From: Dysgonamonadaceae bacterium
Lineage (GTDB): Bacteria > Bacteroidota > Bacteroidia > Bacteroidales > Azobacteroidaceae
NCBI GenBank assembly: GCA_031257875.1
Contig: JAIRNV010000161.1
Coordinates: 1 to 41,472 of the forward strand
Direction of reading: 5' to 3'
DNA: 41,472 bases
Shown here: piece after piece, positions 1 to 41,472 of the stretch
Numbering within the stretch: position 1 is the stretch's first letter
Layout: each line of letters begins with the position of its first letter
Position numbers and translations under genes: made by a program
Notes under the pieces: generated by a model
The model's database searches: none
What the model was told of the DNA's origin: nothing
The model's input: the letters and a program-made list of their open reading frames with translations, nothing else

Positions 1-567
1 GGCCAATGGATCGACACGAAGTTTTGGCCGGCGCTCAAAGAGTTCACCGCAGCCTTTAACAGCTGGAAAAACCCGGCCGAGCGCACGCCGGTGAAAACCG
101 CCCGGCTCGAGGCGGCCGAGATAGTGTTCCGGGAGATGTTCCGGCTGCTCTATACCGGCTTTTTGAGGAGCAGTCCGTTAGTGGCCGACGAGGATTTGGT
201 GTCCATGGGCCTGCCCACCCGGCACAGCGGCGGCGGCGGTCACGTACCCCCGCCCACGAGCTACGTGGAGGCGACCGTCACCCCGGTAGGGCCGGGGGTG
301 CTCGACGTCCATTTTCGCGACAAGGGCAGCGACCACAAGGCCAAACCGGCCGGCGTGCACGGCGCGGATATGATATGGGCGATCCTCGACACGCCGCCCA
401 CGAACTGGGAGCAGCTCGTGCATTCGTCGTTCGACACGCACACGCCGTTGCGCATGAGTTTCGAGAACGACCAGCGCGGCCAGACCATTTATTTCGCTCT
501 CCGCTGGGAGAACACCACCGGCGCCAAAGGCCCCTGGAGCGAAATACAAAGCGCGATAATTCCATAG
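1..567 (+). CDS. Conserved hypothetical protein, 5'-truncated by window edge (C-terminal ...WENTTGAKGPWSEIQSAIIP)
   Basis: Frame 1 is open from base 1 (GQWIDTKFWPALKEF...) through the listed ORF 91-567 to TAG at 565-567, so the ATG/GTG-bounded ORF is only the visible 3' part. Confidence 0.75.
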   Translation, partial: GQWIDTKFWPALKEFTAAFNSWKNPAERTPVKTARLEAAEIVFREMFRLLYTGFLRSSPLVADEDLVSMGLPTRHSGGGGHVPPPTSYVEATVTPVGPGVLDVHFRDKGSDHKAKPAGVHGADMIWAILDTPPTNWEQLVHSSFDTHTPLRMSFENDQRGQTIYFALRWENTTGAKGPWSEIQSAIIP

Positions 568-584
568 CCCCACCCCAGCCCCGG

Positions 585-720
585 CCTCACCCCCCTGCCC
601 CTCTCCTGAAGGAGAGGGGAGAAAGGCAAGGGGAGGGAGCACGTCATTGCGAGGGCGAAGCCCGAAGCAATCTATTCCCTCCCCTTTGGGGAGGGCTGGG
701 GTGGGGCCGATTTTAGATAA
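585..720. repeat. Dispersed GC-rich repeats (CCCTCCCCTTTGGGGAGGGCTGGGGTGGGG type and CATTGCGAGGGCGAAGCCCGAAGCAATC type)
   Basis: Palindromic CCCCTCTCCTGAAGGAGAGGGG, the motif GTCATTGCGAGGGCGAAGCCCGAAGCAATC and CTCCCCTTTGGGGAGGGCTGGGGTGGGG. Related copies occur at 1499-1665, 1765-1796 and 40308-40400. Confidence 0.8.
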
Positions 721-962
721 AGGGCTGCTGGCAATTAGTTCTTCTTCTTTACGTTTTTCTGTTCTTTCCATCTATCGCGAGCCGGCGGCCCTTTTTTTAG
801 TGATTAATGGTTAGTGATTAGTGATTAATGATTTAAAGACAGACTTTTAGATAATAGACAAATTTATAATTCGTATCAATTCGTAAAAATTCGTGTAATT
901 ATTAAAAATTATGAAAACAAAATTCTTTAGTACTCAGCGCGTCCTCGTCGTCGGCCGGCGCC

Positions 963-1265
963 GTGATAGACTGGCACGGCGCCGACTCCGGCGACGAGCA
1001 GGCGCTGTTGAGTGGCACTACCACCTACGCGCCATTCCCTGTTCGGACAAGGTTTTACCTTGTCCGGGATATCGCGGCAGGCTTAGCCTGCCTGAATACA
1101 TCGAACGAAGGGGAGGCCGATTTTAATTGTTCGTTGTTAATTGTTAATTGTTCATTGATAAAGGGCTTCCGGCAATTAGTTCTTCTTCTTTTTTTACGTT
1201 TTGTTTTTCCGTTCTTTCTTATTTATCGCGAGCCGGCGGCCCTTTTTTTAGTGATTAATGGTTAG
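963..1265 (+). pseudogene. Degenerate ORF remnant with a start region resembling the 1735-4410 gene
   Basis: Upstream ATTCGTA repeats and ATGAAAACAAAATTCTTTA at 911 mirror 1683-1755. A protein-like segment (SASSSSAGAVIDWHGADSGDEQALLSGTTTYAPFP) lies in another frame and runs into two palindromes at 1044-1066 and 1076-1092. Confidence 0.35.
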
Positions 1266-1498
1266 TGATTAGTGATTTAAAGACAGACTTTTAGATAATA
1301 GATTTTTAGATAATAGACAAATGCAAGTTAAGCGTAAAGGGTAAGGCGTAAAGCGAGAAAGACAACATTGTTCATTATTCATTGTTAATTGTTCATTGAG
1401 AGAGGCGTTCACATTCCGTCAGGAATGTGTCGCTCGGTAGAAACGATGCCACACACACGTAAACGCATCCCATGGGGATGCGACCTTTCGGCGTCCTC

Positions 1499-1665
1499 AC
1501 CCCCCGACCCCCTCTCCCAAGGGCGAGGGGGAGCGAGGAAGCGTTCCCCACTCCTTCCGGAGAGGGGTTAGGGGTGAGGACGATGTTCCCCTCTCCTTCA
1601 GGAGAGGGGTTAGGGGTGAGGACGATGCTCCCTCCCCTTTGGGGAGGGCTGGGGGTGAGGACAAA
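1499..1665. repeat. Tandem copies of the GC-rich palindromic repeat
   Basis: Four successive variants of CCCCTCTCC..GGAGAGGGGTTAGGGGTGAGGACGATG. Confidence 0.75.
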
Positions 1666-1734
1666 ATCAATGATTAGTGATTAATTCGTATCAATTCGTA
1701 ATAATTCGTATAAATTCGTACCAATTCGTATAAT

Positions 1735-4410
1735 ATGAAAACTCAATTCTTTAAAAAAAACAAACTCCCTCCCCTTGGGGGAGGGCTGGGGTGGGGCTTG
1801 CTACTCTTTTTGTGTCCTGTGGCATTATCGGCGCAGAACGGCGTAACCGTGACGAACCTTGTGCTGGACGCCGGGACGGTGACCTTCGACGTGAGCTGGA
1901 ATAAGAACACCATGCCTGTGGAGGTGTGGAGCGACTCGGTGTGGGTGTTTGTGGATTACAACAACAATGGCAAGATGGAGCGACTGCCGCTGTTGCCGGG
2001 CGCCACGTTAACCGCCACCTCGGCGCCGGGAAGCGCTGCCGTAATTCAATATTCCGGCAACAATAAAGGCGTGTGGGTGGTTGGCAATGCCCGCACCGCA
2101 GGTACGTTCAGCGCCACCGTAAGGGCGGGTTTCAAACCCGCCCTTACAGGTGGCGCGTGCGTCTATGCCTCGAACTACCCGCCGGTGGCGGAATATACTT
2201 CTCCCACGCAACTTGTGTTCACCGGAACGCCGCCGTATGATATTGTACTTAAACATACCGGGGGCGGTACTGTTGTGACCCAGTCGGGCAGCAATTTTTA
2301 TGTGCCGGCGAGTTACACGGTGGAGTCATTTACCGATAAGACCGGCGCGCCGGGTACTTTCACTTGTATACTACCCACCATCAGCGCCCATCCCACGGTG
2401 TCCACTTCTATCTGTTCGGGTGGTACGGTGAGTTTAAGTGTAACGGCGAGCAGCGCCGCCACCTATCAGTGGAAGAAGAACGGCAACAATATAACAAACG
2501 AAGGCACCGGCTACACGTCGGCCAATTACACGACTGCGGCCTTGGGCGCCAATGCGACTTATTCGGTGGTGGTGAGCAATGGGCTCAGCGCCTGTTCGGC
2601 CACCTCGAGCGATGCGTTGGTGACGGTACATGCCATCCCCACCATCAACACCCATCCCGCGTCCACTTCTGCATGTTCTGCTACTACGGTGCAGTTAGGT
2701 GTGACGGCGAGCAGCGCCGCCACTTACCAATGGAAGAAGAACGGCGTCGACGTATCGGACGGCACTGGCGGCACGTCGGCCACTTACACGACTGCGGCCT
2801 TGGGCGCCAATGCGACTTATTCGGTGGTGGTGAGCAATGGGCTCAGCGCCTGTTCGGTCACGTCGAGTAGTGCGTTGGTGACGGTGTATGCCATCCCCAC
2901 CATCAACACCCAGCCTGTGTCCACTTCTGCATGTTCTGCTACTACGGTGCAGTTAGGAGTGACGGCTACTAATGCCACGGCTTACCAGTGGAAGAAGAAC
3001 GGCGTCGATATAACAAGCGGAGGCTCCGACTACACATCGGCCAATTACACCACGGCGGCCTTGGGCGCCAATGCGACTTATTCGGTGGTGGTGAGCAATG
3101 GGCTCAGCGCCTGTTCGGCTACCTCGAGCGATGCGCTGGTGACGGTGTATGCCAAGCCCAACATCAACACCCATCCCACGGCGTCCACTTCTGCATGTTC
3201 TGCTACTACGGTGCAGTTAGAAGTGACGGCTACTAATGCCAACCTCTATCAGTGGAGGAAGGACGGCGTCGACGTGACGGACGGCACCGGCGGCACGTCG
3301 GCCACTTACACGACTGCGGCCTTGAACGCCAATGCGACTTATTCGGTGGTGGTGAGCAATGGGCTCAGCGCCTGTTCGGCCACGTCGAATAATGCGTTGG
3401 TGACGGTGTATGCCAAGCCCGCCATCAGCGCCCATCCTGCGGCCACTTCTACGTGTTCCGGCAATACGGTGCAGTTAAGTGTGACGGCTACTAATGCCAC
3501 GGCCTATCAGTGGAAGAAGAACGGCAACAACGTGACGGACGGCTCCGGCGGCACGACCGCCAATTACACGACTGCCGCCTTGAGCGCCAATGCGACTTAC
3601 ACGGTGGTGGTGAGCAACACCCTTAGCGCCTGCTCAACGACGTCCAATAGTGCGGTGGTTTCGGTAGCGACGTGTTGCCATGCTTCTGGCGCTACCGTGA
3701 CGTTTGCTGCGTTTAACCCTTGTAGCAGTGCTGCCACTGGTGATTATTGGTACCTGACCGATACCCGGGAGTCAGGAAATAAGCAAACGTATAAAGTAAA
3801 GAAGCTGGCCGACGGTCATATTTGGATGGTGCAGGAGTTGAAGTTTGGGGACAGGTGCGATAAAACCACATTTTCGGGGTCTTCTTCCGACCAGACCGGG
3901 AAAATCACGAGCCTTACTGATACGTATTATGGGGATTGCCGCAATACGACGCAATCCGGCGCCGGGTATTTATATGATTGGGCTGGGGCGATACAGAAAT
4001 CCGGAGCCTATTATGGTAGTAGCAGTAATGTGGGTTGTTCCGGCGTTGCTGCTGGAGTGGATGGTACTAACCCTGGCGCTTGCCGAGGTATTTGTCCCGT
4101 AGGTTGGCACCTGCCCACCGGCGCCTCCGCCGGCGAGTTTCAGGCATTGCATAGTGCTATTGGAGGGTGTTCTACGAGCAATGGTGATTGTTGGGATTCG
4201 TCCTCGGCATGGGAGGGCGTGTTAGGAGGCTACTGTACCAGTAGTGGCGGGCTCTACAGTCTGGGTAGCAACGCCAACTATTGGAGTAGTACGTACGACA
4301 GTAGCACTCACGCGTACCGCCTGTACTTCCACAGTAGCAACGTGGACCCCGGTACGATCAACGGCTACAAGTTCGACGGCCGTTCAGTGCGTTGCGTCAG
4401 GAATTATTAA
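1735..4410 (+). CDS. Secreted modular protein: signal peptide, five Ig-like repeats, C-terminal FISUMP (Fibrobacter major paralogous)/C-type-lectin-like domain
   Basis: 891 aa. Hydrophobic leader MKTQFFKKNKLPPLGGGLGWGLLLFLCPVALSAQ. Repeated ..YQWKKNG..TYSVVVSNGLSACS.. units. Terminal WMVQELKFG..GYLYDWAGA..GICPVGWHLPT..NYWSSTYDSS..GRSVRCVRNY. Confidence 0.88.
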   Translation: MKTQFFKKNKLPPLGGGLGWGLLLFLCPVALSAQNGVTVTNLVLDAGTVTFDVSWNKNTMPVEVWSDSVWVFVDYNNNGKMERLPLLPGATLTATSAPGSAAVIQYSGNNKGVWVVGNARTAGTFSATVRAGFKPALTGGACVYASNYPPVAEYTSPTQLVFTGTPPYDIVLKHTGGGTVVTQSGSNFYVPASYTVESFTDKTGAPGTFTCILPTISAHPTVSTSICSGGTVSLSVTASSAATYQWKKNGNNITNEGTGYTSANYTTAALGANATYSVVVSNGLSACSATSSDALVTVHAIPTINTHPASTSACSATTVQLGVTASSAATYQWKKNGVDVSDGTGGTSATYTTAALGANATYSVVVSNGLSACSVTSSSALVTVYAIPTINTQPVSTSACSATTVQLGVTATNATAYQWKKNGVDITSGGSDYTSANYTTAALGANATYSVVVSNGLSACSATSSDALVTVYAKPNINTHPTASTSACSATTVQLEVTATNANLYQWRKDGVDVTDGTGGTSATYTTAALNANATYSVVVSNGLSACSATSNNALVTVYAKPAISAHPAATSTCSGNTVQLSVTATNATAYQWKKNGNNVTDGSGGTTANYTTAALSANATYTVVVSNTLSACSTTSNSAVVSVATCCHASGATVTFAAFNPCSSAATGDYWYLTDTRESGNKQTYKVKKLADGHIWMVQELKFGDRCDKTTFSGSSSDQTGKITSLTDTYYGDCRNTTQSGAGYLYDWAGAIQKSGAYYGSSSNVGCSGVAAGVDGTNPGACRGICPVGWHLPTGASAGEFQALHSAIGGCSTSNGDCWDSSSAWEGVLGGYCTSSGGLYSLGSNANYWSSTYDSSTHAYRLYFHSSNVDPGTINGYKFDGRSVRCVRNY
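2374..3672 (+). repeat. Five tandem Ig-like domain-coding repeats of about 258-264 bp
   Basis: Units begin at 2374, 2638, 2896, 3157 and 3418. Stretches such as AATGCGACTTATTCGGTGGTGGTGAGCAATGGGCTCAGCGCCTGTTCGG are near-identical between units. Confidence 0.88.
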
Positions 4411-4482
4411 TGGTTAATGGTTAATGGTTAATGGTTAGTGATTAATGATTAATGATTAATGATTAATGACTGGTTTTCAGGT

Positions 4483-4545
4483 AATAACCGGAAAAATAGA
4501 TTTAATTGCGGGAAAATTAGTTTCAATTGCAGGAAAATAGAATTA
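4483..4545. repeat. 21-bp-period tandem repeat (3 units)
   Basis: aataaccggaaaaatagattt / aattgcgggaaaattagtttc / aattgcaggaaaatagaatta. Confidence 0.7.
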
Positions 4546-4587
4546 ATGATTCTCTGTTAAAATGGTTGTAGAATTAATCACTAATCA

Positions 4588-5265
4588 TTAACCCAGGTCT
4601 GGCCGCAACCGCTTAGTCCGCTCAATAGCCTGCTGCAATTCCCAGTCCCGGATATTTGCTTCATGCCCCGAAAGGAGTACGTCGGGTACTTTCCATCCCC
4701 TGTAATCCGCAGGACGGGTGTAAACCGGAGGCGCCAAAAGACTGTCCTGAAACGAATCGGATAAGGCAGACTGCCCGTCGCCGACAGCGCCCGGAATGAC
4801 GCGGACAATAGCGTCGGCCATCACGGCGGCGGCCAATTCTCCGCCGGTCAGCACATAATCGCCGATGGAAATTTCGCGGGTAATCAGATGTTCACGGATG
4901 CGGTAATCAATTCCCTTGTAGTGGCCGCACAGAATAATAAGGTTTTCGCACATGGACAGTTGGTTGGCAATCGACTGGTTAAAAGTCTCCCCGTCGGGCG
5001 AGGTGTAGATCACTTCATCATATTTCCGCTGCCGTTTCAGGAAGGAAACAGCCCGGTCAACCGGCTCGCATTGCAAAACCATCCCGGCCTGTCCGCCAAA
5101 CGGATAATCGTCCACTCGCCGGTGCCGCTTATCCGGAGACCAGTCCCTGAGATTGTGTACGTGTATTTCGGCCAGCCCTTTTTCCTGCGCCCTTTTCAGA
5201 ATAGAACAGTTTAGCGGTTTTTCCAGCATTTCGGGCAGAACCGTTATAATATCAAGTCGGAACAT
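4588..5265 (-). CDS. trmD: tRNA (guanine-N1)-methyltransferase TrmD
   Basis: [13 protein letters not shown]..., [45 protein letters not shown], typical TrmD motifs. Confidence 0.96.
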
Positions 5266-5294
5266 AACTGTTTCTTAAATTCGTTTATTTGTCT

Positions 5295-5302
5295 TACCTT
5301 TG
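5295..5302 (+). promoter_or_regulatory. Bacteroidetes -7 box (TACCTTTG) upstream of dsbD-like gene
   Basis: TACCTTTG lies 18 nt before ATG 5320 and matches the TAnnTTTG consensus. Confidence 0.5.
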
Positions 5303-5319
5303 CCGCAAAACTACGCTTT

Positions 5320-7284
5320 ATGATTAAATATATCAACTTTATTTCCTTATTTTTATTCTATTGTTATCATTCAAACGCTCAAATTCAGGAACCTGTCAAA
5401 TGGCGCTGCCATATTAACGAATCGGGCGCCGTAATATTTCAGGCAACTGTTGAAAAAGGCTGGCATTTATACGATATGGATTTGCCGGAAGGCGGCCCGA
5501 TTTCCACTTCTTTTGAATTTGAACAAATAAGCGGCGCCGAACTGTCGGGCAAAGTTTATACGGATTCCAAAGTCCACAGCCAATATGAAGAAATGTTCGG
5601 AATGACTGTCCGCTGGTTTGCCGAAAATCCTGTATTCGTCCAGAAACTGAAAATTACGGACAAAGCCAAATTTCAAATCACCGGAAGAATTGATTATATG
5701 TCCTGCAATGACGAAAACTGCATTCCGGGCGAAGAAGAATTTCAATTCACTGCCAAAGATTTATCTGCCGGATTAGTTGATGATACGGCACACGTTGCAC
5801 CAGTTCTTAATGATATTAAAGACTTTGAAGACCTTAAAGTCTTTAAGGATGACGCCGATTACTGGAAACCGGTAATTGACAAACTGCAAAACTTCGGACA
5901 GGATTCTTCTACAGCCGGTAAATCGTGGCTACTCATCTTTATTCTGGGTTTTGGCGGCGGATTACTGGCTTTGCTCACGCCTTGCGTCTGGCCGGTTATC
6001 CCGATGACCGTCAGTTTTTTCCTGAAAAGGTCGAAATCCAACCGCAAAAAAGCAGTTGCGGACGCCATGACTTACGGACTGGCTATTATTGTAATTTATT
6101 TGCTGTTAGGGCTTTTAATTACGGCTATTTTCGGAGCCGGCGCCCTGAATGACTTATCGACAAACGCTGTTTTCAACCTGCTGTTCTTTGCTTTGCTGGT
6201 CATTTTTGCCGCCTCTTTCTTCGGCGCTTTCGAGCTGGTATTGCCTTCATCGTGGAGCAACAGGATGGACAGCAAAGCGGAATCAACCACGGGATTAATC
6301 AGTATTTTCTTCATGGCTTTTACCCTGGCGCTGGTATCTTTTTCCTGCACAGGCCCTATCATCGGAACGCTGCTGGTTGAAGCCGCCGGGTCGGGAAATA
6401 TCGCCGGGCCGGCCGTCGGGATGTTTGGTTTTGCTTTGGCATTGGCGCTTCCGTTTGCCCTGTTTGCCCTGTTCCCCTCGTGGTTGCAGAACCTTCCCAA
6501 ATCGGGCGGATGGTTAAACTCCGTCAAAGTCGTGCTGGGATTCCTGGAACTGGCACTGGCGCTAAAATTCCTGTCGGTAGCGGATTTGGCGTATGGGTGG
6601 CGGATATTGGACAGGGAAGTTTTTCTGGTTTTGTGGATTGTTATCTTCGCACTTTTGGGGTTTTATTTGTTGGGAAAAATCAAATTGCCGCACGACAGCG
6701 ATTTGAAACACCTGTCTGTTCCCCGTTTATTCCTGGCGATTATTTCTTTGGCATTCGCCGTTTACATGATTCCAGGCCTGTGGGGAGCGCCTTTGAAAGC
6801 CGTCAGCGCATTTTCTCCTCCTTTATATACACAGGATTTCAATTTGTATGAAGGCGAAGTACGTGCGAAATTCTTTGATTATGAAGAAGGAATGGAGTAT
6901 GCCCGTAAAAACCGCAAGCCGGTAATGATTGACTTTACGGGCTATGGATGTGTGAATTGCCGGGAAATGGAAGCCGCCGTCTGGTCGGATCCGCGCGTCA
7001 AAAGAATTATCGACAACAATTACGTGTTGATTTCCCTGTATGTGGACGATAAAACCGCATTAGACCGGATGATAGAAATAACGGAAAACGGAAAAACGCG
7101 GAAACTGCGAACCGCAGGCGACAAATGGAGTTATCTGCAAAGGCATAAATTCGGAAAGAACGCTCAACCGTTCTATGTCCTGCTGGATAATGACGGTATG
7201 CCGCTTGCTCCTTCATACGCTTACGACAAAAATATAGAAAAATATATCCTGTTCCTGCAAAAAGGGCTGATGAATAATGGTTAA
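5320..7284 (+). CDS. dsbD: Protein-disulfide reductase DsbD family (DsbD N-terminal-like, CcdA-like membrane domain, C-terminal thioredoxin-like)
   Basis: LLALLTPCVWPVIPMTVSFFL membrane domain; SFSCTGPIIG; C-terminal FTGYGCVNCREMEAAVW. Confidence 0.92.
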   Translation: MIKYINFISLFLFYCYHSNAQIQEPVKWRCHINESGAVIFQATVEKGWHLYDMDLPEGGPISTSFEFEQISGAELSGKVYTDSKVHSQYEEMFGMTVRWFAENPVFVQKLKITDKAKFQITGRIDYMSCNDENCIPGEEEFQFTAKDLSAGLVDDTAHVAPVLNDIKDFEDLKVFKDDADYWKPVIDKLQNFGQDSSTAGKSWLLIFILGFGGGLLALLTPCVWPVIPMTVSFFLKRSKSNRKKAVADAMTYGLAIIVIYLLLGLLITAIFGAGALNDLSTNAVFNLLFFALLVIFAASFFGAFELVLPSSWSNRMDSKAESTTGLISIFFMAFTLALVSFSCTGPIIGTLLVEAAGSGNIAGPAVGMFGFALALALPFALFALFPSWLQNLPKSGGWLNSVKVVLGFLELALALKFLSVADLAYGWRILDREVFLVLWIVIFALLGFYLLGKIKLPHDSDLKHLSVPRLFLAIISLAFAVYMIPGLWGAPLKAVSAFSPPLYTQDFNLYEGEVRAKFFDYEEGMEYARKNRKPVMIDFTGYGCVNCREMEAAVWSDPRVKRIIDNNYVLISLYVDDKTALDRMIEITENGKTRKLRTAGDKWSYLQRHKFGKNAQPFYVLLDNDGMPLAPSYAYDKNIEKYILFLQKGLMNNG

Positions 7285-7323
7285 CTTGAATCTGCGACGT
7301 CACCGCTTTTTGTCAGGCACAAT

Positions 7324-7464
7324 TATACCATACCCGGTCATAAACCATGCAAAACAGATTATGCTTTATTTGTTTTTTTTTGCCACGAATACACTAATTA
7401 TTACTAATATTTTAATTCGTGTATTCGTGGCAAAAATATTCATTTTACGACCGGCCACAGTATA
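7324..7464. mobile_element. MITE-like element, copy 1
   Basis: Imperfect terminal inverted repeats (TATACCATACCCGGTCATAAAC ... reverse complement TATACTGTGGCCGGTCGTAAAATG) and an internal hairpin TGCCACGAATACACTAATT...AATTCGTGTATTCGTGGCA at 7381-7432. Confidence 0.55.
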
Positions 7465-7489
7465 ATTAACAGCTCTCTCCGGTCTTAAA

Positions 7490-7573
7490 AGAACGTTCTT
7501 TTTCCGGTTGGGAACGTTCTTTTTTCAATTGGGGACGTTCTCAATTCAATTGGGAATGTTCTCTTTTCGCCGG
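7490..7573. repeat. Four 21-bp tandem units with GAACGTTC palindromic cores
   Basis: AGAACGTTCTTTTTCCGGTTG / GGAACGTTCTTTTTTCAATTG / GGGACGTTCTCAATTCAATTG / GGAATGTTCTCTTTTCGCCGG. Confidence 0.8.
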
Positions 7574-7590
7574 CTTTAATCCGTATTATT

Positions 7591-7738
7591 TATACTGTAC
7601 CCGGTCGGAAACTGTGCAAAACAGGTTATGCCCCATTCGGTTTTTTTGCCATGAATGCACGAATTGGATACTGATATATTCGTGAAAAACAAGTGCATTC
7701 GTGGCAAAAATATTCAATTTACGACCGACCGCAGTATA
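7591..7738. mobile_element. MITE-like element, copy 2
   Basis: TIRs TATACTGTACCCGGTCGGAAACTG / TATACTGCGGTCGGTCGTAAATTG (reverse complement of right end); internal hairpin 7647-7706; clearly similar to copy 1. Confidence 0.55.
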
Positions 7739-7857
7739 GTAGCGTGTATGACAGTCTTGGTAGATTAAGAGGAACCCGGAGTGCTAATTCTTTGCAATCT
7801 GAAGAAATTGGTATAGTTGTCAACAAACTCAAGGGTTATAAATTTATTAAGAGATAA
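7738..7857 (+). pseudogene. 3' fragment of the duplicated secreted-protein family (first copy)
   Basis: SSVYDSLGRLRGTRSANSLQSEEIGIVVNKLKGYKFIKR* nearly matches the C-termini of the two following ORFs; homology starts at the MITE-like border. Confidence 0.8.
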
Positions 7858-7928
7858 CTGGTAGTTCATGAATCATTCTCATGCTACCTCATCAAAACTC
7901 CTAAGATGTTAAATTAATTTCAATTATT

Positions 7929-8519
7929 ATGCTAAAAAGGTTTAATTTTATTTGTGTTAAAGTGTTGTTAATGGTTATTTTGGCAACTAAGTTTAGTGAT
8001 TGTAGATCTCAGGTTACACTTGGTTCAGATTATATCCTTGCTAAATACGACTATTTTGATGTAAGGGTGGTGGATGGTTTTTACGAGAAGATTATTAGAT
8101 ACGATCAACCTATGTGGGACGATAGACCAATCTACGGCGTTACTTATTATGTTTATAAATTATTTGATGATGTGATACCTCAAGTTTATGTGCAGACTAA
8201 TATGGACTTGTATTATGGATATGGAGAATATACTAAGTTAGAGTGGCGTGAGTTCTGCGATCCCCCCTGTGATTATTTAGGTTACAGCACAGGTTATTCG
8301 TCGAGTGATCCACAAGGAGGCGTAGGGAAGTCCTTTCGTGTCTCTAAATTGGCATACACCTATATTGATGAAAGTGATTATGACGAAGTGAATCCTAATA
8401 GTAGAGTGTATGACAGTCTTGGTAGATTAAGAGGAACCTGGAGTGCTAATTCTTTACAATCTGGAGAAATTGGTATAGTTGTCAACAAACTCAAGGGTTA
8501 TAAATTTATTAAGAGATAA
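7929..8519 (+). CDS. Secreted hypothetical protein, paralog A
   Basis: 196 aa with hydrophobic N-terminus; extensive similarity to 8592-9164. Confidence 0.8.
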   Translation: MLKRFNFICVKVLLMVILATKFSDCRSQVTLGSDYILAKYDYFDVRVVDGFYEKIIRYDQPMWDDRPIYGVTYYVYKLFDDVIPQVYVQTNMDLYYGYGEYTKLEWREFCDPPCDYLGYSTGYSSSDPQGGVGKSFRVSKLAYTYIDESDYDEVNPNSRVYDSLGRLRGTWSANSLQSGEIGIVVNKLKGYKFIKR

Positions 8520-8591
8520 CTGGTAGTTCATGAATCATTCTCATGCTACCTTATCAAAACTCCTAAAAATGTTAAATTAATTTCAATTGTT

Positions 8592-9164
8592 ATGTTAAAA
8601 AGTTTTTATTTTATTTGTATTAAAATGTTGTTAATGGCTATTTTGGCAACTAAGTTTAGTGATTGTAGATCTCAGATTACGCTTGGTTCAGGTTACGCCC
8701 TTGCTAAATTTGACTATTTTGATATAAGGGTGGTGGATGGTTTTTACGAGAAGACTGTTGAATATGATAAAACCATCTACAATGTTACTTATTATATTTA
8801 TAAATTATTTGATGATGTAATACCTGAGGTTTATGTGTGGTCCGATTGGGATGCATTTTTTGGGAATAGTGGGTATACCAAGTTAGAGTGGGATGAATTC
8901 TATAGTCCGATCTGTGATGATTTACGTTATGTGAAAGATATAACAACGGTTCCCGAGCAAGAAGGCGTACAGATATGCTTTCATCTCTCCAAATCACCAT
9001 ATACCTATATTAATGAAATTGATTATGAAGAGGTAACCTCTAATAGTAGCGTGTATGACAGTCTTGGTAGATTAAGAGGAACCTGGAGTGCTAATTCTTT
9101 ACAGTCTGGAGAAATTGGTATAGTTGTCAACAAACTCAAAGGTTATAAATTTATTAAGAGATAA
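8592..9164 (+). CDS. Secreted hypothetical protein, paralog B
   Basis: 190 aa; tandem duplicate of 7929-8519 with conserved downstream spacer. Confidence 0.8.
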   Translation: MLKSFYFICIKMLLMAILATKFSDCRSQITLGSGYALAKFDYFDIRVVDGFYEKTVEYDKTIYNVTYYIYKLFDDVIPEVYVWSDWDAFFGNSGYTKLEWDEFYSPICDDLRYVKDITTVPEQEGVQICFHLSKSPYTYINEIDYEEVTSNSSVYDSLGRLRGTWSANSLQSGEIGIVVNKLKGYKFIKR

Positions 9165-9316
9165 CGGGTAATTTGAGAATCGCTCTCATGTTGCCTCATC
9201 CCCATAAAGGAGGTATGGTTTTATACCTCTGTAGATTTGATAGATTCTATCATTGTATAAAGTTAAGTACTTACAACTAAGATATATTTTTGCGATTAAT
9301 TTCAAATTAGACACTT

Positions 9317-9718
9317 ATGATTCAAGAAGAATTACAGAAGTTTTCAAAAGAAGACCGGATTTCGCTGTTAATTCGCCATTCAGACAGGTATGAAATCCCC
9401 GATGGTGATGAAGGACGTAGTATATTATTGACTGACACAGGTAAAAGAAATGCCATTAAGTTTGGCGAAAATTTATCTGCTTTTAAGGTAAATAAAATCA
9501 TTACAACACCTGTTGAAAGATGCATACAAACGGCAGAATGTATTGTTGATGGATACGGACAAAAGGTTGTTATAGAGCCGTCAAATGTATTTGGCGGTTT
9601 GCATGTCAATGATTGGAAAATTGCTAATGACTTTTTAATTGCTTTTTACCATTTACGAATTCTCTTGACAAAACAATCTATACTTGGGAAAATTGGGTTA
9701 ATTATCTTTCAGGTTTGA
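9317..9718 (+). pseudogene. Histidine phosphatase family-like protein, apparently frameshifted near the C-terminus
   Basis: SLLIRHSDRYEIPDGDEGR...LTDTGKRNAIKFG...TTPVERCIQTAE (RHG-like motif). After about 9640 an alternative frame reads FTNSLDKTIYTWENWVNYLSGLILNNGQYVVGFQNNKQM*. Confidence 0.6.
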
Positions 9719-9727
9719 TTTTAAATA

Positions 9728-9811
9728 ATGGACAATATGTGGTTGGATTTCAAAATAACAAACAGATGTAACAATAACTGCGTTTATTGTGGCGTAAAGG
9801 AAGAGAAATAA
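9728..9811 (+). pseudogene. Truncated radical SAM N-terminal fragment
   Basis: MDNMWLDFKITNRCNNNCVYCGVKEEK* contains a CxxxCxxC motif, then stops after 27 aa. Confidence 0.65.
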
Positions 9812-9907
9812 GGTGATGATCTGTTGAGATTTTTTTTTCGATGCGGCTATAATGTTACATAAAATCAATTCAAATAGAGAATTAACTGTACTAAATGACT
9901 CAAATTT

Positions 9908-10735
9908 ATGATGAAATATAATCCTTCACATATTTATTATATGATTACAATTCAATGTAATCAAAAATGCACCAAATGTTCACATTGGAAACAGAAAGAT
10001 AAAGCTGATAGGTTGCCAATTGAAAAAATTGTGCAGGCAATAAAGAGCATTTCGACGGCTAAAGAATTCTGTATTGTTGGGGGTGAACCGGCGCTTTTTA
10101 AAACCGAAATATATGATATTATTAATGGTATTTCGGATATGTCAATTAGAACTGCAATAATAACAAATGGCGTATTGGCAGACAAAGATTTTATTGATAA
10201 AATTGCAAATTTCAATATCCATATCGTTTTTTCAATTGATACTTTAAACAAAGAATTTTGGAAATTTGTAAGAGGAACAAACTCATACAATGTTGTTTTT
10301 CGGAATTTTGAATATGCCACAGATGCTTTGAGTTCTGATAAAATCAGTATTCAATCTGTGCTGTCTAAAGAAACTGAACCGTATATTTCAGAAGTGGCAG
10401 ATTATGCCAAACGCAAAAATCTTTATCATTCCATACAGGATTATGTTTCAGATGGTTTTAATGGCTCTTGGACTGAAAAAACAGACAAACAGATTGTAAT
10501 TTCCGATAATGGACAGCAATGTTTTTCGGTTGATAGAAATTTATCAATTATGCAAAACGGCGATGTCTTTACCTGCTTTCAACAATCGTGGATTGACGGT
10601 TGCCAAAAACCGCTTGGAAATTTGAATACACAAGAAATGAGCAAAATATTATCATTTGATTATGCTCTGTATATCAGCAAAAAGATGAAAACTTGTAATT
10701 TGCCCTGTAAGGTTTTAAAATGTAATATGAAGTAG
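9908..10735 (+). CDS. Radical SAM protein
   Basis: ITIQCNQKCTKCSHW (CxxxCxxC), FCIVGGEPALF, C-terminal Cys-rich segment. Confidence 0.88.
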   Translation: MMKYNPSHIYYMITIQCNQKCTKCSHWKQKDKADRLPIEKIVQAIKSISTAKEFCIVGGEPALFKTEIYDIINGISDMSIRTAIITNGVLADKDFIDKIANFNIHIVFSIDTLNKEFWKFVRGTNSYNVVFRNFEYATDALSSDKISIQSVLSKETEPYISEVADYAKRKNLYHSIQDYVSDGFNGSWTEKTDKQIVISDNGQQCFSVDRNLSIMQNGDVFTCFQQSWIDGCQKPLGNLNTQEMSKILSFDYALYISKKMKTCNLPCKVLKCNMK

Positions 10736-10737
10736 AT

Positions 10738-11664
10738 ATGCAATTTGACGAAATAATCCTTGAATTAAGTTACAATTGCAATTTAAACTGTACGATGTGC
10801 GGGTTTGGGAAAGATGCCAATCCGTTTAGTAAGAACAAGTTTTTGTCTTTCTACGACTACAAAACTATTCTGCAACAGGTTGGCGACAAAACAAAAACTA
10901 TTCGTCTGAATGGGCGCGGGGAAAGTACAATACATCCCAATTTTGCGGAAATATTGAATTACACAAAACAAACATTCCCGCAACTGAATATCAATCTGTT
11001 TTCTAATTTTTCATTTAGAAACGATAAGGTAATTGATGCTTTAATTGAAAATGGCGTACAACTTTTTGTTTCAATGGACAGCCCGATAGCAAGCGAATTA
11101 ACGGCTATCAGAAAAGGTGCAAATTTTCAATTTATTGAGGATAATATAAAGAAAGTCAGTAAATTATCAAGCAGACCTTTTATTATTTTCACAATACAGG
11201 AGGCAAATATTCAACGTATTTTTGATATGGCAAAATTTGCCTTTGATAATAATTGCCAAATTCTGTACAATACAATTCGTAGAAACGAAGGAATAGAAAC
11301 ATTTGTAGAAACCGTCAAAAACAGTTATCACACAATTATTGAACAATTTGAGGCAGTTGACGAACTATATAAAAACTCAAATCTGCAATGTTTGTATCCC
11401 GACCAACTTGCAGGTATTGAATTAAAAGCCGACCAACCAACACAAACACACGGAACAATGCGTCAATGTCCTGCATTAAATAAGGAATTGTGCATTTTAT
11501 ATGACGGCACAACAACGCCCTGCAATATGTTTAACCCGTATGTCTACGGCAATATTTTCAAGCAGTCGCTGAATGAAATTTGGAATGGTAAAAAACGGAA
11601 TGATTTTTTAAAATCGTATAAGAGTTATTATTACTGTAAAAATTGCGCAAATTTGGGAGTATGA
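10738..11664 (+). CDS. Radical SAM/SPASM-like protein
   Basis: LSYNCNLNCTMCGFG (CxxxCxxC), RLNGRGESTIHPNF, C-terminal TPCNMFNPYVYGN..NEIWNG...YYCKNCANLGV. Confidence 0.9.
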   Translation: MQFDEIILELSYNCNLNCTMCGFGKDANPFSKNKFLSFYDYKTILQQVGDKTKTIRLNGRGESTIHPNFAEILNYTKQTFPQLNINLFSNFSFRNDKVIDALIENGVQLFVSMDSPIASELTAIRKGANFQFIEDNIKKVSKLSSRPFIIFTIQEANIQRIFDMAKFAFDNNCQILYNTIRRNEGIETFVETVKNSYHTIIEQFEAVDELYKNSNLQCLYPDQLAGIELKADQPTQTHGTMRQCPALNKELCILYDGTTTPCNMFNPYVYGNIFKQSLNEIWNGKKRNDFLKSYKSYYYCKNCANLGV

Positions 11665-12627
11665 GTTCATTATCAAATTTTCCTTACGGCAAAATATTAG
11701 ATTATTGGTGCGAGAAACTTTCGGGCAATACAAACCGCACGAAGTTCTCATTAACGAAATGTGTAGAATTTTCTGCATTCAAAAGCAAAAACAAAAAAGA
11801 TAAACCAGTTGCAAATATTAAATTTGTAAAGTTTCCCGATGCGATTGCTAAAAACATACCTGAAAATCCTGTTGTGAGTATAGTAATTCCTGCCTTTGTT
11901 AGAACGGAAAAAGACAAACAAAATATTGTCAATTTGTTTAATTCTATTCAAAAACAAACCCAAAAACCCGACTATGTGATTTTGATTGACGATTGTTCGC
12001 CTGCTGATTTCATTTGCCCAAATACTGTAATTTATCACAGATTGCCACAAAATTCAGGACCCGCAAAGGCAAGAAATGCAGGGAAAAAAATTTGCATTAG
12101 ATAAAAGTTCTGATATAATTGCTTTTACAGATACAGATTGCATACTTTCTGAAAATTGGCTTGAAACGATTTGTAATTCGTTAAATAAAATGAAATTGAC
12201 AAGCATTCTTTCAGGCAACACAATTTCTTATGACAAAAATTGGTTTGGAACTTATCATAATCTAAATGGAACATTAAATGGCCGAAAATTCAAAAATTCT
12301 GAAAAACTTTTATATGGAACAACAGCCAATTTAGCAATAACAAAAGAAATTGCGGCAAAAATTGATTTCAGTGAAAATTTTCCGCTTGCAGCAGGCGAAG
12401 ATATTGAGTTTTGCTTTAGGGCTAATCAACAGGGCTTTGTAATTAAGTACGTTCAAAAAATGATAGTTTTCCATAATTACGGATATACCCGTAATTTTTA
12501 TAAAAATTTGCAGAAGTTCAGAAATCAATTTAAGAAATATGGGCAGGGCGAAACAACTTTGGTAAAAGAAGTTCCTAACTATTATGCTTATTTTGACAAA
12601 ACAGAAGAAATACCGTCAAAAATATGA
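11661..12627 (+). pseudogene. Family 2-type glycosyltransferase split in two ORFs by a frameshift at an A7 run
   Basis: ORF 1 (11661-12104) has VSIVIPAF..LIDDCS..GPAKARNAGKK. ORF 2 (12076-12627) continues FALDKSSDIIAFTDTDCILSENWLE...AAGEDIEFCFRANQQG. Removing one A from 12084-12090 joins them. Confidence 0.8.
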
Positions 12628-12633
12628 AACGAG

Positions 12634-12843
12634 GGTGGTGATTTAAAAAGTATGCCGCTATATTTTATTTAAAAACAGACTGTTATATGCAAGTTTTGGA
12701 TTTTGCTATTTACCGTTTTCCCTTATTTTTTTACTGTATTTTAGGCTAATATGATTCGTCGTGTTTATCACAATTCCTTAAAGTTGCATTTTAGCAATTT
12801 CTTTTTCAGATGATTATAACGGCATACTTTTTATGATACCACC
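12634..12843. mobile_element. MITE-like element with about 28-bp terminal inverted repeats
   Basis: GGTGGTGATTTAAAAAGTATGCCGCTAT at left; reverse complement of right end is GGTGGTATCATAAAAAGTATGCCGTTAT. Confidence 0.5.
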
Positions 12844-12973
12844 GAATATTTAACGCTCTCTCAACATAAAATCACCGGAAAGCAGGGAAAATTGCTTACC
12901 TTTGATGCTTCTGTTATAGAAAATGCCTTGCGGATTTTAAGATTGTTAATTATCAATTAAATAAATAAAGTTT

Positions 12974-13756
12974 ATGTCAAACAAAAGAGAATCACAAATG
13001 CAGGCCTTCGGCCGCCTGCTCGACATATTGGACGAATTGCGCGAAAAATGTCCCTGGGACAGAAAGCAAACCAATGAAAGTTTACGTGCCAATACCATTG
13101 AAGAAACATACGAATTGTGCGAAGCCATCATCAAAGATGACGTTTCCGGCATTAAAAAAGAACTTGGCGATGTGCTTCTTCACATTATTTTTTATGCAAA
13201 AATAGCGGACGAAAAAGGTCAGTTTGATATTGCCGACGTCTGCAATGCCCTGCGCGACAAATTGATTTTCAGACACCCCCATGTTTTCGGAACAGAGAAA
13301 GCCAGCACTTCCGGACAGGTCGAACAAAACTGGGAACAAATCAAACTCAGGGAAAAAGGCGGAAATAAAACGGTTTTGGAGGGAGTCCCCGCTTCGCTTC
13401 CGAGTGTAGTCAAAGCGCACCGGATTCAGGACAAGGCGCGGAACGCCGGTTTTGACTGGGAACAGAAGGAAGATGTCTGGGACAAAGTCCGGGAAGAATT
13501 TACCGAACTGGAACAGGAAATCAGTTCCATGAATCCCGAACGGATGGAAGCCGAGTTCGGCGATTTGTTTTTCAGCCTGATTAATGCCGCCCGCCTGTAT
13601 AAAATCAATCCCGACAATGCTTTGGAGCGCACCAACCAGAAATTTATCAAACGGTTCAATTATATCGAACAGAAAGCGCGCGAAACGGGAAAATCACTGA
13701 AAGAAATGACGTTAGAGGAAATGGAAGTTTTCTGGCAGGAGGCGAAGGGCAAGTAA
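12974..13756 (+). CDS. mazG: Nucleoside triphosphate pyrophosphohydrolase MazG
   Basis: LLDILDELREKCPWDRKQTNESLRANTIEETYELCEAI...KELGDVLLHIIFYAKIA. Confidence 0.95.
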   Translation: MSNKRESQMQAFGRLLDILDELREKCPWDRKQTNESLRANTIEETYELCEAIIKDDVSGIKKELGDVLLHIIFYAKIADEKGQFDIADVCNALRDKLIFRHPHVFGTEKASTSGQVEQNWEQIKLREKGGNKTVLEGVPASLPSVVKAHRIQDKARNAGFDWEQKEDVWDKVREEFTELEQEISSMNPERMEAEFGDLFFSLINAARLYKINPDNALERTNQKFIKRFNYIEQKARETGKSLKEMTLEEMEVFWQEAKGK

Positions 13757-13877
13757 TTCGGATTCGTTTCTTTGTCTTTCTACAATTAGAAAGTTTCGGG
13801 CGGACACAGTTATCTACTGCTTCCTGCGGCCTGCATTTTTTATCTATATTTGTATTTTATAAAAACAATTAAAATCA

Positions 13878-14468
13878 ATGCACGAAGAAATTCATCCATG
13901 GGACAGTTATGTTCCCGCAGGAGCTAAAAGCATCATTATCGGAACTTTTCCTCCTATGCTACGGAATTGGTCATACGATTTCTTTTATCCGAATCGGAAT
14001 AATTATTTTTGGCGAATCATGTCCCGGATTGCCGGCAGTCCTTTGCAATATTTTTCCGGAGCAGAAGCCGTTGAAGAAAGGAAAAATATGCTAAATCAAT
14101 TGGGAGTCGGAGTTTCCGACATGGGTAAAGTCATTTGTCGAACAGATGAAAATTCATCGGATGAAAACCTTGAAATCGTAGAATACATGGATATTTTCGG
14201 CATCCTGAAAGAAAATCCTTCCCTTCGGAAAATCATTTTCACCAGTAGCGCCGGCAAATCAAGCGCTATCGGGTGGTTTAAATCCTGCCTTACTCTTCAC
14301 GGTATTGATTTTCGCATTCCAAAAGGGAAAAGACCTTTACGAACTTTTGTACAAATAGCCGGCAAAGATATTGAAATCGTTCTTCTGTATTCGACCTCAG
14401 CCAGAGCCGGAGCAACCATTTCTTTAGATTCTCTGACGGAATTATTTAGAAACGAAATAAGCGTTTAA
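13878..14468 (+). CDS. Uracil-DNA glycosylase-like family protein
   Basis: AKSIIIGTFPPM..., FFYPNRNNYFWRIMSRIAG, typical of UDG-like fold proteins. Confidence 0.7.
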   Translation: MHEEIHPWDSYVPAGAKSIIIGTFPPMLRNWSYDFFYPNRNNYFWRIMSRIAGSPLQYFSGAEAVEERKNMLNQLGVGVSDMGKVICRTDENSSDENLEIVEYMDIFGILKENPSLRKIIFTSSAGKSSAIGWFKSCLTLHGIDFRIPKGKRPLRTFVQIAGKDIEIVLLYSTSARAGATISLDSLTELFRNEISV

Positions 14469-14606
14469 TTCTTTTAACATAGCCGTTACCATCCGTAAGT
14501 TACGCTACGCTTCACCTACAGTAGCGGCTATGTTAATCCGGATTACGGGTGGAACTCTTTGAATTAATTTTTTTCACAAAAGGCTTGTTAATTCAAAAAT
14601 AATATC

Positions 14607-14614
14607 TACCTTTG
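14607..14614 (+). promoter_or_regulatory. -7 box (TACCTTTG) of tRNA-Phe promoter, TTG near 14586
   Basis: TTG...about 19 bp...TACCTTTG upstream of the tRNA. Confidence 0.55.
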
Positions 14615-14633
14615 CAACCACAAAATAATAAAA

Positions 14634-14706
<73 letters not shown>

Positions 14707-14712
14707 CTTAAA

Positions 14713-14747
14713 AAGAAGCAGTTACGGGAAAGTAACTGCTTTTTTTG
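14713..14747 (+). terminator. Rho-independent terminator after tRNA-Phe
   Basis: AGCAGTTACGGGAAAGTAACTGCTTTTTTTG. Confidence 0.8.
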
Positions 14748-14841
14748 TTGGGAAACAGGGGAGAGAGTATTGCTATAGTAGAAAGTTATCGAAATGAAAC
14801 AGGCAGAGTTTGTCATCGAACTTTGCTCAACGAAACGCAAT

Positions 14842-16299
14842 TTACCGCAACTGCCCGTGCATCGCAGCCGCCGCTTTCCGCCCGTCGCCCATGGCGAGGA
14901 TAACGGTAGCGCCGCCCCTCACAATATCGCCGCCGGCATAAACGTCCGGCAAATCGGTTTGCAGGCTGTCCTGATTCACCATAACCGTTCCCCACTTACT
15001 GACGTTTAATCCGCTAAAAGTGCTTGGGATAAGCGGATTAGGAGAAACCCCGATTGCTACGACAACCAGATCCGCATCTATCGTTTCAACGGCTCCGGGA
15101 ATTTCAACCGGACGCCTGCGCCCGGAAGCATCCGGTTCGCCGAGTTGCATCTTTTGAAGAACCATCTGTTTGACGCGGCCTCTTTCGTCGCCGATGTATT
15201 CAACGGGGTTATGGAGGGTGAGGAAGATAATGCCTTCTTCCTTGGCGTGTTTTACTTCTTCAAGCCGGGCAGGCATTTCTTCTTCCGAACGGCGGTAAAC
15301 AATCATGGCTTTTTCGGCGCCCAAACGGCGGGCTGTCCGCACAGAATCCATTGCCGTATTTCCGCCTCCGATGACAGCGACATTTTTTCCGGAAAAGACA
15401 GGTGTTTCCGCTTCTTCACGACTGGCGCCCATCAGGTTGATGCGCGTAAGGTATTCATTGGAAGACAAAACGCCCGAAAGGTTCTCTCCCGGAATATTCA
15501 TGAAATTGGGCAGTCCGGCGCCGCTCGCTACAAATATGCCCTTAAACCCCTGTTCATGCAAATCTTCGTAGGAAAGCGTCTTTCCGACAATGCAGCTGGT
15601 GATAAACTGCACGCCCATCTTTTGGAGAATGTTAATCTCCACATCCACGATACGGTTCGGCAAACGAAATTCGGGGATTCCGTATTTCAACACGCCTCCG
15701 ATTTCATGTAAAGCTTCAAATACAGTCACGCTGTAACCGTATTTGGCCATGTCGCCGGCAAAGGACAGTCCGGCAGGCCCGGAACCCGCTACCGCAATCT
15801 TAATCCCGTTGTTCGCCGCTAACTGCGGCACCGAAATCGAACCTGTTTCCCGTTCATAATCGGCTGCAAAGCGTTCCAGATAACCGATAGCAACCGGTTT
15901 GCTTTTCATTTTCAAGTGAGTACACAGGCTTTCACACTGTTTTTCCTGCGGACATACGCGGCCGCAAACAGCCGGCAAGGCGGAAGTTTCCTTCAAAACT
16001 TTAGCGGCTTCCAGTATTTCGTTCCGCTCAATATGCTTGATGAATTTGGGAATATTCACCCCCACCGGACAGCCGTTCATACACGAAGGATCGGGACAGT
16101 CCAGACAGCGTTTTGCTTCCATCGCAGCCCGTTCCGGCGATAAACCCGAATTAACTTCGTCATAACTGCGGCTGCGGTATGCCGCGTCCAACTCCGGCAT
16201 TTTCACGCGGGGAATGGCCACACGCTCTTTGTTTTTCATACTTTCTCGCAATGCCTTCCGCCACGCCTCATTTCTCTCTTCTTTTATACTAATATCCAT
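14842..16299 (-). CDS. nfnB: NfnB/GltD-like NADPH-dependent oxidoreductase (glutamate synthase small-subunit-like)
   Basis: CLDCPDPSCMNGCPVGVNIPKFI, AVAGSGPAGLSFAGDMAKYGYSVTVFEA, VAVIGGGNTAMDSVRTARRLG. Confidence 0.85.
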   Translation of the reverse strand: MDISIKEERNEAWRKALRESMKNKERVAIPRVKMPELDAAYRSRSYDEVNSGLSPERAAMEAKRCLDCPDPSCMNGCPVGVNIPKFIKHIERNEILEAAKVLKETSALPAVCGRVCPQEKQCESLCTHLKMKSKPVAIGYLERFAADYERETGSISVPQLAANNGIKIAVAGSGPAGLSFAGDMAKYGYSVTVFEALHEIGGVLKYGIPEFRLPNRIVDVEINILQKMGVQFITSCIVGKTLSYEDLHEQGFKGIFVASGAGLPNFMNIPGENLSGVLSSNEYLTRINLMGASREEAETPVFSGKNVAVIGGGNTAMDSVRTARRLGAEKAMIVYRRSEEEMPARLEEVKHAKEEGIIFLTLHNPVEYIGDERGRVKQMVLQKMQLGEPDASGRRRPVEIPGAVETIDADLVVVAIGVSPNPLIPSTFSGLNVSKWGTVMVNQDSLQTDLPDVYAGGDIVRGGATVILAMGDGRKAAAAMHGQLR

Positions 16300-16335
16300 T
16301 CCACATTCTTAATTTTTAATTCGTAATTCTCAAAT

Positions 16336-16368
16336 TCACTCATAGCCTTTATAAGCATTCAGTCGTAT
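16336..16368 (-). repeat. Direct repeat, copy 1 (nfnA-like 3' end, island/nfnB border)
   Basis: tcactcatagcctttataagcattcagtcgtat; 27/33 identical to 19741-19773. Confidence 0.8.
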
Positions 16369-17100
16369 ATGATTTGTTGTTGCTGCATAAGCCGCAACTT
16401 TGTTTTTTTCGGAAAAATCGAGAATTTTCTCAGTAAACAATGGGATTTTTTTTACCATTGTTTGCTCAAATTCAATATTGTTTTTTTCTGTATGATATTC
16501 AATCTCTTTTGGTATAGCTACACCTTTCTTTAAACTTGTTTTCTGGTAATCTATTGAACGAACAGGATTTGGAATATTAAAATATTGTTGTAAAGTTTCC
16601 CAGTCATTGTTACGAATCGTTACAATATCACGCAAATAGAAACTTACCCAACTTTCACCAATTTTGAAGTTTGGAACGACTTGTTCTAATTTTTCCTGCG
16701 AAATATCTGAATATTTTTTGTCTAATTCAAAACCGATATAATTTCTACCTAACCTTTTTGCTGAAATTGCAGTTGTTCCTGTACCCGAAAATGGGTCTAA
16801 AACAATATCATTTTTATCTGTTGTCATCAAAATCAGTCTATCCATCAAGTGCAAAGGCAGCTGGCAAGGGTGCGGGTCGCGTTTTGAATTGTGTTTAATT
16901 CTATGAATATCTGTCCAAACATCAGAAATCAGGGGTCCAAAAGGGTGTAATCCGTCTTTCTTTCCGCCGTAATCTTTCCATAAATAACCTTGTTTGCGGT
17001 CGCGTTTATGTGGATGGCGGAGTTCGTATATTTTTGCACCTTTCGCTTCTTTTGTGTAAAACAAAATGCCGTAATGCCCCGGTTGCAAGGATTTTCCCAT
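16336..17100 (-). pseudogene. DNA methyltransferase (N4/N6, beta-type order), N-terminally truncated; C-terminal codons resemble the nfnA 3' end
   Basis: KNDIVLDPFSGTGTTAISAKRLGRNYIGFELDKKYSDIS is a motif X/I region, but no DPPY/SPPY motif is present N-terminally. Ends ...HIRLNAYKGYE*. Confidence 0.65.
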
Positions 17101-17108
17101 CCTTGTAT

Positions 17109-17333
17109 TTATTCATATAGGTTCTCAAACTTATTGGATAAAACATTTGGACTTATATCTCCCCCATCGGAATTAAAAGTCTCATTGTTGAACTCATCTG
17201 CAACCCAAACGTAATGCTCAATTCCTCGAATTGAGATTTTCATTGGGACTAAATGAACGCCTGTTGAAAAAATTCTCGGTTGTCGTTCTGCAAATTGATA
17301 ATCTAATAATATCTGCTCTGTTTTTAAACTCAT
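17109..17333 (-). CDS. Small hypothetical protein in R-M island
   Basis: 74 aa ORF on the same strand as its neighbours. Confidence 0.45.
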   Translation of the reverse strand: MSLKTEQILLDYQFAERQPRIFSTGVHLVPMKISIRGIEHYVWVADEFNNETFNSDGGDISPNVLSNKFENLYE

Positions 17334-17339
17334 AATTTT

Positions 17340-17906
17340 TTAATCTTTATTTGGTGCTTTATATAAACAATTCCACACACTTTGATTTTGCCATATTTCT
17401 ATAACACTATCGTGCCATTCTTCGTCGTCAGGATTTTGAATCAAGTGTTCTACTAATTTATTCAATGGTGTCGGAAATTTCAATTGAAGTTTTGGTAAAA
17501 ATTTCAAAGTTGAGCCTTTTGAAATCCGTTTTGTATATTTCATCCATTCGTTGAGATTGGCAATAAATTCGTCATCTGCCGAAAATTGCATTTGCTTTTT
17601 CAGAAATGGAAATCCTTTAACCATTACGACATAATTTTGTGGTACTAATACGAAATATATCCAATAATCTCTTTCAAAGAACAGTTTATCAATTCCGATT
17701 GTACTGCTTATAGCAATCCAATTAAAAGAATTTTGCATCGTTTTGACTTCGATTTTCCTCACTTCGCCATCTTTATTAGTTGATAATCCATTAAAACCTG
17801 ACGTTTTCTTAACAAGTTGAATATTGCAACCCTTAAAAGTTTCCACAGAGCAGGCTAAACCTACTCCTACTTTTTCTAATGCATTCGGGTGTGATATTTC
17901 TGCCAT
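17340..17906 (-). CDS. Putative restriction endonuclease-like / DUF3883-like nuclease-fold protein
   Basis: GLSTNKDGEVRKIEVKTM resembles a PD-(D/E)xK catalytic core (xIEVK); located between methyltransferase genes. Confidence 0.5.
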   Translation of the reverse strand: MAEISHPNALEKVGVGLACSVETFKGCNIQLVKKTSGFNGLSTNKDGEVRKIEVKTMQNSFNWIAISSTIGIDKLFFERDYWIYFVLVPQNYVVMVKGFPFLKKQMQFSADDEFIANLNEWMKYTKRISKGSTLKFLPKLQLKFPTPLNKLVEHLIQNPDDEEWHDSVIEIWQNQSVWNCLYKAPNKD

Positions 17907-17909
17907 ATT

Positions 17910-19169
17910 TTATGCTGCTATTTTATTGCTATCAAAACATTTATATTCATCTTTCATTGTATTTCGCATACCTTTAATGGGTTTCAGAATACTTTTAACT
18001 AATGGCAAACTGTATTTCTTTGCAGAATCAATAATCGTTTGTTCTAATCGTATTCCGCCTGTTTGGTTGGTATTTGAGCCAATAATCATTGCAAAATACT
18101 TGTCTTTTTTGAGAACACGCGAGATTTCAGCACAAACTTTGTCCATATCCGCAAAATAATTATTAAGTCGTTCGGTTTTGTTTTTTCCTTTTAGTCCAAT
18201 TAAATTTGCTTTCAATTCTTTTGTATTGTATCCCAAAAATTCAAGTTGGTCTTTGTCGTTTTCAACATAATCTATTGCAAATGAATACGGCGGTGAAGTA
18301 ATTACACAATTGATACTTTCATTTGGCAAGTCAATTTTCAACGCTTCGGAATTGCTTAAAATCGTGGTTTTACCCATTTCGCTTTGCTTGAAATAAGGAT
18401 TTTTCAAAGTTGATTTTACCGTTTCAATGTATCGCGGCAATACTTTTGCAAAAAGTTGTTCGTGATTTGAACGTACAACACGCTTTGAATATCCCAAAGC
18501 ATCTAACCAGGCAAGAAAAGCAAGGTTATACATCTTCTGTTTTTCAATATCTTTTACCTCTAATATGCGTTTCGGAACGTTGCCATGTTTGAAGAAATCG
18601 AACAGTTTTTTGTTGTCGAATGGCGTTTTTTCTAACAAATCCACATCAATTGTCAAAGATTCGTATTTCACTTTTATCATAAACTGGCAAAACAGACTGA
18701 CATCAACAGCATACGAATTAATACCCATCAAAGCCGCTTCCACATTAGCAGTCCCACTGCCCGCCATCGGGTCTAAAACTGTTTCATTTTTTTCAATGCC
18801 CAAAATATTGAATAATCCTTTTATTAGTTGTGGGTGAAATTTGCCGCGATACGGGAAAAGTCCGTGCGTGGCATAACCTGTCGAAAATTGTCCTTCTTCA
18901 AAATATGCCTGCGTTTGTGAAGAACGATTTTCGTTGATTGTCTCGTTGTAATTTGAATAAAGCAAGTAATGATTTGTCGGCTTATTGTCAATAGATTTGA
19001 CAAATGCAGAGCGTTCCAGAAGTTGCCCTTTGGTTAAGCAATTAAATTCCAAGTAAGCCATCTCAATCTCGAACATCTCATCAACGCTCGGCAAAAGTTC
19101 AATGTTTTTGCCGAAGGTTGCGGAAACGAACGAGGGGAGATTATAAAACTGCTTATTCATTTTGCCCAT
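17910..19169 (-). CDS. DNA methyltransferase
   Basis: HGLFPYRGKFHPQLIKGL, ETVLDPMAGSGTANVEAALMG, CVITSPPYSFAIDYVE. Confidence 0.9.
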   Translation of the reverse strand: MGKMNKQFYNLPSFVSATFGKNIELLPSVDEMFEIEMAYLEFNCLTKGQLLERSAFVKSIDNKPTNHYLLYSNYNETINENRSSQTQAYFEEGQFSTGYATHGLFPYRGKFHPQLIKGLFNILGIEKNETVLDPMAGSGTANVEAALMGINSYAVDVSLFCQFMIKVKYESLTIDVDLLEKTPFDNKKLFDFFKHGNVPKRILEVKDIEKQKMYNLAFLAWLDALGYSKRVVRSNHEQLFAKVLPRYIETVKSTLKNPYFKQSEMGKTTILSNSEALKIDLPNESINCVITSPPYSFAIDYVENDKDQLEFLGYNTKELKANLIGLKGKNKTERLNNYFADMDKVCAEISRVLKKDKYFAMIIGSNTNQTGGIRLEQTIIDSAKKYSLPLVKSILKPIKGMRNTMKDEYKCFDSNKIAA

Positions 19170-19598
19170 TTTCTAATAGCCGCCACAATACTCTCGGTAT
19201 TCCAACGAACATCTTCTTTTGAACGGGAACTGACTGTTGTTGAAATCCGTTCTTGCCCGCGAGGAATTACACCAACGACAGGAAGTTCTAATCTTATTGC
19301 AGTGTCTAATTCCCATTCTATCCAATCACTTATATAATGAGGCTTGTAATTCTCGCTTGATATAAACTTGTTCTTCTTCGCCTTCGTTTTCTGAACTATG
19401 CGTGCCAATCAGAAAAATGGTAACGGTAGAATCCGACAGATAATCTTCACGGATTTTACGCAGAATATAATCCTCATCGTCAGAATCAATTGCTTCGTTC
19501 AACGATTTGTCAATCATATCCACACCTAAATTATTTTGGATATAATTTTTGTAGGCTTTGTCTTCCCTTTTATGTGAGATAAAAACTCTGTGTGCCAT
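19157..19598 (-). pseudogene. TIR-like (DUF1863/ThsB-like) domain protein split across two frames
   Basis: MAHRVFISHKREDKAYKNYI...TVTIFLIGTHSSENEGEEEQVYIKRELQASLYK* (19326-19598) overlaps a frame giving ISDWIEWELDTAIRLELPVVGVIPRGQERIS...WNTESIVAAIRKWAK* (19157-19408). Confidence 0.6.
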
Positions 19599-19740
19599 AA
19601 TAATACGTTTTTACTTATTCAAATCTTCGTTTACAATATTTTATTTTCAGACAACTCCCCAATGAAGCGAAGTGATTGGGGGTTATTTATATTTTATCGC
19701 TCTGCTGCAATTATTATCAATTAGACCATCAACTGTCAAT

Positions 19741-19773
19741 TCACTCGTAGTCTTTGTAAGCATTCAAGCGCAT
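19741..19773 (-). repeat. Direct repeat, copy 2 (3' end of nfnA-like gene)
   Basis: tcactcgtagtctttgtaagcattcaagcgcat, encoding MRLNAYKDYE*. Confidence 0.8.
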
Positions 19774-20532
19774 CAGCATTTCGTCAAAATTGACCTGATG
19801 CGCGTCAAATTCAGGCCCGTCTACACACACAAAGCGGGTTTTCCCGCCGACCGTGACGCGACAGGCGCCGCACATTCCCGTTCCGTCTACCATTATCGTA
19901 TTCAGTGAAGCGACCGTAGGAATTTCATATTTCCCTGTCAATAAAGAAACGAATTTCATCATGACAGCCGGGCCTATCGTTACGCACAAATCAACTTTTT
20001 CGCGATTGATAATCTGCTCAACGCCAAGAGTAACCAGCCCTTTTTGCCCGTAAGAACCGTCGTCGGTCATTATCATTACTTCGTCGGCAAAACTTCTCAT
20101 TTCCTTTTCCAAAATAATCAACCCCTCGGTTCGCGCGGCCAAAACGACAATCACTTTATTTCCCGCCCGTTTCATGGCGCGGGCAATCGGATACATGGGA
20201 GCGGTTCCCACGCCGCCGCAGGCACACACAACCGTACCGAAGCGTTCAATATGAGTAGATCTTCCCAAAGGGCCTACCAAATCGTCGATATACTCGCCTT
20301 CATTGAGGGCGCAAATTTTCCGGGATGATTTTCCTACCTGTTGAATGATTAAAGTAATCGTTCCGTTTTGAATATCCGAATCGGCGATCGTCAAAGGGAT
20401 ACGTTCTCCGAATTTTCCTATTTTCAGGATAACGAAATGTCCGGGTTTTCCGGACTTTGCAATCAACGGGGCTTCAACCGCAAATCGAACCACGTTTTCG
20501 GAGAGAATTTCTTTTTTAATAATTTTATTCAT
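19741..20532 (-). CDS. nfnA: NfnA-like ferredoxin-NADP reductase subunit (sulfide dehydrogenase alpha-type FAD/NAD-binding)
   Basis: GHFVILKIGKFGERIPLTIAD, VVCACGGVGTAPMYPIARAMK, VDGTGMCGACRVTVGGKTRFVCVDGPEFDAHQVNFDEML. Confidence 0.88.
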   Translation of the reverse strand: MNKIIKKEILSENVVRFAVEAPLIAKSGKPGHFVILKIGKFGERIPLTIADSDIQNGTITLIIQQVGKSSRKICALNEGEYIDDLVGPLGRSTHIERFGTVVCACGGVGTAPMYPIARAMKRAGNKVIVVLAARTEGLIILEKEMRSFADEVMIMTDDGSYGQKGLVTLGVEQIINREKVDLCVTIGPAVMMKFVSLLTGKYEIPTVASLNTIMVDGTGMCGACRVTVGGKTRFVCVDGPEFDAHQVNFDEMLMRLNAYKDYE

Positions 20533-20661
20533 GCTTTGCTTAACAAATTCTTATTTTGCGTGCAAAATTACATAAAATTTCTCTTTAAACCGCTAAAAAG
20601 ACAGTTTTTTGTTCAATTGGCCTCCCGCTGCGTCTATCAAGGACTGTGCATCCGGCACAAA

Positions 20662-20671
20662 GGGGGGGGGG
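20662..20671. repeat. G10 homopolymer tract (intergenic)
   Basis: acaaaGGGGGGGGGGcttcc. Confidence 0.85.
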
Positions 20672-20710
20672 CTTCCGGTCATCATGGATGGGGGCTTTCC
20701 ATACAACGCA

Positions 20711-20742
20711 AAAGAGGCTTTGCGTCAAACACAAAGCCTCCT
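20711..20742 (-). terminator. Rho-independent-type hairpin for the DUF4469-like gene
   Basis: GAGGCTTTG..CAAAGCCTC followed by TTTT on the minus strand. Confidence 0.6.
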
Positions 20743-20765
20743 ATCAGAAAGGTGAAAAAAAGAAT

Positions 20766-21473
20766 TTACTTAACGATGAATACCTTGTTGAAAGTTATCG
20801 ACCGGGGTTCTTTCAGCGGTTTCTTGACGTTTCCCGAATATTGAGTCGTTATCTTCAACTGCACGGGTTCGTCGAGAACCATTTGCGGGGCAACAATCAG
20901 CAGCTCGGAAGGATTGTTGACAACAAGGTCGACCGCCGCCACGGGATAAACGGCTTCGGGGTCTTCCACACTGATAAATTCAACGCGCACGGTGGGATTC
21001 GTACCGGTAATTTTCAGGTTGTGTCCGAAGATTTTCACGTTGCCGCCGCGGGTAATAAACTGATTGGTCGTGCCGCTCTTAATGTCGTCGACATAACTGA
21101 TACTCAGTTGAACGGTCGGTTCCACATGCCGCAGCGTATTTTGTTTCGCCGCTTCGAGCAGTTCTTTGGAAGGGGTAATTTTGGATACGACCGTGGTCGG
21201 ATATTCGCCTTCCTTAAAAACGCCGGGAATGGAAAAATGGTAATGCGCCAGCCGTCCATTGTAGCTTTCGCCCCTGCCAAACCGTTTCAGTATAATTCTG
21301 TCAGCCGTTTCGAACACGGCGAGCGCTTCGGCTTTACTGATACCGACATTGCTTTCGGAAATTTCTTCGGCCAAATCATCCTCCGAGAAGGAGTGCACGT
21401 TGACAACCCGCGCATAGCGGTCGTTGGGATCTTTCGGCGTAAGCGGATTGTCTTCAAATACATAATCAATCAT
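20766..21473 (-). CDS. HU/IHF-like DNA-binding plus DUF4469-type protein
   Basis: Bacteroidales-typical architecture: ISKAEALAVFETADRIILKRFGRGESYNGRLAHYHFSIPGVF..., C-terminal Ig-like region. Confidence 0.7.
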   Translation of the reverse strand: MIDYVFEDNPLTPKDPNDRYARVVNVHSFSEDDLAEEISESNVGISKAEALAVFETADRIILKRFGRGESYNGRLAHYHFSIPGVFKEGEYPTTVVSKITPSKELLEAAKQNTLRHVEPTVQLSISYVDDIKSGTTNQFITRGGNVKIFGHNLKITGTNPTVRVEFISVEDPEAVYPVAAVDLVVNNPSELLIVAPQMVLDEPVQLKITTQYSGNVKKPLKEPRSITFNKVFIVK

Positions 21474-21668
21474 AACTTTTTCTTTTTTTTAATGTTAATA
21501 ATATGAATAAACTCACTGTTACCGGTTTTACTGCCTCCTGATGTAAAACCGGCGCAAAGATATGGTTTTTTTTTATATATGCAAAAGAAAAATGTTACAA
21601 ATTAGCAAATTTATACGCAAATTCATTATTTTCCGTTATTAGCTAATAAATAATTTAGTTTTCCACGA

Positions 21669-24074
21669 ATGAATTTACGGTTTATACTTATTTTCCCCCT
21701 GATATGGATTTCTCTTTCCGGTTTTTCCGGGCAAGCCCGAATTTCAGGTATTGTAACCGATACGGATGGTATCCCTTTGGAACTGGCGAGCGTTCAGGTA
21801 GAAAAATCGGCCGTTGGCGCTTTTACCGGCGAAAAAGGACGGTATGCGCTGAATGTGCCGCCGACCGATTCCTGCGTCCTCGTCTTTTCCTGTTTGGGAT
21901 ACGGTAAAACCAAAAGGATAATTCCTTCCGTAACCGGCGATATGACTGTCAATGTCCGGCTGAAGAAAACCGATTTTGAACTGGCTGCCGTGACCGTAAC
22001 TGCTAAAAGGCAGCCGTCAAGCATGATGGAAAGTATCCGTACCGACCGCAACCGTTTGAATGTCGACGCTACGGGCGGAAGTATCGAATCGCTCGTGGTC
22101 ACGGCCGGAATGGGCGTTTCTTCCTCGAATGAACTCAGTACGCAGTATTCCGTGCGCGGCGGAAATTACAGTGAAAATATCGTTTACGTAAACGGAACGG
22201 AAATCTACCGTCCGATTTTGATTCGTAGCGGACAACAGGAGGGTTTGAGTTTCATCAATCCCGATTTGGTTGACGAAGTGGCCTTTTCTTCCGGGGGATT
22301 TGAAGCGCGGTACGGCGACAAAATGTCGTCTGTGCTGGACGTGACTTACAAAAAACCGGAACGGCTGGAAGGCGGCGTTACCGGAAGTCTGCTGGGCGGA
22401 AATGTTTATATCGGAAATGCTTCCGGGCGGTTTACCCAAATTACCGGATTGCGCTACAAACGGGGGACTACCCTGCTGAAAACGCTGGATGAGAAAGGCG
22501 ATTACAATCCGACGGCGATTGATTTGCAAACGCACATGACTTACGCACTGACGTCTAAACTCAACCTGAGTTTTTTGGGTAATTATTCCGAAAACACCTA
22601 CGATTTTATCCCTGCCAACAGGGAAACTTCTTTCGGGACAATGGACGTGCCGCGCAAGTTTGAAATAGCATACGACGGCGCCGAAAAGGACAAATTCAGG
22701 ACTTTATTCGGCGCCGCCACTTTGAAATACAACATCGCCGAACATGCGGATGTGGCTTTGCAGGCGTCGGCTTTCCAATCGACGGAACAGGAAAATTACG
22801 ATATTGCCGGCCAGTACTGGCTGAGCAACGTGATGAGCGAAAATGAAAAAGAACTCACCGGAACAGGTTCGTTTCTTAATCATGCCCGCAATTACCTGCA
22901 AACGGATGTGATGAGTATCGCTTTGAACGGAAGTTTCGGTTTCGGTCAAAACACTGTCCGGTGGTCGGTGGCTTATCAAAAAGAAAAAAACAAAGACCGT
23001 ATCCGGGAGTGGGAATTGCAGGATTCGATGGGTTATTCTCTGCCGTATAATGAAGAAACACTGCGGGTTTACAGCAATCTTTTCTCAAAAAACGATGTCG
23101 CGTCCGACCGTTTTTCCGGCTATTTGCAGGACACTTACCGCTTTCGCACCGAAGCCGGACTGTTTTCGATAACCGCAGGGATACGCGGTTCGTACTGGAA
23201 TTTCAACAGGGAATTTATTTTCAGTCCGCGGGCTTCCCTGCGTTTTATTCCTTCCCGGAATGAAAATCTTGTTTTCCGTTTGGCTACCGGTATTTATTAC
23301 CAGGCGCCGTTTTACAAGGAGTTCCGAACCGTTGTCGAAGACGGATATGGCAACGGAATCATTTATTTAAACAACCGAATCAAATCGCAGCGTTCCATTC
23401 ATTTTGTGCTTGGAAACGATTATAAATTCAATTTCGACAGCCGCCCGTTTAAGTTTACGTCTGAACTGTATTACAAAAAGATGGATAACCTGGTTCCCTA
23501 TACTGTGAATAATGTGCGGATAGATTATTACGGTTCCAACGTTTCGTACGGTTATTCCGCCGGTATCGACATGAAACTGTTTGGGCAGTTTGTTCCCGGA
23601 ACGGATTCATGGTTAGGCTTTTCACTGATGGAAGCCAAACAGTATATCAACGGTAAAAAAGTTCCCATGCCGACCGACCGGCTGTATAATTTCACGTTCT
23701 ATTTTACCGATTACGCACCTTACATTCCCGATAAAAGAGTTCAGCTCAATTTGCGTGCGATTTGGGCGGGCGGACTTCCATTTAGCGTTCCCGGAGGGCA
23801 GTATAAATACGTGAAAAGTATCCGGACGTCGTCTTACCGCCGGATAGACATCGGAATGACTTACCGTTTGCCGGACGAGAACGACCCGTCCGGGGATTAT
23901 TCTTTTTGGCGATATTTCAGAAACGTTTGGGTGGGAATAGACGTGTTTAACCTTTTCGGCATAAAAAATGTAAGTTCCTATTCCTGGTTTGCCGATACCG
24001 GCGGAATCATGTATGCCGTACCTGATAAACTGACAGGACGGCAACTTAATTTTAAGCTGGTAGCAGAGTTTTGA
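21669..24074 (+). CDS. TonB-dependent receptor with carboxypeptidase-like N-terminal domain
   Basis: ARISGIVTDTDGIPLELASVQVEKSAVGAFTGEKGRY..., plug STQYSVRGGNYSENIVYVNGTEIYRP, beta-barrel C-terminus. Confidence 0.9.
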   Translation: MNLRFILIFPLIWISLSGFSGQARISGIVTDTDGIPLELASVQVEKSAVGAFTGEKGRYALNVPPTDSCVLVFSCLGYGKTKRIIPSVTGDMTVNVRLKKTDFELAAVTVTAKRQPSSMMESIRTDRNRLNVDATGGSIESLVVTAGMGVSSSNELSTQYSVRGGNYSENIVYVNGTEIYRPILIRSGQQEGLSFINPDLVDEVAFSSGGFEARYGDKMSSVLDVTYKKPERLEGGVTGSLLGGNVYIGNASGRFTQITGLRYKRGTTLLKTLDEKGDYNPTAIDLQTHMTYALTSKLNLSFLGNYSENTYDFIPANRETSFGTMDVPRKFEIAYDGAEKDKFRTLFGAATLKYNIAEHADVALQASAFQSTEQENYDIAGQYWLSNVMSENEKELTGTGSFLNHARNYLQTDVMSIALNGSFGFGQNTVRWSVAYQKEKNKDRIREWELQDSMGYSLPYNEETLRVYSNLFSKNDVASDRFSGYLQDTYRFRTEAGLFSITAGIRGSYWNFNREFIFSPRASLRFIPSRNENLVFRLATGIYYQAPFYKEFRTVVEDGYGNGIIYLNNRIKSQRSIHFVLGNDYKFNFDSRPFKFTSELYYKKMDNLVPYTVNNVRIDYYGSNVSYGYSAGIDMKLFGQFVPGTDSWLGFSLMEAKQYINGKKVPMPTDRLYNFTFYFTDYAPYIPDKRVQLNLRAIWAGGLPFSVPGGQYKYVKSIRTSSYRRIDIGMTYRLPDENDPSGDYSFWRYFRNVWVGIDVFNLFGIKNVSSYSWFADTGGIMYAVPDKLTGRQLNFKLVAEF

Positions 24075-24078
24075 ACCT

Positions 24079-24090
24079 CCCCCCCCCCCC
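24079..24090. repeat. C12 homopolymer tract immediately 3' of the TonB receptor stop
   Basis: tgaacctCCCCCCCCCCCCaaaaaa (the two C at 24076-24077 are separated by a T). Confidence 0.85.
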
Positions 24091-24154
24091 AAAAAACCCC
24101 CTCCGAAAGAGGGGGAGTGGCCTTTCCTTAGTTTGGCAAGGACAATGAGAGAGG

Positions 24155-25837
24155 TTAAAATAACGGTTCTATCACTTTTTTCATCTCGTCATTACCCGGA
24201 TAGCCGGTATACCTTTGTACTTGCAAACCGTTTTTATCATAAATCATATAAGTGGGAACGCCTTCTATAGCCAATGCTTTACCCCAGTATTTCCACTGGC
24301 TGTCGCTTACGCGATAATGTTCGCCGTGAATATCGGGAATCATCCTGTTCCAGATAGCCAAAGGAGACGTTTCGCCGGTAAGATACACAAACACAATGCT
24401 TTTGTCTTGCCAGCTTTCTTTCAGGGGAGTCATGGTTTTAAGCGCCTGTTTGCAGGGACCGCACCAGGTTGCCCAGAAATCGACCAGCACGGCTTTACCT
24501 TTGTAGCGTTTAAGAATTTCATCGAAAACTTTATCTTCCGCGACATCCGGAACCGGTTTAATCAACAATGCATTTTTTTCCGTCAACGATTTGGCTTTTT
24601 CGTTTTCGGCCAGTAATGTTTCTGCATACGCGGGCTTACCGGCAAAAGCGGCTTTTATTTCTTCCCTGTCGGCGCCGGTATAGAATTTCGATTCCTGAAT
24701 CCGGGCGCTATAAAGGGATGCCAAAACATGGTCGAAAAACCAGTTTGCATCGGCCGGCACCGATTTCGCCTTTTCCTTGAACACGGCAAACTGTTCTTTC
24801 ACCGGCTTGTTTCTCATTTCTTCCGGTAAATACAAATATTTCGACAAACGGACAATCGGGGAAAAGAAAGCCGCATAGAATACCTGCTCGTCAGGTTTCT
24901 TTGCAAAAAATTCGGTAAGGATCGCTTCGGGATTTTCCGGACTGGGAGCAAGACGGGCAATTTTGTTTATATCCGCTTCCGAAATGAAAAAGCCGTCGCC
25001 TTCCGTGAATACATTGATCGAATCGCCGGGTTCCTTATCCTTTCGCAGGCGGGAAGCGTCACGTGTCTGTTTTACCAAATCAACATAGCACTTCACTTCC
25101 TGTCCCGGCGTCAGGAAAATGCGCCCTAAAGAAGAATTGTAGACGCCGGGATAACCAACAGGCGCTTCGAGGCTGAAAGAACCGTCGTCGGTAACCGTTG
25201 CCGTGACGGACCGGGTTTCGCCCGAAAAATCGGCATAATCCACGTGCACCTCTTTGTTCATCGCTTTGGAATATCCGAAATATTTTCCGCTGAGTTTGGC
25301 CGGTTTTGTGCTGTATTCGAGAGCCGGTACGGGTTGCGGACACTCTTTCTGCATTATCGTAGCAACATCCACTTTGGCCTTTGCCGTCAGGCGGATTCCC
25401 CAAATATTGAAACAGCCGTCGGATTCACATTCAACGAAATCAATCTTCGTAACTTCGGGTTTTAACGGCGGGAAATACAATTTGAAAGAGGTTTCGCCCG
25501 ATTCCGGCATAAACAGTTCCTTACCCAATTCGATACCTTCGGCATCGACAACAGTTAGTTTTTCATCCGTTCCGCTTTCCCTGATAAAGGTTTCCGGCGA
25601 AATTGTTATCCATGCTCCCGGACGGTAAAACGCCCGGATATGGAAAACCGTTGCAGAATCAGACGTTTCTATTTTTTCAATTTCGAGAGCCGAAGCGCTC
25701 CACACATCAAAAACAGGAAATTCAATCACAGCCGGACGTTTTTCTTTGCAGGCAAACAAAACCAGCATACACAAGGCAGCTGCGGCAACATTCAAAAAAC
25801 TGCGGCGCCATGCGCCTGAAAAGTGCTTTGTTTTCAT
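24155..25837 (-). CDS. TlpA-like thioredoxin-domain lipoprotein
   Basis: AALCMLVLFACKEK lipobox-like; C-terminal VLVDFWATWCGPCKQALKTMTPLKESW. Confidence 0.9.
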   Translation of the reverse strand: MKTKHFSGAWRRSFLNVAAAALCMLVLFACKEKRPAVIEFPVFDVWSASALEIEKIETSDSATVFHIRAFYRPGAWITISPETFIRESGTDEKLTVVDAEGIELGKELFMPESGETSFKLYFPPLKPEVTKIDFVECESDGCFNIWGIRLTAKAKVDVATIMQKECPQPVPALEYSTKPAKLSGKYFGYSKAMNKEVHVDYADFSGETRSVTATVTDDGSFSLEAPVGYPGVYNSSLGRIFLTPGQEVKCYVDLVKQTRDASRLRKDKEPGDSINVFTEGDGFFISEADINKIARLAPSPENPEAILTEFFAKKPDEQVFYAAFFSPIVRLSKYLYLPEEMRNKPVKEQFAVFKEKAKSVPADANWFFDHVLASLYSARIQESKFYTGADREEIKAAFAGKPAYAETLLAENEKAKSLTEKNALLIKPVPDVAEDKVFDEILKRYKGKAVLVDFWATWCGPCKQALKTMTPLKESWQDKSIVFVYLTGETSPLAIWNRMIPDIHGEHYRVSDSQWKYWGKALAIEGVPTYMIYDKNGLQVQRYTGYPGNDEMKKVIEPLF

Positions 25838-26134
25838 ATTTTAATAAAATTATAAATTAGTATCTCATGTTACGCACCACGCAATGACTGACAAAACCCG
25901 ACGCCGTAAAGCCTTGTGAACAGTTCATTTGTTTACATTTGCGTAATATGAGTTAGTGTATTTTATGTTATTATTCCATTTTCTTCGCCAATTTTCCGCA
26001 TTTATCTTTAGTGTAGCGATTTCTTTTCCGGATACATGAATACGTTTTATTATTTCGTTCCTTATTTTTGTTGCTGTTTTTTTTCTGCCGAGTCGTTTAC
26101 TGCAATGTTTGCACCTGCGTTTGATTCAGTCTTT

Positions 26135-27235
26135 CTAATTTTGCCTTTGCCGCTTTTTTTCCCTCCTTCCTTCAGCAGATCTGGTAGCGTCTTTTTGTCG
26201 GCCGGCTTCCATTTCGGCTATTTCTTCTTCAAGCACCGTAATTTCTTTATTCGCTCCGGTTGTTTCCTTCGGTTTTCCTGTTATGGAAAAATCAAACTTA
26301 TAAACGCCTTCACTTAATAAAGAAACTCCAATTGTATTTCTGCCGTAAGCATCTAAATGGAGCCTTTGAACAGGTTGTCCGTCAGGAACATTCAACCTTT
26401 GTCTTAAATATTTGCCCATTTCGGCATAATGGGCAAATGAGCCAACTTGTTTTGGATATATTACATTATCAATTGTTTGATTACCAAAAAATAATCCATC
26501 CATACAAACACCGTCGTCCCATATTATTTCAATGCTATCATTGTGACGGCGCATTCTTCCCCGACCGTCAAGTTTAGTAGGATTGACCTGTTTTGGCAGG
26601 AATAATTTCGGATAATTTTTAATATCCTGTGTCCTGATTTTTATATATGAATCATTTGCATTTGTATGATTGGCAGGATTTTGTCCCCAATTTAATCCGG
26701 CTGCATTTTGAACTTCGCCATTTGGACCCAATAAAGATAACAGACATTCGGATTCTACCGTAGTTATCTGTTCAATGGTTTGTGTTGAATCTAATTCCAA
26801 ACATGAAACAGAATTGTTCAATACCTTTTGAATATATTTGTTTAAAGGCTCAAAGGTGTCATGAGTTGTTTCAGCAAGAATTTCACGGTACGGAGTTGTA
26901 AGTCCACTCTTGGAAAAATTGGCGGAACCAATGAGTGCATGAACAATTTGCCCTTTACTGCGCCACACATAGCATTTTGAATGTACCGGTAAATTTGAAT
27001 AAAAAATATTCACAGAGTCGATAGCGTTCTGAATATCAATCAATGAATTATGCAAAGGCCGTTTAATTCCTTCTTCTCCATACATCCCGTAAATTATTTT
27101 GGAATGAAAAGGAAGGTATTGTAACCGTTCAATCGGTTTTGGTCCGACATAGCCTGAAAGCACAATAAACTCATCGGATTCAAACATCTCGTGCCGGTGA
27201 AAAATAATTTCTTCTAAATTTTCAGTATATAGCAT
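26135..27235 (-). CDS. PLD-superfamily (NgoFVII-type) restriction endonuclease
   Basis: Single HxK motif VHSKCYVWRSKGQIVHALIGSANFSKSGL; adjacent to two methyltransferases. Confidence 0.75.
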   Translation of the reverse strand: MLYTENLEEIIFHRHEMFESDEFIVLSGYVGPKPIERLQYLPFHSKIIYGMYGEEGIKRPLHNSLIDIQNAIDSVNIFYSNLPVHSKCYVWRSKGQIVHALIGSANFSKSGLTTPYREILAETTHDTFEPLNKYIQKVLNNSVSCLELDSTQTIEQITTVESECLLSLLGPNGEVQNAAGLNWGQNPANHTNANDSYIKIRTQDIKNYPKLFLPKQVNPTKLDGRGRMRRHNDSIEIIWDDGVCMDGLFFGNQTIDNVIYPKQVGSFAHYAEMGKYLRQRLNVPDGQPVQRLHLDAYGRNTIGVSLLSEGVYKFDFSITGKPKETTGANKEITVLEEEIAEMEAGRQKDATRSAEGRREKKRQRQN

Positions 27236-27236
27236 A

Positions 27237-28343
27237 TTATTTATTGTTCACAAAAATAATACTATGCTCCTTTTTAGGGGCATTTGAAAATTTTTTATTA
27301 AAAGAACGGGTTATATCAGACAGATTAACACTCTCAATGCTTTGAATTTTATAATTTGAATTTTGACACATTTCAGCGATAACTTGACTCATATCAATTG
27401 TAATTCCGTCTACAATTCCATCGCCAATTATCATAACAAATATCGAATTTGGTTTAGACACTCTTGATAATTCATTCATAATCTTTGCCATAGAATCAAC
27501 ATATTCGTCCTTTGCCGCCGTAAAATCTTTAGTGTCAATGCGGTGGTGATTCCCGATTTCTTTTTGGCGAACAGGCTTGTGGTTGTAATCCATCCAAAAC
27601 ATTCTCAATTTATGGTATAAATAATAATCAAAAGTGTTGATGTATGGCGGCGAAGTCATTATGAAATCAAAATAATTATCAGCAAATTGTTTCAATTCTA
27701 TCAATGTATCTCCATTAAAAATTTTTGCTTTTGCTAAAATAGAATACTCATTCGATTTTAAGATTTCAACATAATTTAAAAGCGTTTCTATGAATAAGTT
27801 GTAAACTGTTCCATTCGGATGGTTTTTATTCTTTGCCGTATACCTGACTTCACTGTCTTGATTGGAAACTTTTACAATAATTTTTGAAAAAGCGCATAAG
27901 AGCAAATCTTTTACATTACTGTTTTCTACTAAATTAATTTTTGTTTTTAAATTTGCTAATTCTATGCAAACATTATCTTGAAACCAATGACTTCTATTTG
28001 GGAAATCGGGAATTGAAACATTCAAGGAGGCATTAGCGTTTAGCGTTCGTATTTGTTTGATTATTTTATCAACAAGTTGAATATCAGTTTCTTTGTAGTC
28101 ATTCGACTTCGCTTTTGAAATAATATAAGCGATAGGGTTCAAGTCTATTCCTACCGAATTTATCCCGTTGATAACGCTTTCCACAACAGTAGTTCCGCTT
28201 CCACAGAAAGGATCAAGAATTTCATATCCTTCCCTGCAAAACAGATTTAGATATTTGTTTACAAGCTGTGGCGTATATTTTGCAGGATAAGGATGAAATC
28301 CATGTGTAAAATAAGTTGTACTTTTTTGTTGATTATTTGTCAT
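27237..28343 (-). CDS. DNA methyltransferase
   Basis: THGFHPYPAKYTPQLVNKYL, YEILDPFCGSGTTVVESVI, FIMTSPPYINTFDYYLYHKLRMFW. Confidence 0.92.
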   Translation of the reverse strand: MTNNQQKSTTYFTHGFHPYPAKYTPQLVNKYLNLFCREGYEILDPFCGSGTTVVESVINGINSVGIDLNPIAYIISKAKSNDYKETDIQLVDKIIKQIRTLNANASLNVSIPDFPNRSHWFQDNVCIELANLKTKINLVENSNVKDLLLCAFSKIIVKVSNQDSEVRYTAKNKNHPNGTVYNLFIETLLNYVEILKSNEYSILAKAKIFNGDTLIELKQFADNYFDFIMTSPPYINTFDYYLYHKLRMFWMDYNHKPVRQKEIGNHHRIDTKDFTAAKDEYVDSMAKIMNELSRVSKPNSIFVMIIGDGIVDGITIDMSQVIAEMCQNSNYKIQSIESVNLSDITRSFNKKFSNAPKKEHSIIFVNNK

Positions 28344-29302
28344 TTGAATTTCTCTCCACTCATATTTTTTCTAAAAACTACAATAAATGAATGCCCTATA
28401 TTGAAATAATATCTTCTTGATTTATTTCCCCCTAACCGTACTAATTTTCTTTGATTTGATTGATCCCATATAATTAAATCCCACAATATCCATCCGGATT
28501 CTGTTGCAACTTTGGTCAAATCTCCATGTAAATTAATATACGGCAAACTGTTATCCAAATCACGATAATCCCTCACTACCCAAACGTTATATGCTCCCTG
28601 TTTTGCAATTCTATGTAAAGAATCAAATAGTTTTTTCATTTCCGACAAATAATCTTCATAAGATAAATTTCCCATATCTTCTTCCGAAACCGAATATGGT
28701 TTTGCCAATTTTCTACTTTGATTTTTGTATGGATTATTTTTATAATCTTTGTCGGCAAAATTATCTCTAATTTTGTTCAGCAAATTTGCGTAAGGAGGCG
28801 AAGTTAATATGAAATCAACAGAATTTCCCGACAGCAACCGTTCAATTTCTAAGGCCGAACATTGAAATATATTTCTTTGGTAATCAAAATTTTGAATCCC
28901 ATCTTTCACGTCAATCCCTTTGTTGAACAGGTTAATAAAATCCGGATTTAATTCAATGCCCAAAGAATGCCGTTTTAAGATATTTGCAGCATCCAGGGTT
29001 GTCCCGACCCCTGCGAACGGGTCTAAAACCGTGTCACCTTCTTTTGAATAAATTTCTATAAAATGTTTTGCCAAAGATAACGGAAATGCCGCCCCATGTT
29101 TTTTCCGTTTTTCTGTAATGCCGCCATTAAAAATTTGAACGCTTTTACCGTGCAGGGTCCACTCGCTACCCGTTAAGTTATTGAGGTCGTGAATACCTGC
29201 TTTTGCTGCCTTTTTCTCAACTGTTTCTTCGTTAAAAAGACGGAGCTGTTCATAGTCAGACAACAAAAGTACCTGTAACTCTTCCGGTTTGTATTGGGCC
29301 AT
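28340..29302 (-). CDS. DNA methyltransferase
   Basis: DTVLDPFAGVGTTLDAANILKRHSLGIELN, VDFILTSPPYANLLNKI; overlaps the next gene by 4 bp. Confidence 0.92.
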   Translation of the reverse strand: MAQYKPEELQVLLLSDYEQLRLFNEETVEKKAAKAGIHDLNNLTGSEWTLHGKSVQIFNGGITEKRKKHGAAFPLSLAKHFIEIYSKEGDTVLDPFAGVGTTLDAANILKRHSLGIELNPDFINLFNKGIDVKDGIQNFDYQRNIFQCSALEIERLLSGNSVDFILTSPPYANLLNKIRDNFADKDYKNNPYKNQSRKLAKPYSVSEEDMGNLSYEDYLSEMKKLFDSLHRIAKQGAYNVWVVRDYRDLDNSLPYINLHGDLTKVATESGWILWDLIIWDQSNQRKLVRLGGNKSRRYYFNIGHSFIVVFRKNMSGEKFK

Positions 29303-29323
29303 ATTGATGATTTATTAATCGCA

Positions 29324-29331
29324 CAAAGTTA
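29324..29331 (-). promoter_or_regulatory. -7 box (TAACTTTG) upstream of the second R-M cluster
   Basis: TAACTTTG on the minus strand, 22 bp upstream of the 29302 start. Confidence 0.4.
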
Positions 29332-29357
29332 CAAAAAAGTCACTGACAAACAAAAAA

Positions 29358-29388
29358 GAGATTGTCTCTTCAGACAATCTCTTTTTAT
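29358..29388 (-). terminator. groEL terminator hairpin
   Basis: AGAGATTGTCTCTTCAGACAATCTCTTTTT. Confidence 0.65.
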
Positions 29389-29417
29389 TCGCTAAAAAAT
29401 TATGAAGACGGGGTCAA

Positions 29418-31148
<1,731 letters not shown>

Positions 31149-31170
31149 TTATGGTGCACCCCTGCACCCG

Positions 31171-31440
31171 TTAAATGATTGCCAAAACGTCTGATTGACG
31201 CATAATTAAAAATTGTTCACCGTCCAGTTCGATTTCGGTTCCCGCGTATTTTCCGTAAAGAACCTTATCGCCTGCTTTAAGGACCATTTGTTCGTCCTTA
31301 GTTCCGTTGCCGACTGCAATTACTTCCCCCTTCAGAGGTTTTTCTTTTGCGGAATCGGGAATAATAATCCCGCCGACTGTTTTTTCTTCTGCCAGGGCCG
31401 GCTTTACCAGCACCCTGTCTGCTAATGGTTTAATACTCAT
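31171..31440 (-). CDS. groES: Co-chaperonin GroES
   Basis: [35 protein letters not shown]...; start chosen at 31440 rather than the ORF extension to 31542. Confidence 0.97.
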
Positions 31441-31607
31441 AATTATTACGTTATTAATTGATAAATTATTAAATAAAATTTGTTTTTTGTTTTCAGTACT
31501 TACCAATTTTGTGCCAAACTCAAAAGTCTGACAAATTGGCAAGAAAATAAAAGTTGATGTGGTATTTTGGTGATATTTTTGACAGACAGGGAAAATGAGA
31601 AGCAGGA

Positions 31608-31847
31608 TTATGATTTGCTGTTTTGATCTTTTATTTCCTCAAAATCAACATATTCACCTTCATCATGGCTAATGATTTTTTTCGTTTGTTTAGATTTGGA
31701 TGAAGATTGATTTTTTTTCGATTTGTTTTGGGATTGCCGGTTTTGTCCCGGAGCGGTTCTCCCCCCGAAAAGGAAACGGAATACGGAGAATCCGAAAAAG
31801 GCGCCCATCAGGAAAAGAAACAAAATGATAAGTAAGATAAATTTCAT
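31608..31847 (-). CDS. Small membrane protein (DUF4834-like)
   Basis: One hydrophobic N-terminal helix, then a basic and an acidic tail. Confidence 0.55.
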
Positions 31848-31925
31848 TGAACGATCAATTTAATTGGATTCGGGTACAAAATTACATAAAATTTTGAATA
31901 GTCCATAATTTTCATTTTAACTCGG

Positions 31926-32008
31926 ATGAATTTCAAATTGTCGCAGTGCTGTTGCAAGTCCTGTCATTCCCGTGAAAGCGGGAATGACAGGGCGCGACAA
32001 TTTGAAAT
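31926..32008. repeat. Nested palindromic element (GAATTTCAAATTGTCGC... TGTCATTCCCGTGAAAGCGGGAATGACA ...GCGACAATTTGAAATTC)
   Basis: Outer and inner inverted repeats are both visible. Related cores at 33630-33660 and 38753-38775. Confidence 0.75.
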
Positions 32009-32369
32009 TCTCCGTATGCCTGCTTTGTTACGCCAAACAGTCTGCAAAGAACATTTACAGGATACCTCCCGACATCTTTCGCATGCAGGTTTTCTACCGT
32101 TTGGCGCCAACTTTTTTTCTTATTGGTATGTTAAATTTTGCCTCTGCTACATTTATCATCTCATTATATGCATCGGCGCGTAATTGCGCATGCTTAACCT
32201 CTGCCTGCAAGCGGGCTGTTTCCGACTCAGGGTCTTTGACGTCCTTTGCTTGCGGGGCGGCTGGCGCAGACCGGAGTTGTTGCCTGGATTTGCCCATCGA
32301 ATTGATTTGTTTTTCGTTTTCCGACGCAAAGGTACGAAGCCATTTTTGTTTCTTTGTCTTTAATTGCAT
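32009..32369 (-). mobile_element. IS3-family transposase remnant (orfA 3' part plus start of orfB)
   Basis: orfA-like ...AEVKHAQLRADAYNEMINVAEAKFNIPIRKKVGAKR* (32094-32369), then another frame VENLHAKDVGRYPVNVLCRLFGVTKQAYG, typical of orfB, ending at the palindrome border. Confidence 0.65.
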
Positions 32370-32564
32370 GTTTATCTCTTTTGTGAGTCAACTTTTTTTA
32401 GGGAAAGACAGGTCTATAACAAAGGGTTGGAGTACAGGAACGTGAAGGAGGATAAGACGCGGAAGCGGCAGAAAAGCGGCAAGTCCGATTTAAACGCAAA
32501 TTACGCGAACGGCACAAATTAATTTTGCACCATTCGCGTAATTCGCATTCTCTCGCCTTTGAAT

Positions 32565-33578
<1,014 letters not shown>

Positions 33579-33611
33579 TTATTAATTAAAAAAATTAAAT
33601 TATACCGGGGA

Positions 33612-33668
33612 ATTCAAATTGCAAGACCTGTCATTCCCGCCTGCACGGGAATGACAGGTCTTGCAAGA
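33612..33668. repeat. Palindromic element (TTGCAAGACCTGTCATTCCCG CCTGCA CGGGAATGACAGGTCTTGCAA)
   Basis: About 21-bp perfect arms around a 6-nt loop. Confidence 0.85.
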
Positions 33669-33723
33669 GCATTGTGATTTGAAATCCCCCATTATATCTT
33701 CTTTCATTTATCTTTTTGCGCTG

Positions 33724-33731
33724 CAAAGGTA
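33724..33731 (-). promoter_or_regulatory. -7 box (TACCTTTG) of gap
   Basis: caaaggta on the plus strand. Confidence 0.45.
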
Positions 33732-33811
33732 CAAATTTTAACTGTTTATCCAAAAAAAACAGCAAATTTTTTTTTGAATCTGCGTAATTTGTATTTTTTC
33801 AAAAAACAGTT

Positions 33812-33819
33812 TACTTTTG
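33812..33819 (+). promoter_or_regulatory. -7 box (TACTTTTG) of the susC operon, TTTG at 33788-33791
   Basis: Spacing of about 20 bp, upstream of 33919. Confidence 0.45.
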
Positions 33820-33918
33820 CAGGATAAATTGCATTGTTAATGATAAAAATGATGCAAATTTGTTTCTGTTGAAACAAAATGAAAGAAATTATGTTGTTTT
33901 AATTTAATGTAAAAATTT

Positions 33919-36900
33919 ATGAAAAGATTCTCTTTTTGGCTAACATGCTTATTCGTAAGCATTTGCTTAGCGGGGGGGGGCAATTCAGTAGTTGCACAAA
34001 CCCGTTCCGTGTCGGGCGTTGTGCTGGATGAAGCCGGCGACCCCGTTATTGGAGCTACTGTAGCAGTAACCGGTATTCCTTCCATCGGTATTGCAACTGA
34101 TCTAAAAGGAACATTTACACTCTCTGTTCCTGTCGACGCTAAAACACTTACTGTTTCTTATGTCGGTATGCATTCGCAGACCGTAACTGTTGCGCCAAGC
34201 GTGCATGTAATCCTGAAAACAGATGCACAGGTATTGGACGATGTGATTGTAGTAGCTTACGGAACGGCGCTGAAACGCAGCTATACCGGCTCGGCGCAGA
34301 CCGTTACGGCGAAACAGTTTGAAAAACGCCCGTTGATGAATATCACAAACGCCATCGAAGGGAATGTGCTGGGCGTTCAAACTACTTCTTCATTAGGACA
34401 ACCCGGCGAATCAGCCGCTTTACGTATTCGCGGCTTCGGGTCTGTCAACGCATCAAATGCCCCTTTAATTATTCTGGACGGAGCAATTTACAATGGAGCT
34501 TTGTCAAGCGTCAATATGTCGGATATCGAAAGTTATTCGATTTTGAAAGATGCAAACGCTACGGCTCTTTATGGCTCCAGTGCGGGAAACGGGGTATTGA
34601 TTCTTACCTCGAAAAAGGGGACAGGCGACGGGAAAGTCAACTTGACCGTTTCACAGGGATTTTCCGAACGCGCTTATGCCGATTACGCACGGGTGAATGC
34701 ATTTGATTATTTCCCGCTTCAATGGCAAATGCGGAAAAATGCTTATATCACAGCCGGAAACACACCTGAAGATGCAGCGGCAAAAGCATCGGCCGAAATA
34801 GTTTCTACCTTGAAATACAATCCTTTCTCAGGTATTGCCGACGGGGATGTCGTATTGTCGAACGGCTTGCTCAATCCCGATGCTACCCAATTGAAATGGG
34901 GCGACGACCTGGACTGGGAAGGCGCCGCTTACCGGAGAGGTTATCGCCGGCAGTATGACCTGAATTACAGTTCGGCTTCGGAAAAAAGCAATACCTATTC
35001 GTCTGTCGGTTACGTGAATGAAGAAGGTTACATGATTAAAACCGGCATGGAACGCTTCAGCGCTCGCCTGAATCATAATATTCATCCGGTGAAATGGTTT
35101 AAAAGCGGATTGAATGTATCGGCCAGCCGCAATATCTCCAATTATTCTACTGCCGAGTCGGGCAGTTCTTCTGCCTACAACAACCTGGCGCGCTATGTCC
35201 GTACCATAGCGCCCATTTATCCGGTTCACAAACATGACTTGCAAACAGGAGATTATCTGAATGCCGACGGAAATCCCACCACCGACCCGGCTCAATATGT
35301 TTACGACTACGAGGGCGCCCGCCTGTCCAGTAACGGACGGGACGCTGTTGCGGAAACGGAATTTAATCTGCGCCGTTATGCACGGACAATGACTACAGGC
35401 CGCACCTACATCACATTAATCCCGGTAAAAGGACTGGATATTACCGCTAATTACGGTATGGATAATGTGGATTACCGTATGAAACGCTACGAAAATCCCC
35501 TGGTGGGCGATGGTACGGCAGGCCCCGGACGGCTGAGTCAAAGCGCTACCCGTTCGCTGACGCAAACATTCAACCAGATTGCCAGATACGAATTTATTCC
35601 GGCCGTCAATCATGCCCTCAAAGTAATGCTCGGACACGAAAGTTACGATTATCAGTATGAATATATTTACGGTATGAAAACAGCCGAGACGGTACCGAAT
35701 GTATATGACTGGGAAAATTTTTCAAACACCAGTTCATTATCATCCTACACCGATACTTACCGGAAAGAAGGTTATCTGGCTCAACTGGATTATAATTTCC
35801 TTGAAAAATATTATTTGTCGGCTACTTACCGTCGGGATGGAAGTTCCCGTTTCAAACCGGAATACCGGTGGGGTGATTTCTATTCTGCGGGCGTGTCCTG
35901 GCGATTGAACGAGGAGGATTTTATCCGTCAATTCGCTTGGATTGATAATCTGAAACTGAGAGTTTCCTATGGCGAAACCGGTAACGACCAACTCCTCGAC
36001 AGCGACGGCTATGCTTTATATTATCCCTGGCAAACGCTTTATCGGTTAGGAAATGCCAACAGTTCCGAACTGGGCGCTTATTTTGAAAATATGGCGAATG
36101 CAAATTTGAAATGGGAAACACAAATCAGTTCGGATATCGCTCTTGAGTTTGGCATTTTCAACCGTTTGACCGGAACGCTGGAATTTTTTCAGAAAAAATC
36201 GAAAGACTTGCTGTTTGATGTATCCCAACCGACGTCAACAGGTATCGCTTCAATCAATAATAATATTGGCGACGTTGTTAATAAAGGCGTCGAACTGGGT
36301 TTGGATTTTACTTTCCTGAAAACGAAAGGCTGGACAGGTTCAATGGGAATAAATGCTACATGGCTGAAGAATGAAATTAAACACTTGCCCGACGAAATGC
36401 GTGAAAACGGGCATATCGACGGCAGTAAAAAATGGATGGAAGGCTACAGCCGTTACGAATTTTGGCTCAGGCAATGGTATGGCGTAGATCCGGCCAGCGG
36501 AAACGGTTTATATTATCTGGATACCGAAAAATATAATGAAAAAGACGCAACGTTGACCGACGCTATTAAAAACACCATTGTAGAACTTGATGGAAAAACA
36601 TTGACCAACAATTATTCGTATGCCGAATTTGATTATAGCGGGTCGTCTATTCCTAAATTATACGGAGGATTTAATTTCAATCTGGGATACAAAAACTTTT
36701 CTTTGCAGGCCGTTTTTTCATATTCTTTGGGTTCTAAAGTATTGGATACAAGTTATGCCGATTTAATGAGTACCGGCGAGTATGGTTATGCCATGCATAC
36801 GGATGTTAAAAACGCCTGGCAAAAGGAAGGGGATATTACTACCGTTCCCCGTTTGGATGTTACAGCCACTCATAACACCAATATCAATCAGTCTTATTCT

Positions 36901-37143
36901 ACCCGCTGGCTGGTCAGCGGCGATTACCTGAATTTCCGTTCGCTGAATTTATCCTGGTCTGTTCCGGCAAGTCTGGTTTCTGCCGCGCAAATCCGTTCAC
37001 TGAATGTCAGTATCGGCGCGGAAAACCTGTTTCTGCTCACAGCCCGTCAAGGCTTAAATCCGCAGGGGTATTATACCGGTCTGGTTTATAACGATTATAA
37101 ACCGGCGCGAATATTTACTTTTGGCGTAAATTTATCTTTTTAG
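33919..37143 (+). CDS. SusC/RagA-family TonB-linked outer membrane protein
   Basis: RSVSGVVLDEAGDPVIGATVAVTGIPSIGIATDLKGTFTLSV, VVVAYGTALKRSYTGSAQTV, ESYSILKDANATALYGSSAGNGVLILTSKKG. Confidence 0.97.
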   Translation: MKRFSFWLTCLFVSICLAGGGNSVVAQTRSVSGVVLDEAGDPVIGATVAVTGIPSIGIATDLKGTFTLSVPVDAKTLTVSYVGMHSQTVTVAPSVHVILKTDAQVLDDVIVVAYGTALKRSYTGSAQTVTAKQFEKRPLMNITNAIEGNVLGVQTTSSLGQPGESAALRIRGFGSVNASNAPLIILDGAIYNGALSSVNMSDIESYSILKDANATALYGSSAGNGVLILTSKKGTGDGKVNLTVSQGFSERAYADYARVNAFDYFPLQWQMRKNAYITAGNTPEDAAAKASAEIVSTLKYNPFSGIADGDVVLSNGLLNPDATQLKWGDDLDWEGAAYRRGYRRQYDLNYSSASEKSNTYSSVGYVNEEGYMIKTGMERFSARLNHNIHPVKWFKSGLNVSASRNISNYSTAESGSSSAYNNLARYVRTIAPIYPVHKHDLQTGDYLNADGNPTTDPAQYVYDYEGARLSSNGRDAVAETEFNLRRYARTMTTGRTYITLIPVKGLDITANYGMDNVDYRMKRYENPLVGDGTAGPGRLSQSATRSLTQTFNQIARYEFIPAVNHALKVMLGHESYDYQYEYIYGMKTAETVPNVYDWENFSNTSSLSSYTDTYRKEGYLAQLDYNFLEKYYLSATYRRDGSSRFKPEYRWGDFYSAGVSWRLNEEDFIRQFAWIDNLKLRVSYGETGNDQLLDSDGYALYYPWQTLYRLGNANSSELGAYFENMANANLKWETQISSDIALEFGIFNRLTGTLEFFQKKSKDLLFDVSQPTSTGIASINNNIGDVVNKGVELGLDFTFLKTKGWTGSMGINATWLKNEIKHLPDEMRENGHIDGSKKWMEGYSRYEFWLRQWYGVDPASGNGLYYLDTEKYNEKDATLTDAIKNTIVELDGKTLTNNYSYAEFDYSGSSIPKLYGGFNFNLGYKNFSLQAVFSYSLGSKVLDTSYADLMSTGEYGYAMHTDVKNAWQKEGDITTVPRLDVTATHNTNINQSYSTRWLVSGDYLNFRSLNLSWSVPASLVSAAQIRSLNVSIGAENLFLLTARQGLNPQGYYTGLVYNDYKPARIFTFGVNLSF
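33972..33980 (+). repeat. G9 homopolymer within the susC signal-peptide codons
   Basis: ctt agc GGGGGGGGG caattc, encoding LAGGGN. Confidence 0.9.
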
Positions 37144-37235
37144 TTAACGGGTAAACAAGTTAACGAGTTAATAAATGTATCGTCAACCTGTTTACTTGTC
37201 AACTAATTCAAACAAACATAAACTATCTTACAAAT

Positions 37236-38732
37236 ATGAAACAGTTTAAATATATTCTATTAGGCATGGCAATTGTCGGAACATTCAGTCTGACAGGTTG
37301 CTCGGAAGATTTTTTGGATACGGTTCCGACCGAATCGGTTTCGGCGGGAACCGTTTCGGAAACTTTAGACGGTTTGTATAACGCCCTGAACGGGATTCAC
37401 CGCAATATGGTTTCCCAGTTTTTGGGTAATCAGGGAATGGGAGGCGAACCGGGATTTATGATTTGCCGTGAAGCGGAAGGCGATGATTTTATCTGGGATA
37501 CGCAAGCATGGCATCAAACCTATTTGCAATGGGCGCCCAATAAAAGTGAAACTTCGGCTTACAATGCCGGCTTTTGGCGAACCTATTACCAGTTTATCCT
37601 GAATGCCAACCTGATTTTGGAAGGACTGGAAAAGAATTTTGCCGGTTCGTCCGAACCGATGGCAAAATATATTAAAGGGGAAGCCCTCTGTATCCGTGCA
37701 TGGGCGCATTTCAATCTGGTACAGCTCTATGCCAAACGCTACGGGGCTTCCGCCGATAATTCGCATGACGGCGTTCCCTATCGGGAATCGTCGGAAACCG
37801 TACCCATGTCCCGTCATTCGGTATCCGATGTGTACCGGAAAATAAATGCGGATTTGGATAATGCGGTTACTTTATTAGACGGATACGAGCCGTATGATGT
37901 AACCCATTATTCCCGGGCGGCGGCTTATGGCTTAAAAGCCCGCGTTACACTTGCACAGCAGGACTATGCCGCAGCAGCCGGGGCTGCCGTTGCCGCTATC
38001 GATGCGGCTGAAGCGTCCGGGGCCAGGTTGATGACAAAAGACCAGTTGATGCACGGCTTCGCAGATATTACTTCGAAAACCGGCGAAGCCATGTATGCCG
38101 CAAAAACTTTGAATGACCAGACGGTATATTTCTACTCGTTTTATGCTTACATGGGATGGAATTTCAATTCTGCCTCCAACCGTACAGGTATCAAATGTAT
38201 CAGTTCCACGACCTACGATTTGATGTCGGCTACCGATTTGCGCCGGCAGTGGTGGGACCCTGCCGGCACAGCCGCAGTTCCCGCTTCCAGCTATAATAAA
38301 CGGCCCTATCAACACCGTAAATTTACGGCACGTTCTACGGCCGATCCTGTGGGCGATGTAGCTTTTATGCGCCTTTCGGAAATGTACCTCACGGCGGCGG
38401 AAGCATACGCCCGGTCGGGCAACGACGCTTTGGCCAGACAATACCTGAACAGGTTTGTAGCGGAACGCGACCCGGAATATACCGGTTCGGGCAATACCGG
38501 CGCGGCACTGGCCGAAGAAGTGATGAATCATCGCCGTATCGAACTTTGGGGCGAAGGTTTCCGCTGGTTCGACCTGAAGCGCCTGCATCTGGATGTACAC
38601 CGTACGGGAACAAACTACAATGTCATCTTTGCCGGCTTCCTTGATAAGGATAAAGACGCTCAGGAATGGGTTTATGAAATCCCGAAGGCGGAGACCGATT
38701 ATAATCCTTTATGTACTAAGAATTATAAATAA
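37236..38732 (+). CDS. SusD/RagB-family nutrient-binding outer membrane lipoprotein
   Basis: GTFSLTGCSEDFLDTVPTESV, AEALCIRAWAHFNLVQLYAKRYG, EVMNHRRIELWGEGFRWFDLKRLHL. Confidence 0.96.
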   Translation: MKQFKYILLGMAIVGTFSLTGCSEDFLDTVPTESVSAGTVSETLDGLYNALNGIHRNMVSQFLGNQGMGGEPGFMICREAEGDDFIWDTQAWHQTYLQWAPNKSETSAYNAGFWRTYYQFILNANLILEGLEKNFAGSSEPMAKYIKGEALCIRAWAHFNLVQLYAKRYGASADNSHDGVPYRESSETVPMSRHSVSDVYRKINADLDNAVTLLDGYEPYDVTHYSRAAAYGLKARVTLAQQDYAAAAGAAVAAIDAAEASGARLMTKDQLMHGFADITSKTGEAMYAAKTLNDQTVYFYSFYAYMGWNFNSASNRTGIKCISSTTYDLMSATDLRRQWWDPAGTAAVPASSYNKRPYQHRKFTARSTADPVGDVAFMRLSEMYLTAAEAYARSGNDALARQYLNRFVAERDPEYTGSGNTGAALAEEVMNHRRIELWGEGFRWFDLKRLHLDVHRTGTNYNVIFAGFLDKDKDAQEWVYEIPKAETDYNPLCTKNYK

Positions 38733-38923
38733 AACAGTCGGCTGTTGCATCCTGTCATTCCCGCGAAAGCGGGAATCCCATGCAAAAGTGTATGAATTGT
38801 TATGGGATTTCTGTCTGTGCGGGAATGATAGTGAAAAAGCAGGGCAAACTTACGAATTACCATGGGCGAACACCTCTGAACAAATTGCATCAAAATCCAA
38901 CCATGGGTAATAATTTGGGCAAT

Positions 38924-38986
38924 AATAACCGGAAAATTAAAAGTAGTTACCGGAAATTTTAAAGTAATAGCGGGAAGATTGGTTTC
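38924..38986. repeat. 21-bp-period tandem repeat (3 units), related to 4483-4545
   Basis: aataaccggaaaattaaaagt / agttaccggaaattttaaagt / aatagcgggaagattggtttc. Confidence 0.7.
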
Positions 38987-39054
38987 AATTGCGCTTGCGC
39001 TTGGTAATCCCACGATTTTCATGTAATTTTGCAGCGAATTTTTATAAAAAAATA

Positions 39055-40287
39055 ATGAAAATGAAAAAAATGATGATTCCCCTGCTGCTGTTGATAGCGG
39101 CGGGATGTAGCAACGAAACGCCTGAACAGCCTATCAGGAAAGGGTATCTTGTGCAGGCGGAAGAGGTGAGGACGGTAAACAGTGAAATGCTAAAAAGCTT
39201 TCTTATCACTCAGGAGGAGTACAGGCAATTTGCAGAGTTCCTGCAAAATGATGTACGCCTGATTCGCGTAACATATACTACGGAATATCCGAAGGGAACA
39301 GCCATCAATGTATCCGGCGCCCTCTTGATTTCCGAAAATTACGACGCCGCTTTCCCGACCGTAGTCTATAATCACGGTACTAATGCCAACCGCGAAAGTG
39401 CGCCGTCGACAGATATTGCCGAACTGTCTTCTCTGGATGCGGTTTTAGGCATTGTGATAGCATCGGCATTCAACTGCGCCCTGTTGCTTCCCGATTACAT
39501 CGGCTACGGCGAGAGTAAATCAACTGCGCATCCCTACGTACACGTGGAATCACTGGGGCAAACCGGACTGGATTTCCTCCGCGCTTTCAGGAAATATATG
39601 GCAAGCCCTGAAGTTGACCGGCCGGTCAGCGACCGGGTTTTTATCACCGGATATTCCGAAGGCGGCACTGCGGCGCTTGCCGTGCACAAAGCCATAGACG
39701 ATCACCCGGAAGAAGGATTGACAGTAGCCGGAAATGTAGCCGGATCCGGCGTCTACGACATGGTAGCGGCTTGCAAGGCATTTGTCGACAATCCGAATCC
39801 CCTGGAACCGCAGATGCTGTCGAGTTACCTGTGGGTGCTGGGAATGTATAAAAAGGATTTCGGGTATTCAAAAGACTATGCGGATATTTTTTCGGAAGAG
39901 GATAACGACTCACTGCAATCTATCGACTACGACCTTACCTATTTCCGGAGCGTAACCGAAAACCTGCAGCTTAACAACATTGCCGCCCAATTGTTCCAGC
40001 CTGCCTTTATCGACGGCGTACGGAACGAAACGGATACCGAGTTTATCCGTATTTCTCAACAAAATTCTTTAGTCGATTTTGCCCCGAAAGACAGTTTGAT
40101 ACTGGTGTACGGCGCCGCCGACAACTGGGTGCATCCGGTCAATTCAATAAATGCACACCGCGCAATGCTGGAGAAAGGCTGTAAGGTAGGATACTACGTG
40201 CATCCCACCGGCGATCACTCTTCTACCATCCCCTTATACATGGGTGTATTACTGGACTGGCTTTCTAAATTAGTGAATAATGATTAG
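39055..40287 (+). CDS. Secreted lipoprotein alpha/beta hydrolase (lipase/prolyl-peptidase-like)
   Basis: Start at MKMKKMMIPLLLLIAAGCSNE with a lipobox; nucleophile elbow ITGYSEGGTAALAVH; C-terminal HPTGDHSS. Confidence 0.85.
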   Translation: MKMKKMMIPLLLLIAAGCSNETPEQPIRKGYLVQAEEVRTVNSEMLKSFLITQEEYRQFAEFLQNDVRLIRVTYTTEYPKGTAINVSGALLISENYDAAFPTVVYNHGTNANRESAPSTDIAELSSLDAVLGIVIASAFNCALLLPDYIGYGESKSTAHPYVHVESLGQTGLDFLRAFRKYMASPEVDRPVSDRVFITGYSEGGTAALAVHKAIDDHPEEGLTVAGNVAGSGVYDMVAACKAFVDNPNPLEPQMLSSYLWVLGMYKKDFGYSKDYADIFSEEDNDSLQSIDYDLTYFRSVTENLQLNNIAAQLFQPAFIDGVRNETDTEFIRISQQNSLVDFAPKDSLILVYGAADNWVHPVNSINAHRAMLEKGCKVGYYVHPTGDHSSTIPLYMGVLLDWLSKLVNND

Positions 40288-40307
40288 TGGTTAATCATTA
40301 ATCACAC

Positions 40308-40400
40308 ACGTCATTGCGAAGGCGAAGCCTGAAGTAATCCGGAGTTATTGTATTTCCGGATTGCTTCACTGCTTCGCCTTCGCAATAATGGCTGCGGTTA
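40308..40400. repeat. Large imperfect inverted repeat of the CGTCATTGCGAAGGCGAAGC family
   Basis: gtcattgcgaaggcgaagcctgaagtaatccgg...ccggattgcttcactgcttcgccttcgcaataatg. Confidence 0.75.
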
Positions 40401-40521
40401 TTTAACCTCACTGCGTCACCAGCGAACTGCGAAGCAGTGAAGCAATCCGGATATGAATTATGGGTGGAGATGTAAAAAGTATGCTATTATAGTCCCTCCG
40501 TGAAATCCACTCTGTGAAACG

Positions 40522-40581
40522 CTACTCAGGTTGTTTTGCCGGAAAAAATAAGGTGACGGGATTATTACCGGCAGGGTACCT
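40522..40581. repeat. Direct repeat, copy 1 (CTACTCAGGTTGTTTTG...AATAAGGTGACGGGATTATTACCGGCAGGGTACCT)
   Basis: Second copy at 41218-41275. Confidence 0.85.
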
Positions 40582-40645
40582 GTAATGCACAAAACCATAC
40601 CGCTGCATAAGTTTTAATTATTTTTCAATTAAATATATTTGGAAT

Positions 40646-40915
40646 TTAGCATAGAATACATTGCTGCGAAGCGACGGGTCGCAGTGTTTTTCGTAAGCAT
40701 AAAGCAGGTCGATTATTCCTTTTAAAATCCTGTCGCGCTCTCTGTCGGTTTTGGCCTTTGCGGTAAACGCTGCTCCGCGACCATTTGTAGAACGTCATTT
40801 CCCGCGTCGGTTTAGCCCTGTAGTCCGACAGCATGGCAGGCGCATGGATTAAAACTGTTTGTTTAATACAGGATAAAAATGAATATTGGATGCAAATGTA
40901 TTCAATTAATTTCAT
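40646..40915 (-). pseudogene. Degenerate gene remnant
   Basis: The alternative frame reads RERDRILKGIIDLLYAYEKHCDPSLRSNVFYAK, more protein-like than the listed 89-aa ORF. Confidence 0.3.
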
Positions 40916-40924
40916 TTTCTCAAC

Positions 40925-41162
40925 AGAATCACTGATGCTATTAGGAATTTAAACTGATTTCTTATCGGAATCAATGATGCTAATCGGAATTCAAACTGAT
41001 TTCCTGGCGGAATCAATGATGCTAATCGGAATTTAAACTGATTTCCTGGCGGAATCAATGATGCTAATCGGAATTCAAACTGATTTCCTAATAGAATCAA
41101 TGATGCTATTAGGAATTTAAACTGATTTCCTAATAGAATCAATGATGCTAATCGGAATTCAA
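40925..41162. repeat. 42-bp tandem repeat, about 5.7 copies
   Basis: ggaatcaatgatgctaatcggaattcaaactgatttcctggc and variants, starting at 40925, 40967, 41009, 41051, 41093 and 41135. Confidence 0.95.
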
Positions 41163-41217
41163 AGATGCAATAAGGGAATAAGGGAATAAGATTGGTTACG
41201 GATGGAACAATTTTCTG

Positions 41218-41275
41218 CTACTCAGGTTGTTTTGTTGTTAAATAAGGTGACGGGATTATTGCCGGCAGGGTACCT
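41218..41275. repeat. Direct repeat, copy 2 of 40522-40581
   Basis: ctactcaggttgttttgttgttaaataaggtgacgggattattgccggcagggtacct. Confidence 0.85.
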
Positions 41276-41344
41276 CGCAAAGTATAGTTATTTTCCTGTT
41301 TAATAATGCGAAATAAACAAGATATAACAGTTGTAAGTTTTTCT

Positions 41345-41440
41345 CTCCGTGTCCCTCCGTGAAAACAACTCCGTGAAACTCCGTGTTAAAATAATCAAAC
41401 ACGGAGTTTCACGGAGTGGATTTCACGGAGGGACACGGAG
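41345..41440. repeat. Long inverted repeat (43-nt arms) of the CTCCGTG family
   Basis: ctccgtgtccctccgtgaaaacaactccgtgaaactccgtgtt ... aacacggagtttcacggagtggatttcacggagggacacggag. Confidence 0.9.
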
Positions 41441-41472
41441 TTGATTGTTACTTGTTATTTATTTTGTATTCC

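What the first reader, a model, noticed from the sequence alone, without database searches (positions are those of the whole stretch)
4258..4410. C-terminal end of the FISUMP adhesin looks like a diversity-generating-retroelement (DGR) variable region
Seen: the last ~45 codons (..AAC TAT TGG AGT AGT ACG TAC GAC AGT AGC ACT CAC GCG TAC CGC CTG TAC TTC CAC AGT AGC AAC GTG GAC CCC GGT ACG ATC AAC GGC TAC AAG TTC GAC GGC CGT TCA GTG CGT TGC GTC AGG) are dominated by NNC/NNT codons (TAC, GAC, CAC, CGC, TTC, ATC, GGC, AGC, AAC). These are what random substitution of A in AAC/AAT template codons yields. They lie in surface-type positions of a C-type-lectin-like fold, followed by a conserved SVRCVR end. 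Knowledge: DGR targets are often CLec-fold proteins with the variable region at the very 3' end. Inference: a DGR template and RT may act from outside the window, since neither was found here.
Basis: partly seen in the sequence, partly recalled or inferred. Interest (0 to 1): 0.75.

Follow-up and report, generated by a model that had tools for sequence, protein, structure and literature searches.

The report
DGR-diversified adhesin tip, cassette not found
The last ~42 codons of this secreted adhesin carry the signature of a retroelement that deliberately scrambles a binding surface, and its closest relatives sit in genomes that encode that machinery, but neither the template nor the enzyme is in this organism's incomplete genome assembly.

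Summary
The 3' end (4258-4383, followed by conserved 4384-4410) of an 891-aa secreted protein (signal peptide, Ig-like repeats, Fib_succ_major/FISUMP domain) is a diversity-generating-retroelement (DGR) variable region (VR).

NNC/NNT richness alone is weak evidence; the decisive evidence is comparative. Related copies occur in four other genomes, six of them in one (G061). From window 4258 onward, silent-site divergence falls from 26-72% to 1-19% per 10-codon block while codon positions 1 and 2 stay hypervariable. Against the closest copy, position 3 differs at 2/41 codons inside versus 80/138 upstream (p=2e-10). Of 27 columns with three or more bases, 26 are at positions 1/2 and 25 include A. 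G061 and G062 encode Avd plus a DGR-type RT. Same-genus genomes carry complete template (TR)/VR/RT cassettes with FISUMP-type targets.

Not shown: a TR or DGR RT in this genome. The 84.7%-complete assembly has only group-II-intron-like RTs, and the exact TR of this VR subfamily was found nowhere. Whether the VR is still rewritten (remote target) or is a leftover, as in Treponema denticola, is open.

New member of a known kind.

The parts
1735..4410 (+). Target gene: 891-aa secreted protein with signal-peptide-like N-terminus, Ig-like repeats and C-terminal FISUMP domain
   Evidence: ORF; Pfam Ig_3, Ig_7 and Fib_succ_major; TIGR02145
2374..3617 (+). Tandem Ig-like repeats, 258-bp unit, 4.8 copies
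   Evidence: Tandem Repeats Finder, 84% matches; Pfam Ig_3/Ig_7
3814..4401 (+). FISUMP (Fib_succ_major, PF09603) domain, probable C-type-lectin-like scaffold
   Evidence: PF09603 48.3 bits in six-frame search; structure model and Foldseek neighbours, fold not significant
4258..4383 (+). DGR variable region (VR): codon positions 1/2 hypervariable, third positions nearly frozen among copies
4384..4410 (+). Conserved 3' end of the VR (SVRCVRNY + stop), position of a presumed initiation-of-mutagenic-homing sequence (inference)
   Evidence: near-identical in copies of several genomes; 9% position-1/2 divergence
4402..4469 (+). AT-rich 7-bp tandem repeat (AATGATT) overlapping and following the stop codon; similar sequence follows copies L127 and L129

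Best explanation
Window 4258-4383 is the variable region of a DGR target gene. In the standard mechanism, a DGR reverse transcriptase with Avd copies a template RNA whose Asn (AAY) codons mark the variable sites, misincorporating opposite adenines; the mutated cDNA replaces the matching 3' end of the target gene, so residues on the FISUMP ligand-binding face are randomised while the scaffold (YWSST, AY.L.F, K..G, SVRCVR) is kept. Shown: the substitution pattern, its sharp boundary, and co-occurrence of related VRs with DGR RT+Avd in G061/G062. Inferred: that the writer is the G061/G062-type DGR, that it acts or acted in trans on a remote target here, and that the protein is an adhesin whose tip specificity is diversified. 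Because this assembly has no RT or TR, the target is either served by an unassembled cassette or is a leftover of a cassette that was lost or never co-acquired.
For: Against copy L127 (G061), 138 upstream codons differ at positions 1/2/3 by 36/35/80, with 49 synonymous and 53 nonsynonymous codon changes; 40 VR codons differ by 12/9/2, with 1 synonymous and 16 nonsynonymous. Position-3 Fisher p=1.7e-10. Position-3 divergence from the window is 5-22% in the VR versus 48-63% upstream for all seven copies compared, from four other genomes. 27 columns have three or more bases; 26 are at positions 1/2 and 25 contain A. Hypervariable columns encode K, E, Q, M or W in only 4 of 206 residues. G061 and G062 carry Avd (phrog_3206; bAvd over cut-off) next to an RT (phrog_1423) with an IGNLTSQ motif. 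Same-genus genomes carry bona fide cassettes with template-A mismatches of 10/10, 15/15, 17/17 and 18/18, and an order relative 22/22, several with FISUMP-type VRs aligning to the window VR. The inferred template core AACGCGTACAACCTGAACTTC occurs exactly inside the real TR of same-genus genome G025.
Against: No DGR RT, no Avd above cut-off and no TR in the host assembly. The exact TR of this VR subfamily was not found in G061, G062 or elsewhere, so A-specificity could not be scored against its own template. The leave-one-out test with an inferred TR is not A-specific on its own: a 'T rule' did as well as the 'A rule'. The excess of template-A mismatches against real TRs is also seen with other FISUMP C-termini, some of which may be DGR targets. 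No population variation data were available.
Confidence: 0.88

Rival explanations
1. Leftover: the VR was once written by a DGR, or written in another lineage and then transferred, but this organism has no DGR and the sequence is now frozen. (A sub-case of the best explanation, set against current activity.)
For: No RT/TR/Avd in the assembly. G259 also holds a VR copy but no match to this RT. Gene relatedness points to another lineage than the housekeeping genes. RT-less isolates with target genes are known in T. denticola (PMC4891356).
Against: About 15% of the genome is missing; the G061 cassette lies at a contig start, so such cassettes may assemble poorly; 7 of the searched same-genus genomes have DGR RTs of this family.
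Confidence: 0.45
2. No DGR: paralogous adhesin tips exchange DNA by gene conversion or horizontal transfer and diverge under strong diversifying selection on the binding face.
For: Copies are shared across lineages and dispersed in G061; surface-exposed lectin-like tails are plausible targets of diversifying selection.
Against: Selection does not explain why nearly all changes are at positions 1/2 of codons ending in C/T, why 4 of 206 residues are K/E/Q/M/W, why many columns hold three or four bases, or why position 3 differs at 2/41 codons. DGR RT+Avd are present in G061/G062.
Confidence: 0.08
3. Ordinary FISUMP C-terminus: the NNC/NNT bias is normal codon usage of a Ser/Asn/Tyr-rich tail.
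For: 71% NNY is expected from the amino acids against 78% observed; other windows of the same gene reach 82%.
Against: Silent-site divergence collapses exactly at 4258 while positions 1/2 keep changing; ordinary tails would diverge most at third positions, as the upstream domain does.
Confidence: 0.04

Closest known systems
Fib_succ_major/DUF1566 DGR targets of human-gut bacteria and Bacteroides phages (PMC4159848, PMC8143477)
   Same: Same Pfam domain at the protein C-terminus with the VR at the 3' end; the G062 RT is 37-39% identical to RTs of Bacteroides phages F2, F4 and Bacuni_F1
   Different: Chromosomal gene with an Ig-like stalk; cassette unlinked or unassembled; no match to this FISUMP domain in the phage records searched
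Treponema denticola multi-target DGRs (PMC4891356)
   Same: One RT serving several dispersed VR genes; isolates with target genes but no RT/TR exist
   Different: Targets there are FGE-sulfatase/TvpA-type C-type lectins; here FISUMP with Ig repeats, shared across different bacterial lineages
Same-genus DGR cassettes found here (G007, G010, G025, G028; loci L175-L177, L179, L180)
   Same: FISUMP-type VR, TR rich in AAY codons, same RT family (52-55% identity to the G062 RT)
   Different: VR, TR and RT are linked within about 5 kb; their TRs are only 65-78% identical to the window VR over the aligned part
Group II intron RTs in the same genome (C108, C151)
   Same: Reverse transcriptases
   Different: Maturase-type RT domains (TPQGSPLSPLLSN, YADD), no link to the VR

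Membership tests
Diversity-generating retroelement (DGR), complete system | DGR-type reverse transcriptase in the genome | tested here: not met
   Only group-II-intron-like RT fragments in the 84.7%-complete own assembly. Met in G061/G062, which hold related VRs.
Diversity-generating retroelement (DGR), complete system | Template repeat (TR) matching the VR | tested here: not met
   No repeat longer than ~24 nt in the own assembly; exact TR of this subfamily not found in G061/G062. Related TRs exist in same-genus cassettes.
Diversity-generating retroelement (DGR), complete system | Accessory protein Avd (common, not universal) | tested here: not met
   Own genome: one bAvd match of 27.5 bits, below the 40-bit cut-off. 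Present beside the RT in G061/G062.
DGR target / variable region | VR mismatches concentrated at template adenines | tested here: inconclusive
   Own TR unavailable. Indirect: 25/27 multistate columns contain A, 26/27 at codon positions 1/2; tests with an inferred TR and with real TRs are not specific.
DGR target / variable region | Sharp segment at the gene's 3' end where positions 1/2 hypervary and silent sites are conserved among copies | tested here: met
DGR target / variable region | Variable residues encoded by codons reachable from AAY (NNY) | tested here: met
   183 of 206 codons at hypervariable columns end in C or T; K/E/Q/M/W 4 of 206
DGR target / variable region | C-type-lectin-type ligand-binding fold | tested here: inconclusive
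   Fib_succ_major over cut-off. Model pLDDT 73.5; best PDB neighbours are the Lcl C-terminal domain (E 0.05, prob 0.94) and 4eps (E 0.15), below significance.
Diversity-generating retroelement (DGR), complete system | Ongoing mutagenic retrohoming (population variation) | not testable with these tools
   No reads or conspecific strains available

The most novel reading that the evidence does not exclude
DGR target genes of this subfamily move between distantly related Bacteroidales independently of the RT cassette, and their variable regions are rewritten from near-identical templates wherever a compatible DGR is met: gene bodies have diverged by about 50-60% at third positions, VRs by only about 5-22%.
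Probability: 0.25. Interest if true: 0.6.

Novelty: new member of a known kind. Interest (0 to 1): 0.42.

Why it matters
It adds a chromosomal, Ig-stalked FISUMP adhesin to the known DGR targets. It also shows that a VR can be recognised without its template, from silent-site collapse plus position-1/2 hypervariation among homologues; this is useful because large surveys that need VR and RT on one contig miss remote targets (stated in PMC8144416). The subfamily occurs in at least five genomes, one of which has a single RT locus and six dispersed copies, so it would allow a direct test of whether targets and templates travel separately.

Tried and rejected
RTs of the own genome as the writer: rejected, they are group-II-intron type. 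The G000:C108 bAvd match: rejected, below cut-off; its sequence resembles an S23-type four-helix protein (own judgement). TR adjacent to the G061/G062 RT: not found; the best A-tolerant match in L125 lies in an Asn/Ser-rich low-complexity ORF. Phage origin: no match to the VR or domain in phage records or viral contigs. Codon composition as proof: too weak. A-specificity from an inferred TR and from real TRs: controls showed these tests are not specific enough to stand alone. The own FISUMP paralogue L006 does not end at the domain; it continues into a weakly scored secretion tail. PDB sequence search: no hit.

Full report
What is there. ORF 1735-4410 encodes an 891-aa protein with a signal-peptide-like N-terminus, tandem Ig-like domains (258-bp units, 4.8 copies, 84% matches) and a C-terminal Fib_succ_major/FISUMP domain over the curated cut-offs of both Pfam and NCBIfam. 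The window is a whole contig (C11) of a 2.83-Mb, 234-contig genome, 84.7% complete.

The composition argument is weak. The last 45 codons are 78% NNY, but 71% is expected from their amino acids and other parts of the gene reach 82%.

The comparative evidence is strong. A DNA search with 4240-4410 finds no second copy in the own genome. In two genomes reached through the protein (G061, Prevotellaceae isolate Roe453_bin10; G062, isolate Pcl387_bin112) it finds six and two copies respectively that cover most or all of the query at 71-84% identity; further copies turned up in G259 and G195. Aligned in frame, they share a fixed framework (YWSST, AY.L.F, K..G, SVRCVRNY) and differ at codon positions 1 and 2 of NNC/NNT codons. 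For window versus L127, the 138 upstream FISUMP codons differ at positions 1/2/3 by 36/35/80, while the 40 VR codons differ by 12/9/2; synonymous/nonsynonymous codon changes are 49/53 upstream and 1/16 in the VR (position-3 Fisher p=1.7e-10). Third-position divergence falls at codon 842 (window 4258) from 30% to 1% per 10-codon block. The pattern holds for all seven copies compared with the window, from four other genomes. Of 27 alignment columns with three or four bases, 26 are at positions 1/2 and 25 contain A. K, E, Q, M and W, which cannot arise from AAY codons by changing adenines alone, make up 4 of 206 residues at hypervariable columns.

The machinery. G061 and G062 each have one RVT_1 match: a ~400-aa RT with an IGNLTSQ motif directly downstream of a protein whose C-terminal half is Avd (bAvd over cut-off; phrog_3206 'Avd protein of DGR'; RT phrog_1423). 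Related RTs occur in 13 of 149 relatives, 7 of them in the window's own genus. Self-comparison of those loci gives template/variable pairs with mismatches almost all at template A: 10/10 (L176), 17/17 (L177), 15/15 (L179), 22/22 (L181), 18/18 (L184), 33/35 (L185) and others. Several of these VRs are FISUMP-type tails and align with the window VR.

What is missing. The own assembly has only group-II-intron-like RT fragments, no DGR RT at E<=1e-40, no Avd above cut-off and no TR. The exact TR of this VR subfamily was not found in G061 or G062: the G061 cassette contig begins 89 nt before avd, and the G062 cassette has no recognisable TR nearby. Hence A-specificity could not be scored against its own template. 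I tested substitutes. A template inferred from the G061 copies places 26 of 31 window mismatches at inferred A, but a control rule using T does as well, so this shows shared variable columns rather than A-specificity. Position-1/2 mismatches against six real TRs carry template A in 101 cases and window A in 38, versus 63 and 78 for the paired VRs, but other FISUMP tails also differ more at template A, so this too is only supportive. The inferred core AACGCGTACAACCTGAACTTC occurs exactly in the real TR of same-genus genome G025.

Lineage puzzle. The neighbouring trmD and dsbD match same-genus genomes at 72-76% DNA identity; the trmD protein is 83-85% identical there but only 61-62% in G061/G062. 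The FISUMP gene is the other way round: 60-63% protein identity in its C-terminal part to G061 copies, and only short or weak matches in the genus. Horizontal transfer of the target (inference) is the simplest reading; differential loss is not excluded. Near-frozen silent sites in the VR, against about 50-60% third-position divergence in the gene body, imply that the VRs were written from very similar templates after the gene bodies diverged.

Structure. An AlphaFold model of the FISUMP domain (pLDDT 73.5, pTM 0.78) has as its best PDB neighbours the Legionella Lcl C-terminal domain and Bacteroides 4eps, below significance; 4eps was superimposed on the DGR protein TvpA in PMC4159848. The best viral-library hits include FISUMP proteins of uncultured phages (E=1e-6).

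Mechanism and verdict. The VR is best read as a DGR variable region. Whether it is still diversified by an unassembled cassette or is a leftover is about even; T. denticola gives precedent for both remote targets and RT-less target genes (PMC4891356), and Fib_succ_major is an established DGR target domain (PMC4159848, PMC8143477, PMC8934634). It is a new member of a known kind. As a complete DGR system it fails the tests for RT, TR and Avd in this assembly; as a DGR target it meets two of the defining features, two are inconclusive, and none was contradicted.

Noticed in passing
window 1773-1796 and 683-706: A GC-rich repeat (CCTTGGGGGAGGGCTGGGGTGGGG) lies inside the signal-peptide coding region of the FISUMP gene (reads PPLGGGLGWG) and again at 683-706; none expected in shuffles. 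It looks like a small repeat element captured in a coding sequence.
   Followed up: partly
window 26135-29302 (-): NgoFVII-type restriction endonuclease (PF09565/PF20731) next to two N6/N4 DNA methylases: a type II restriction-modification system.
   Followed up: partly
window 16336-19169 (-): Second methylase cluster: a protein with a C-terminal N6_N4_Mtase part, a weak NOV_C-like protein and another methylase protein; possibly a split methylase with a candidate nuclease.
   Followed up: partly
window 7929-8519 and 8592-9164: Two adjacent paralogous ~190-aa secreted-looking proteins without any Pfam match, with an identical C-terminal stretch (YDSLGRLRGTWSANSLQSGEIGIVVNKLKGYKFIKR).
   Followed up: no
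L131 (G061:C28), same place as L046: A VR copy of the same subfamily carries an in-frame TAG inside the variable region, so this target copy looks truncated in the assembled strain.
   Followed up: no
L137 (G061:C133:26436-26575): A VR copy follows directly on the start of a FISUMP domain in another frame, apparently a target gene with an internal deletion.
   Followed up: no
L123 90-836 and L124 466-1266: Avd in this DGR type is fused to a ~120-residue N-terminal domain (LEGxFWHVYERSAF...) with no Pfam match.
   Followed up: no
L139 and L141 (G061:C18, C111): The conserved VR 3' end (23-34 nt around TGCGTTGCGTC) lies downstream of arrays of short tandem repeats (TGTAACC..TTCCGTTACA type) instead of a FISUMP tail.
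   Followed up: no

Follow-up and report, generated by a model that had tools for sequence, protein, structure and literature searches.

The susC Locus and Its Signal Peptide

The window, that is, the whole stretch of 41,472 nucleotides that was analyzed, corresponded to contig C11 of a 2.83-Mb Bacteroidales MAG assembled in 234 contigs. It harbored a susC gene encoding a SusC/RagA-type TonB-dependent transporter (Table 1), whose product presented the PF13715 (CarboxypepD_reg), PF07715 (plug), and PF00593 (TonB barrel) domains and matched TIGR04056 with 692 bits, exceeding the curated cut-off of 368. The match was full-length, including the N-terminal CarboxypepD_reg-like domain, the plug, and the barrel, and the adjacent susD gene expected for a transporter of this family was found downstream. 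An alpha/beta hydrolase gene is probably the third gene of the locus, and a GAPDH gene was placed 5′ of susC on the opposite strand. The perfect inverted repeat located between the GAPDH gene and susC, of which no second copy was found in the loci compared, is probably a terminator hairpin. Methylase-related genes were also observed in other regions of the window.

Table 1. Coordinates of the susC locus and of other features of the window.
Feature	Position	Strand	Remarks
Methylase pieces	16336-19169		
G10 tract	20662-20671		~130 bp upstream of the minus-strand oxidoreductase-like ORF 19741-20532
C12 tract	24079-24090		between converging gene ends, a few bases 3′ of the stop codon of an 801-aa CarboxypepD_reg/plug protein gene
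Restriction-modification cluster	26135-29302	-	NgoFVII-like endonuclease and two N6_N4 methylase-family genes
Inverted repeat, perfect, 21 bp	33619-33666		6-nt loop
susC, SusC/RagA-type TonB-dependent transporter, 1074 aa	33919..37143	+	in frame (ON) as assembled
Signal-peptide coding region, MKRFSFWLTCLFVSICLAGGGNSVVAQ	33919..33999	+	direct sequence
Internal out-of-frame ATG	33945..33947	+	putative start; 8 G would open a 1065-aa frame (MLIRKHLLSGGGNSVVAQ...)
G9 tract, proposed slippage switch, susC codons 18-21	33972..33980	+	direct sequence
susD, partner lipoprotein	37236..38732	+	92 nt 3′ of susC; SusD-like_3, SusD_RagB
Alpha/beta hydrolase, secretory-lipase-like	38989..40287	+	PF03583, PF00326

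The signal peptide of the 1074-aa ORF included a run of nine G residues, read as gcG GGG GGG GGc, whose location and codons had been given exactly in a preliminary description of this DNA. The distance of 51 nt from the ATG reported there was correct to a base or two, the run beginning at base 54 of the ORF. Cleavage of the signal peptide is predicted near VVA-Q on the basis of the alignment, in which the orthologs likewise presented -AQ at this site. It had also been claimed that a one-base slip would frameshift the receptor, and translation from the same ATG confirmed it, since products of 36, 23, and 37 aa were obtained with 7, 8, and 10 G, respectively, against 1074 aa with 9 G. The full-length frame was open at 9 G and closed at 7, 8, 10, and 11 G, so that, by translation only, a change of one unit would abolish or alter expression, as expected for a contingency locus. 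The frame that 8 G would open from the internal ATG lacked the hydrophobic signal core.

Length Distribution of G/C Runs

In the window, G/C runs were found up to length 6 and then at lengths 9, 10, and 12, with no lengths between 6 and 9. Counted over both strands, the source genome had 45 runs of length 7 and only 13 of length 8, but lengths of 9 and above accounted for 51 runs, including 20 of length 9 and 14 of length 10. A/T runs presented a smooth decay with length in the tract-centred stretches of the source genome that were sampled. The congener G005 displayed 53 runs of exactly 7, 38 of exactly 8, and 67 of at least 9, and the corresponding counts were 8, 2, and 2 in the congener G006, whose susC ortholog has no tract. 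Tract-rich genomes were only some of 39 relatives, indicating that tract abundance is a trait of particular genomes. The preliminary description had cited the G10 and C12 runs of the window as evidence that long runs are tolerated in this genome; both runs were present, but the wording understated the observation, since the long G/C runs constitute, in some genomes of the genus, a distinct length class that is often found in surface genes. Tract lengths assembled in metagenome bins carry some error.

Loss of mutS was considered as the cause of the tracts and rejected, since MutS was intact and full length in the genomes checked, including the source genome.

The presence of G9 in the susC signal peptide is not a product of chance. 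The tract is longer than chance predicts, as is characteristic of contingency loci, and a signal-peptide tract was found in 2 of the 21 SusC starts of the source genome, when only 0.028 was expected (Poisson P 4e-4). Moreover, GGG corresponded to 13% of Gly codon use in the window genes, and the other Gly-Gly-Gly runs counted in these genes were encoded by mixed codons or by GGC only.

Orthologs at the Tract Site

The closest ortholog found, 87% identical, came from a metagenome bin of a Dysgonamonadaceae bacterium (L162) and was 9 nt shorter at the tract site, reading ATG GGG ATA TCA where the window reads GCG GGG GGG GGC AAT TCA. This ortholog suggests that the source is a Bacteroidales member related to Dysgonomonadaceae, which may come from an insect gut. 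Six residues were missing at the same site in a 69% identical ortholog (L074), and no glycine run was found there in a 54% identical one (L075). Since none of the three harbored Gly-Gly-Gly, this segment is not a conserved feature of the protein. The possibility, considered in the preliminary description, that homologs would encode the glycines by mixed codons did not hold, the nearest orthologs having no Gly-Gly-Gly at all. By these comparisons, the poly-G tract is a recent gain of the source lineage, acquired as an in-frame segment that plausibly grew out of a few adjacent G residues.

Among the other SusC homologs with a readable start, no G/C run of 6 or more was found around the signal peptide. 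Long runs were observed at other positions relative to SusC genes: a G10 at a contig edge, ~260 nt upstream, in Proteiniphilum sp. X52 (L163), a G11 ~320 nt upstream in Tannerella forsythia (L206), and a G13 inside the gene, past the start of the plug region, in Phocaeicola abscessus CCUG 55929 (L197, 3692), in which the deposited gene is out of frame.

Tracts in Other SusC Signal Peptides

The preliminary description had proposed searching further SusC signal peptides for long G/C runs, and this search was strongly positive. A second SusC of the source genome (C91; L050 8848-11970) carried a C15 run encoding Pro5 at the corresponding position of its signal peptide. The largest set was found in G005, in which 15 of 33 SusC starts presented a tract, located 43-55 nt ahead of the mature domain, against an expectation of 0.05, a comparison in which P is only indicative because the tract-bearing genes are paralogs. 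The run was of G on the coding strand in every case. When copies at contig edges were included, at least 19 SusC starts of G005 carried G9-G13 in the signal peptide, and these 19 comprised 12 in-frame, 6 out-of-frame, and 1 unreadable copy; an additional SusC tract, a G8, was found at C53:14042. Most of the tract-bearing starts shared the arrangement hydrophobic core - GGG - (V/A)(Q/N)xLRAE - PQxxKIAVxG. Since the G005 receptors compared with the window SusC were only about 28-33% identical to it and the nearer orthologs of the window gene have no tract, the two cases are best read, from these sequence relationships, as separate gains.

Three SusC signal-peptide tracts, all in frame, were found in the congener G010, so that G005 and G010 together harbored at least 22 SusC genes with pure poly-G at the equivalent place, and one more signal-peptide tract was found in the congener G002. 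In G030, which belongs to another family, there were two signal-peptide tracts, likewise of pure poly-G at the equivalent place, one in frame and the other out of frame, and a third SusC tract in the N-terminal domain, also out of frame. Different lengths among homologous copies, with both ON and OFF states, were therefore found for the class and not for the window gene. Within the genus, SusC matches to the tract pattern occurred in 4 of 38 genomes, and true matches to the strict pattern among 393 genomes across the order were found only in the source genome and G030; these counts are lower bounds, since the strict pattern misses C-runs and divergent SusC starts. Two other matches (G319:C72 and G011:C38) looked like chance by sequence and were left out of the counts. 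The congener G003 (1.2 Mb, 5 contigs) had no SusC match, yet presented 19 G/C runs of at least 9.

Other Tracts of the Source Genome

Outside the susC family, tracts were found inside genes encoding FkbM methyltransferases, a GT2 glycosyltransferase, an NAD-dependent epimerase, a PMT-like transferase, a CDP-alcohol transferase/HAD protein, and a BspA-LRR/cadherin-like surface protein, and several tract-bearing ORFs would be lengthened by one base more or less. A C9 tract interrupted a DUF6044 gene (G000:C60; L045 6014-6022), leaving two ORFs that covered the consecutive model positions 6-121 and 133-563, and in near-identical repeats the tract length was 12 in one copy and 10 in another. Moreover, a glycan cluster (G000:C231; L072 5803-7915) that included an FkbM-like methyltransferase, a glycosyltransferase, and unnamed genes carried three long G/C tracts in a 2.2-kb span, one of its genes being apparently out of frame.

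About a third of the tracts (17 of 52) had no evident switch position by automatic classification, which is rough; for instance, the window G10 was assigned to a spurious ORF and was read instead as intergenic. Neither this G10 nor the C12 of the window is a signal-peptide tract. The C12 is not at an obvious switch position, and the G10 could exert a promoter-region effect or be neutral. Another G10 (G000:C16; L031 7473-7482) was found at codon 633 of a 646-aa dnaK ORF, in which one-base changes alter only the last few residues.

Proposed Slipped-Strand Switching and Alternative Explanations

Surface variation in Bacteroidales is thought to depend mainly on DNA inversion. The best explanation for the results described above is that the window susC follows another route than the inversion-based SusC/SusD variation of Bacteroides, with the G9 tract acting as a slipped-strand ON/OFF contingency switch, to which we attribute a probability of roughly 80%. 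The observed parts of such a switch are the tract itself, its effect on the frame, its non-randomness, its recent gain, its recurrence, and the existence of out-of-frame relatives. By replication slippage, the G9 tract would gain or lose a G in some cells, so that tract length would vary from cell to cell in the species, and the change would be reversible. A tract of 9 G, or one of 6 or 12, would allow SusC to be made, with A-Gly-Gly-Gly-N-S-V-V-A as the carboxyl part of its signal peptide; a single added or missing base would stop translation within 23-37 codons, leaving the outer membrane without the receptor, and expression of the SusD partner would probably be lost by polarity. Cells would then differ at random in the SusC/SusD importer displayed, and the selective reason may be that OFF cells, although losing a nutrient route, would keep a surface protein out of reach of phages, immunity, or competitors. 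The slipped-strand control of a SusC raised in the preliminary description is thus supported by the frame effect, the recurrence, and the out-of-frame copies, from which we infer the switching itself. Some observations count against it: nine residues place the tract among the shorter G-tract switches, few genomes have the design (G030 besides the source genome among 393 across the order, and 4 of 38 in the genus), and there are tracts away from plausible switch positions. A literature search of titles and abstract starts retrieved no report of slipped-strand SusC control, which is weak evidence of absence.

The tract could instead be a neutral by-product, arising in a lineage where G/C runs can lengthen because of the way its DNA is replicated or repaired, and in a signal peptide that tolerates three glycines. 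The 17 tracts with no clear role, including the one at 24079 between convergent genes and the one at the dnaK end, as well as the small number of tract-rich genomes within the genus, would be compatible with this origin. It is nevertheless unlikely, given that SusC signal-peptide tracts are far above chance, that the design recurs across distinct SusC lineages and extends to a second family, that tracts occur in surface-glycan genes, that MutS is present, and that A/T runs show no comparable excess. Homopolymers are also able to cause transcriptional slippage in general, and slippage of the polymerase or the ribosome on the poly-G could generate a fixed mixture of in-frame and out-of-frame products that tunes SusC output with no change in DNA. 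The G005 copies are mostly in frame, as expected if DNA length is kept, but the tract lengths of the paralogs differ (9-13) and several of them are out of frame in the DNA, making such RNA-level tuning very unlikely.

That G9 derives from a sequencing or assembly error in the metagenome bin, the true gene having another length or being tract-free, was judged highly improbable. Homopolymer lengths can be misreported in metagenome bins, and the assembly of some contigs stops at a tract, as in C40; however, the susC frame is open precisely at the assembled length and the genome harbors 51 tracts, so that at most the exact length of G9 is doubtful. Promoter inversion as in Bacteroides fragilis SusC/SusD, in which case the G-tract would be incidental, was considered very improbable from the inverted repeats seen upstream of susC. 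An imperfect 16-nt inverted pair (33694-33709 / 33877-33892) flanks 167 nt upstream of susC, but it is AT-rich with an 88% match between its arms, no counterpart was found upstream of the ortholog with 87% identity, and the sole perfect inverted repeat is the hairpin with the 6-nt loop. No good invertible segment was seen upstream of susC, where this weak AT-rich pair was the only candidate.

Slipped-strand switching may also extend beyond the window gene. With moderate confidence, we propose that in some members of the genus poly-G slippage occurs in many SusC signal peptides, with an independent switch for each paralog that shuffles receptors genome-wide and a tract gained repeatedly at the same place. 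Since each paralog would be switched independently, one clone may display very many receptor combinations. If true, slippage would act directly on SusC, in many paralogs, and would have arisen more than once, allowing an independent and reversible choice of nutrient importers and of possible phage receptors.

Comparison with Known Systems

In Neisseria meningitidis, poly-G tracts within the ORFs of hmbR and hpuA switch haemoglobin receptors (PMC3786947, PMC3352162). The likeness to the window gene includes the function in outer-membrane nutrient uptake, HmbR being a TonB-dependent receptor and HpuA the lipoprotein partner of HpuB, and a poly-G of similar length in the ORF that determines ON/OFF expression by frameshift. 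However, switching was documented across isolates in Neisseria and is here proposed from sequence, and the Neisseria receptors take up haemoglobin, not glycans. In addition, the tract described here lies in a SusC-family signal peptide of Bacteroidales, and one relative has ~20 such genes.

The phase variation of Bacteroides fragilis SusC/SusD by DNA inversion (Nakayama-Imaohji 2009, cited in PMC11868660) involves, as far as that citation describes it, the same protein families and likewise leads to SusC/SusD importers being displayed at random. The Bacteroides fragilis system relies on a site-specific invertase that flips a DNA segment, whereas strand slippage within the coding sequence is proposed here.

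Simple-sequence-repeat contingency loci are known for surface genes of Campylobacter, Helicobacter, and Neisseria (reviewed in PMC11868660), in which long G/C tracts likewise occur in glycosyltransferase, methyltransferase, and similar genes, and in-frame and out-of-frame copies are found in one genome. The present case differs from them in belonging to another phylum and in having SusC transporters as a main target class in some genomes.
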